DNA of 42,793 nucleotides from an uncultured Saprospiraceae bacterium (GTDB lineage: Bacteria; Bacteroidota; Bacteroidia; Chitinophagales; Saprospiraceae). The stretch is taken from contig CALFWI010000078.1 of assembly GCA_937928615.1 (NCBI GenBank), positions 1-42,793 on the forward strand. The letters run 5' to 3'. This document shows, in pieces, positions 1 through 42,793 of the stretch. The notes beneath the pieces are model-generated. The model saw only the letters and a program-made list of their open reading frames with translations, was not told the origin of the DNA and did not search any database. Position numbers and translations under genes: made by a program. Numbering within the stretch: the first letter of the stretch is position 1; each line of letters opens with the position of its first letter.

Positions 1-955
1 CAATCTCATTCCCAAAAGCTAATAATTGCTCATAGCGAACGCCATCTAATTGCTTGCCGATAAAGGTATCGCTCTTTTCTAAAATCTCATGCTGCTTTTT
101 ACCCCCAAACCATTTAGACACCAAATCTTCTGCCATCACCACACTTACAGGTAAGTTCGTGTAAACATTATTGGTTTTGATTTTTACATACTTGATTTTT
201 GGTCCAACCGTCAAAGCGGTATTAGACGGCAACGTCCAAGGCGTGGTCGTCCAAGCGATGATTCTCACATCTTCGTTAGCATCATCAAAAAGGAAATCAG
301 ACGTTTCATTTTTAGTCACCTTAAACATGGCTACTGCCGACGTATCTTTTACATCTTGGTAAGCACCGGGCATATTCAATTCATGCGAACTCAAACCCGT
401 TCCTGCCGCAGGCGAATAGGGCTGAATCGTCAAGCCTTTGTACAATAAGCCTTTATTATACATCTGCGATAATAACCACCAAACTGATTCGATGTACTCA
501 TTTTCATAAGTGACATACGGGTTTTCTAAATCTACCCAATACCCCATTTTGATGGTCAAATCATCCCACAAATCCTTATACCGCATCACCGTTTCCTTAC
601 ACTTGGCATTATATTCATCTACAGAAATTGTTTTGCCAATGTCCTCCTTCGTGATACCCAATTCCTTTTCTACCGCTAATTCAATCGGTAAACCGTGTGT
701 ATCCCAACCCCCCTTTCGTTCTACTCGCTTGCCCTTCATCGTCTGGTATCGGCAAAAAATATCCTTAATCGCTCTTGCCATGACATGGTGAATCCCAGGT
801 TTTCCATTCGCAGAAGGTGGTCCTTCATAAAATACAAAACTGTTATCTTCGGAACGTTGGTTGACACTTTTGGCAAATACATCTTGCTCCGCCCAGAAGG
901 CTAAGATTTCCTTATCGATAGAAGGCAGATGAAGCGATTTTTCTATTTTATACAT
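1..955 (-). CDS. ileS: Isoleucyl-tRNA synthetase, N-terminal part (3' end lies beyond the left window edge)
   Basis: Not in the ORF track because it is open at the edge. Minus-strand translation from ATG at 953-955 reads MYKIEKSLHLPSIDKEILAFWAEQDVFAKSVDQ..FYEGPPSANGKPGIHHVMARAIKDIFCRYQTMKGKRVERKGGWDTHGLPIELAVEKELG..., typical class I IleRS with an HIGH-like region (GIHH). Confidence 0.93.
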   Translation of the reverse strand, partial: MYKIEKSLHLPSIDKEILAFWAEQDVFAKSVNQRSEDNSFVFYEGPPSANGKPGIHHVMARAIKDIFCRYQTMKGKRVERKGGWDTHGLPIELAVEKELGITKEDIGKTISVDEYNAKCKETVMRYKDLWDDLTIKMGYWVDLENPYVTYENEYIESVWWLLSQMYNKGLLYKGLTIQPYSPAAGTGLSSHELNMPGAYQDVKDTSAVAMFKVTKNETSDFLFDDANEDVRIIAWTTTPWTLPSNTALTVGPKIKYVKIKTNNVYTNLPVSVVMAEDLVSKWFGGKKQHEILEKSDTFIGKQLDGVRYEQLLAFGNEI

Positions 956-987
956 AACGATTATTTTAGAAAAGAGAGGCGAGAGTA

Positions 988-1020
988 GAGAATAGAGATG
1001 GTTAACGTCTCTATTCTCTA
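988..1020. repeat. Perfect 12-bp inverted repeat in the ileS leader (AGAGAATAGAGA ... TCTCTATTCTCT)
   Basis: Direct reading; embedded in a longer GAGAGTAGAGAATAGAG-type purine/pyrimidine-rich repeat (about 970-1045). Confidence 0.7.
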
Positions 1021-1132
1021 CGCTCTGTTCTCTACTCTTGAGAATGAAGGTGCAAAGATACCTATTTAATTAAAACGAATCCTTACAAAAAAGATGCAAA
1101 TACTAAAAGAAGACTTCTGTCTTGCTGTAACT

Positions 1133-1171
1133 AAAAAAGCGTTGACAAATTTAATCTGTCAACGCTTTTTT
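1133..1171. terminator. Hairpin with A/T tracts (AAAAAAGCGTTGACA-aatttaatc-TGTCAACGCTTTTTT), probable bidirectional terminator
   Basis: Perfect stem flanked by A-run and T-run. Confidence 0.75.
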
Positions 1172-1345
1172 AATCCAAATATCTAGCATTTTCACAGATT
1201 ACGGGTTGAATCCTGAATTATAATAATGCTAATAATTATGTTTGGAGATACTTGCATAGTCATTTTTTATAATGAGTGGACAAATTTAGGGGAAATATAA
1301 TAGAGTTGCAACTTGTTTGTTTGACTTACAATGTATATAATAAAA

Positions 1346-1375
1346 AAGTTCCACTATATTGCTATAGTGGAACTT
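1346..1375. terminator. Hairpin AAGTTCCACTATA-ttgc-TATAGTGGAACTT near a T-rich tract; probable terminator of the 1465-1833 gene
   Basis: 13-bp perfect stem, downstream of the minus-strand ORF 1465-1833. Confidence 0.65.
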
Positions 1376-1464
1376 AATTTTTTGGGGTCTAAATTAAATA
1401 GCTTATTCTTCTTTGGGGTTTTACCTTTTACGAACAACTATTTATATAAAAAACTAGTATGTGA

Positions 1465-1833
1465 TTAACTTGTTGGAGTATAAGTAGTAAAAGTTACATT
1501 ATTCTGAGCAGTTAAATTAACACTAGGGTCAGAACCGAATATCACAAAGTTAGTAATTGCATTGTTCCAACCTGATGGCATAGAGTCAACTTCCTGATTA
1601 GGAGTAAACAACAAACCTACACCGTGTTTGTTAAAGGCTAAAAACCAAGCACCAGCACCAATTGAAAGAGCACTAATATCAGTACTTTCGTTATTACTAG
1701 TACCAGCCCAATTTATTTGATGAAGATTAGGAACTGTAGTTGGTCCTTGAAAAGTCTGACTTTTGCCTGAATTATTCCCATCACTATCAGAATTATCTTT
1801 ATATACGATTACTGCACCAGTTGGAGCTGCCAT
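1465..1833 (-). CDS. Small protein with a probable beta/gamma-crystallin-like fold
   Basis: 122 aa; GAVIVYKDNSD..G.SQTF near the N-terminus, two N/D-N/D-x-x-S/T-like patterns (STDISALSI, WNNAITNFVIFG), and an aromatic-rich GAWFLAF strand between them. Motif reading only. Confidence 0.5.
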   Translation of the reverse strand: MAAPTGAVIVYKDNSDSDGNNSGKSQTFQGPTTVPNLHQINWAGTSNNESTDISALSIGAGAWFLAFNKHGVGLLFTPNQEVDSMPSGWNNAITNFVIFGSDPSVNLTAQNNVTFTTYTPTS

Positions 1834-2530
1834 AATTAAATTGTTTTTATGCGTCTAAAAAATACATGTTTTTTTAATGGTGTAGATAGTTTCTGCAGCA
1901 ACTACTTTACTCATTGGCGTAGCAAGAACTGTAGTTAGTTAAAGGAGTTCTTTGACTACTTGAAGGTATTTTTCTTCGCATTGTGTTAAAAAATAGAAAA
2001 GAGTTTCTTCAACTTATCATATTGGATATTACTTTTTATTAGCTGGATTCGCTCTATTTAAATAAGTAATTATCTTATATTTTAAATTGCTTACATAGAT
2101 TAGTCCCTTTAGTCTAGAAAAGTGACCCGCTTTTTAATATTAAAAAATATATTTATTTTATTTTTAATAAATTGTTATTTAAATAATTGATAATCAGTAT
2201 ATTAAGGGTTAAGATTTTCATTAAAAAGGATGAACATAAATTAAAGGTTAGTCATTAATTTTAAAATTAGACTGCTTTCTTACTTTCAAATTTATTGTTA
2301 ATCATCAAAGGTGGTATTTAAAAAGGGAGCGATAGGCGAAAATTTATAGGAGAAAGACAGGAATGAAATTGAATTAGTTTAAAAGGTGGGCTTGCTGAAT
2401 TTTGAGTACTCATTTGTAAACACTCAAATAATTAATTCAATTGGTTGATGTGACTTTTTTTAAAAGAAAGAATGGCTGTTGTTATACTAATGGTTGGCTA
2501 AATGAAATTTGACGAGAGGTTATATGCTTA

Positions 2531-2608
2531 AGTAGCTTGGGTATCTTGCCTAAGTAGGCAAATAGAGCTTGCTGAAAATTATTACTCAGGCTAGAAGCCC
2601 AAGCTACT
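2531..2608. repeat. Imperfect inverted repeat, arms AGTAGCTTGGGTATCTTGCCTAAGTA / rc AGTAGCTTGGGCTTCTAGCCTGAGTA
   Basis: 26-nt arms with about four mismatches, read directly. Confidence 0.7.
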
Positions 2609-2632
2609 GTAAAGGCAAAATGATTTTTAATA

Positions 2633-3424
2633 TTATTCTAGTTCTTTTAAGAGCGCACCTGCCTGCTTAGCATATTTTCCATTTGCTGTAGTTTCAATTA
2701 CTGCTTGTAACCAATTCTTGGTCTGTACAATATCTTCCTTTTTTAAAGCAATCAAAGCCAAGTACCATTGCGCCTGCTGTGTATATGAATGCCCTGTCTC
2801 TTGTCCAACAGTCGTCAAAGCAGTTTCTGCTAAGGAATGTTGGTTGGTAGCGAGGTAAGCTAAACCTTGATAAAATTGGGCAGTTATTAAATCTTCGGGA
2901 GCTAAATTTTTATCGTTGACTAATGGAGATAGCAGCGTAAGTGTGGCAGCATAATCTCCAGCTAAATACTTTTGTTGTCCTTCTGCTAAAGGATTAATTA
3001 AGTCAGTATTGGTAGAACGAATCGTACTCGCTGCAGTATAGGGTTCATACGCATTCGCATATAAGGCCTGTGCATTTGGGGAATTGGTTTGCCCCCATTG
3101 CCACCAACCAACACTTATTAATAGTGCAAAAGAGGCGGCGATTGCTAAGGCATAGAATGGTCGGATTCGACGACTAGGAATTGTTTTTTTTTGAGTAGCT
3201 GTATATTTCGCTCCAAATTCATTCCCCATGTCTTGTAGTAAAGCTTCCATTTGCAATGCTTTTGGATTACCAATGGCTTTATCAACTTCTCGACTTAGTT
3301 GCCAAGTGGTCGCTAGTTTTTTATTGGTCTTTAAGTTTTTTTCAAAAAGTTTTTTATCTTCGGGAGAAAGTTCATTGTCCTCGTAGGCAGTTATTTTTTT
3401 GAATAAATCGTTCTGGTCACTCAT
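2633..3424 (-). CDS. Putative membrane anti-sigma factor with C-terminal TPR-like region
   Basis: N-terminal acidic helical region (LFKKITAYEDNELSPEDKKLFEKNL), one TM segment (FYALAIAASFALLISVGWW), then TPR-like repeats; directly downstream of an ECF sigma factor gene. Confidence 0.65.
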   Translation of the reverse strand: MSDQNDLFKKITAYEDNELSPEDKKLFEKNLKTNKKLATTWQLSREVDKAIGNPKALQMEALLQDMGNEFGAKYTATQKKTIPSRRIRPFYALAIAASFALLISVGWWQWGQTNSPNAQALYANAYEPYTAASTIRSTNTDLINPLAEGQQKYLAGDYAATLTLLSPLVNDKNLAPEDLITAQFYQGLAYLATNQHSLAETALTTVGQETGHSYTQQAQWYLALIALKKEDIVQTKNWLQAVIETTANGKYAKQAGALLKELE

Positions 3425-3493
3425 GTTTTTTTATTTTATAGCGTAGTTATTTGATAGAGAAGAAATAACCTAACTATTTTATTTGGTTTAATA

Positions 3494-4075
3494 TCAAGCG
3501 TGAAATAGTTGTTTGAACTTATTGTCTGCTTGAATCAATTTTAATAATTGATTTTTGCATTTGTATTTTCGTTTTTTGGCATAGCCAATACTAGAGAAGC
3601 CCATTTGTTTTGCAATATTTTCCATAGACATACCTTTTAAAAAAGACTGCAATACTTGCTGGCAATTAGCGCCTAGTAATTTGAATTTTTCCCGATACAA
3701 TGATTCTTTTGCTCTCCAGAGGATTTCTTCTTCGAAGGTATCTTCAGAGATTAGTTCCAATTGTTCGGGTAAGGATACCTCTTTATTCGATTTTTTTCTT
3801 AATTTTTTTAGCCAGACATTTCGGCAAATGGTATAAAGGAAGGTGTGCAAGCCATATTGTAACACAAAATCAGGCTGTTGCGTTTTTTCATAAATGACCA
3901 TCATGGCATCTTGAAAAACGTCTTTGGCATCATCAATCGTTCCTTTATTATTAAGGATATATTGAGCAATGCTGTCAAAATATTGCGTATAAATTTGACG
4001 AATGACCAAGGGGTCTCCAGCAGCGATTTTTGTTAATAATATAGCATTATCAACTGGGGTTTGAAGATTTGTCAT
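3494..4075 (-). CDS. RNA polymerase sigma factor, sigma-70/ECF-like
   Basis: Region 2-like DAKDVFQDAMMVIYEKTQQPDF..HTFLYTICRNVWLKKLRKK and region 4-like CQQVLQSFLKGMSMENIAKQMGFSSIGYAKKRKYKCKNQLL. Confidence 0.85.
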   Translation of the reverse strand: MTNLQTPVDNAILLTKIAAGDPLVIRQIYTQYFDSIAQYILNNKGTIDDAKDVFQDAMMVIYEKTQQPDFVLQYGLHTFLYTICRNVWLKKLRKKSNKEVSLPEQLELISEDTFEEEILWRAKESLYREKFKLLGANCQQVLQSFLKGMSMENIAKQMGFSSIGYAKKRKYKCKNQLLKLIQADNKFKQLFHA

Positions 4076-4171
4076 GTTTACTAAGTTAGAGAGGAAGCTA
4101 AATTATTGCGTAATCAACTCAAATATATAATTTTTATATAAACTATTGATTGTAAATATTAAAAAAAAAGA

Positions 4172-4218
4172 TGACCAAATAGGTCACTTTTAAAAAAAGA
4201 TGGTACTAATCAGTACCA
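4172..4218. promoter_or_regulatory. Two consecutive palindromes between divergent genes: TGACC-aaata-GGTCA (4172-4186) and TGGTACT-aatc-AGTACCA (4201-4218)
   Basis: Read directly; each is preceded by an A-rich AAAAAAAGATG context, with 29 nt between equivalent positions. Confidence 0.55.
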
Positions 4219-4284
4219 CGCTAATTAACTAACCGCTTTATTACTTGCGTAAAGTAAACCCTAAAAGCACAAATACTTTTAATT

Positions 4285-5094
4285 ATGCCTGATAGAGGAA
4301 GACGAAGAGTCGTTGTTCAAAAAACAGCAATAGGCGACCCTACTTTTTTGCTACAATTTGCTTTAGAAACCGAAAAAAAAGAAAAAGTTCCGCTTCGTAT
4401 TAATATCAAAATAGGAGAAAATGAGAACAGTCCAGAATTTACGAAAAAAATAAAAGGTACTTTCCCTACCAATAAGAATATTAGGATAATGTGTAGCTAT
4501 TCAGGTAGCTTAAAGCATGTTAGTATTCCTGGTAATGTTTGTCTTAGTTTGTTAGAATCAGATGAAAAAACGGTTAATTCCGAAGCACAGATTTATTATG
4601 ACAATCTAAAAAAAGTGCCAGCGACGACTTTAAGTTTAAAAGAAAAACAAACCGTTCATTTTCATTTTTTAGATGGGAATGAGGATGATTATAAGAATGA
4701 AGTTTTTTTGACTTATAAGGCAAAAAAAAGCGAAGGAAATCGTTTATTCACTAGAGATGTCTGTATTTCTAGTGATTCAGCTAATAAATGGAAAATAGAG
4801 CAAATAAGTCCAGGTATAAAACGATATTGGATAAAAAATAAAAATAAATATTTAACGGCTATTAAGGATAAGGTCTTAGTGATGACTACGAACCCTTCAG
4901 AAGGGAGTGAGTGGGTTTGTCAAGAAGCGAGAACAGAGCGTTATGGTCAAGAAATTTCTATTTATGCGATTAAGCATCATGTGAATAAGACTTACCTTTT
5001 ATGTGATAGTGGAACGGGGAAAGTTTTTTTACAGGAGCATAGTTTACCCGTTTTTCCTTGGTACTTACATCCTAAAGTTAAGAACCCAAAGTAG
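4285..5094 (+). CDS. Hypothetical protein; C-terminal half possibly beta-trefoil/fascin-like
   Basis: 269 aa; C-terminal repeats such as RYWIKNKNKYLTAIKDKVLVMTTNPSEGSEWVCQE ... KTYLLCDSGTGKVFLQEHSLPVFPWYL. Fold suggestion is weak. Confidence 0.6.
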   Translation: MPDRGRRRVVVQKTAIGDPTFLLQFALETEKKEKVPLRINIKIGENENSPEFTKKIKGTFPTNKNIRIMCSYSGSLKHVSIPGNVCLSLLESDEKTVNSEAQIYYDNLKKVPATTLSLKEKQTVHFHFLDGNEDDYKNEVFLTYKAKKSEGNRLFTRDVCISSDSANKWKIEQISPGIKRYWIKNKNKYLTAIKDKVLVMTTNPSEGSEWVCQEARTERYGQEISIYAIKHHVNKTYLLCDSGTGKVFLQEHSLPVFPWYLHPKVKNPK

Positions 5095-5144
5095 CTCTTC
5101 TTTAACTTGATAAATACGGAGTATTAGCTTGATACTCAAAAAAT

Positions 5145-5180
5145 AAAAGACATTTTGACTGCGGTTAAAATGTCTTTTTT
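5145..5180 (+). terminator. Rho-independent-like terminator AAAAGACATTTT ... AAAATGTCTTTTTT
   Basis: 12-bp stem followed by T-run, downstream of the 4285-5094 CDS. Confidence 0.8.
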
Positions 5181-5275
5181 AGGTAGAATCAACCTGTACT
5201 AAATAAAATACAATCTTTTTGTACCTTGAGCTAATTATTACATTCTCCCTACTCCTTAAAGCTCAATTTTTATAA

Positions 5276-8122
5276 ATGTTTAAATCAATTAAACAATTCC
5301 TTTTATTATTATTTATTTTATACGCTACGTTTCTAATCGCACAAAATGATTCAACTACGCTTATTGAAAATACTTTCAAAAAAATCGATACTTTTTACGA
5401 AAGTGGAAATTATGATAGTATCTTAATTTATTCCAAGAAATTGCTCCCTTTAGTAAAGCAGGAAAATAAAAGTCGTGTTTTATTAGAAATAGGAACGGCG
5501 CTCCTTTATCTAGAAGAGTATGAGGAAGCATTAAATTATTATCAAAAGAGACTAGATTATACCTTGACAATTACCTCTGCTGAAAGTGAGGTAATCGGGG
5601 ATTGTTATTATTACCTAGCTTGTAGTCACTATGAGTTAAGTAATTTTAATGAAGCTTTAAAATACTATAAACAATCATTGAATTTAACGCACGATTCGCT
5701 CTCTTTTGCTTTGACCTTATCTGCTATGGCAGGGATTTATTCTGAAAAATCAGATTATGATAATGCGATATCATATGAAGAACAAGCCCTTCATTTTTTT
5801 GCAGTAGATGGAACGCCCGAGGATTTATATAAAAGTAATAATTCGCTTGCTTTATATTATTACATGAAACAGAATTATCAACAAGCATTTCTGTTTTCAA
5901 AACAAGCAGTTTCCTTCTTAGAAGATGAAAAAATTATCAATGCCCCTACTTATAACAATTATGCACTAATTTTAATACAAATTGATGATTTTGAAAAAGC
6001 CGCATTTTATTTACAAAAAGCTTTAGATAGTCCTGAAAAACAATTCTTTGAAGTCACTCAATTCAATCAAGCTTTTTTAGACTACGAAAGTAAAAATTAT
6101 GAAAAAGCACTAACTTCCTTTGAAGAAGTGATTGATATTTACCATAAAAAATACCCTAATGGAAATACAGGTATCGGTAAAGCCTGGTACTACATTGGAC
6201 AAATTAAAGTACTACAAGGGCAAACCACAACCGCTTTAAAAGCCTACCAAAAGTCGTTACAAGCTTTAGTTCCTGATTTTACCAATGATGACCTAATCAC
6301 GCTTCCCAGTCTAAATCAATATTGTCGTTCCCATCGAAATCTATTACGTACTTTAATTGCGAAAGCCAATACTTTAGGAATGGCTTATTTAGCGGAAGAA
6401 GAAATTGTTGGTGATAATAGTAATACCGTATTCGAGACTTTTGACTTAGCGATAGAAATAGCAGAAACTTTGAGGCGAAGTTACAGAGCGGAGGAGTCAC
6501 AGTATTTTTTAGCGGAAGAGACGAAGACCTTATTTGACCAAGCTATAAAATTTAGCCATGAACTTTATCAAGAATCAAAGGAACAGGTCTATTTAGAAAA
6601 AATGCTTTTTTATATAGAAAAAAGTCAAGCGCCTATTTTATTACAAAAGCAGCTGACCAATACAGCGCAATTAACAGGGGGCGTTCCCGAAGCTTTGATT
6701 AAAAAAGAAAAACAATTGGCGGTAGATTTGACGTTTTATAAAAACCAACAAGCCAAAGCCAAAGAAAAAGGAGATACTACAAAAATAAATTTATACAGCA
6801 ATTATTTATTAGAGGGTATACAGGAACTCAACAATTTAAAAGATACTTTACAAAATGAGTATCCCAAATACTATCATTATCAATATGCTACTGTACCTAT
6901 AGATATCGCTACTTTGCAAAATACTCTAGCAGCAGACCAGTTATTATTACACTATTATTCTACGGAATCAATACTTTATACCTTGGCTATTACTCCGCAA
7001 TCAGCAATAGCCATAACACAAGACATAACAGCTATCGAAAGCAGTAGTAAGGATTTATTAACCGCTATTCAAAATCCACTAACAAAAAAATTACCCAACA
7101 AAATAGCTTTTGATTTACTGACCAATGCTGCTGCTCAATTATACGAACGATTAGTGCAACCTGCTTTAGAAAAAATAGCCATTCCTCCAAAAAGATTGGT
7201 CGTTATTAATAATGATTTTTTAACAGAAATTCCCTTCGAAGTTTTGTTAACAAAAACGCCAACTTCGGATGAGAACAATTATTTATCATTAGATTATTTG
7301 ATAAAAAAATATGCGGTTAGTTATCAATCATCTGCGTCTTTATTTGAGCGATTAGCGGTTCAAAAACCTAAAATGGCTGCTAATAAATTACTAGCTATAG
7401 CCCCCTTTGCCAAAAAGGAATCATTAACGGCACAAGCTTTCACTCGGTCTGGTTTTGATAATTTACCGTTTACCAAACAAGAGGTTCAATCAATAGAACA
7501 ACTCTACGAGACGACTGCTTTATATGAACAAGCAGCTACGAAGGATGCTTTTTTAGCCAAAGCTCCTAATTACCAAATCCTACACTTGGCGACACATGGA
7601 GTAGCCGATTTTGAAGAAAAAGCGAACGCACATTTATTATTTCATCCTGAAAAGAATCCAGTTTCCATAAATCATATTTTATATAATTATGAAATACAGA
7701 ACCTAGCATTAAAAGCAGATTTAGCGGTATTGAGTGCTTGTGAAACGGGGGCTGGAAAGATTGATAAAGGAGAAGGTATTTTAAATTTGGCGCGGAGTTT
7801 TTTTTATACAGGTGTGCCTAGTGTCATTATGTCGAAGTGGAAAATCAATGACCAATCTAGTAGTTTGATTATTAAAAGTTTATATCAAAACCTGAAAGTT
7901 AATGATACTAAAGACGAAGCATTGCAGGCAGCAAAAGTCAGTTATTTAGAAAACGAAGCTGATTTAGTAACGGCGCATCCTTTTTATTGGGCAGGATTGG
8001 TGCAATTGGGAAATGCTAAAGCTTTACCTAAGCATTCAAGTAATTTATTTTTTTTAGGTATCAGTACTGGATTGGGGGTATTATTACTTTTATTTTGGCA
8101 GTTTTTTAACAGAAGGTCTTAA
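5276..8122 (+). CDS. TPR-repeat CHAT domain (caspase-like) protein with N-terminal signal peptide and C-terminal TM anchor
   Basis: N-terminal hydrophobic signal (FLLLLFILYATFLIAQ); many TPRs; CHAT motifs ILHLATHG (His) and LAVLSACETGAGKIDKGEGILNLARSFFYTGVPSVIMSKW (Cys); C-terminal LFFLGISTGLGVLLLLFWQFFNRRS. Confidence 0.9.
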   Translation: MFKSIKQFLLLLFILYATFLIAQNDSTTLIENTFKKIDTFYESGNYDSILIYSKKLLPLVKQENKSRVLLEIGTALLYLEEYEEALNYYQKRLDYTLTITSAESEVIGDCYYYLACSHYELSNFNEALKYYKQSLNLTHDSLSFALTLSAMAGIYSEKSDYDNAISYEEQALHFFAVDGTPEDLYKSNNSLALYYYMKQNYQQAFLFSKQAVSFLEDEKIINAPTYNNYALILIQIDDFEKAAFYLQKALDSPEKQFFEVTQFNQAFLDYESKNYEKALTSFEEVIDIYHKKYPNGNTGIGKAWYYIGQIKVLQGQTTTALKAYQKSLQALVPDFTNDDLITLPSLNQYCRSHRNLLRTLIAKANTLGMAYLAEEEIVGDNSNTVFETFDLAIEIAETLRRSYRAEESQYFLAEETKTLFDQAIKFSHELYQESKEQVYLEKMLFYIEKSQAPILLQKQLTNTAQLTGGVPEALIKKEKQLAVDLTFYKNQQAKAKEKGDTTKINLYSNYLLEGIQELNNLKDTLQNEYPKYYHYQYATVPIDIATLQNTLAADQLLLHYYSTESILYTLAITPQSAIAITQDITAIESSSKDLLTAIQNPLTKKLPNKIAFDLLTNAAAQLYERLVQPALEKIAIPPKRLVVINNDFLTEIPFEVLLTKTPTSDENNYLSLDYLIKKYAVSYQSSASLFERLAVQKPKMAANKLLAIAPFAKKESLTAQAFTRSGFDNLPFTKQEVQSIEQLYETTALYEQAATKDAFLAKAPNYQILHLATHGVADFEEKANAHLLFHPEKNPVSINHILYNYEIQNLALKADLAVLSACETGAGKIDKGEGILNLARSFFYTGVPSVIMSKWKINDQSSSLIIKSLYQNLKVNDTKDEALQAAKVSYLENEADLVTAHPFYWAGLVQLGNAKALPKHSSNLFFLGISTGLGVLLLLFWQFFNRRS

Positions 8123-8161
8123 GTAATTTAATATGGATAGACCTCCTAGTGAAAAAATGAT

Positions 8162-8221
8162 AAAAATCCGTTGTTCTATAATGTTTTTTCAACAACGAAT
8201 TAAGTCAATAACGGATTTTTA
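8162..8221. terminator. Hairpin AAAAATCCGTT ... AACGGATTTTTA after the CHAT gene
   Basis: Outer 11-bp complementary arms with inner GTTGTT/AACAAC pairing and terminal T-run. Confidence 0.65.
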
Positions 8222-8255
8222 AATCTTTATTACTAACGGGATAAAAAGGACATTT

Positions 8256-9200
8256 TTGCTGGATTCTAAAAATAACATTACGCCAATTCAAGAAATAGAA
8301 GCTGCTTTATTACAAGAAAAAGAAGTTCGTCTATTCATAAAAAGAGATGATTTAATCCACCCTCAAGTCTCAGGTAATAAGTGGCGCAAGTTAAAATACA
8401 ATTTGCTTACCGCAAAAGCACAAAAGCAAGAAACGTTATTGACTTTTGGTGGCGCTTTTTCGAATCACATTTATGCAACTGCCGCAGCAGGAAAAGTCTT
8501 TGGTTTCAAAACGATTGGCTTGATTCGAGGAGAAAGAATCGAACCACTCAATCCTACTCTAGCCTATGCGGAGGAAGTCGGAATGGAATTACATTTTATT
8601 ACTCGGTCGGATTATAGAAAAAAAGAGGAAGTAATTTACCAAAAACAAATAAGAGAACAATTTGGTGCCTTCTTTTTAATTCCAGAAGGCGGGACAAATA
8701 TGTCTGCTATAAAAGGTTGTGCAGAATTAGTGGAAGAGGTTCAGGAACAATTACCGGAACTACCCGATTATTGGTGTGCTTCCTGCGGAACGGGCGGCAC
8801 TTTAAGTGGAATTATTGCAGGTTTAAACGGACAAAAAGAAGTATTGGGCTTTTCTGCTTTAAAGGGAGATTTTCATCAGCAGGATATTAGTAAGTTACTC
8901 CATAAGGTATCGGACACTTTCAAAGTGTCCGACACCTTAGACAACTGGCAAGTCAATACCGATTATCATTTTGGCGGTTATGCCAAATTTAAACCGCCAT
9001 TAATTGATTTCATGAATACCTTCAAAAAGGACAATAATATCCAATTAGAACCCATTTATACAGGAAAACTTTTTTATGGCATTTACGATTTAATAAAAAA
9101 CGATTATTTCCCTAGCGGAAGTAGTATCTTCGCAGTTCATACGGGCGGACTGCAAGGAATCGCAGGATTTAACCGTCGTTTTGGCAATATTATTATGTAA
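8256..9200 (+). CDS. Pyridoxal-phosphate-dependent 1-aminocyclopropane-1-carboxylate deaminase / D-cysteine desulfhydrase family protein (TTG start)
   Basis: IKRDDLIHPQVSGNKWRKLKYNL, FGGAFSNHIYATAAAG, CGTGGTLSGIIAGL, VHTGGLQG motifs of the fold II PLP family. Confidence 0.88.
   Translation: MLDSKNNITPIQEIEAALLQEKEVRLFIKRDDLIHPQVSGNKWRKLKYNLLTAKAQKQETLLTFGGAFSNHIYATAAAGKVFGFKTIGLIRGERIEPLNPTLAYAEEVGMELHFITRSDYRKKEEVIYQKQIREQFGAFFLIPEGGTNMSAIKGCAELVEEVQEQLPELPDYWCASCGTGGTLSGIIAGLNGQKEVLGFSALKGDFHQQDISKLLHKVSDTFKVSDTLDNWQVNTDYHFGGYAKFKPPLIDFMNTFKKDNNIQLEPIYTGKLFYGIYDLIKNDYFPSGSSIFAVHTGGLQGIAGFNRRFGNIIM
8903..8939. repeat. Near-perfect palindrome inside the CDS: TAAGGTATCGGACACTTT-C-AAAGTGTCCGACACCTTA
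   Basis: 18-nt arms, one mismatch (8909/8933), 1-nt centre; encodes KVSDTFKVSDTL in frame. Confidence 0.9.
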
Positions 9201-9203
9201 TCA

Positions 9204-9263
9204 GTTGCCAGTTACCAGTTGCCTGTTTTGCAACAAACTAACTGGCAATAGGCAACGGGCAAC
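9204..9263. repeat. Dispersed GTTGCCAGTTACCAGTTGCC-type inverted repeat (copy 1)
   Basis: Arms GTTGCCAGTTACCAGTTGCC and rc GTTGCCCGTTGCCTATTGCC. Confidence 0.75.
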
Positions 9264-9277
9264 TCGAAACAGGAACA

Positions 9278-11155
9278 ATGAATTACCTTACGTTAGAAAA
9301 TGTTAGTAAAATCTACGGAGAAAAAGTACTATTTGACGAGATTGATTTTCAAGTCAGTAAAGGGGAAAAGATTGCAATAGTCGCTAAGAATGGTGCAGGT
9401 AAATCGACCCTTTTAAAAGTGATTGCTGGCATAGAACCTCCTGAAGGAGAAAATCAGAAAGTTTGGTTGTATAAAAATATAGAAGTAGGCTATTTGGTAC
9501 AAGACCCAGATTTTGAAGGAGCGGATACGGTTTTAGACGCAGTCTTTAGTTCGGATAATCCGATGATGGCTGCACTACGAGATTATGAAGAGGCTTTAAT
9601 TTTGCAGGATAAGCCAGAAAAGATGCAGGCGGCATTGGTTAAAATGGATGATTTGAAAGCTTGGGATTTTGAATCCAAGTTTAAAGAGGTTTTGTTCAAA
9701 CTAAATATGACCAACCTTAATCAACCGATTTCAGAATTGTCTGGTGGTCAGAAAAAGCGATTGGCTTTAGCCAAATTAATTATTGATGACCCTGAGTTTT
9801 TGATTTTGGATGAGCCTACCAACCACTTGGATTTAGAAATGATAGAGTGGTTAGAGGAATATTTGCAGCAAAGTCGGATAACCTTATTAATGGTCACGCA
9901 CGACCGTTATTTCTTGGAAAGAGTATGTAGCCATATTGTCGAATTAGACGGTGGTGTTTTATATCGTTATAAGGGGACGTATTCTGATTTTTTAGAAAAG
10001 AAAGCGGCTAGAGAAGAAAATCAATCGACCGTTTTAGACCGTACTAAAAAGTTGATGAAGCGGGAATTGGAATGGGTGAGAAGACAACCTAAAGCGAGGG
10101 GGACAAAGGCAAAATCGAGAGTAGATAAATTTCACGAAATCAAAGAAAAAGCGACCCAGAAAGTGGATAATTCCGAAGTTACCCTTGGAATTAAAGGGCA
10201 GCGAATGGGGAAGAAGATTCTAGAAGCGCATAATATTAGTAAAAGTTTCGGAGATTTTGTGGCCGTCAAAAATTTTGATTATAAATTTAGACAGAAGGAA
10301 CGAGTGGGCATTGTAGGACCGAATGGTGTAGGGAAATCTACCTTTTTAAAGGTGATGACGAAGCAGCTGCGAACGGATTCAGGAAAAGTCGTAGTTGGAG
10401 GAAACACTGTTTTTGGCTACTATAATCAAGATGGGATTAAATTAGAAAAAGACCAAACCATTATTGACTATATCCGAAATATTGCGGAATTTATTCCAAT
10501 GGATAAGGGGCAAAAATTAACAGCAGAACAACTGTGTGAACGGTTTCTATTTGATAGAAAACAACAGCGAGTTTATATCTCGCAATTGAGTGGTGGAGAG
10601 CGTAGACGTTTGTATTTATTATCTGTGTTGATGGAAAATCCGAATTTTTTAATTCTGGATGAGCCTACGAATGATTTGGATATTTTGACCTTAAATATTT
10701 TAGAAAATTTCTTAATGGAATTTCCTGGTTGTGTCATTATCGTGACCCACGACCGTTACTTTATGGATAAAATAGTCGAACATTTATTCGTTTTTCAAGG
10801 AGCAGGCAAGATCAAAGATTTTAATGGCACTTATACAGAATATCGAAGCGCTCAAAAAGCAAAAGCAATAGAAGATAGACGTTTAGCTTCGACTGTAGTG
10901 AAAGAGAAAAAGGAAAAGCCTGCTTTCCAGTCAAAAACAGCGCCTGGTTTAAATAGAGACCAACAGAAAGAATTTAAGCGACTAGAAAAGCAGATTGAAA
11001 AATTAGAAGAACGGAAAGCAACTATAACAGAGAAATTTAATGATACCAGTATTTCAGCGGAAGATATTGAAAAATATTCCAAAGAATTAGGGACAATAAC
11101 AGAGGAAATAGAAGAAAAAGAAATGCGTTGGATGGAATTGGCGGATTTGGCATAA
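9278..11155 (+). CDS. ABC-F family ATP-binding protein (two ATPase domains)
   Basis: Two Walker A motifs (AKNGAGKSTLL, GPNGVGKSTFL), two signature motifs (LSGGQKKRLALAKL, LSGGERRRLYLL), no TM segments, C-terminal coiled coil. Confidence 0.93.
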   Translation: MNYLTLENVSKIYGEKVLFDEIDFQVSKGEKIAIVAKNGAGKSTLLKVIAGIEPPEGENQKVWLYKNIEVGYLVQDPDFEGADTVLDAVFSSDNPMMAALRDYEEALILQDKPEKMQAALVKMDDLKAWDFESKFKEVLFKLNMTNLNQPISELSGGQKKRLALAKLIIDDPEFLILDEPTNHLDLEMIEWLEEYLQQSRITLLMVTHDRYFLERVCSHIVELDGGVLYRYKGTYSDFLEKKAAREENQSTVLDRTKKLMKRELEWVRRQPKARGTKAKSRVDKFHEIKEKATQKVDNSEVTLGIKGQRMGKKILEAHNISKSFGDFVAVKNFDYKFRQKERVGIVGPNGVGKSTFLKVMTKQLRTDSGKVVVGGNTVFGYYNQDGIKLEKDQTIIDYIRNIAEFIPMDKGQKLTAEQLCERFLFDRKQQRVYISQLSGGERRRLYLLSVLMENPNFLILDEPTNDLDILTLNILENFLMEFPGCVIIVTHDRYFMDKIVEHLFVFQGAGKIKDFNGTYTEYRSAQKAKAIEDRRLASTVVKEKKEKPAFQSKTAPGLNRDQQKEFKRLEKQIEKLEERKATITEKFNDTSISAEDIEKYSKELGTITEEIEEKEMRWMELADLA

Positions 11156-11159
11156 GTCG

Positions 11160-11215
11160 GTTGCCAGTTGTCAGTTGCGAGTTTATCGCTCAACCGGCAA
11201 CAGGTAACTGGCAAC
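11160..11215. repeat. Dispersed GTTGCCAGTTGTCAGTTGC-type inverted repeat (copy 2)
   Basis: Arms GTTGCCAGTTGTCAGTTGCGAG and rc GTTGCCAGTTACCTGTTGCCGG. Confidence 0.75.
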
Positions 11216-11290
11216 GTTATCAAAAAGTTATTGGTAAATTTATCAGCGATTCCAGTATTTAAACTTCCTATTTTAGTAGGAAAAAGCGTT

Positions 11291-13228
11291 ATGAGTAATA
11301 ATAAAAAAGGCAAAAATATTAAAACAGATAATTCAAATTTAGCACAATCTTTTAAGGTCAGTAAACTCCTTACCTTTACTTTAATAAGTGGTCTGTTGAT
11401 ACCGCTTTTCTACATTTCCATATTATACGCTTTAACTACTTCTTGTGCACAACAGCAGCAATTAACAGGAGGACCAAGAGATACCTTTCCGCCCAATTTA
11501 ATCAAAGAATTATCGACCCCTAATTTTCAAACTAATTTTGAGATACAAGATATTAGTTTAGTATTTGACGAATACATTGAACTGCGAGATGTCATTAAGC
11601 AAGTGGTTGTTTCTCCACCATTAAATTATATCCCAAAAGTAGAACGGGCAAAAGGATTCAAAACAGCCACTTTTAAATTTAATGAAAAAGAAGAGCTAAA
11701 AGAAGGCGTAACGTATGCCATTAGTTATGGAAAATCCATTAGAGATTTAACGGAGAATAATGAAGTAGAGAACCTACAATTTCTTTTTTCTACGGGGGAT
11801 TATATTGATTCTTTAAAAATGTCAGGGAAAGTCGTGGATGTTTTAACGGGAGATGCGGTTCCTGAGGTGCTGTTTATGCTCTATAAAAACTTTGCAGATA
11901 CGGTTGTTCGGACAGAAAAACCTTATTATTTTGGCAAAACGGACAATAAAGGGGAATTTACCATTAATTACATGAAAGCAGGGGCTTTTAAAGGGTTTGC
12001 CTTAGAAGACCAAGATTTGAATTACCTGTTTAATATTCCGAAAGAAAGAATTGGTTTCACTTTGGATTCTATTCTCATTACAGATTCAACAGAAACAGAG
12101 ATAATCATCCAATTATTTCAAGAAATCACAACTTTGGAAAAACCTAAAATGGATGCAAGTACTTATGGTTTTATCAAGATGGGTTTTAAACGAGCGCCCT
12201 ACGATGCGGTACTAAATTATGATGTTGTGGGGCAAGAATTGTATAAAGAAACCGAAGGAGATACGATTCGATATTGGTATAATTTACAAGATTCAGTTGA
12301 TTGGAATTTCTATTTTCAAAGAGATACGCTGATAGATACTTTAACCGTGAAAGCCTTGAGTAGACAATTACAACCCATCGCTTTAAGTAGGCAGCGAACA
12401 GCAGACGAGGAAATTCCGATTAATCCATTTAAGCCACTTCCAATTACCTTTAATCATCCGCTTAAGAATGTGGATACTGCTTTGGTTAATTTTAGGGAAA
12501 TAATTATTCAAACTACCATTGCGGATAGTACAGAAAATACAGAAATAGATACTTTAGCAGAAAGAACAAAAGATAAACCCGTTAAGGTCATACTAACAGA
12601 TTCTACGGCAATTATTAAAGATGGAAACTTGGAGAATCCAGAAATAGATTCTTTAGAGGAAATAATGGATAGTACTTTCATCGATTTAATAACACAAGGG
12701 GAAAGATTGGTAGCGGGCTATCAAATTGATAGTTTGATAAAAAGAACCTTAATTTTGTCTTATGATTGGGAAGAGAACAAGACCTATCAATTAGCCTTTT
12801 TACCGGGTGCTTTGATAGATTGGTATGATGAACCGAATCAAGATACGATGCTTTTAACTTATGAAGTTAAAGCAAAAAATGATTTTGGAACGATTAATTT
12901 GACAGCGACCGAAATGGATAGCACAAAAAGCTATTGGTTTGAATTACGCCTTGGAACAAATGTAGTAAAGGGATTTTTAGTACAAAATACGACGACGTAT
13001 AAGGAGTCTTTTCCTGCCTTATTACCAGGAAAATACGAATTAAAAATCATTGAGGATTTAAATGGCAATAGTCGATGGGACCCAGGGAACTATGATGAAA
13101 AACGACAATCAGAAAAGGTTTCTACCGCTACTATTGAAGAATTAAGAGCGGGATGGGATGTGGAAGCAGAAGTAAAGGTAGATTTTGAAGAAAAACAAGA
13201 GTCAATCCCAGAAGAAGAATCCAATTGA
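11291..13228 (+). CDS. Membrane-anchored/lipoprotein-like protein with N-terminal Ig-like (SbsA/Big_5-type) domain
   Basis: ORF track starts at 11168, but that extension reads through repeat copy 2; ATG at 11291 (MSNNKKGKNIK) is more plausible. TSCAQQQQLTGGPRDTFPPNLIKELSTPNF...IQDISLVFDEYIELRD..VVVSPPL. Confidence 0.7.
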   Translation: MSNNKKGKNIKTDNSNLAQSFKVSKLLTFTLISGLLIPLFYISILYALTTSCAQQQQLTGGPRDTFPPNLIKELSTPNFQTNFEIQDISLVFDEYIELRDVIKQVVVSPPLNYIPKVERAKGFKTATFKFNEKEELKEGVTYAISYGKSIRDLTENNEVENLQFLFSTGDYIDSLKMSGKVVDVLTGDAVPEVLFMLYKNFADTVVRTEKPYYFGKTDNKGEFTINYMKAGAFKGFALEDQDLNYLFNIPKERIGFTLDSILITDSTETEIIIQLFQEITTLEKPKMDASTYGFIKMGFKRAPYDAVLNYDVVGQELYKETEGDTIRYWYNLQDSVDWNFYFQRDTLIDTLTVKALSRQLQPIALSRQRTADEEIPINPFKPLPITFNHPLKNVDTALVNFREIIIQTTIADSTENTEIDTLAERTKDKPVKVILTDSTAIIKDGNLENPEIDSLEEIMDSTFIDLITQGERLVAGYQIDSLIKRTLILSYDWEENKTYQLAFLPGALIDWYDEPNQDTMLLTYEVKAKNDFGTINLTATEMDSTKSYWFELRLGTNVVKGFLVQNTTTYKESFPALLPGKYELKIIEDLNGNSRWDPGNYDEKRQSEKVSTATIEELRAGWDVEAEVKVDFEEKQESIPEEESN

Positions 13229-13402
13229 TTAAGCGCTTGTTGGGGATTTGTTTTTGGAGATAAAAAAGGCGCTTTTTAACCCAAAACCTGTCCCGATACT
13301 TTGGGAGGATAAATTCCGAACAAGCGCTAAAGTAAAACGGATGGTTCATCCGTTATTATTAATGCGGATTAGTCGTCCGCTTTACCATGATAATCAAATA
13401 CC

Positions 13403-13588
13403 ATGATAAAATTTTTAGTAACAGGACTCATTCTTTATTTTATGTATAAATTCATGTTTAACGCTCCTTTAAGTGAGGGGCAAAAACAAGAAAATATTCG
13501 ACAAGAAGGAGATATAGACATTCGTCGAGAAAGTAAAAATCCAAGAGACGATAGCGGAGATTTTATTGATTACGAAGAAGTAGAGTAA
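13403..13588 (+). CDS. Small single-TM protein (DUF4834-like)
   Basis: 61 aa; N-terminal TM (MIKFLVTGLILYFMYKFMFN) and charged tail GDFIDYEEVE. Confidence 0.5.
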   Translation: MIKFLVTGLILYFMYKFMFNAPLSEGQKQENIRQEGDIDIRRESKNPRDDSGDFIDYEEVE

Positions 13589-13674
13589 TGTGCCCGTCAG
13601 CAGTTTGATTGTAACATAGTTCTCGAAACTGTGCAGTCGGCAGGAATTTATTAATAGCATATCAAGCAACTTCA

Positions 13675-14388
13675 ATGATTATTGAAAGGTGCTACAAAAT
13701 TTTACATTTGTCAACAGAAAATACAAAGATTAGCGATTGGGTTTTATACAAAAACAACCAATTAATTGCTTTTAATAAGCCTGCTGGAATTCCAATACAA
13801 CCAGATAAAACCGAAGCTAAGTCTTTATTAGAATTGGGGGAAATTTACGCCAAATCGAATGTCTTTATTATTCACCGAATTGACCGTCCTGCTAGTGGCG
13901 TGATTTTATTTGCTAAATCTAAAAAAGGATTGGCTAGAATGAATGCTCAATTCCAAGAGCGAACCATTAAAAAGACGTATCTGGCTGTTGTCAAAAATAC
14001 ACCAGAAAAAGAAAAAGGACAACTGGTTCATTATCTGCGTAAAAATGAAAAAGCGAATAAAACGCAAGTTTTTGAAGAACCCATAAAAGGCGGGAAAAAA
14101 GCTATTTTGAATTATCAATTGATTGGTAAAAGTGATAATTATAGTTTACTAGAAATTGATTTAGAAACGGGGCGGCATCATCAAATTCGAGCGCAGTTAG
14201 CTAAAATTGGGTCACCGATTAAAGGCGATGTCAAGTATGGCGCAAGACGAAGTAATAAAGACCGTTCCATTCATTTGCATGCTTGGAAGTTAAGTTTTCA
14301 ACATCCTGTTACTTCTGAGACGGTGGATTTAGTCGCTGATATGCCTGATGATTCGATTTGGAACTTTTTCAAATCGGAAATGCGGTGA
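13675..14388 (+). CDS. RluA-family RNA pseudouridine synthase
   Basis: FNKPAGIPIQP, HRIDRPASGVILFAKSKKGLARMNAQFQERTIKKTYLAVV, ETGRHHQIRAQLAKIGSPIKGDVKYGA. Exact start uncertain. Confidence 0.9.
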   Translation: MIIERCYKILHLSTENTKISDWVLYKNNQLIAFNKPAGIPIQPDKTEAKSLLELGEIYAKSNVFIIHRIDRPASGVILFAKSKKGLARMNAQFQERTIKKTYLAVVKNTPEKEKGQLVHYLRKNEKANKTQVFEEPIKGGKKAILNYQLIGKSDNYSLLEIDLETGRHHQIRAQLAKIGSPIKGDVKYGARRSNKDRSIHLHAWKLSFQHPVTSETVDLVADMPDDSIWNFFKSEMR

Positions 14389-14423
14389 TTAAAGGGGGGA
14401 TTCACCGCATATTATGCGGCGAA
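14380..14423. promoter_or_regulatory. Three alternating half-sites ATGCGGTGA / TCACCGCAT / ATGCGGCGA upstream of the Fic gene
   Basis: 14380-14388, 14402-14410 and 14415-14422 region; right pair forms TTCACCGCATA-T-TATGCGGCGAA (14401-14423). Followed by a TATATTTG -7-like box at 14428-14435. Confidence 0.55.
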
Positions 14424-14453
14424 TAAGTATATTTGTAGCAAACTTATTTTTCA

Positions 14454-15563
14454 ATGTATATTCATTTAAGAAAAGGCTGGCCAAAATTCAAGTGGGATTA
14501 CGAGCAAATTGCACCATTACTTTCAGAGGTAAGCAATTTGCAAGGGCGTCTTTTAGGCCAAATGGAAAATTTGGGATTTAAGTTACAGGATGAAGCGGTA
14601 TTGGAAACCGTTGCGCTGGAAATTATTAAAAACCATGAAATAGAAGGTGAATTATTAAATAATTCGCAAGTAAAATCTTCTATTGCTCGAAAATTAGGCT
14701 TGGATTTTGAATCTGATGTAGAACCTTCTCGATATGTAGATGGTGTAGTTGAAATGATGTTGGATGCGACACAAAATTATAAGCAACCACTTTCAGCAGA
14801 TAGATTATTTGGTTGGCATGGGGCACTTTTTCCAACTGGTAGAAGTGGAATGCATAAGATAACAGTAGCTGATTGGCGAAAAGAAGGTCTTGGTCCAATG
14901 CAAGTAGTATCTGGTGCTATGGAGAAGGAACGAGTTCATTTTGAAGCACCTAGTTCGGAGCGAATGGAGGAAGAAATGAAAGCGTTTTTGGATTGGTTTA
15001 ATGCCGAGATGGAATTGAATTCTATTTTAAAAGCAGCAATAGCACACTTATGGTTTATTACCATCCATCCTTTTGATGATGGAAATGGAAGAATTACTAG
15101 AGCTATTACCGATTTGCAATTAGCTCGGTCAGATAGAAATAACCGTCGTTTTTATAGTATGTCCGCTCAAATTTTATTGGAACGGAAAGGCTATTATCAA
15201 ATACTAGAGAAAACACAAAAAGGATTTCTAGATATTACAGATTGGATAGGTTGGTTTTTGACCTGTCTTAAAAATGCGATAGTAGCATCTGAGCGTATTC
15301 TTAAAAACACTTTAGTTAAGGCTAGCTTCTGGGAAATACATCGCCATACGCAATTGAATACTCGGCAGCAAAAAATGATTAACAAACTCTTCGATGGATT
15401 TGAAGGGAAATTATTTACTGCTAAATGGGCGAAAATGTGTAAATGCTCTAAGGATACAGCGCTAAGAGATATCCAAGATTTACAACAGAAAGGAATCCTC
15501 CAAAAAGAAGAAGGTGGCGGTAGGAATACGGCTTATGCTTTAATCTTGTCTAAAGAGCGTTAA
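14454..15563 (+). CDS. Fic family protein with N-terminal DUF4172-like region and C-terminal winged-helix-like domain
   Basis: HPFDDGNGRITRAI Fic core motif; N-terminal NHEIEGE inhibitory-helix-like motif; C-terminal ...WAKMCKCSKDTALRDIQDLQQKGILQKEEGGGRNTAYAL. Confidence 0.93.
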   Translation: MYIHLRKGWPKFKWDYEQIAPLLSEVSNLQGRLLGQMENLGFKLQDEAVLETVALEIIKNHEIEGELLNNSQVKSSIARKLGLDFESDVEPSRYVDGVVEMMLDATQNYKQPLSADRLFGWHGALFPTGRSGMHKITVADWRKEGLGPMQVVSGAMEKERVHFEAPSSERMEEEMKAFLDWFNAEMELNSILKAAIAHLWFITIHPFDDGNGRITRAITDLQLARSDRNNRRFYSMSAQILLERKGYYQILEKTQKGFLDITDWIGWFLTCLKNAIVASERILKNTLVKASFWEIHRHTQLNTRQQKMINKLFDGFEGKLFTAKWAKMCKCSKDTALRDIQDLQQKGILQKEEGGGRNTAYALILSKER

Positions 15564-18058
15564 TTCTTCTTCCCAAATATCCGTTCAAAGAATTTTTTCT
15601 TTTTCTTCTTTTTAGGTTTTCGATTCTTTCGATTTTTAGGGGATTTATCATTCCGATTAGTCCGAGTTTTATTTTCTTCTGTTGGGGTAACTATTGCTGG
15701 TTTTTCTTGACCAAAGATAATTTCAAACAAAGTGGACGGAGCATTTTCCAAGCTATCCCAATTCACATAAACAGGCATTTCTTCTAAATAAGGAGCACAA
15801 TCCATTTCCCAATAAAGGGAATCGGGGAGTGGGTCGAAAGTAGCATTTTCCCAATGCCTAAATTGAGGGTCTTTATAAACTTTACTCATAAATCTACCCC
15901 AAATAGGTAAAGCCATATTGGCGCCCTGCCCTAGACCGATGGTCCGAAAGTGAACTTTAGGAGACTCCGCCCCTACCCAAACACCCGCTACTAAATTAGG
16001 GGTATAGCCCATAAACCAACCATCTGAGTGATTTTGAGTGGTGCCTGTCTTTCCAGCAATATCGCCTTTTAAATGGTATTGATAGCGCAATCTTCGAGCT
16101 GTTCCGCTATCGACGACTGATTCTAGCATATTCGTCATCATGATAGCTGTTTCTTCTTTTAATACTTGCTTTATTTCGGGTTGCTCCTCGTCAAAATTAA
16201 ATAAGACGTCGCCATTTTTAGTTTCTATGCGTCGAATGTAAGTAGGTGTTGTTCGCAAGCCCTTATTGGCAAAGGTTCCATAAACTTTTACCATATCGTA
16301 CAAAGAAATATCAGGCGTTCCTAAAGCGATGGATGGGACACTGGGGATAGTTGAAGTGACCCCCATTTGTTCCGCCAAATATTTTACAGAATCAATACCT
16401 GCTCGCATAATTAAATCTACCGTTACAGCATTAACCGAATTACTCAGTCCTCCTTCCATAGAGTAAACACCACCGTACTGTCCATCCGAATTTTCAGGTT
16501 TCCAATCATCGTATTCTGTATAAATAGTCAAGCGATTATGGGTATATTCGCAAGGAGGGATTCCATTTTCTAAGGCAGTTGCATAAACCAATGGTTTAAA
16601 AGTAGACCCCACTTGTCTAGTTGATTTGACATGGTCGTATTGGAAATATTTATTATCAATACCGCCCACCCAAGCTTTGATGTGTCCGTTTTTAGGAGTC
16701 ATTGCCAGAAAACCAGTATTCAATAACATGAAGTAATATTGAATCGAATCTAGTTTGCTCATCTCCTTTTCGACTTCCCCGTCCCAGGTGAAAATGGTCA
16801 TTGGGCGTTTTATTCTAAAAAGGCTATCTATCACGCCTTGTGGTTTATCTGCTTTTTTTAGACGTTTATAATAAGGCGTTCGTTCAATAATTTTTTGTAT
16901 TTCTCGACGTACTTCTTTGGAAGGCCCTTTTTTCCAATGATTAAAAAAATCTGCTTGTAGTTTTCGCATATGTTCAGTTACTGCCTCCTCTGCGTAAGCT
17001 TGCATACGGGCGTCTATGGTCGTGTAGACTTTTAATCCATCCGTATAAATACTATAAGCGCTACCATCTGATTTTTTAGTATCCTTTAATAATTTTTTTA
17101 ATTCTCCTCGAAGGTGTTCTCTAAAATAAGTACCAATGCCCTCCGTTGTACCTTCCATTGAATAGCGCAATTTCAAGGGTTTATTTTCAATAGAGTCCAC
17201 AGTGTTTTTTGCCAAATAACCATATTTGACCATTTGTTTTAAAACGGTATTCCGTCGATTTTGCGCCCGATCAGGATGATTGATTGGATTATAATAAGAA
17301 GTGCCTTTAAGCATCCCTACTAAAACGGCAGCCTCTTCTAGTTTTATATCATTGGGATTGGTATTAAAAAACCGCTTAGAGGCCACTTTGACCCCAAAAG
17401 TATTTTCACTAAAAGAAACGGTATTCAAATAAAGGGTCAGTAATTCTTCTTTAGCATAAATCCGTTCTAAGCGCTTGGCAATAATCATTTCTCTCACCTT
17501 ATTAACAGGGAGCGATAACAGCCTATATTTTTTCCGCTTAAATAAATTTTTGGCGAGTTGCTGACTTAAGGTACTCCCGCCACCCGAAGATTCATCTTGC
17601 ATTAAAACGGATTTAAAAAAGACCCGAAACCAAGCTTGAATATCAACGCCATCATGGTCAAAAAAACGAACATCTTCTGTTGCCACTAGTGCATCTAAGA
17701 AATAAGGAGAAATTTCATCTAAACTAGCATTAATTCTATTTTGTCGATAATATTTTCCTAATAATAGTCCATCTTCTGTATAAACTTGAGAAGCATTGCT
17801 ATTTTCTATTTCTTGTAATTCTTGGGTAGTAGGTAAGGTATCAAAAAGCTCAAATCGAATGGACATATAAAAAACGGTCACAAAGAAGAACCCAAATATC
17901 CCTAAACTTCCTCCAATTAAGGCAGCCCAAGCACCTTTCGGATATTGTTCTTTTGCGACTAACCATTTTTTATAAAATGGTTGAAATTTTGTTTTCAGCC
18001 ATTCTTTTCGTTGCAGAAAAGCTTCTTTGATTGGAGTTGGTATCAATTGTTTACGCAC
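15560..18058 (-). CDS. Penicillin-binding protein 1A-type (transglycosylase/transpeptidase)
   Basis: Transglycosylase ATEDVRFFDHDGVD, GGSTLSQQLAKNLF; transpeptidase RQVGSTFKPLVYATAL, SNSVN, GKTGTTQNHSDGWFMGYTPNLVAGVWVG. Confidence 0.95.
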   Translation of the reverse strand: MRKQLIPTPIKEAFLQRKEWLKTKFQPFYKKWLVAKEQYPKGAWAALIGGSLGIFGFFFVTVFYMSIRFELFDTLPTTQELQEIENSNASQVYTEDGLLLGKYYRQNRINASLDEISPYFLDALVATEDVRFFDHDGVDIQAWFRVFFKSVLMQDESSGGGSTLSQQLAKNLFKRKKYRLLSLPVNKVREMIIAKRLERIYAKEELLTLYLNTVSFSENTFGVKVASKRFFNTNPNDIKLEEAAVLVGMLKGTSYYNPINHPDRAQNRRNTVLKQMVKYGYLAKNTVDSIENKPLKLRYSMEGTTEGIGTYFREHLRGELKKLLKDTKKSDGSAYSIYTDGLKVYTTIDARMQAYAEEAVTEHMRKLQADFFNHWKKGPSKEVRREIQKIIERTPYYKRLKKADKPQGVIDSLFRIKRPMTIFTWDGEVEKEMSKLDSIQYYFMLLNTGFLAMTPKNGHIKAWVGGIDNKYFQYDHVKSTRQVGSTFKPLVYATALENGIPPCEYTHNRLTIYTEYDDWKPENSDGQYGGVYSMEGGLSNSVNAVTVDLIMRAGIDSVKYLAEQMGVTSTIPSVPSIALGTPDISLYDMVKVYGTFANKGLRTTPTYIRRIETKNGDVLFNFDEEQPEIKQVLKEETAIMMTNMLESVVDSGTARRLRYQYHLKGDIAGKTGTTQNHSDGWFMGYTPNLVAGVWVGAESPKVHFRTIGLGQGANMALPIWGRFMSKVYKDPQFRHWENATFDPLPDSLYWEMDCAPYLEEMPVYVNWDSLENAPSTLFEIIFGQEKPAIVTPTEENKTRTNRNDKSPKNRKNRKPKKKKKKKFFERIFGKKN

Positions 18059-18294
18059 GGATTGGTAACCTTTGTTTATAGTAAAGCTTAGTGATGATAG
18101 GTGATTTGTTAAAGAGTTAAAAATTAATCCTTATATTTATCACCTTCTTTATCAACGAAATTTATGGTAAACTTATTAAGTTTACAGTAACATATTATAG
18201 CTTTTTTGTTAAAAACTTGTTTTACAATAGTGTTTAGTAATAATAAAGCAACAGATTCGTTTCTTACTAGCTATTAAACTAGACTCCCTAAATT

Positions 18295-18813
18295 ATGCGA
18301 AAACTATTAACATTCCTCTTATTTTTAGCCTTTTTTCACGCTTGTTCTACCATCTATGTAGACAAGCAGCAAACACCTAACGTCGTAGCTATTCCCGAAG
18401 ATTACCAACCTAAAATTGGTAATAAAAAAGTACGCACTCAGCTTCAAGCAGAAGCAGAAAAGTTAATTGGTAGTAAATATAAATATGGGGGGACAACTCC
18501 CAAAGGGTTTGATTGTTCTGGTTTTACAGGTTATATATATGATAAAGCTAAAATAGACATTTCTAGAAGTTCTCAAACACAAGCCAAAAAAGGTATTAAA
18601 ATAAAGGTCAAAGATGCACAGAAAGGAGATTTAGTCTTCTTTACAGGAACAGGTAAGAACAAAATTTCTCACGTAGCAATGGTGCTTTCCAATGATAAAA
18701 AAGGAATCGTTGTCGTACATAGTACCACTTCTAAAGGGGTGCGAAAAGATAATATTACTCATTCTGCCTATTGGAAACCCAAGATTTTATTTGCGCGACG
18801 AATTGTAGATTGA
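18295..18813 (+). CDS. NlpC/P60 (C40) family peptidase lipoprotein
   Basis: Lipobox-like FLAFFHACST; GSKYKYGGTTPKGFDCSGFTGYIYDKAKIDISRSSQTQAKKG; GDLVFF..HVAMVLS. Confidence 0.92.
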   Translation: MRKLLTFLLFLAFFHACSTIYVDKQQTPNVVAIPEDYQPKIGNKKVRTQLQAEAEKLIGSKYKYGGTTPKGFDCSGFTGYIYDKAKIDISRSSQTQAKKGIKIKVKDAQKGDLVFFTGTGKNKISHVAMVLSNDKKGIVVVHSTTSKGVRKDNITHSAYWKPKILFARRIVD

Positions 18814-18889
18814 GAAGTAAGTTATTAAGTATATTGTTTTTTTACATATATTTGAATTTTATTAGAATTCTTGTAAAAAATCACGCATC

Positions 18890-20125
18890 ATGGAATTAGA
18901 AAAAGTTATTAATTTTCTACATCAAGAAGGCTGGGAAAAAGCAAAAAAAAACGGGGAGTTTGTTTTTTATAAGTCGCCTACTCATATCGGGCTATCTGAT
19001 AATTATACTTTACCAATTCCCATCTTAACGACGACGAATGAGGCAGATTTTCCAAGGCGATTGAACGAAGCGATTGATTTTTTATCTGAAATATATGAAG
19101 TAACGCCCGAAAAGTTATTTTATGAGGTGGGTAATTATTTAGAATTTTTAAAGGGGGATGCCTTATTCTTTACCCTAAAATCAGAAGAGGTACGCTTTAG
19201 TCATACCTTAGAATTAAATCACATTATTCAATTTTTAAAAAATCTATCTACTTCTTACGAAAATTATGTAAAAATAAAATTCCAGCAAAAATTGGGCGGA
19301 CTTTATGATAATGACCCTTTTAAAATTCATAAAGCAGTTAATAAGTTATTAGCGTTTTCCAAGTTAAGGTTAGTCGATTTAGAATTTGAGAGTTTTAGTT
19401 TTGGGGTATCTGTGGATAAACAAATGGGCAATGAGCAATTAACTAAAGAAATGAAGGGCTTTAGAAAAGAATTATTAATCGCTTATAAAAGGGAAGTAAT
19501 TGAGTTAGATTTTATGTCTGAAAAAGCCATTAAAGGGGTATTACAAAAATTTTCTGCTCAGGAACGAAAAGTTATTTATGAGCCACTTATTAAAAGTATT
19601 AACCAAGAAGCCTATACTATAATTTTAACCAATTCTAAATTTACGCCACAAATAGCCTATCGAAAAATTCCACAAAATACGATTAAACGAATCATTCCTT
19701 CAAAGGTAAAAGAACAACTAGTCGCCGATATAAAGATGATGCAAATCATTGTCCCTGTTGATAGAACCAAATCAAAAATCACGATTCGGACAAAAGAAAT
19801 TGAAAATAATTTCTTTTCTCAACCCATTGAAGAGTACAAAATAACGGTAGACACGATTGAGGCGGGCGAAGAAAAAATTAAGCTTAAAGAAAAAATAGAT
19901 TTTACGATACAGCAAGAAAAAGAGACGGGTGAATTCCTCGTCATTTTTAAACCTTTAGCTTTTGAACTTAAAGTAAAAGATTTTAGTAAGATTAAGAGTG
20001 AGTTTTTTGCTGCCTTCATTAGTAACTTAAATTATTATCAATACATTATTAAAAGAGGAGAGCAAATAACAAAACCTTCGGAGAAACGATTAGTGAAGTT
20101 TTTTGGCTTGGTCCTACCAGATTGA
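18890..20125 (+). CDS. Hypothetical protein (411 aa)
   Basis: Long ORF preceded by a TATATTTG-like box; no recognised family. Confidence 0.75.
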   Translation: MELEKVINFLHQEGWEKAKKNGEFVFYKSPTHIGLSDNYTLPIPILTTTNEADFPRRLNEAIDFLSEIYEVTPEKLFYEVGNYLEFLKGDALFFTLKSEEVRFSHTLELNHIIQFLKNLSTSYENYVKIKFQQKLGGLYDNDPFKIHKAVNKLLAFSKLRLVDLEFESFSFGVSVDKQMGNEQLTKEMKGFRKELLIAYKREVIELDFMSEKAIKGVLQKFSAQERKVIYEPLIKSINQEAYTIILTNSKFTPQIAYRKIPQNTIKRIIPSKVKEQLVADIKMMQIIVPVDRTKSKITIRTKEIENNFFSQPIEEYKITVDTIEAGEEKIKLKEKIDFTIQQEKETGEFLVIFKPLAFELKVKDFSKIKSEFFAAFISNLNYYQYIIKRGEQITKPSEKRLVKFFGLVLPD

Positions 20126-20160
20126 TATCATTTTATTCGGCTACTGAATTAGTATTAACT

Positions 20161-20318
20161 CAAGTTGTGGACAATTGTTGTATTGCTATATTGTTTCATT
20201 GTTACGGTAATGGATAACCCTTAACCCGCTAGACTGCTAGCGGGTTGGTTCGAGATTTTAGCCCCATTAGCAATATAACCATAAAACAATATAACCATTT
20301 TAACTGCTCCTCAACTTG
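20161..20318. repeat. Long imperfect inverted repeat (about 53-55 nt arms) with a GC-rich hairpin at its centre
   Basis: Left arm CAAGTTGTGGACAATTG..TATATTGTTTCATTGTTACGGTAATGG (20161-20213); right arm rc CAAGTTGAGGAGCAGTTAAAATGGTTATATTGTTTTATGGTTATATTGCTAATGG (20264-20318). Confidence 0.6.
20223..20246. terminator. Hairpin AACCCGCTA-gactgc-TAGCGGGTT
   Basis: 9-bp perfect stem between convergent genes. Confidence 0.55.
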
Positions 20319-20326
20319 GATTAGTA

Positions 20327-20833
20327 TTAAATAATCGCCATTGTTGATAGGCTGGTTGTTGCTTCTTTTTTATGCTTGTCAAATAATCGTTTAACCTGCA
20401 TCGTATTCAATTTGTTTCCCCTACTATTTCTAAAATTCTTTTCATTTAATCGGTCAGCTATTTGCTGAAAGGTGAGCCCATTTTGCCTATAAGCTTGAAT
20501 GACTAAAATAAGTTCTTTATTAATTGATAAATCTTGTTTTCGCCCTTTTTTCAAGAGTTCATTTTTTAAGGCTTCATTCTCTTGTTCCAATTTTTTCATT
20601 TCCTGAAATAACTGTTCTACTCTTCGATAATCAAAAGCCTCCTTTAATGCTGGTTGATGTTCAACGGTAGTTCGTCCGTCTGCATTTTTTTTGATGGAAA
20701 AAGCGCCCGCATTTGCGCCTTTAAAATGTCCTTGCCAATGAGGTGGAAAAACATTGCTATAAAGCTTCACAAATTCGCAAACATCGGTGATTCCTTCACA
20801 GGTAAAATGAATGTTCAACATATAGTGCTTCAT
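20327..20833 (-). CDS. Protein with coiled coil and C-terminal recombinase/resolvase-type HTH
   Basis: C-terminus NGLTFQQIADRLNEKNFRNSRGNKLNTMQVKRLFDKHKK resembles the serine-recombinase C-terminal HTH; no catalytic serine-recombinase domain visible. Confidence 0.65.
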   Translation of the reverse strand: MKHYMLNIHFTCEGITDVCEFVKLYSNVFPPHWQGHFKGANAGAFSIKKNADGRTTVEHQPALKEAFDYRRVEQLFQEMKKLEQENEALKNELLKKGRKQDLSINKELILVIQAYRQNGLTFQQIADRLNEKNFRNSRGNKLNTMQVKRLFDKHKKEATTSLSTMAII

Positions 20834-20838
20834 TTTTC

Positions 20839-20888
20839 GCTATAACATTTAAAAAAAGGTTATAACAATTTGTTAATAATGTTATAGC
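20839..20888. promoter_or_regulatory. Cluster of TATAAC/GTTATA half-sites and 11-bp inverted repeat GCTATAACATT...AATGTTATAGC just upstream of the recombinase-HTH ORF
   Basis: GCTATAACATT 20839-20849 and AATGTTATAGC 20878-20888, with GTTATAAC 20859-20866 between. Confidence 0.5.
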
Positions 20889-21086
20889 ATTATACGATTT
20901 GGAAATCATTTCGATTTCACTTGAACTGAGAAAATTTGCCTTAAAAACAGCATTTCTTTTCAAATAATAAACAATGGGTTGATTTAGAGTTATTTAGGGA
21001 TAACGGGCTTAATAGAAGTTTAGCTACATTTGTAATGTCTCCCAGCTGTACAATGATTGTTTAATCGATAATGATTAAATGCTAGT

Positions 21087-21112
21087 CATAACATTTCTAA
21101 AAAAGGTTATAG
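21087..21112. repeat. Second copy of the ATAACATTT-n-AAAAAAGGTTATA motif (direct repeat of 20841-20864)
   Basis: CATAACATTTCTAAAAAAGGTTATAG versus TATAACATTTAAAAAAAGGTTATA. Confidence 0.65.
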
Positions 21113-21193
21113 GAGGGAATGATTTGAGATTATTACAATTTTGATGGTATAAGGAGTAAGGCAAGTAATAATTTAAGTCGGACAACTGGTAGT

Positions 21194-21333
21194 AAGGCCT
21201 AAATAGGCTGACCGTGAATACGATTTTGTAACCACCAATTTTAATTGGTAGGTTGACTTGTAATGTTTTAAGTTGAACCAGCCAATTAAAATTAGCGGTT
21301 ACGAATAATTTACGGTCAGCCTGTTTAGGCTTT
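21194..21333. repeat. Long imperfect hairpin (about 60-nt arms), MITE-like or structured RNA
   Basis: AAGGCCTAAATAGGCTGACCGTGAATACGATTTTGTAACCACCAATTTTAATTGG versus rc AAAGCCTAAACAGGCTGACCGTAAATTATTCGTAACCGCTAATTTTAATTGG. Confidence 0.75.
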
Positions 21334-21586
21334 CTCGTCTCTGACCTTTAAATCGGTTTGGTATATAGGTACAAGCATAAAGGCCTTGGGCAGGAAAACC
21401 TGTAAAGGTTTTGCTACCCGTCTATTCTAATTCTTCACAACTTGAGTTAATTAATAATTAAACAGGATAGGTAATGAACACAAAAAATAAACAAGCTTTT
21501 AAAACGGTTAACTGAATTAAAAATACAATTTATCAAGAAGTTCTAGAGTTTCTTTTCCAATAAATGATTTTTTTTAGAAAAAATAA

Positions 21587-21633
21587 ACGCTATTTAGCAG
21601 AGAGTTGATATTAAAAATGCTACAAAATAGCGT
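21587..21633. repeat. Inverted repeat ACGCTATTTAGCA ... TGCTACAAAATAGCGT
   Basis: Direct reading; small bulge in one arm. Confidence 0.5.
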
Positions 21634-21677
21634 AGGTTTAAATTTATACAATTTACATTTTAATCAATATAAATGAC

Positions 21678-21711
21678 AAAACCCTTGCAAATTATTCATT
21701 TACAAGGGTTT
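21678..21711. terminator. Hairpin AAACCCTTG ... CAAGGGTTT downstream of tRNA-Gln
   Basis: Perfect 9-bp stem just 3' of the minus-strand tRNA. Confidence 0.65.
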
Positions 21712-21725
21712 ATATTTTATGTCTG

Positions 21726-21797
21726 TTGACCTACCAGGACTCGAACCTGGAATGCCAGAACCAAAAACTGGTGTGTTGCCAATTACACCATAGGTCA
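21726..21797 (-). tRNA. tRNA-Gln (anticodon TTG)
   Basis: Reverse complement TGACCTATGGTGTAATTGGCAACACACCAGTTTTTGGTTCTGGCATTCCAGGTTCGAGTCCTGGTAGGTCAA folds as a cloverleaf: acceptor TGACCTA/TAGGTCA, T arm CCAGG-TTCGAGT-CCTGG, anticodon loop TTTTGGT. Confidence 0.93.
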
Positions 21798-21910
21798 ATG
21801 CCACACTACTTTTCAGAAGCGACTGCAAAGTTATAACATTTTTTAATCTTTGTAAAGACCTAGGTCAAAAAAAAACGATTTTTTTTTAAAAAAATGAAAA
21901 TATTTTTTAT

Positions 21911-23134
21911 TTATCTAATTAAGGTCAAGCTTCCCATGTCCGTTTTTTCCTCTTCTCCACACATATACCGTACTCGATATAGTAAAACACCAGGATTCAA
22001 TTCTTGGCCATTAAATGTGCCATCCCATTTATCGAAAGGACTAGTCGTATTAAAAATACGGCCTCCCCAACGATCAAAAATTTCAAACTCTACTAACTTT
22101 CCTTCTAAGACAATTGAATTACTGATGCCATATAAATCATTTCTCCCGTCATTATTGGGGGTAAAGGCTTTAGGTAATTGGGCAACACAAGGTAAATCTT
22201 CTGGGTCAATAACGGTAATACGGATAGTATCCGAAGCATTACAAAACTGGTCTGCTAAATCTAATTGATAAGTAAACGTACCAGCTGAAGTCGGTGCAAT
22301 ACTAGGTTCTGGGGCACTTGGATCGCTTACACCATTGATAGGATTCCAAGCAAAACCATCTGCACAGGTCTGCCCTATTTCAATATCTACCGAATTGCCT
22401 AAGAACAAAATAGCATCATCATTTTGAATACGGTCAGGCCCTAAATACAATGCTCTTATTTCTTCTAAGCGCAAAGCTCGATTATACACTCGTAATTCAT
22501 CAATTAAACCAGCAAAACGATTTTCTGTAATGCCTACGCATTCTCCATTGGCGATATTTAATTCTGCATTATTATCAATTTGAACTCTAGAATCCGTTGC
22601 CCTTTCTTGGATTAATACGCCATCAATAAATAACTGACTTCTATTGGCTTTTCTCACAAAGACAATATGTGACCAACAAGAACCAAAGTCTAGTTGGGCA
22701 CTTACAGGGGCTTCTCGATTAGCATCTTGGCTTAATTGTACATTAATGAAATTAGAACCAGAAGCATAATTAATCCCAAAAGACCGATCGATGCCACAAG
22801 CATCTCTTTTAGAAATAATGTCCTGTACACCTACGCCATTGGTCGGTTTGATATAAAGACTTAAAGAAAAATCAATGGTATTAAAAGTATTACTAATCGT
22901 ACCTAAAAAAAGTAAATAATCATCAATTCCATCTAACAATAGTGCATTTCCAGATACCCCACAAATACATTGAGGGTCGCCTACAATAACTGCCGCTTGA
23001 TTATTACCACTTTCTTCTTTGCCTAAATTCTGACAATCATCAAAAGAGTAATGCGCAATCAACCCATCCGTAACATCTTGACCATAGACTAAACTTGTCA
23101 AACATATAGCTATACAACAAAAAAAGAACCTCAT
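21911..23134 (-). CDS. LamG-like (concanavalin A) domain protein with T9SS type B (CHU_C/gliding) C-terminal sorting domain
   Basis: DGLIAHYSFDDC..., DELRVYNRALRLEEIRALY (LamG); PKAFTPNNDGRNDLYGI...FEIFDRWGGRIFNT..WDGTFNGQELNPGVLLYRVRY (type B CTD). Confidence 0.92.
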   Translation of the reverse strand: MRFFFCCIAICLTSLVYGQDVTDGLIAHYSFDDCQNLGKEESGNNQAAVIVGDPQCICGVSGNALLLDGIDDYLLFLGTISNTFNTIDFSLSLYIKPTNGVGVQDIISKRDACGIDRSFGINYASGSNFINVQLSQDANREAPVSAQLDFGSCWSHIVFVRKANRSQLFIDGVLIQERATDSRVQIDNNAELNIANGECVGITENRFAGLIDELRVYNRALRLEEIRALYLGPDRIQNDDAILFLGNSVDIEIGQTCADGFAWNPINGVSDPSAPEPSIAPTSAGTFTYQLDLADQFCNASDTIRITVIDPEDLPCVAQLPKAFTPNNDGRNDLYGISNSIVLEGKLVEFEIFDRWGGRIFNTTSPFDKWDGTFNGQELNPGVLLYRVRYMCGEEEKTDMGSLTLIR

Positions 23135-23359
23135 TCAATTGGAATTATCAAAGTACTATTGAGTACTGTTTATTTTAAAAATAAAGTAATTGGTAGTTTC
23201 TTTAAAAGTAACTACGGGTATGTAAACGTTAATCTATTCGCAATATTTTACTTCTTTGGCTAAACTAAAGTTGCCAATTAGTCAAAAGTATTGTTTGAGG
23301 GAAGGAGTTAGGCTAGAATAGCTGAATTTTAGGGGCTATTTTGAAGGAATATTGAAAGG

Positions 23360-23462
23360 GTTGCGAGTTACGAGTTACGGAGTGAGTCACGATATTTGCT
23401 TAGTGCTTGCAGGAAATTTGGATTACTCAGCCCACAACAGGTAACTCGCAACTGGCAACTGG
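23360..23462. repeat. Dispersed GTTGCGAGTTAC-type inverted repeat (copy 3)
   Basis: GTTGCGAGTTACGAGTTACGG and rc CCAGTTGCCAGTTGCGAGTTACCTGTTG. Confidence 0.7.
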
Positions 23463-23464
23463 TT

Positions 23465-23785
23465 TTATTTCCCAAGCATATCTGCTAAGCCCCCCATTCC
23501 AGGAGGCATCATATTTTGCATTAATTTTTGACTTTCTTCTCCCTGTTTAGCCGCTGCTTTTTCCAAGGTTCTATTAATGGCGACTAATAATAAATCTTCT
23601 ACTTCTTCCGTATCTTCCCAATCTAATTTGGTCTTATCGATAGAGATATTTAAGATTTTTTGGTTGGCATTAGCAACGACCTTAATGGCACCATCAGCTG
23701 CATCGCCAGTTACTTCAATAGTTGCTAATTTTTTTTGTAATTCCTCTTGCTGTTGTTCTATATTTCCGAATAAATCTCCGAACAT
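23465..23785 (-). CDS. YbaB/EbfC family nucleoid-associated protein
   Basis: About 106 aa; MFGDLFGNIEQQQEELQKKLATIEV..DGAIKVVANANQKILNISID...EDLLLVAINRTLEKA...MQNMMPPGMGGLADMLGK. Confidence 0.9.
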   Translation of the reverse strand: MFGDLFGNIEQQQEELQKKLATIEVTGDAADGAIKVVANANQKILNISIDKTKLDWEDTEEVEDLLLVAINRTLEKAAAKQGEESQKLMQNMMPPGMGGLADMLGK

Positions 23786-23838
23786 GTTTATAATTTTGAA
23801 TGATTAATGATAAAAAGAGTTCCTTATTTATGACTATT

Positions 23839-24345
23839 TTATTTAATGTTTATCCAAAAACTTAATGATGGGTTACCATTAATAAGTTGTTCCTTTCTAA
23901 AAATACCACCGTTCTTGAGTATTACTTTTTTGGAGCCAATATTGTTCTTGTCGCAGGTTAATAAAGCGCGTTGAATACCAATTTTTTTTGCTGCTTCAAG
24001 TGATAATTTTAGTATTTGTGTGGCATAACCTTTTCTTCTGTGCGTTGGGCTAATACCGTACCCTATGTGTCCACCTTCAAGGAGTAATTGATCATTTAGT
24101 GCATGTCTAATATTTGAAGTACCAACTATTTCATTGTCCTCATTTAATAACCAAAAGGTTGTATGACAAACAAATCCTTTTTCTGGATTTATTTCAAGGT
24201 TGTTATTTTTTGCTATAAACTTTTCAAAATCCTCCGTATCATATTTTAAGGAAAAAGGAACCATTTTCTCTGTAGTCTTTTTCCAACTAGCCAACATTTC
24301 TAAATAGGCTGTTTTTAAATTAATAGTTGGTTTTACTAACCGCAT
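23839..24345 (-). CDS. GNAT family N-acetyltransferase
   Basis: GHIGYGISPTHRRKGYATQILKLSLEAAKKIGIQRALLTCDKNNIGSKKVILKNGG. Confidence 0.92.
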   Translation of the reverse strand: MRLVKPTINLKTAYLEMLASWKKTTEKMVPFSLKYDTEDFEKFIAKNNNLEINPEKGFVCHTTFWLLNEDNEIVGTSNIRHALNDQLLLEGGHIGYGISPTHRRKGYATQILKLSLEAAKKIGIQRALLTCDKNNIGSKKVILKNGGIFRKEQLINGNPSLSFWINIK

Positions 24346-24357
24346 ATCTTCTTATTT

Positions 24358-24699
24358 TTACCCCAATTCCTCTGCTGGAATCCAAAGCAATTTTTTAAAC
24401 TCTTGAACTTTGTCATCGACTACTTTAACGCCTTCATTTTCTAATAGTTCTTGCATCATAGTTGGATGAGGAAAATGGCCTCGACCACTCAATTCTCCTT
24501 TCCGATTCACGACTCGATGTGCTGGCACGGGGTCATCCGTATTCCAATTACATTTATTGAGTGCCCAGCCAACCATTCTAGCAGAACCTAGTGATAAATA
24601 ATCGGCGATAGCGCCATAATAAGTAATTCGTCCGTGTGGAATAAGTCGAGTGACTTCAAAAACTTGCTCAAAGTAATTACTATTTTTACTCATTGACAA
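24358..24699 (-). CDS. MGMT-family alkyltransferase-like (ATL) DNA-binding protein lacking the catalytic Cys
   Basis: IPHGRITYYGAIADYLSLGSARMVGWALNKC...VPAHRVVNRKGELSG: PAHR replaces PCHR. Confidence 0.88.
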   Translation of the reverse strand: MSMSKNSNYFEQVFEVTRLIPHGRITYYGAIADYLSLGSARMVGWALNKCNWNTDDPVPAHRVVNRKGELSGRGHFPHPTMMQELLENEGVKVVDDKVQEFKKLLWIPAEELG

Positions 24700-26938
24700 T
24701 AAATCTTTTAGAGAAAATTTGTGCTCCTATTTTTCCTTTTAACAAATAAACGCCATTTTGGAAATGGCTAGTATTGAGTTGAATAATAGAAGTGTTAGGA
24801 ATATTTTTTTCGTAGAGTACTTGTCTACCCAAGGCATCATAGCCACTTAAAACAACTTCTTTTGTTAGGGTTTCTGAAAATTCAAGGATAACTTTATTTG
24901 TTGCTGGATTTGGATATAATTGAATCGATTTATCATAAAAATTAACGGTTGAAGAAATAAGCTGTGCTACAATTTTAAACCGATTATTAGACATGTCAAA
25001 GAAAACATTATCCGAACATTTCACTTTTATTCTAGCCCTATTCGTCGTTGTGTCAGGCAAAGCAACCATTGTTGCGCCATTATTGGGGATATTGGCCGCC
25101 AATAATTCAGGAAAATCTTGCCCGTTATTAAAAGATAAATAAATATCTACGTTAGCACAATTAACGGGTGCGGCTGTCGTATTGGCAACATCCCATTGGA
25201 CCAAAATAGAATCACCCATTTCATATTCTATATTGGCAGAATCAGGTTGCAAAACTAGGAAAGGGCCTGCTTTGGCAGTCGCTGAAAAAGCAACTTCGGC
25301 AAAAGCAGTACGACCTCCTCCTTCTTGATTATCTCTCACCGTTACGCCAAAAGTTAATTGTCGAGTAGTATCAGGTAAGACTTCGCCAGACACCATTTTG
25401 TTTAATATAATATTAGTGATTCTAGGGAAAACCCTGGTAGCGACTCTCGACGGTTTAAAAGTAATAAAACTTGGTGCGTTTTCGATTGGAAAACCGATTT
25501 CGCTAACTGCCCCCGTATCGAATTGTTCCCAACTATAAGTTAATGCAGTGTTTTCTGCATCTGATGCGGTTGCGGTTAATTCAAAAGGAGTAGCAATTGG
25601 AATTGCAAAACCACTTGCTTTAACCGAAACTATTGGCGGGGTATTTTCTGTTGGAATCTGTTGAAAACAACCAATCGTATCACTGGCTAAAGCACTATTA
25701 ATTTCTTGAATACTAATTCCATGTAAATTATCTTGCGGGATACCAACGACATTAAATGGACCACAAACACCTCCATAAGACATAACGGTACTTCCACTCC
25801 CTGGTTCTACTGCGGTGGCAGCATTTCTTTGACTTTCGTTTACTGGTTGTCCGCAATTACTCCAAGTATGATTCGCGCCTAGTTGGTGCCCAATTTCGTG
25901 ATAGAGCGTTCTTCTAAAATCTGGAATACTTTCATCAAAAATACAAGATACGCCTCGTGCTTTATTTTCCTCAGAGCATACACTAGCTAAAAAGGCAACA
26001 CCTGATACGCCTCCTGTACATTCTGCTGAAAAGACGTGTCCTAAATCATAGGTGTCGGCACCAATTAAACTATCTAACAAAGCGGTATTTGAAGTTAATA
26101 TTTCAAAAGCTCCGCCAGGGTCATCAAAGGGCGAGGGCATACTATCCGTAAAAATTAGCTGGTCATTATTTTCATGCAAAAGAAAACGAACCCCTGCATC
26201 TCTTTCATAAATCACATTTAAGCTAGTTAAGGAATTAACGATACTAGATAAGGCAGATTCAATAGTTCCACCTGTAGCGTTCGTAAATTGTTCTGTAGCG
26301 GTAATGGCTATACGAAAGGTTTTAAGGGCGGTGTTTAAATTGGTATCTATTGGTACTTGATTATTTGTGGGCTGAATAGTTTTTAAGGCGTGGTTGCCAC
26401 AAATTAATTGTTGGTTGTTTTTGTCAATAAGGTCTGATGCTTGATAGAGTAGATAAACAGCATCTTGCCCTTCAATATTTGCGTGTTCAATAAAAAAAGA
26501 TGCTGCATCGGTTACAAAATGCCCATATAGCCCTTGATGCGTCCAACTAAAACGTCCGTGCAGGGTTTTATTTTGTTGTGCTTGAACGATAAAGGATTTA
26601 ATAGTAGGATATTTTGTATTTAATTTCTCTGCTATAATTGGAGAGGCAACCAGGTCTATAGATGAGAACGTATGGATAGGTAAAGGAATCGTTATCGAAC
26701 TATTCGTTTGTCTAGAAGGAGCAAAAGCTGGATTTATGGCTTCTAAAAATAACGATTCATTTAATTGAAATAACTGGTAGGTTTTCAAATTCGCTACTTT
26801 TTCTTTGGCTATTAGACGCTTATTAACAGCTGTCCATAATTTATTCTGAGCGTTTAAAGAGGTGGAAAGTAATAAGAAAGTCAAAAAAAATAAAAAGTGA
26901 TAAAAAAACGTGCTTAAACAAAATTTTTTCTGTAGCAT
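24686..26938 (-). CDS. Reprolysin-like zinc metallopeptidase with T9SS type A C-terminal sorting domain
   Basis: TLYHEIGHQLGANHTWSNCG zinc site, STVMSYGG Met-turn; C-terminal YPNPATNKVILEFSETLTKEVVLSGYDALGRQVLYEKNI...NGVYLLKGKIGAQIFSKRFIV. Confidence 0.92.
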   Translation of the reverse strand: MLQKKFCLSTFFYHFLFFLTFLLLSTSLNAQNKLWTAVNKRLIAKEKVANLKTYQLFQLNESLFLEAINPAFAPSRQTNSSITIPLPIHTFSSIDLVASPIIAEKLNTKYPTIKSFIVQAQQNKTLHGRFSWTHQGLYGHFVTDAASFFIEHANIEGQDAVYLLYQASDLIDKNNQQLICGNHALKTIQPTNNQVPIDTNLNTALKTFRIAITATEQFTNATGGTIESALSSIVNSLTSLNVIYERDAGVRFLLHENNDQLIFTDSMPSPFDDPGGAFEILTSNTALLDSLIGADTYDLGHVFSAECTGGVSGVAFLASVCSEENKARGVSCIFDESIPDFRRTLYHEIGHQLGANHTWSNCGQPVNESQRNAATAVEPGSGSTVMSYGGVCGPFNVVGIPQDNLHGISIQEINSALASDTIGCFQQIPTENTPPIVSVKASGFAIPIATPFELTATASDAENTALTYSWEQFDTGAVSEIGFPIENAPSFITFKPSRVATRVFPRITNIILNKMVSGEVLPDTTRQLTFGVTVRDNQEGGGRTAFAEVAFSATAKAGPFLVLQPDSANIEYEMGDSILVQWDVANTTAAPVNCANVDIYLSFNNGQDFPELLAANIPNNGATMVALPDTTTNRARIKVKCSDNVFFDMSNNRFKIVAQLISSTVNFYDKSIQLYPNPATNKVILEFSETLTKEVVLSGYDALGRQVLYEKNIPNTSIIQLNTSHFQNGVYLLKGKIGAQIFSKRFIVNE

Positions 26939-27188
26939 AAAAATTTGGTTCTATGTGCTGATAAATGATTGAAACTGCCTAGTTTTGCGCAACTTCCTTT
27001 TAAAATAGCTTTTAAAAGAAAAGATCATAAGTAAGTCATTTTTTTTTGTTTAACGTTGTTTACAGAAAAATGACAAACATCCACAATTAGAGCGCTAATT
27101 TTGTCGTCAGAAGGAATGTAATATACACATTACAGCTAATTTAAAAAATTCATATATGGTTCATTCCTGGCGCGGACAAAAAAAATAT

Positions 27189-28409
27189 ATGCTAAACGAA
27201 TATAAAATACTTACGGTAACCCACAAACATGTCCGTTTGGAAAGGATTGGTGATTTTTTAATATCCCATTCCAATGAAGAAGCATTGCAAGGAAAATTAG
27301 ATGAGCTCAAAGATAAATTTAATTTAGAAGAACTTTTATATGTTGCAACGTGCAACCGAGTAATCTATTTATATAAGTCCGCAAGCGCACTTAATTTACC
27401 TTTTCTTCAAGCTTTCTTTCAAATAGTTAATCCAACACTTTCTCCAGATTATATTCAGCGTATTGTTACAGTCTACGAAGGCAAAGAAGCCGTTAATCAT
27501 ATTTATGAAGTATCCGCTTCGATTGATTCTTTGGTGGTTGGAGAGCGAGAGATTTTGCGCCAGATTCGAGAGGGATTTTACAAATGTGAAAAATGGGGAT
27601 TGATTGGAGATGGCATTCGCTTATTGATGAAGCACTTAGTAGAAGCTTCTAAAGAGGTTTATTCACAAACGAGAATAGGGGAAAAGCAAATTTCTGTTGT
27701 TTCTTTAGCGATTAAAAAATTACTAGAAAGTAATATTGCTAAAGATGCTAGGATTTTATTAGTAGGGGCGGGGCAGACGAATCAGTTAGTCGCTAAATTT
27801 TTGGTTAAATATGAATTTAGCAATGTAACTGTATTTAATCGAAGCCTTGAAAAGGCAACAAAATTAGCAGAAAGATTTAATGCTGCTGCTTTTTTATTAA
27901 CAGAATTACCTAATTATAAAGCCGGTTTTGATTGTATGGTTGTTTGTACAGGGGCGACAGAAGCAATTATCAAACAATCAACCTACCAGCAACTTATTGG
28001 CGAAGACACTACGGAAAAATTAATTGTAGATTTATCTGTACCAAATAATGTAGCCAAAGAGGTCGTTGATGGTTTTAATATCAATTATATAGAAATAGAA
28101 GATTTAAAGCAGTTAGCGGCACAAAATTTAGATTTTAGAAAGCAAGAAGTAGGGAAGGCAAAAATTTTGCTTCGACAGCAAATCAATGAATTTCAGAAAG
28201 TCTTTCAACAAAGACAAATTACTAAAGCTTTGCAGAGCGTTCCGTCTGAAATAAAAGCCATTAAAGAAAGAGCACTTAACGAAGTCTTCAAAAAAGATTT
28301 AGATGCATTAGATGATAATACTAAAGCACTGGTTGAAAAGATGATGACTTATATGGAAAAGAAGTGTATTAGTGTGCCTATGAAAGCAGCAAAGGAATTA
28401 GTAATGTAA
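27189..28409 (+). CDS. hemA: Glutamyl-tRNA reductase
   Basis: VATCNRVIYLY catalytic Cys region, SLVVGEREILRQIREGF, LLVGAGQTNQLVAKFL NADPH site. ORF track begins at 27156; ATG at 27189 (MLNEYKILTVTHKH) is more likely. Confidence 0.93.
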   Translation: MLNEYKILTVTHKHVRLERIGDFLISHSNEEALQGKLDELKDKFNLEELLYVATCNRVIYLYKSASALNLPFLQAFFQIVNPTLSPDYIQRIVTVYEGKEAVNHIYEVSASIDSLVVGEREILRQIREGFYKCEKWGLIGDGIRLLMKHLVEASKEVYSQTRIGEKQISVVSLAIKKLLESNIAKDARILLVGAGQTNQLVAKFLVKYEFSNVTVFNRSLEKATKLAERFNAAAFLLTELPNYKAGFDCMVVCTGATEAIIKQSTYQQLIGEDTTEKLIVDLSVPNNVAKEVVDGFNINYIEIEDLKQLAAQNLDFRKQEVGKAKILLRQQINEFQKVFQQRQITKALQSVPSEIKAIKERALNEVFKKDLDALDDNTKALVEKMMTYMEKKCISVPMKAAKELVM

Positions 28410-28480
28410 AAAACGGTGTATGCTTAATAGTACAGGGCATACGGTAATATTGTGTAAGCCAATCTTTTTTAAATTCCAAC

Positions 28481-28532
28481 TTTAAATTCAAAGCCTGCTC
28501 CGAAAATTATCGGGGCAGGCTTTGAATTTAAA
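28481..28532. terminator. Strong bidirectional hairpin TTTAAATTCAAAGCCTGCTCCGA-aaatta-TCGGGGCAGGCTTTGAATTTAAA
   Basis: About 23-bp stem with one mismatch between convergent hemA and purF-like genes. Confidence 0.8.
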
Positions 28533-28596
28533 ATTTGTTTAGTTCCTTCTAATTAAATTTTCCTAGTTTGGAGGTACTGTATACCATTCACCATCC

Positions 28597-30489
28597 TTAA
28601 TAAGCCCGCTCATTACGCTGTTCCACATAATTAATAAATGCCTTATTAACGACTCTAAACCCACCTGGTGTAGGATACTTTCCTGAAAAATACCAATCGC
28701 CATTATTATTCGGACAAGCTTTATGTAAACCATCAATTTGCTGATAAATTACTTTGACTTCTGGTTTAATATTAGGTGGAGTAATCATTTCTGCAATCTT
28801 AGTAGAAACTGCTTCGTAGCTAAATTCATTATATAAATCAATCAGTGGATTCCCCATTTCTTCTAAGGGTAATTTTAATTGTGCTTTACATTTTTTATAG
28901 GTTTCTTTGATTAAGTGTGTCTTTCCATGCTCGTTTAATAAAGCAATTAAAGCTTTAAAAGCAACAAAATTTCCTATTTTTGACATATCTATACCATAGC
29001 AATCGGGGTAACGAATTTGAGGTGCGGAGGAAACAACAATAATTTTTTTAGGTCGAAGGCGAGAAACTATTTTAATAATACTATCTTTTAAAGTAGTTCC
29101 TCTAACAATAGAATCATCTAGTAAAACTAAATTGTCTTTTTCATTATTGACAATTCCATAAGTGACATCATAAACATGTGAGACCATTTCTCCTCTTGTT
29201 GCATCGTCCGCGATAAAGGTTCGTAGTTTGGCATCTTTAACGACGGTCTTTTCTATTCTTATTTTTTGAGCAAGAATTTTTTCTAGTTTCTTAGGTTTTA
29301 AATCTGTCCCTAAGCTTAAAATCTGTTCTTGTTTACGTTTGTTTAGGCATTTTTCAGCACCTTCAACTAAACCATAAAAAGCGGATTCCGCCGTATTGGG
29401 TACATAAGAAAATACGGTATTTTCAATATCGTGATTGACGGCCTTTAAGACTGATTTTGTTAATTGTTCGCCTAATTGTTTACGTTCTAAATAAATATCT
29501 CTATCGGTGCCTCTAGAGAAATAAATGCGTTCAAAAGAACAAGGCGTTCTTTTTCTTTTCGCTATATATTTTTTCTCTTTAACTGTTCCATTTTTCTTAA
29601 TAATCAAAGCATTTCCTCGTCCTAATTCTTGTACTTTCGTAAAATGGACATTCATCGCTGTCTGAATAGCGGGTCGCTCAGAAGCAACTACGACTATTTC
29701 TTCATCTGCGTAATAAAAGGCTGGTCGAATGCCACTAGGATCTCTAATGACAAAAGCATCTCCATGTCCAATCATTCCTGCAATAACATAGCCTCCGTCA
29801 AATTTTTTGCTTGCTCTACGGAGCATTCGTTTAACATCTAAGTTCTCGAAAATTAAATTATTGATTTCTTGATTGGTATAGCCATCTGGTTTGTGCCAAT
29901 TGAATAAGCGCTGTACTTCATCATCTAAGAAATGGCCAATTTTTTCCATAACCGTCACCGTATCCGCCTTTCGTTTTGGATACTGACCTAATTGAACTAA
30001 TTCTTCAAAAAGTTCATCAACATTGGTCATGTTAAAATTACCTGCTAAAACGAGGTTTCTACTAATCCAATTATTTTGTCGAAGGAAGGGGTGGCAAGTT
30101 TCTATAGAATTGTCACCGTGGGTACCATAGCGTAAATGGCCCATTAGTAACTCTCCAGTATAGGGCTTATTTTCTTTGAGCCATTTTGGGTCATTTAATT
30201 GTTCAGGTGTTAAATCTTTAAAATGTAGACTCACATCTCTGAAAAGGTCTGCTAAGTAATTCGTTGAGACACATCGCTTGCGACTGATATAGCGTTTCCC
30301 CGGTTTAGGGTCTAATTTAATAGTAGCCAATCCTGCGCCATCTTGCCCTCTATTCCGTTGTTTCTGCAAGAGTAATTGCAATATATTTAGCCCATAAAGC
30401 GCTGTTCCATATTTTTTATGATAAAACTCCAATGGTTTTAATAATCGAACTACTCCTAAACCACACTCATGTTTAATTGAATCACTCAT
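28597..30489 (-). CDS. purF: Amidophosphoribosyltransferase family protein (PurF-like, 630 aa)
   Basis: N-terminal ECGLGVVRLLKP with Ntn Cys at position 9; RNRGQDGAGLATIK; GHLRYGTHGDNSIETCHPF; PRPP-binding LVLLDDSIVRGTTLKDSI. Confidence 0.85.
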   Translation of the reverse strand: MSDSIKHECGLGVVRLLKPLEFYHKKYGTALYGLNILQLLLQKQRNRGQDGAGLATIKLDPKPGKRYISRKRCVSTNYLADLFRDVSLHFKDLTPEQLNDPKWLKENKPYTGELLMGHLRYGTHGDNSIETCHPFLRQNNWISRNLVLAGNFNMTNVDELFEELVQLGQYPKRKADTVTVMEKIGHFLDDEVQRLFNWHKPDGYTNQEINNLIFENLDVKRMLRRASKKFDGGYVIAGMIGHGDAFVIRDPSGIRPAFYYADEEIVVVASERPAIQTAMNVHFTKVQELGRGNALIIKKNGTVKEKKYIAKRKRTPCSFERIYFSRGTDRDIYLERKQLGEQLTKSVLKAVNHDIENTVFSYVPNTAESAFYGLVEGAEKCLNKRKQEQILSLGTDLKPKKLEKILAQKIRIEKTVVKDAKLRTFIADDATRGEMVSHVYDVTYGIVNNEKDNLVLLDDSIVRGTTLKDSIIKIVSRLRPKKIIVVSSAPQIRYPDCYGIDMSKIGNFVAFKALIALLNEHGKTHLIKETYKKCKAQLKLPLEEMGNPLIDLYNEFSYEAVSTKIAEMITPPNIKPEVKVIYQQIDGLHKACPNNNGDWYFSGKYPTPGGFRVVNKAFINYVEQRNERAY

Positions 30490-30739
30490 AGATAAAAATT
30501 AGCCTTATTCAGTAGGCAGTAAATAGTAGGCAGTTTACAGTTTTTCAATAGACTTTTTAAAGGGTAACAAGTCTAACTATTAGTTTTCCTAAATGATAAA
30601 TATTGGAGACTAATAAAATTACCTACTTAGGCTACCAGATTTTTTTAAAAGAAACGGCAAAGTTACGAGAAATAAAAAGACTTAATAGAAGATTATGGTT
30701 AGAAAAACACGCTTTAGGGGAGAAATATTGATTTATACT

Positions 30740-30787
30740 AAAAAAGCCCGTAACAGCGACAATTTTGTCAACTAGTACGAGCTTTTT
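30740..30787. terminator. Hairpin AAAAAAGCCCGTA ... TACGAGCTTTTT
   Basis: Outer stem with A/T tracts, inner GACAA/TTGTC stem; downstream of porV. Confidence 0.65.
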
Positions 30788-30858
30788 ATTGAGGATTAGA
30801 ACAGTACTTTGAATGAATGTCCTGTTGCTACATCGTTCCTCCTAATTAAGTTACTTTT

Positions 30859-32073
30859 CTATAAATCAGCATCCCCACGGAAAGCAGAGAAGTCAAATAA
30901 CATAGAAAATCTTAACGTATTATCTAATGGATTTCTCTGATTTGTAGTTGGCACTAAGTAAGAAATATTTAAGCCGAATACATTGTATTTTAAACCTAAA
31001 CCAACGGTGAAATATTTTCTATTCCCCTTCGTCGCATGCTCATAAAAATAACCTGCTCTAACGGCAAATTGTTTATCATACCAATATTCTAAACCAACAG
31101 AATACATCAATTCTCTCAATTCTTCTGAGATACCACCTTGTGCATCACCAAAAGAACCGAAAATACCTGAAAAGTTAGATACTTCTTTATAATCGGGTAC
31201 GCCATTAGCATTATCATCTGTCCCTGCTGGGTCAGGAGTGGGGGCCATTAATTTATTAATGTCCATGGCTACTGTTAGGCTATTGAATTCATCAAAATTC
31301 AACTCCCAAGCAGCACCCATACCAAAATTAGCAGGAATAAAGTCTTTATTAATAGAGTTGGTATAAGTAATTTTTGACCCTAAATTGGTTAAGGCGACCC
31401 CTAAAGTAAGATTAGAAGTACTATTACTTAATTCTACTGGTGTCGTATAAGTCATCGAAATATCTGCGGCAAAAGCAGTTCCAGCAGAAATTTGTTCTCC
31501 ACCTACTTCTTGCCCCGCAGCTAAATTAGAGTATATGAATTTTGCGCCTAAACCAGCAGACAATTTATCGCCTAATTTTCTAGCATAAGAACCGTTCAAT
31601 TCAAATTCATTAGGTCGACCATTTCCTAAAGGCATACCATTTTCATCTGTAAAAGCAATATCTCCAAGAGAGAAATAGCGTAAACTAAAGCCTACTGCTT
31701 CTTCCGTATTCAATTGATAATAGCCGGATAGGTAAGCTAAGTAAACATCATTGACATTTAGCGCTCTTAACCAAGGCGTATAGGTAACTGCGACCCCCCC
31801 TTTATCTTCTCCAAAAACCATTTTTGAACCATTGAAGTGCATGGAGTTAGCATCAGTTGAAGTAGCAATTCCAACATCGCCCATTGCCGCAGAACGTGCA
31901 TCTGGTACAATTCTTAAAAATGGAACAGCGGTAATAATAGTATTGACACAAGGTTCTCCTAAGACGGTTTCATACATACCCGTACCAGAATTGAAGAAAC
32001 ATTGTGCGGAAGCCTGCTGAGTAATTCCCAACAGCATTACTATAAATAAAGTATTGAATAATGATTTTTTCAT
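30859..32073 (-). CDS. porV: Type IX secretion system outer membrane protein PorV (LptO)
   Basis: MKKSLFNTLFIVMLLGITQQASAQ signal peptide (start corrected from 32199); VPFLRIVPDARSAAMGDVGIATSTDANSMHFNGSKMVF; beta-barrel C-terminus; adjacent to porU. Confidence 0.92.
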   Translation of the reverse strand: MKKSLFNTLFIVMLLGITQQASAQCFFNSGTGMYETVLGEPCVNTIITAVPFLRIVPDARSAAMGDVGIATSTDANSMHFNGSKMVFGEDKGGVAVTYTPWLRALNVNDVYLAYLSGYYQLNTEEAVGFSLRYFSLGDIAFTDENGMPLGNGRPNEFELNGSYARKLGDKLSAGLGAKFIYSNLAAGQEVGGEQISAGTAFAADISMTYTTPVELSNSTSNLTLGVALTNLGSKITYTNSINKDFIPANFGMGAAWELNFDEFNSLTVAMDINKLMAPTPDPAGTDDNANGVPDYKEVSNFSGIFGSFGDAQGGISEELRELMYSVGLEYWYDKQFAVRAGYFYEHATKGNRKYFTVGLGLKYNVFGLNISYLVPTTNQRNPLDNTLRFSMLFDFSAFRGDADL

Positions 32074-32366
32074 AGCTTCATTGCGTAAAGGGCGAAAAAA
32101 AGCCCGAATGTAAGAATTTTTGTGGTCTAAATAATTCATGTCGATTAAAATATGTTGTTGCACTAATTTAGTTGTTGCGTCTCCTTGAAAATTATTCAAA
32201 CATTCTAACTTCCAATTCGATTATTTTAAAACTATAAATTTGCCGAAATATTGCCAATGTTAAGAAAAACTTAAAGTGTATATTCACCAAAAGTGTAAAA
32301 TTAGCAAAAAGAATAAGAGTTATTATAATCCTTGTTATAATAACACGATTAATAAGGTCCAAAACC

Positions 32367-35300
32367 TTATTTTAAGATAACGAGCTTTTGAAAATCACTA
32401 TTAACTATTTTTCCTATCCCGTTACTAGTAGAAGGTCGAACACTTACTTTATATACATAAGTCCCTCTCGCTAAATTTCCTCCGTATTCATCCTTTCCAT
32501 CCCAATCAATACCACTAACTTGATTTCCATCACTAATGGCTTGGGCATCAAGTGTTTTTACTAAACGACCTGAGACAGTAAAAATACGTACTTGTACTTC
32601 CATTGATTGTCCTGGACTAAGGTTATGTAAAAATTGGAATTGAGTTGTGGAGGTAAAAGGATTAGGATAGTTCAAAACTCGTTCCAAAGCTGCATCTTCT
32701 GATTCCGCAACTAAAAATTCTGTAATTCCTTCGGAAGAATTATTAAAAACATCCCATGCTTTTATCTTTATTTGATGTACTCCTAATGCTAAATCACTCA
32801 ATGGGAATTGAACGATACCACTAGTATGGTCATCTTGTGCTGCTTCGTAAAATTCATTTAATAAAAAAGTATTTTGGGTATTATTATCCAAGACCCCAGT
32901 TAAATCATGTCCGATACTAGTCCCTGAAACATTAATACCGTTTTCATCAGATAATAGAACAAGTAGTGTAGGATTAGCATTCGTCGTACCACCAAAAACA
33001 AAAGTAGAATCGTTCATAAAAACGGCTATTTCTGGTCCTTCATTGTCTACAATAGCATCTGCTTTTGTCCCTCCAATAATTACATTATTATAAAAACCCG
33101 CTGCATCTATTGCTCCATTTTCTGCATAATAACTTATTTTACCAAAGCCATATTCATAATTAATATCTTTAGGAATGACAAAAGTAAACTGAAAGCGACC
33201 ATTCGTAACACTCGCCGTTCCTTTAAACAAAACGTTCTTTTGAATGTCGAAAGGCAAAACTCGACTTGTATTATCATTCATTAGATTAGAAACTGTGACT
33301 TTTTTGTCAAAAACAGTTGGAAATATTTTACCATTAAAAGTAGTCATTGGATGACCAGTTGCATCTGCTATAAATCCTTCCACGGTTACTTTTTCTAAAG
33401 CTTGTAAGGTATCTGCTACCGTTGCATCAATTGGTTTGTCATTAATTTTAGTCGTAATAATATCAAGTTTTGGTAAAGCCAATTGCATAGATGGGTCGCC
33501 AATTAGGGTGAATTTTCTAGCATTGATATTTGTTGTATCCGCAGAATTACTATTTTTTCCTAATCGCATAATTTCTCCAATTGGCGGATGCACGCCGTCT
33601 ACCTTTTCATAAATTTGGTTAAAGACAGCTCTAGTTAAACGTTCGTTTTGGGAAGAATAAACCGCCCGAACGGTTGTGAACAGTCCAATGGCACCTCCAT
33701 TAGGATTTAAAATAGCTTCCTCTCCAGCGGTAACAAATTTGGCATCATCATAACCTGTAAAAGAGCAAGTAGCAGTTACCAATAAAGGCAATTTGTCAAA
33801 ATTGGTCCAATTCAGTATATCATTGATTTGCAAGACTCGTTCTTGTGTCCACCCTTTTGACCCACCATGGCCTAAATAATTTAGAATTAAGACGCCTTTA
33901 AAAATTTCATTATTTAAAGCTTCGTTGGCCGCAGGATAGCGTTGTCCTCCTGGAGTAGTGACTTGCTGAAAAGCATCTAAAAATATTTTATTGACATTAT
34001 AAACATCATATAAGGTATCAACTTTAGTAGCAACACCATTAGCTTGTCGTTGATGGATACTACTATCTTCATCATCGGCCATAAAAGTTTGATTCAACCG
34101 CCAGTTGCCTAATGTCTTAGGATTCGTTTCGTAATTAATTATTTTTCGAATCACTGCTTGGGCTTCTCCACTGGTTTTGGCAGGGATTCGACCAACCGCT
34201 ATATCTAAGGCCCCTCTTAAATTAGCACCTTCATTATCACTTAATAAAGCATAATAATCGTCTGTAGGAAATCCTTCAATGGGTTGCAGTGATTCATCTG
34301 TTTCATAGACTGGAATAAAACTAGAGGGGTTATCCAGTCGCTTGATATTTTTATAATCAAAAGAACCATCACCTAGCAATAATAAATAATTAAATTTTGG
34401 GGAGCGATCAGTTACCATTTTTACAAAATCCCGAATTGCGGTAGGATCTACCCGACCACTAGAAAATTCATTATAAATATCATCTACTAAAACAGTATGC
34501 ACTTCAAATCCATTATAATTTCGACGATGTTCTGCTAATTGTAGGGCCGCACTTTCAAATTCAGCAGGATAAACTATCAATAAATCTGCGGAGGCGATTT
34601 CATGAATATTTTGATTGGGAATATTACCAATAGCGGAAGGTGTTTCGAAGGAGCTATTGGGTTCAAAAGCAATAAATTCTTTTAGTTCGTTGGTATTTAG
34701 CCCAAAAGAAGCAGTCGTGCCATTTAGATTGAATTGTTGATTTTTAGGAATTAAAGGGTCAGAAATATCCCAAATAGTTAGGGTATTAGAAAAATTAGAT
34801 ACCTCAAAGGTACTAGTAGGAAAATTTAAAGTTGTAGGGTCTCTAAAGGGCATTTGATTACCAGAAAAAACGAGGCTTCTACGTACATTTAATTGAATGA
34901 AATCTAACCAGCCTGTACTACTTGCTGAGTTTGGATACTCAATAGTTACAGGTAAATTTTCTGAATTAGGGATGAATGATTCATTGATACTGCCAATATG
35001 CGCATAATCGTCTTCTACATCTCCAGTATTGGTGCGTCGAATCGTCGCAGAAAATGGAGTACCGCCAACCGTGGCACTAAAAGAAGTGGAGGAACTGCTT
35101 CTACCAGCAAAAGTAGCTTTTATATTGCCTGGCTCATTGGTAATAATATTTGGAAAAGAAAAATCTGAGTAAGTTCTTTCTCGAATAGTTTCGTATAAAT
35201 CGCCATACCAAGCTTTCCCTGTTCCTTGACCTTGCGAAAAATTATCTAGCAAATTAATCAATTCTTCCTCTATTCGAGCATAATCGGTAAAAGCATTGGT

Positions 35301-36209
35301 AGTGTAAGCAGTATTGTTTAAAGAGTTTTGATTGTTAATCCGCTTACCTTGGCCCGCATTAATTTTTAGGAAATAATAATTATTGACATCGTAAATATTG
35401 GTTTCCTGATTAAACAAAGCTTCTGTTGCGCTATATCTCCATTTATTAGCGGCTTCTCCATAAAATAAGATGTAATCTCCATTATCAAATTTACCATCAC
35501 TTTCTCCTATAATTTCAATGGCATTTTCCTGTAAATCATCATATCTGAAGCTAGCTATGGTTCTAGGTAAAATACCTCCACCATTTCCATAAATTTTTAT
35601 AGTGGTGGGGTCAATATTATCAATGTCAATATTTAAAGTTTCTTTCAAAAAATTATAATCTATTTTCTGAATACCAGTTTTGGATACGGCTATTTTATAA
35701 ATCATTCCATCTCTGAGAATAGAATTAAAGGCATGTTCTGTATTCCTTGAGCTGGCTTGTTGAGGCACAGGTAAAAAATCAATTTTCAATTCAAAGGAAA
35801 TTAATTTTTCGTAGCGATTTCCTTTTTTGACAATCGGAATAAAGAATACTTTGCCATAATGTTGATTGCGGTCTAATTCTACAGTCGTCCCAATTTGGAT
35901 AGTTTCTTTTAAAAAATCATCTTCAGGAACGGTTAATTTATCAAGTGGCTCAAATTTCGCATTAATAATAGTTGCTTTTATTGTTCCATTATTACCCAAA
36001 GGAAACCTTTCAGAAAAAACAGGTAGCGTAGGATGTTTTGGGTTTGAATAACTATCCTTGAAGGTCCAAATTTGTTTTTCAAAATTCCCTGTTGGATTAT
36101 GAATAACTGGTGCTGTTGCCCAATTCAATTGCTTTTGAACAGTCAAAGAGCGCTGTGCCCAACTGTTAATTGAAAAAAATAAGAAAAGTAATATTGTGAA
36201 AATTCTCAT
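32367..36209 (-). CDS. porU: Type IX secretion system sortase PorU (C25 gingipain-like)
   Basis: 1280 aa with signal peptide; ADLLIVYPAEFESAALQLAEHRRNYNGFEVHTVLVDDIYNEFSSGRVDPTAIRDFVK, FNYLLLLGDGSFDYKN, LNYLGHGGSKGWTQERVL, LLVTATCSFTGYDDAK; adjacent to porV. Confidence 0.94.
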   Translation of the reverse strand: MRIFTILLFLFFSINSWAQRSLTVQKQLNWATAPVIHNPTGNFEKQIWTFKDSYSNPKHPTLPVFSERFPLGNNGTIKATIINAKFEPLDKLTVPEDDFLKETIQIGTTVELDRNQHYGKVFFIPIVKKGNRYEKLISFELKIDFLPVPQQASSRNTEHAFNSILRDGMIYKIAVSKTGIQKIDYNFLKETLNIDIDNIDPTTIKIYGNGGGILPRTIASFRYDDLQENAIEIIGESDGKFDNGDYILFYGEAANKWRYSATEALFNQETNIYDVNNYYFLKINAGQGKRINNQNSLNNTAYTTNAFTDYARIEEELINLLDNFSQGQGTGKAWYGDLYETIRERTYSDFSFPNIITNEPGNIKATFAGRSSSSTSFSATVGGTPFSATIRRTNTGDVEDDYAHIGSINESFIPNSENLPVTIEYPNSASSTGWLDFIQLNVRRSLVFSGNQMPFRDPTTLNFPTSTFEVSNFSNTLTIWDISDPLIPKNQQFNLNGTTASFGLNTNELKEFIAFEPNSSFETPSAIGNIPNQNIHEIASADLLIVYPAEFESAALQLAEHRRNYNGFEVHTVLVDDIYNEFSSGRVDPTAIRDFVKMVTDRSPKFNYLLLLGDGSFDYKNIKRLDNPSSFIPVYETDESLQPIEGFPTDDYYALLSDNEGANLRGALDIAVGRIPAKTSGEAQAVIRKIINYETNPKTLGNWRLNQTFMADDEDSSIHQRQANGVATKVDTLYDVYNVNKIFLDAFQQVTTPGGQRYPAANEALNNEIFKGVLILNYLGHGGSKGWTQERVLQINDILNWTNFDKLPLLVTATCSFTGYDDAKFVTAGEEAILNPNGGAIGLFTTVRAVYSSQNERLTRAVFNQIYEKVDGVHPPIGEIMRLGKNSNSADTTNINARKFTLIGDPSMQLALPKLDIITTKINDKPIDATVADTLQALEKVTVEGFIADATGHPMTTFNGKIFPTVFDKKVTVSNLMNDNTSRVLPFDIQKNVLFKGTASVTNGRFQFTFVIPKDINYEYGFGKISYYAENGAIDAAGFYNNVIIGGTKADAIVDNEGPEIAVFMNDSTFVFGGTTNANPTLLVLLSDENGINVSGTSIGHDLTGVLDNNTQNTFLLNEFYEAAQDDHTSGIVQFPLSDLALGVHQIKIKAWDVFNNSSEGITEFLVAESEDAALERVLNYPNPFTSTTQFQFLHNLSPGQSMEVQVRIFTVSGRLVKTLDAQAISDGNQVSGIDWDGKDEYGGNLARGTYVYKVSVRPSTSNGIGKIVNSDFQKLVILK

Positions 36210-36658
36210 AAAACAACATTGAAGTATTAAATTAGAATAGAGCGCAGAGATTAGAGAAAAGAGATTTTAGAGTAGGATAATAACAAATTTTTGTATCAAA
36301 AAACCTGTAAACAGTTGCCACTTGAATTTTATCTCTATTAGTTCAATGAAATGGTATTTATTCTCTAATCCATTAAAACAGGTCTACATATGTATTAACT
36401 GTTATCTACTTAAAAACGCTAATAGCACAAAGCTATTGTTAACAAAAAGGTTGATAAAAGTTAAAATTCTTTCTTTTTAGCGTCTGGTAGTTAGCATAAT
36501 CGTTTCATTTTAAATTAAAATAATTACATTTTGGTTTTGAATGTTTATTTTGTAGCTTGTAACTATAAAAACACTCCTTGAACAATTATTTAGAACCTAT
36601 ATAATAGATAGACAAAGTTAACTCAATTTTTTTTGGCAATAACTTTAATCATCAGTCA

Positions 36659-37663
36659 ATGCTAAGACAGTTATTTCTTTTTTTAAGCATCATTTCTTTT
36701 CTTTTTATCAATGAGGTAAAAGGACAGGATCCTATTTTTTCTCAATTCTATGCAGCGCCTTTGCAGTTGAATCCGGCCTTTGCAGGTAATACTTATGCGC
36801 CTTTTATTTCTGTAAATTATAGAAATCAATGGTCTGGATTTAATAGTTTTAAAACCTATAACACTTACGCAGCTTCTTTTAGTCAATTTATAGAAGGTTT
36901 AAATAGTGGTATTGGATTGATGATTCAATCAGACAATGCAGGAGATGGCATTTATAAAAACACAAGAGTTAGTGCTATTTATAGTTATAAAGTACAAGTA
37001 AATCAAGATTTTGCGATTAAATTTGGGATAGAAGGGACTGCCGTACAAAATAGATTAGACTGGAATAAATTGGTTTTCCCTGACCAGATAGATCCAACTG
37101 GAGAGATTAACTTTCCAACCAATGAAGTTGCGCCTAATAATTTGAGTAAAAACTATATAGATTTATCCACTGGTTTTTTAGCTTATAGTAAATTATTTTA
37201 TGGAGGCGTAACAATTAAACACTTGAATACGCCTGATGAAAGCTTATTAGCTATAAATAGCAACATCAATAGCGGATTGCCCGTTAGGTTGTCTGTACAT
37301 GGAGGTGCACAGTTTCCTTTATTTGCAGATAATAGAGGAAATTCTACCACCTTTATTGCGCCTAGTGTAATGTATGTCAAACAAGGAGATTTTGGGCAAG
37401 TAAATGCAGGAGCTTATTTCGGCTTTGGTTCGTTTTTTGCAGGAGGATGGTATAGGCATGCGTTCACGAATTCCGATGCAATGATTGGTTTAATTGGCAT
37501 TCAGAAAGGAGCTATGAAATTTGGGTACAGTTACGATTTTACCGTTTCTGGATTGACCGCTGGAACAACAGGAGGAACGCATGAATTTTCTTTTATCATC
37601 AATTTAGATCATAATCGACCTCGTAAAAAAGATTATAATGATTGTTTTGAAATATTTAGGTAA
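36659..37663 (+). CDS. PorP/SprF family type IX secretion system membrane protein
   Basis: QDPIFSQFYAAPLQLNPAFAGNTYAPFISVNYRNQWSGF; C-terminal barrel ...GGTHEFSFIINLDHNRPRKKDYNDCFEIFR. Confidence 0.93.
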   Translation: MLRQLFLFLSIISFLFINEVKGQDPIFSQFYAAPLQLNPAFAGNTYAPFISVNYRNQWSGFNSFKTYNTYAASFSQFIEGLNSGIGLMIQSDNAGDGIYKNTRVSAIYSYKVQVNQDFAIKFGIEGTAVQNRLDWNKLVFPDQIDPTGEINFPTNEVAPNNLSKNYIDLSTGFLAYSKLFYGGVTIKHLNTPDESLLAINSNINSGLPVRLSVHGGAQFPLFADNRGNSTTFIAPSVMYVKQGDFGQVNAGAYFGFGSFFAGGWYRHAFTNSDAMIGLIGIQKGAMKFGYSYDFTVSGLTAGTTGGTHEFSFIINLDHNRPRKKDYNDCFEIFR

Positions 37664-37931
37664 TAAGGGTTGAAGCAGTATCAACCAATTGCTACCAAGT
37701 GCAAATCTCCCCAACAATTCACATTAGTCATAGAGCAGCAAATTTTTCTAATAAATTTTGTAAAATACCATTCATATCTAGAAGAGATATTTTCCAAATT
37801 GAATTTTATCAATACTTTTGCAAACTGCTTTACAAAATAGCGACTTGATTAGATAAGAAAATCAAATCTTTTCCGTTAATACTTTTGTATTAAGGTAAGT
37901 TGAAAGAAATCTACCTTTATAAATAAGGTTT

Positions 37932-37974
37932 GATGAAAAGTAAGGAATCAATTTTCAATTGCTTCTTTTCATCA
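37932..37974. promoter_or_regulatory. Inverted repeat GATGAAAAG ... CTTTTCATC in the porP-gldJ intergenic region
   Basis: 9-bp outer arms plus inner AATT complementarity. Confidence 0.45.
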
Positions 37975-38064
37975 ATATTAAATTAAATTTTTTATTCTTT
38001 TGGCGAAAAAATCGACTACTTACAAAGGGAATTATTCGCCAATATATCATCAAATAGAACGTCA

Positions 38065-39567
38065 ATGAATAGGCTGCTAAAACTAAGCGTATCACTTTTG
38101 GTCTTCACTGCCTTACTTACTGCCTGTGGCAGAAAAGAAAAATCAGCTGCAACTGGTTGGAATTATAATGACCAAAAATCAGGTGGATTTGAAAAACTAA
38201 ATTACGAAGGACAGGACACTGGTCCTAACTTGGTATTAGTGGAAGGAGGAACTTTCACGATGGGACAAACTGACCAAGATGTCACTTTTGAATGGAATAA
38301 CATACCGAGAAGAGTAACTGTTAACTCTTTTTATATGGATGAAACGGAAGTTAGAAATATTGACTACCGAGAATACTTATATTGGTTAGATCGTGTTTAT
38401 GGCGAATCTTATCCAGAAGTATTGAAGAAAGCAGAACCAGACCAATTAGTTTGGAGAGATGAATTATCTTTTAACGAGCCAATGGTGGAAAACTATTTCC
38501 GACACCCTTCTTATGATGATTATCCTGTAGTAGGGGTGACTTGGGAACAAGCAAATGAGTTTTGTTACTGGAGAACCAATCGGGTAAATGAGATGATTTT
38601 AACAGCTAAAGGAATTTTGAATCAGAATCCAGAACAAAAGGATGAAGATAGTTTTGATACAGGTTCTTATCTTGCTGGACAATATCAAGGAGATGTTCGT
38701 AAAAATAAAAAAGATTTAGCAACAGGTGGTGAAAGAGCGGTTAGGTATGAAGATGGTATTTTATTACCTTCTTACCGACTACCAACGGAAGCGGAATGGG
38801 AATATGCTGCTTTGGCTTTAAGAGGTAATATGGCGTCTGAAAAGGATGAAAGAATTACTACTTTTAGAATTTATCCTTGGGATGGTAATACCGTTCGTTA
38901 CCAAAAGAGAGATAAATACCAAGGGGAGATTTTAGCTAACTTCAAGAGAGGTGGTGGTGATTATATGGGTGTCGCAGGTAACTTAAATGATGAATCTGCT
39001 TTCCCTGCACCAGTAAGACAGTATTTACCAAACGATTTTGGTTTATATAATATGGCAGGTAATGTAAGTGAATGGGTATTGGATTTATACAGACCAATGA
39101 CATCTAAAGACCTTAGAGATGGGGACAATCACGATTTGAATCCATTTAGAGGAAATGCTTTTAAAACGTTGGAATTAGATCAAGACGGTGCAGCAGTTGA
39201 AAAAGATAGTTTAGGTCGATTGAGATATAGAGCGGAGGAAGATGATGAAGTAGCCAATAGAGAAAACTACAAAAGAGGTCAAGTATTTAATTACTTAGAT
39301 GGAGATAAAGAATCTGAAGTATTCTATTCTTACGGAAAGACCACTTTAATTAGTGATAAAGCAAGAGTTGTAAAAGGAGGTTCTTGGGCGGATAGAGCTT
39401 ATTGGTTATCTCCAGGTGCAAGAAGATTTAAAGAAGAAGACAAGGGAGATAGAACGATTGGTTTCCGTTGTGCGATGACTAGAAATGGTGGACCAACAGG
39501 AAATGAAGATAATGCAGGAAAGAGCTTTAAATCTAAGAAAAAGAAAAGTAAGAGAAGATATAAATAA
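38065..39567 (+). CDS. gldJ: Gliding motility/T9SS lipoprotein GldJ-like (SUMF1/FGE-sulfatase fold)
   Basis: Lipobox LLTACGRKEK; VLVEGGTFTMGQTDQDVTFEWNNIPRRVTVNSFYMDETEV; LPTEAEWEYAAL; VVKGGSWADRAYWLSPGARRF; followed by murF. Confidence 0.9.
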   Translation: MNRLLKLSVSLLVFTALLTACGRKEKSAATGWNYNDQKSGGFEKLNYEGQDTGPNLVLVEGGTFTMGQTDQDVTFEWNNIPRRVTVNSFYMDETEVRNIDYREYLYWLDRVYGESYPEVLKKAEPDQLVWRDELSFNEPMVENYFRHPSYDDYPVVGVTWEQANEFCYWRTNRVNEMILTAKGILNQNPEQKDEDSFDTGSYLAGQYQGDVRKNKKDLATGGERAVRYEDGILLPSYRLPTEAEWEYAALALRGNMASEKDERITTFRIYPWDGNTVRYQKRDKYQGEILANFKRGGGDYMGVAGNLNDESAFPAPVRQYLPNDFGLYNMAGNVSEWVLDLYRPMTSKDLRDGDNHDLNPFRGNAFKTLELDQDGAAVEKDSLGRLRYRAEEDDEVANRENYKRGQVFNYLDGDKESEVFYSYGKTTLISDKARVVKGGSWADRAYWLSPGARRFKEEDKGDRTIGFRCAMTRNGGPTGNEDNAGKSFKSKKKKSKRRYK

Positions 39568-39586
39568 ATAATCTGTGCTTATTTAA

Positions 39587-39634
39587 AAAATAAAAAGCCT
39601 TTGTGTAGTAATTACGCAAAGGCTTTTTTATTTT
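39587..39634. terminator. Bidirectional-type terminator AAAATAAAAAGCCTTTGTGTA ... TACGCAAAGGCTTTTTTATTTT
   Basis: Long stem with flanking A/T runs downstream of gldJ. Confidence 0.8.
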
Positions 39635-39688
39635 GGGGCTTTTCAGAAATATAGATTTTGGAAACCATTAGCCTTACACGTTTTAGAT

Positions 39689-40987
39689 ATGAGCATAACG
39701 GCACTTTATAAACTATTTTTAGACCATCCAACGGTCTGTACCGATACTAGAAAAATTGAACAGGGTTGCTTATTTTTTGCCTTAAAAGGAGCAAATTTTG
39801 ATGGTAATAAATTTGCTAGAAAAGCCATTGAACAAGGAGCGGCTTATGCTGTAATTGATGATGTAGCCATGACATCACATGAGCAAATAATTTTAGTAGC
39901 CGACGTATTGTCCACTTTGCAAGCTTTGGCAACCCATCATAGAAAACAATTCGAGATTCCAGTAATAGGCATAACAGGAACAAATGGAAAAACGACGACT
40001 AAAGAATTAATAAGTGTTGTCTTAGCTAGTCATTACGCTACTCATTTTACAAGAGGAAATTTTAATAATCATATTGGGGTACCGCTGACTTTATTATCCA
40101 TGCCTGCGGATACAGAAGTAGCAATTATCGAAATGGGCGCAAATCATGTGGGAGAGATTGATTTTCTGTGCCAAATAGCTGCGCCAACTCATGGTTTAAT
40201 TACCAATGTAGGCGAAGCACATTTGGAAGGTTTTGGTAGTTTTGAAGGCGTGAAACAGGCCAAAGGCGAACTTTATAAATACTTAGAAAAAAATAGAGGC
40301 TTAGCTTTTATTAATAAAAACGAAGGGCATTTACAAGAAATGGCAGGGGAGGATTTATACAGAGTGCTTTATACACAAAGTGCCGAACCGAATTTAAAAG
40401 TCCCCATTTTTGAGACGAAGATGGCTGCTGCCAATCCTTTTATTGAAGTAGCTTATTTATCAAAAGAAGGAATCTCTCAAACCATCCAAAGTCAATTAAT
40501 TGGCCTATATAATTTTAATAATATCATGACCGCCATTACTTTGGGGCGATATTTTAAAGTACCATATAAGAAAATTAAGCAAGCAATTGAAAGTTATGCG
40601 CCAACTAATAATCGGTCTCAAATCATAGAAAAAGATACGAATAAATTTCTATTGGATGCTTATAATGCTAATGTGACGAGCATGACTAAAGCAATAGAAA
40701 GTTTTGCGAGTTATGAGGGACAGCAAAAAGTTGCTATTTTAGGAGATATGCTAGAATTAGGTATTTATAGCAAAGAGGCTCACGAAAAAATCATTCAGTT
40801 AACACAAAAGTTAGGTATCGAAACATGGACGGTTGGACAAGAGTTCAGCAAGTTGAAAAGTAAAGGGGTCAAACAATTTGAAAATACCGAAGCTTTAAAA
40901 AAGTGGTTTTGGGCGCAATCTTTTGAAAACACTTTTTTCTTATTGAAAGGATCTAGAGGAATTGGTTTGGAACGGTTACTTAAATAA
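39689..40987 (+). CDS. murF: UDP-N-acetylmuramoyl-tripeptide--D-alanyl-D-alanine ligase
   Basis: TDTRKIEQGCLFFALKGANFDGNKFA; GITGTNGKTTTKELI; NFNNHIGVPLTLL; EMGANHVGEI; DAYNANVTSM; LGDMLELG. Confidence 0.95.
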   Translation: MSITALYKLFLDHPTVCTDTRKIEQGCLFFALKGANFDGNKFARKAIEQGAAYAVIDDVAMTSHEQIILVADVLSTLQALATHHRKQFEIPVIGITGTNGKTTTKELISVVLASHYATHFTRGNFNNHIGVPLTLLSMPADTEVAIIEMGANHVGEIDFLCQIAAPTHGLITNVGEAHLEGFGSFEGVKQAKGELYKYLEKNRGLAFINKNEGHLQEMAGEDLYRVLYTQSAEPNLKVPIFETKMAAANPFIEVAYLSKEGISQTIQSQLIGLYNFNNIMTAITLGRYFKVPYKKIKQAIESYAPTNNRSQIIEKDTNKFLLDAYNANVTSMTKAIESFASYEGQQKVAILGDMLELGIYSKEAHEKIIQLTQKLGIETWTVGQEFSKLKSKGVKQFENTEALKKWFWAQSFENTFFLLKGSRGIGLERLLK

Positions 40988-41094
40988 ATATGAATATCAA
41001 AGGCTTATACTTGCTAATTGTATGGTGATAACCAGCAACTAAAATAAGTATAATCTTTATCAAAGGCTTATGAATTGAATCACTAAATAGAGGG

Positions 41095-41766
41095 TTAAAA
41101 AGGTAGGCCATCTTCTGAATCATCAAAATCTAAATCTTCATCAAAATCATCTTCATCTAAAAAATCTCCGAAGTCAGCATCTTCTTCATAGGCGATGTAT
41201 TTACGCCAATCATCTCCGTATCTTCTTTTTAGCATATATTCTTCATAAGGGTCAATATGGTAATCGGTATCTTCTTGTTCATCTTCTTCAAACTTCTCAA
41301 AGAAAGCTTCAAAAAAAGCGCAATGACAATATTTTTCGCCTAATAAGCATTCGGATTTATTAGGTTGTCCTTTTTTATCACAAAATTCAAAGAAGAAGTA
41401 ATTAGCCTTGAGCATGGGTACTTCTTGTCGAAATCGTTCTCGAATAACCCGATATTGAATTCTATCAGGTACTTCTATTTGGAATACCGCAGAGCAGTTA
41501 TAAACATCGAGCATATGTTTAATCGCACTTAATAAAGTACTAACTTGACTATCGGTTAATCTACTTTCTGGCGGGAATTGTTCTTTTTTTAAATTGGTCC
41601 ATTCTTCAAGCGATTTAGTTGGCGCATTTTCTGGGTCTTCCATCCATGGCAATACCCCAAATTCATCGTCAGCTTCTTCCTCCAAGGGATACCACGGTTC
41701 AGGGACATTTTTGGTCGCAATTTCGATGTCTGTTAGTAATTGATTGATGTATCGTTGTAGGCCCAT
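41095..41766 (-). CDS. Conserved-looking hypothetical protein with acidic C-terminus
   Basis: 223 aa; Cys/His-containing CDKKGQPNKSECLLGEKYCHC and C-terminal DEDDFDEDLDFDDSEDG. Confidence 0.75.
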   Translation of the reverse strand: MGLQRYINQLLTDIEIATKNVPEPWYPLEEEADDEFGVLPWMEDPENAPTKSLEEWTNLKKEQFPPESRLTDSQVSTLLSAIKHMLDVYNCSAVFQIEVPDRIQYRVIRERFRQEVPMLKANYFFFEFCDKKGQPNKSECLLGEKYCHCAFFEAFFEKFEEDEQEDTDYHIDPYEEYMLKRRYGDDWRKYIAYEEDADFGDFLDEDDFDEDLDFDDSEDGLPF

Positions 41767-41869
41767 TTAGGTATAATCAACTTAGGATTATGGTCAAATA
41801 TGCACCTAAATTAGTAAAAAACATTAAAAGACCAAAAAGATAAGGGATTAATTTCTAAGTTTTTATCAA

Positions 41870-42793
41870 CTAAATCTCGTTATCCTTACTTTCTTTTTTT
41901 TCTAATTCTCTAATTCGTTTTTCTAATTTGGGCAATTGTCGAAATAAAGCATAAGATCGTAAATAATCTTGATAGGAAAGTGCAGGATAACCATATACTT
42001 TACTACCTACTTCCTTAATAGAAGCAGCTACTCCACTTTGTGCTTGTACTTTTACATGGTCTGCTATTTGAATATGACCGACAAACCCCGCTTGCCCCCC
42101 TATTTGACATTGGTTTCCAATACTAGTACTACCCGCAACGCCTGTTTGTGCTGCAATTACAGTGTTTTCTCCAATGCTGACATTATGAGCAATCTGTACA
42201 AGGTTGTCCAATTTTGTTCCTTTTTTAATAAGGGTCTGCCCCATCGTAGCTCTATCAATGACAGTATTAGCACCGATTTCTACATGATCTTCTAGAATGA
42301 CGATGCCTACTTGGGGAATTTTTTCATAAGTTCCATCTGGTTGAGGGGCAAAACCAAAGCCATCACTACCAATTACCGCATTTGCATGAATGATGCAATT
42401 ATCTCCAATTTGGCAATGATGGTATATTTTAACCCCAGGATAAATAAGGACATTTTTACCAATAACAACCCCAGTCCCAACGAAAACTTGCGGATAAATT
42501 CGACAATTATCCCCAATTATTACTTCTTTATCAATAACTGTGAAATCTCCTATGGTCATTTGTTGACCTAACTGCACAGTAGGATGAATGAAAGCAGCAG
42601 TAGAAATTGCTTGTGTAGGGTGGACGGAAGCTTCATAAAATTGTAGGAATTTGGTAATAGCGCTGTAGACATCTTTTACTTTTATCAAAGTTGAAGAAAT
42701 TGCTTTAGTTGCTTTGAAGTCCTCACTCACTAATATTGCGGTCGCTTGCGTCTCGTATACATAAGGTTCATATTTTGAATTAGATAAAAAAGT
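41870..42793 (-). CDS. lpxD: UDP-3-O-(3-hydroxymyristoyl)glucosamine N-acyltransferase (5' end beyond the right edge)
   Basis: Hexapeptide repeats, YHHCQIGDNCIIHANAVIGSDGFGFAPQPDGTYEKIPQVG. Frame stays open past the track's ATG (42730) to the edge: ..FLSNSKYEPYVYETQATAILVSEDFKA, so the true start is outside. Confidence 0.95.
   Translation of the reverse strand, partial: TFLSNSKYEPYVYETQATAILVSEDFKATKAISSTLIKVKDVYSAITKFLQFYEASVHPTQAISTAAFIHPTVQLGQQMTIGDFTVIDKEVIIGDNCRIYPQVFVGTGVVIGKNVLIYPGVKIYHHCQIGDNCIIHANAVIGSDGFGFAPQPDGTYEKIPQVGIVILEDHVEIGANTVIDRATMGQTLIKKGTKLDNLVQIAHNVSIGENTVIAAQTGVAGSTSIGNQCQIGGQAGFVGHIQIADHVKVQAQSGVAASIKEVGSKVYGYPALSYQDYLRSYALFRQLPKLEKRIRELEKKESKDNEI

What the first reader, a model, noticed from the sequence alone, without database searches (positions are those of the whole stretch)
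2633..8122. Divergent sigma / TPR anti-sigma and CHAT caspase-like module with predicted envelope topology
Seen: ECF-like sigma (3494-4075) followed by a single-TM protein with a TPR-like C-terminus (2633-3424), divergent from a 269-aa protein of unknown fold and a TPR-CHAT protein with signal peptide, intact LHLATHG and SACETGAG motifs and a C-terminal TM. Established: CHAT is a caspase-like (clan CD) peptidase fold often fused to TPRs and implicated in conflict/cell-death systems; membrane anti-sigmas are often regulated by proteolysis. Inference: the outward-facing TPRs of both proteins could interact, and the CHAT protease could cleave the anti-sigma or process the 269-aa protein, making an envelope stress or self-destruction switch.
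Basis: partly seen in the sequence, partly recalled or inferred. Interest (0 to 1): 0.68.

Follow-up and report, generated by a model that had tools for sequence, protein, structure and literature searches.

The report
Caspase-like protease paired with anti-sigma factor
A bacterial gene-control switch (a sigma factor held at the membrane by its inhibitor) is found again and again beside an exported, caspase/separase-like protease, which suggests that the protease cuts the inhibitor from outside the inner membrane and so turns on genes for surface proteins, some of them pore-forming toxins.

Summary
The genes are real and at the stated coordinates. The window comes from a Saprospiraceae MAG and holds an ECF sigma factor, a membrane anti-sigma factor with a TPR domain outside the inner membrane, a divergent 269-aa protein, and an exported TPR-CHAT protein with an intact His774/Cys822 pair.

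In relatives, 41 of 92 anti-sigma homologues have a CHAT gene within 10 kb, against about 4 expected. Of these, 36 lie on the opposite strand, in two fixed layouts. Among 20 class- or phylum-level loci examined, 15 are linked. All 41 full-length linked CHATs scored have an N-terminal export signal; most have a C-terminal anchor. Within genomes, CHAT and anti-sigma sequences co-diversify (p=0.001).

A variable gene, usually exported, often precedes CHAT and tracks the anti-sigma clade (cytolysin-like pore formers, type IX-secreted proteins, lipoproteins). The 269-aa protein is this slot's local occupant: a beta domain plus a ricin-lectin-like trefoil without signal peptide, so an unlikely CHAT substrate in the same cell.

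Most likely mechanism, inferred and untested: CHAT acts as a site-1 protease on the anti-sigma. Closest precedent: cytosolic CRISPR Craspase.

The parts
3494..4075 (-). ECF sigma factor, 193 aa
   Evidence: Sigma70_r2 over Pfam cut-off; TIGR02937 over cut-off, TIGR02985 below it
2633..3424 (-). Single-TM anti-sigma factor with C-terminal extracytoplasmic TPR domain, 263 aa
   Evidence: AlphaFold2 pLDDT 86.8; paralogous family next to sigma genes
3206..3421 (-). Four-helix anti-sigma domain (residues 2-73), cytoplasmic side
   Evidence: helices 2-15, 21-33, 35-52, 54-73 in the model; basic residues before the TM
3092..3160 (-). Transmembrane helix (residues 89-111)
2993..3049 (-). Flexible extracytoplasmic loop (residues 126-144) between TM and TPR domain; proposed cleavage region
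   Evidence: non-helical, lower pLDDT
3017..3019 (-). Conserved Arg136 of the loop (Arg/Lys in 66/68 CHAT-linked and 33/38 unlinked homologues); candidate P1 residue or structural
2639..2992 (-). Extracytoplasmic TPR bundle (residues 145-262)
4285..5094 (+). 269-aa protein in the variable slot: polybasic N-terminus, all-beta N-terminal domain, C-terminal beta-trefoil; no signal peptide
   Evidence: homologues in the same slot in two other genera; ricin-B lectin hit for homologue L100; poor model, pLDDT 51
4786..5076 (+). Ricin-type beta-trefoil-like C-terminal part of the 269-aa protein
   Evidence: weak Inhibitor_I66 hit at 163-218; RicinB_lectin_2 in homologue L100, above cut-off
5276..8122 (+). 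Exported TPR-CHAT protein, 948 aa
   Evidence: CHAT E=3e-58, TPR_12 E=4e-25
5276..5341 (+). Signal-peptide-like N-terminus (MFKSIKQFLLLLFILYATFLIAQ)
   Evidence: hydropathy; same in 41/41 full-length linked homologues
5387..6265 (+). TPR region of the CHAT protein
7127..8014 (+). CHAT (caspase/separase-like) domain
7595..7597 (+). Catalytic His774
   Evidence: conserved in 65/66 linked CHATs
7739..7741 (+). Catalytic Cys822
   Evidence: conserved in 65/66 linked CHATs
8042..8107 (+). C-terminal TM helix followed by NRRS (basic, cytoplasmic tail)
5145..5178 (+). Terminator-like hairpin between the 269-aa gene and the CHAT gene
   Evidence: -17 kcal/mol, z = -6.4
4171..4219 (-). Two tandem terminator-like hairpins upstream of the sigma gene
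   Evidence: z = -5.4

Best explanation
This is one copy of a conserved Bacteroidota signalling module. An ECF sigma factor is held inactive by a single-pass anti-sigma factor whose TPR domain sits outside the inner membrane, and the partner gene encodes an exported, mostly membrane-anchored TPR-CHAT cysteine protease. The proposed mechanism is as follows. A signal sensed by the TPR arms outside the inner membrane activates CHAT. CHAT then cuts the anti-sigma in the loop between its TM helix and its TPR domain (site-1). The shortened stub is finished by the M50 site-2 protease, and the freed sigma transcribes the neighbouring surface or cargo gene, perhaps among other targets. Shown: gene identities, topology signatures, intact catalytic dyad, strong and wide genetic linkage, co-diversification, cargo tracking the anti-sigma clade, presence of an M50 protease in the genome. 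Inferred: the signal, the cleavage and its site, the site-2 step, and the regulon.
For: Linkage: 41/92 versus about 4 expected, 36/41 on opposite strands, and two stereotyped layouts. Of 20 CHATs first scored as unlinked, 7 prove to sit beside diverged sigma/anti-sigma pairs. Of 20 class/phylum-level loci, 15 are linked, some with overlapping 3' ends. Topology: 41/41 full-length linked CHATs have an N-terminal signal, 31/41 pass a strict C-terminal TM threshold, mostly with basic tails, and 58/61 anti-sigmas pass the TM threshold. Dyad intact in 65/66. Co-diversification within genomes: CHAT-anti p=0.001, CHAT-sigma p=0.0005. The anti-sigma model has a loop between the TM and the TPR bundle with a conserved Arg/Lys often followed by a small residue. 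Some copies without CHAT have another peptidase nearby: exported C14 caspase-like (L149), M48-like (L035), papain-like (L040). M50 protease in the own genome. Precedent: the TPR-CHAT Csx29 cleaves the anti-sigma-like Csx30 that inhibits CASP-sigma (PMC10028731).
Against: No cleavage data exist. The Arg of the loop is conserved family-wide, also without CHAT nearby (66/68 versus 33/38, p=0.095), so it does not single out CHAT. The separase residue that reads P1 Arg (D2151, PMC9729208) aligns with Ser863 here, so Arg specificity is not supported by that residue. Many TPR anti-sigmas have no CHAT nearby. No promoter motif shared between sigma and CHAT upstream regions was found. The tree does not give CHAT linkage a single origin.
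Confidence: 0.5

Rival explanations
1. CHAT is an output, not the switch. The sigma factor drives expression of CHAT and its cargo, and CHAT processes exported cargo (for example activates cytolysin-like toxins or matures surface proteins). The anti-sigma is controlled by another protease or signal.
For: The cargo gene directly upstream of CHAT is usually exported, and its type tracks the anti-sigma clade: cytolysin-like in sister loci L043/L060, the same type IX cargo in L048/L082, lipoproteins in L138/L143/L145. CDC-like toxins are known to be activated by another clan CD protease, C11 (PMC11169675).
Against: CHAT remains linked to the sigma/anti-sigma pair where no cargo gene is present (many convergent loci). 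In the window the cargo protein has no signal peptide. No shared promoter signal was found.
Confidence: 0.28
2. CHAT acts on the anti-sigma without cutting it, through TPR-TPR binding outside the membrane (a co-sensor or scaffold).
For: Both proteins have TPR domains on the same side; TPR-anti distance correlation with within-genome permutation p=0.03.
Against: His and Cys are retained in 65/66 linked CHATs, which implies that catalysis is selected.
Confidence: 0.12
3. The module is a self-destruction or anti-phage device in which CHAT kills the cell on activation.
For: CHAT proteases occur in conflict systems (general knowledge), and two relatives carry cytolysin-like genes next to CHAT.
Against: No defence-family match apart from a generic TPR model, no CRISPR-like array among the repeats listed for the first 12 kb of the window, no phage relative of the 269-aa protein, many paralogous copies per genome, and extracytoplasmic topology.
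Confidence: 0.07

Closest known systems
Type III-E CRISPR Craspase: Csx29 (TPR-CHAT), Csx30, CASP-sigma (PMC10028731, PMC9729208)
   Same: TPR-CHAT protease genetically tied to an ECF sigma and its inhibitor; separase-like CHAT with a His/Cys dyad; CHAT proteins of Craspase structures are among the few PDB sequence matches to this CHAT profile
   Different: Craspase is RNA-guided by Cas7-11. Here CHAT has a signal peptide and a C-terminal TM, the anti-sigma is a membrane protein with TPRs and its profile did not bring up Csx30 among the PDB matches shown, and no CRISPR-like array was seen nearby
RseA/DegS/RseP-type regulated intramembrane proteolysis (E. coli sigma-E; from general knowledge, cited in PMC10028731)
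   Same: Single-pass anti-sigma with cytoplasmic anti-sigma domain and extracytoplasmic domain; an M50 site-2 protease is present
   Different: The dedicated site-1 candidate is a CHAT cysteine protease, not an HtrA/DegS serine protease; the outer domain of the anti-sigma is a TPR bundle
ECF54 sigma factors with CHAT, subtilase and carboxypeptidase in their context (PMC8999054)
   Same: ECF sigma with CHAT in its gene neighbourhood
   Different: [quoted passage not shown] here a membrane TPR anti-sigma is encoded beside the sigma
Caspase-EACC2-ECF sigma-TPR neighbourhoods (PMC8195603)
   Same: Caspase-superfamily protein, ECF sigma and TPR protein in one neighbourhood
   Different: Those caspases carry an EACC2 domain; no exported TPR-CHAT or TM anti-sigma is described in the passages read
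Bacteroidota CDC-like toxins (PMC11169675)
   Same: Cytolysin-like proteins occupy the cargo slot in two relatives
   Different: The known activating protease is C11 (DpnB), not CHAT; the window itself has no such toxin

Membership tests
CHAT peptidases (clan CD) | CHAT domain with His/Cys dyad | tested here: met
   PF12770 E=3e-58; H774 and C822 in columns conserved in 65/66 linked and 16/16 unlinked CHATs
CHAT peptidases (clan CD) | peptidase activity | not testable with these tools
   no biochemistry
Craspase (type III-E) | TPR-CHAT gene with ECF sigma gene | tested here: met
Craspase (type III-E) | CRISPR array / Cas7-11 in the locus | tested here: not met
   no CRISPR-like array among the repeats listed in window 1-12000; no Cas7-11-sized ORF in 1-14000 by inspection of the ORF list. 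The rest of the incomplete MAG was not searched
Craspase (type III-E) | cytosolic protease without export signal | tested here: not met
   signal-peptide-like N-terminus and C-terminal TM
Craspase (type III-E) | Csx30-like substrate | tested here: inconclusive
   the anti-sigma profile finds TPR proteins in the PDB, not Csx30, but only 60 of 203 hits are shown
Membrane anti-sigma factors (class I) | N-terminal helical anti-sigma domain, TM, gene beside its ECF sigma | tested here: met
   model, TM, sigma 69 nt upstream; pairing in relatives
Membrane anti-sigma factors (class I) | binds and inhibits the sigma | not testable with these tools
   needs biochemistry
Zinc anti-sigma (ZAS) | His/Cys zinc motif in the anti-sigma domain | tested here: not met
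   no His or Cys in residues 1-85 of the window protein; zf-HC2 hit below cut-off
ECF54 | CHAT in context and no anti-sigma | tested here: not met
   CHAT present but an anti-sigma is encoded; formal ECF group assignment not done
Ricin-B-type lectins | beta-trefoil profile match | tested here: inconclusive
   homologue L100 above cut-off (29.0 vs 25.6 bits), L101 below it; window protein itself only a weak I66 hit
Regulated intramembrane proteolysis | site-2 protease available | tested here: met
   one Peptidase_M50 gene, E=1.4e-51
Regulated intramembrane proteolysis | site-1 cleavage in the extracytoplasmic loop | not testable with these tools
   flexible loop 126-144 and conserved Arg only

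The most novel reading that the evidence does not exclude
Bacteroidota carry a widespread, CRISPR-free, extracytoplasmic counterpart of Craspase: separase-like TPR-CHAT proteases act as dedicated site-1 proteases of TPR anti-sigma factors, in many parallel copies per genome, each controlling its own exchangeable surface cargo (pore-forming toxins, type IX-secreted proteins, lipoproteins, lectins).
Probability: 0.37. Interest if true: 0.8.

Novelty: new variant of a known kind. Interest (0 to 1): 0.6.

Why it matters
CHAT proteases are common in bacteria, but substrates are known for very few of them. A fixed genetic pairing with a membrane anti-sigma, seen in several families of the class and copied many times per genome, predicts substrate, compartment and role for a large group of them. 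It also extends the Craspase theme (CHAT protease releases a sigma factor) to an extracytoplasmic, non-CRISPR setting, and could explain how these bacteria control sets of surface proteins and toxins. I found no description of this module in the open-access papers searched; most subscription papers are not held, and the main ECF re-classification paper was not held either.

Tried and rejected
Loop Arg136 as a CHAT-specific signature: first set significant (65/66 vs 19/25, p=0.0015), but with more unlinked copies and a fresh alignment it fell to p=0.095, so only suggestive. S1-pocket argument from separase D2151: the aligned residue is Ser863, so not supportive. Shared promoter dyads between sigma and CHAT upstream regions: none. 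Fold search with the 269-aa model: model too poor (pLDDT 51), no match at E<=0.001. Homology of the 269-aa protein with cargo proteins of L031 and L063: not supported. Peptidase-inhibitor (I66) reading of the 269-aa protein: below cut-off and better explained as a generic ricin-type trefoil. Rfam: nothing.
Full report
1. What is there. The sigma factor (3494-4075, minus) is an ECF-type sigma-70. Sixty-nine bases downstream on the same strand lies a 263-aa protein (2633-3424). Its AlphaFold2 model, built on 30 homologues (mean pLDDT 86.8), shows a four-helix N-terminal domain, a TM helix (89-111), a short helix, a flexible loop (126-144) and a C-terminal TPR bundle (145-262). The residues before the TM are basic, so the N-terminus is cytoplasmic and the TPR domain is outside the inner membrane. 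On the other strand are a 269-aa gene and a 948-aa TPR-CHAT gene with a signal-peptide-like start, His774, Cys822 and a C-terminal TM followed by NRRS. Two relatives named Saprospiraceae MAGs have contigs of the same lengths as genomes that the genome search places in the window's own family, so the window is from a Saprospiraceae MAG (55% complete).

2. The association is real. The anti-sigma belongs to a family with up to 11 copies per genome, and each copy examined on sufficient sequence sits beside an ECF sigma, with few exceptions. Of 92 copies in 33 genomes, 41 have a Pfam CHAT domain within 10 kb, against 4.1 expected if CHATs were placed at random. This is a lower bound, because the CHAT list was truncated and many contigs are short. 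In 36 of the 41, CHAT is on the opposite strand. There are two layouts: tail-to-tail with the anti-sigma, or divergent from the sigma as in the window. When 20 CHATs scored as unlinked were fetched, 7 proved to sit beside diverged sigma/anti-sigma pairs, while CHATs with no signal peptide (including one in the window's own genome, L115) did not. In 20 loci chosen as good anti-sigma matches outside the family, 15 have CHAT, often with overlapping 3' ends. In a set of weaker family members the link is rare, so CHAT pairing marks part of the anti-sigma family. On a tree of 106 anti-sigmas, CHAT linkage is clustered (19 changes, 31.5 in shuffles) but not a single clade.

3. Shared features of the linked CHATs. 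All 41 full-length ones in the first set have an N-terminal hydrophobic signal. By a strict hydropathy threshold 31 also have a C-terminal TM, mostly followed by basic residues. His and Cys are kept in 65 of 66. Pairwise distances of CHAT and anti-sigma correlate (r=0.24). The correlation survives permutation within genomes (p=0.001 for anti-sigma, 0.0005 for sigma), so a CHAT matches its own neighbour better than other copies in the same genome.

4. The variable gene. Directly upstream of CHAT, in the same direction, there is often another gene. It is usually exported: cytolysin-like proteins (PF01289, E about 1e-36, in L043 and L060), type IX-sorted proteins, an M43 metalloprotease, PKD proteins, subtilases and lipoproteins. 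Its type follows the anti-sigma clade. L043 and L060 are sisters (100/99) with cytolysin-like proteins 55% identical, although one locus is convergent and the other divergent; L048 and L082 share a type IX cargo. In the window this slot holds the 269-aa protein. Homologues (23-25% identity) were found in only two other genomes, in the identical layout, and one of those anti-sigmas is the sister of the window's (100/93). Homologue L100 matches the ricin-type beta-trefoil lectin family above its cut-off, so the protein is probably an all-beta N-terminal domain plus a lectin-like trefoil. It has no signal peptide and no room for one. A strong terminator hairpin separates it from CHAT (z=-6.4), so the two genes may be transcribed separately.

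5. Mechanism. The best-supported reading is proteolytic control: CHAT is a dedicated site-1 protease that trims the anti-sigma outside the inner membrane, after which the M50 protease of the genome and cytosolic proteases would free the sigma. The steps from topology to linkage are shown; the cleavage is inferred. The flexible loop between TM and TPR is the natural target. It carries an Arg/Lys in 66 of 68 linked copies, but also in 33 of 38 unlinked copies, so this residue cannot be credited to CHAT. The separase residue that reads P1 Arg is Ser863 here. Some copies without CHAT nearby have another peptidase in the neighbourhood (C14, M48-like, papain-like), which fits a general need for a partner protease. 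The main rival is that CHAT processes the cargo and is itself an output of the sigma. The two are not exclusive.

6. Comparison with the known. Craspase is the nearest precedent: its TPR-CHAT cleaves Csx30, which inhibits an ECF sigma, and CHAT proteins of Craspase structures are among the few PDB matches to this CHAT profile. The present system is not a Craspase: no CRISPR-like array was seen, the protease is exported, and the anti-sigma is a membrane TPR protein. ECF54 has CHAT in its context but was described without an anti-sigma. Caspase-EACC2-ECF-TPR neighbourhoods were described by others. Of the papers searched, only the Craspase paper holds 'CHAT domain', 'anti-sigma factor' and 'sigma factor' together. 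The library is open-access only, and the main ECF classification paper was not held, so priority is not certain.

7. Limits. Gene calls in relatives are longest-ORF based. The chance expectation assumes uniform placement. Topology rests on hydropathy and the positive-inside rule. Some loci were chosen because they were linked, so the fractions for fetched loci are not unbiased estimates; the 41/92 figure is the fair one.

Noticed in passing
L043:4961-6763(-), L060:6147-7973(+): Cytolysin-like (CDC-like) pore-forming proteins encoded directly upstream of sigma-linked CHAT genes in two related genomes, in opposite gene layouts; CDC-like toxins are known to need proteolytic activation.
   Followed up: partly
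window 4171-4219 (-): Two tandem terminator-like hairpins between the divergent 269-aa gene and the sigma gene, pointing at the sigma gene; possibly insulation against antisense read-through, or attenuation.
   Followed up: partly
window 5145-5178 (+): Very stable terminator-like hairpin between the 269-aa gene and the CHAT gene, suggesting separate transcription units.
   Followed up: partly
window 1465-1833 (-): 122-aa ORF 800 nt downstream of the anti-sigma with no Pfam, NCBIfam or defence-family match above cut-off.
   Followed up: no
L149:6054-7253(-): Exported caspase-like (Peptidase_C14, E=2e-26) gene divergent from a sigma/TPR-anti-sigma pair that lacks CHAT.
   Followed up: partly
L035:9470-11029(+), L036:2391-3923(+), L084:11454-13025(+): TPR anti-sigmas of genus-level relatives with a neighbouring HEMTH or M48-like exported protein.
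   Followed up: partly
L142, L146, L147, L154: Across class-level relatives, a fixed order of 323-aa protein, 650-aa PKD/DUF7619/DUF7849 protein and CHAT, divergent from sigma/anti-sigma; function unknown.
   Followed up: partly
L031:7921-15127: One CHAT gene lying between two sigma/anti-sigma pairs that face each other.
   Followed up: no
G000:C450 (L115) and L113: A cytosolic-type CHAT gene (no signal peptide) beside a nearly identical (98%) neighbouring gene in the window's genome and a same-genus relative, not linked to any sigma pair.
   Followed up: no
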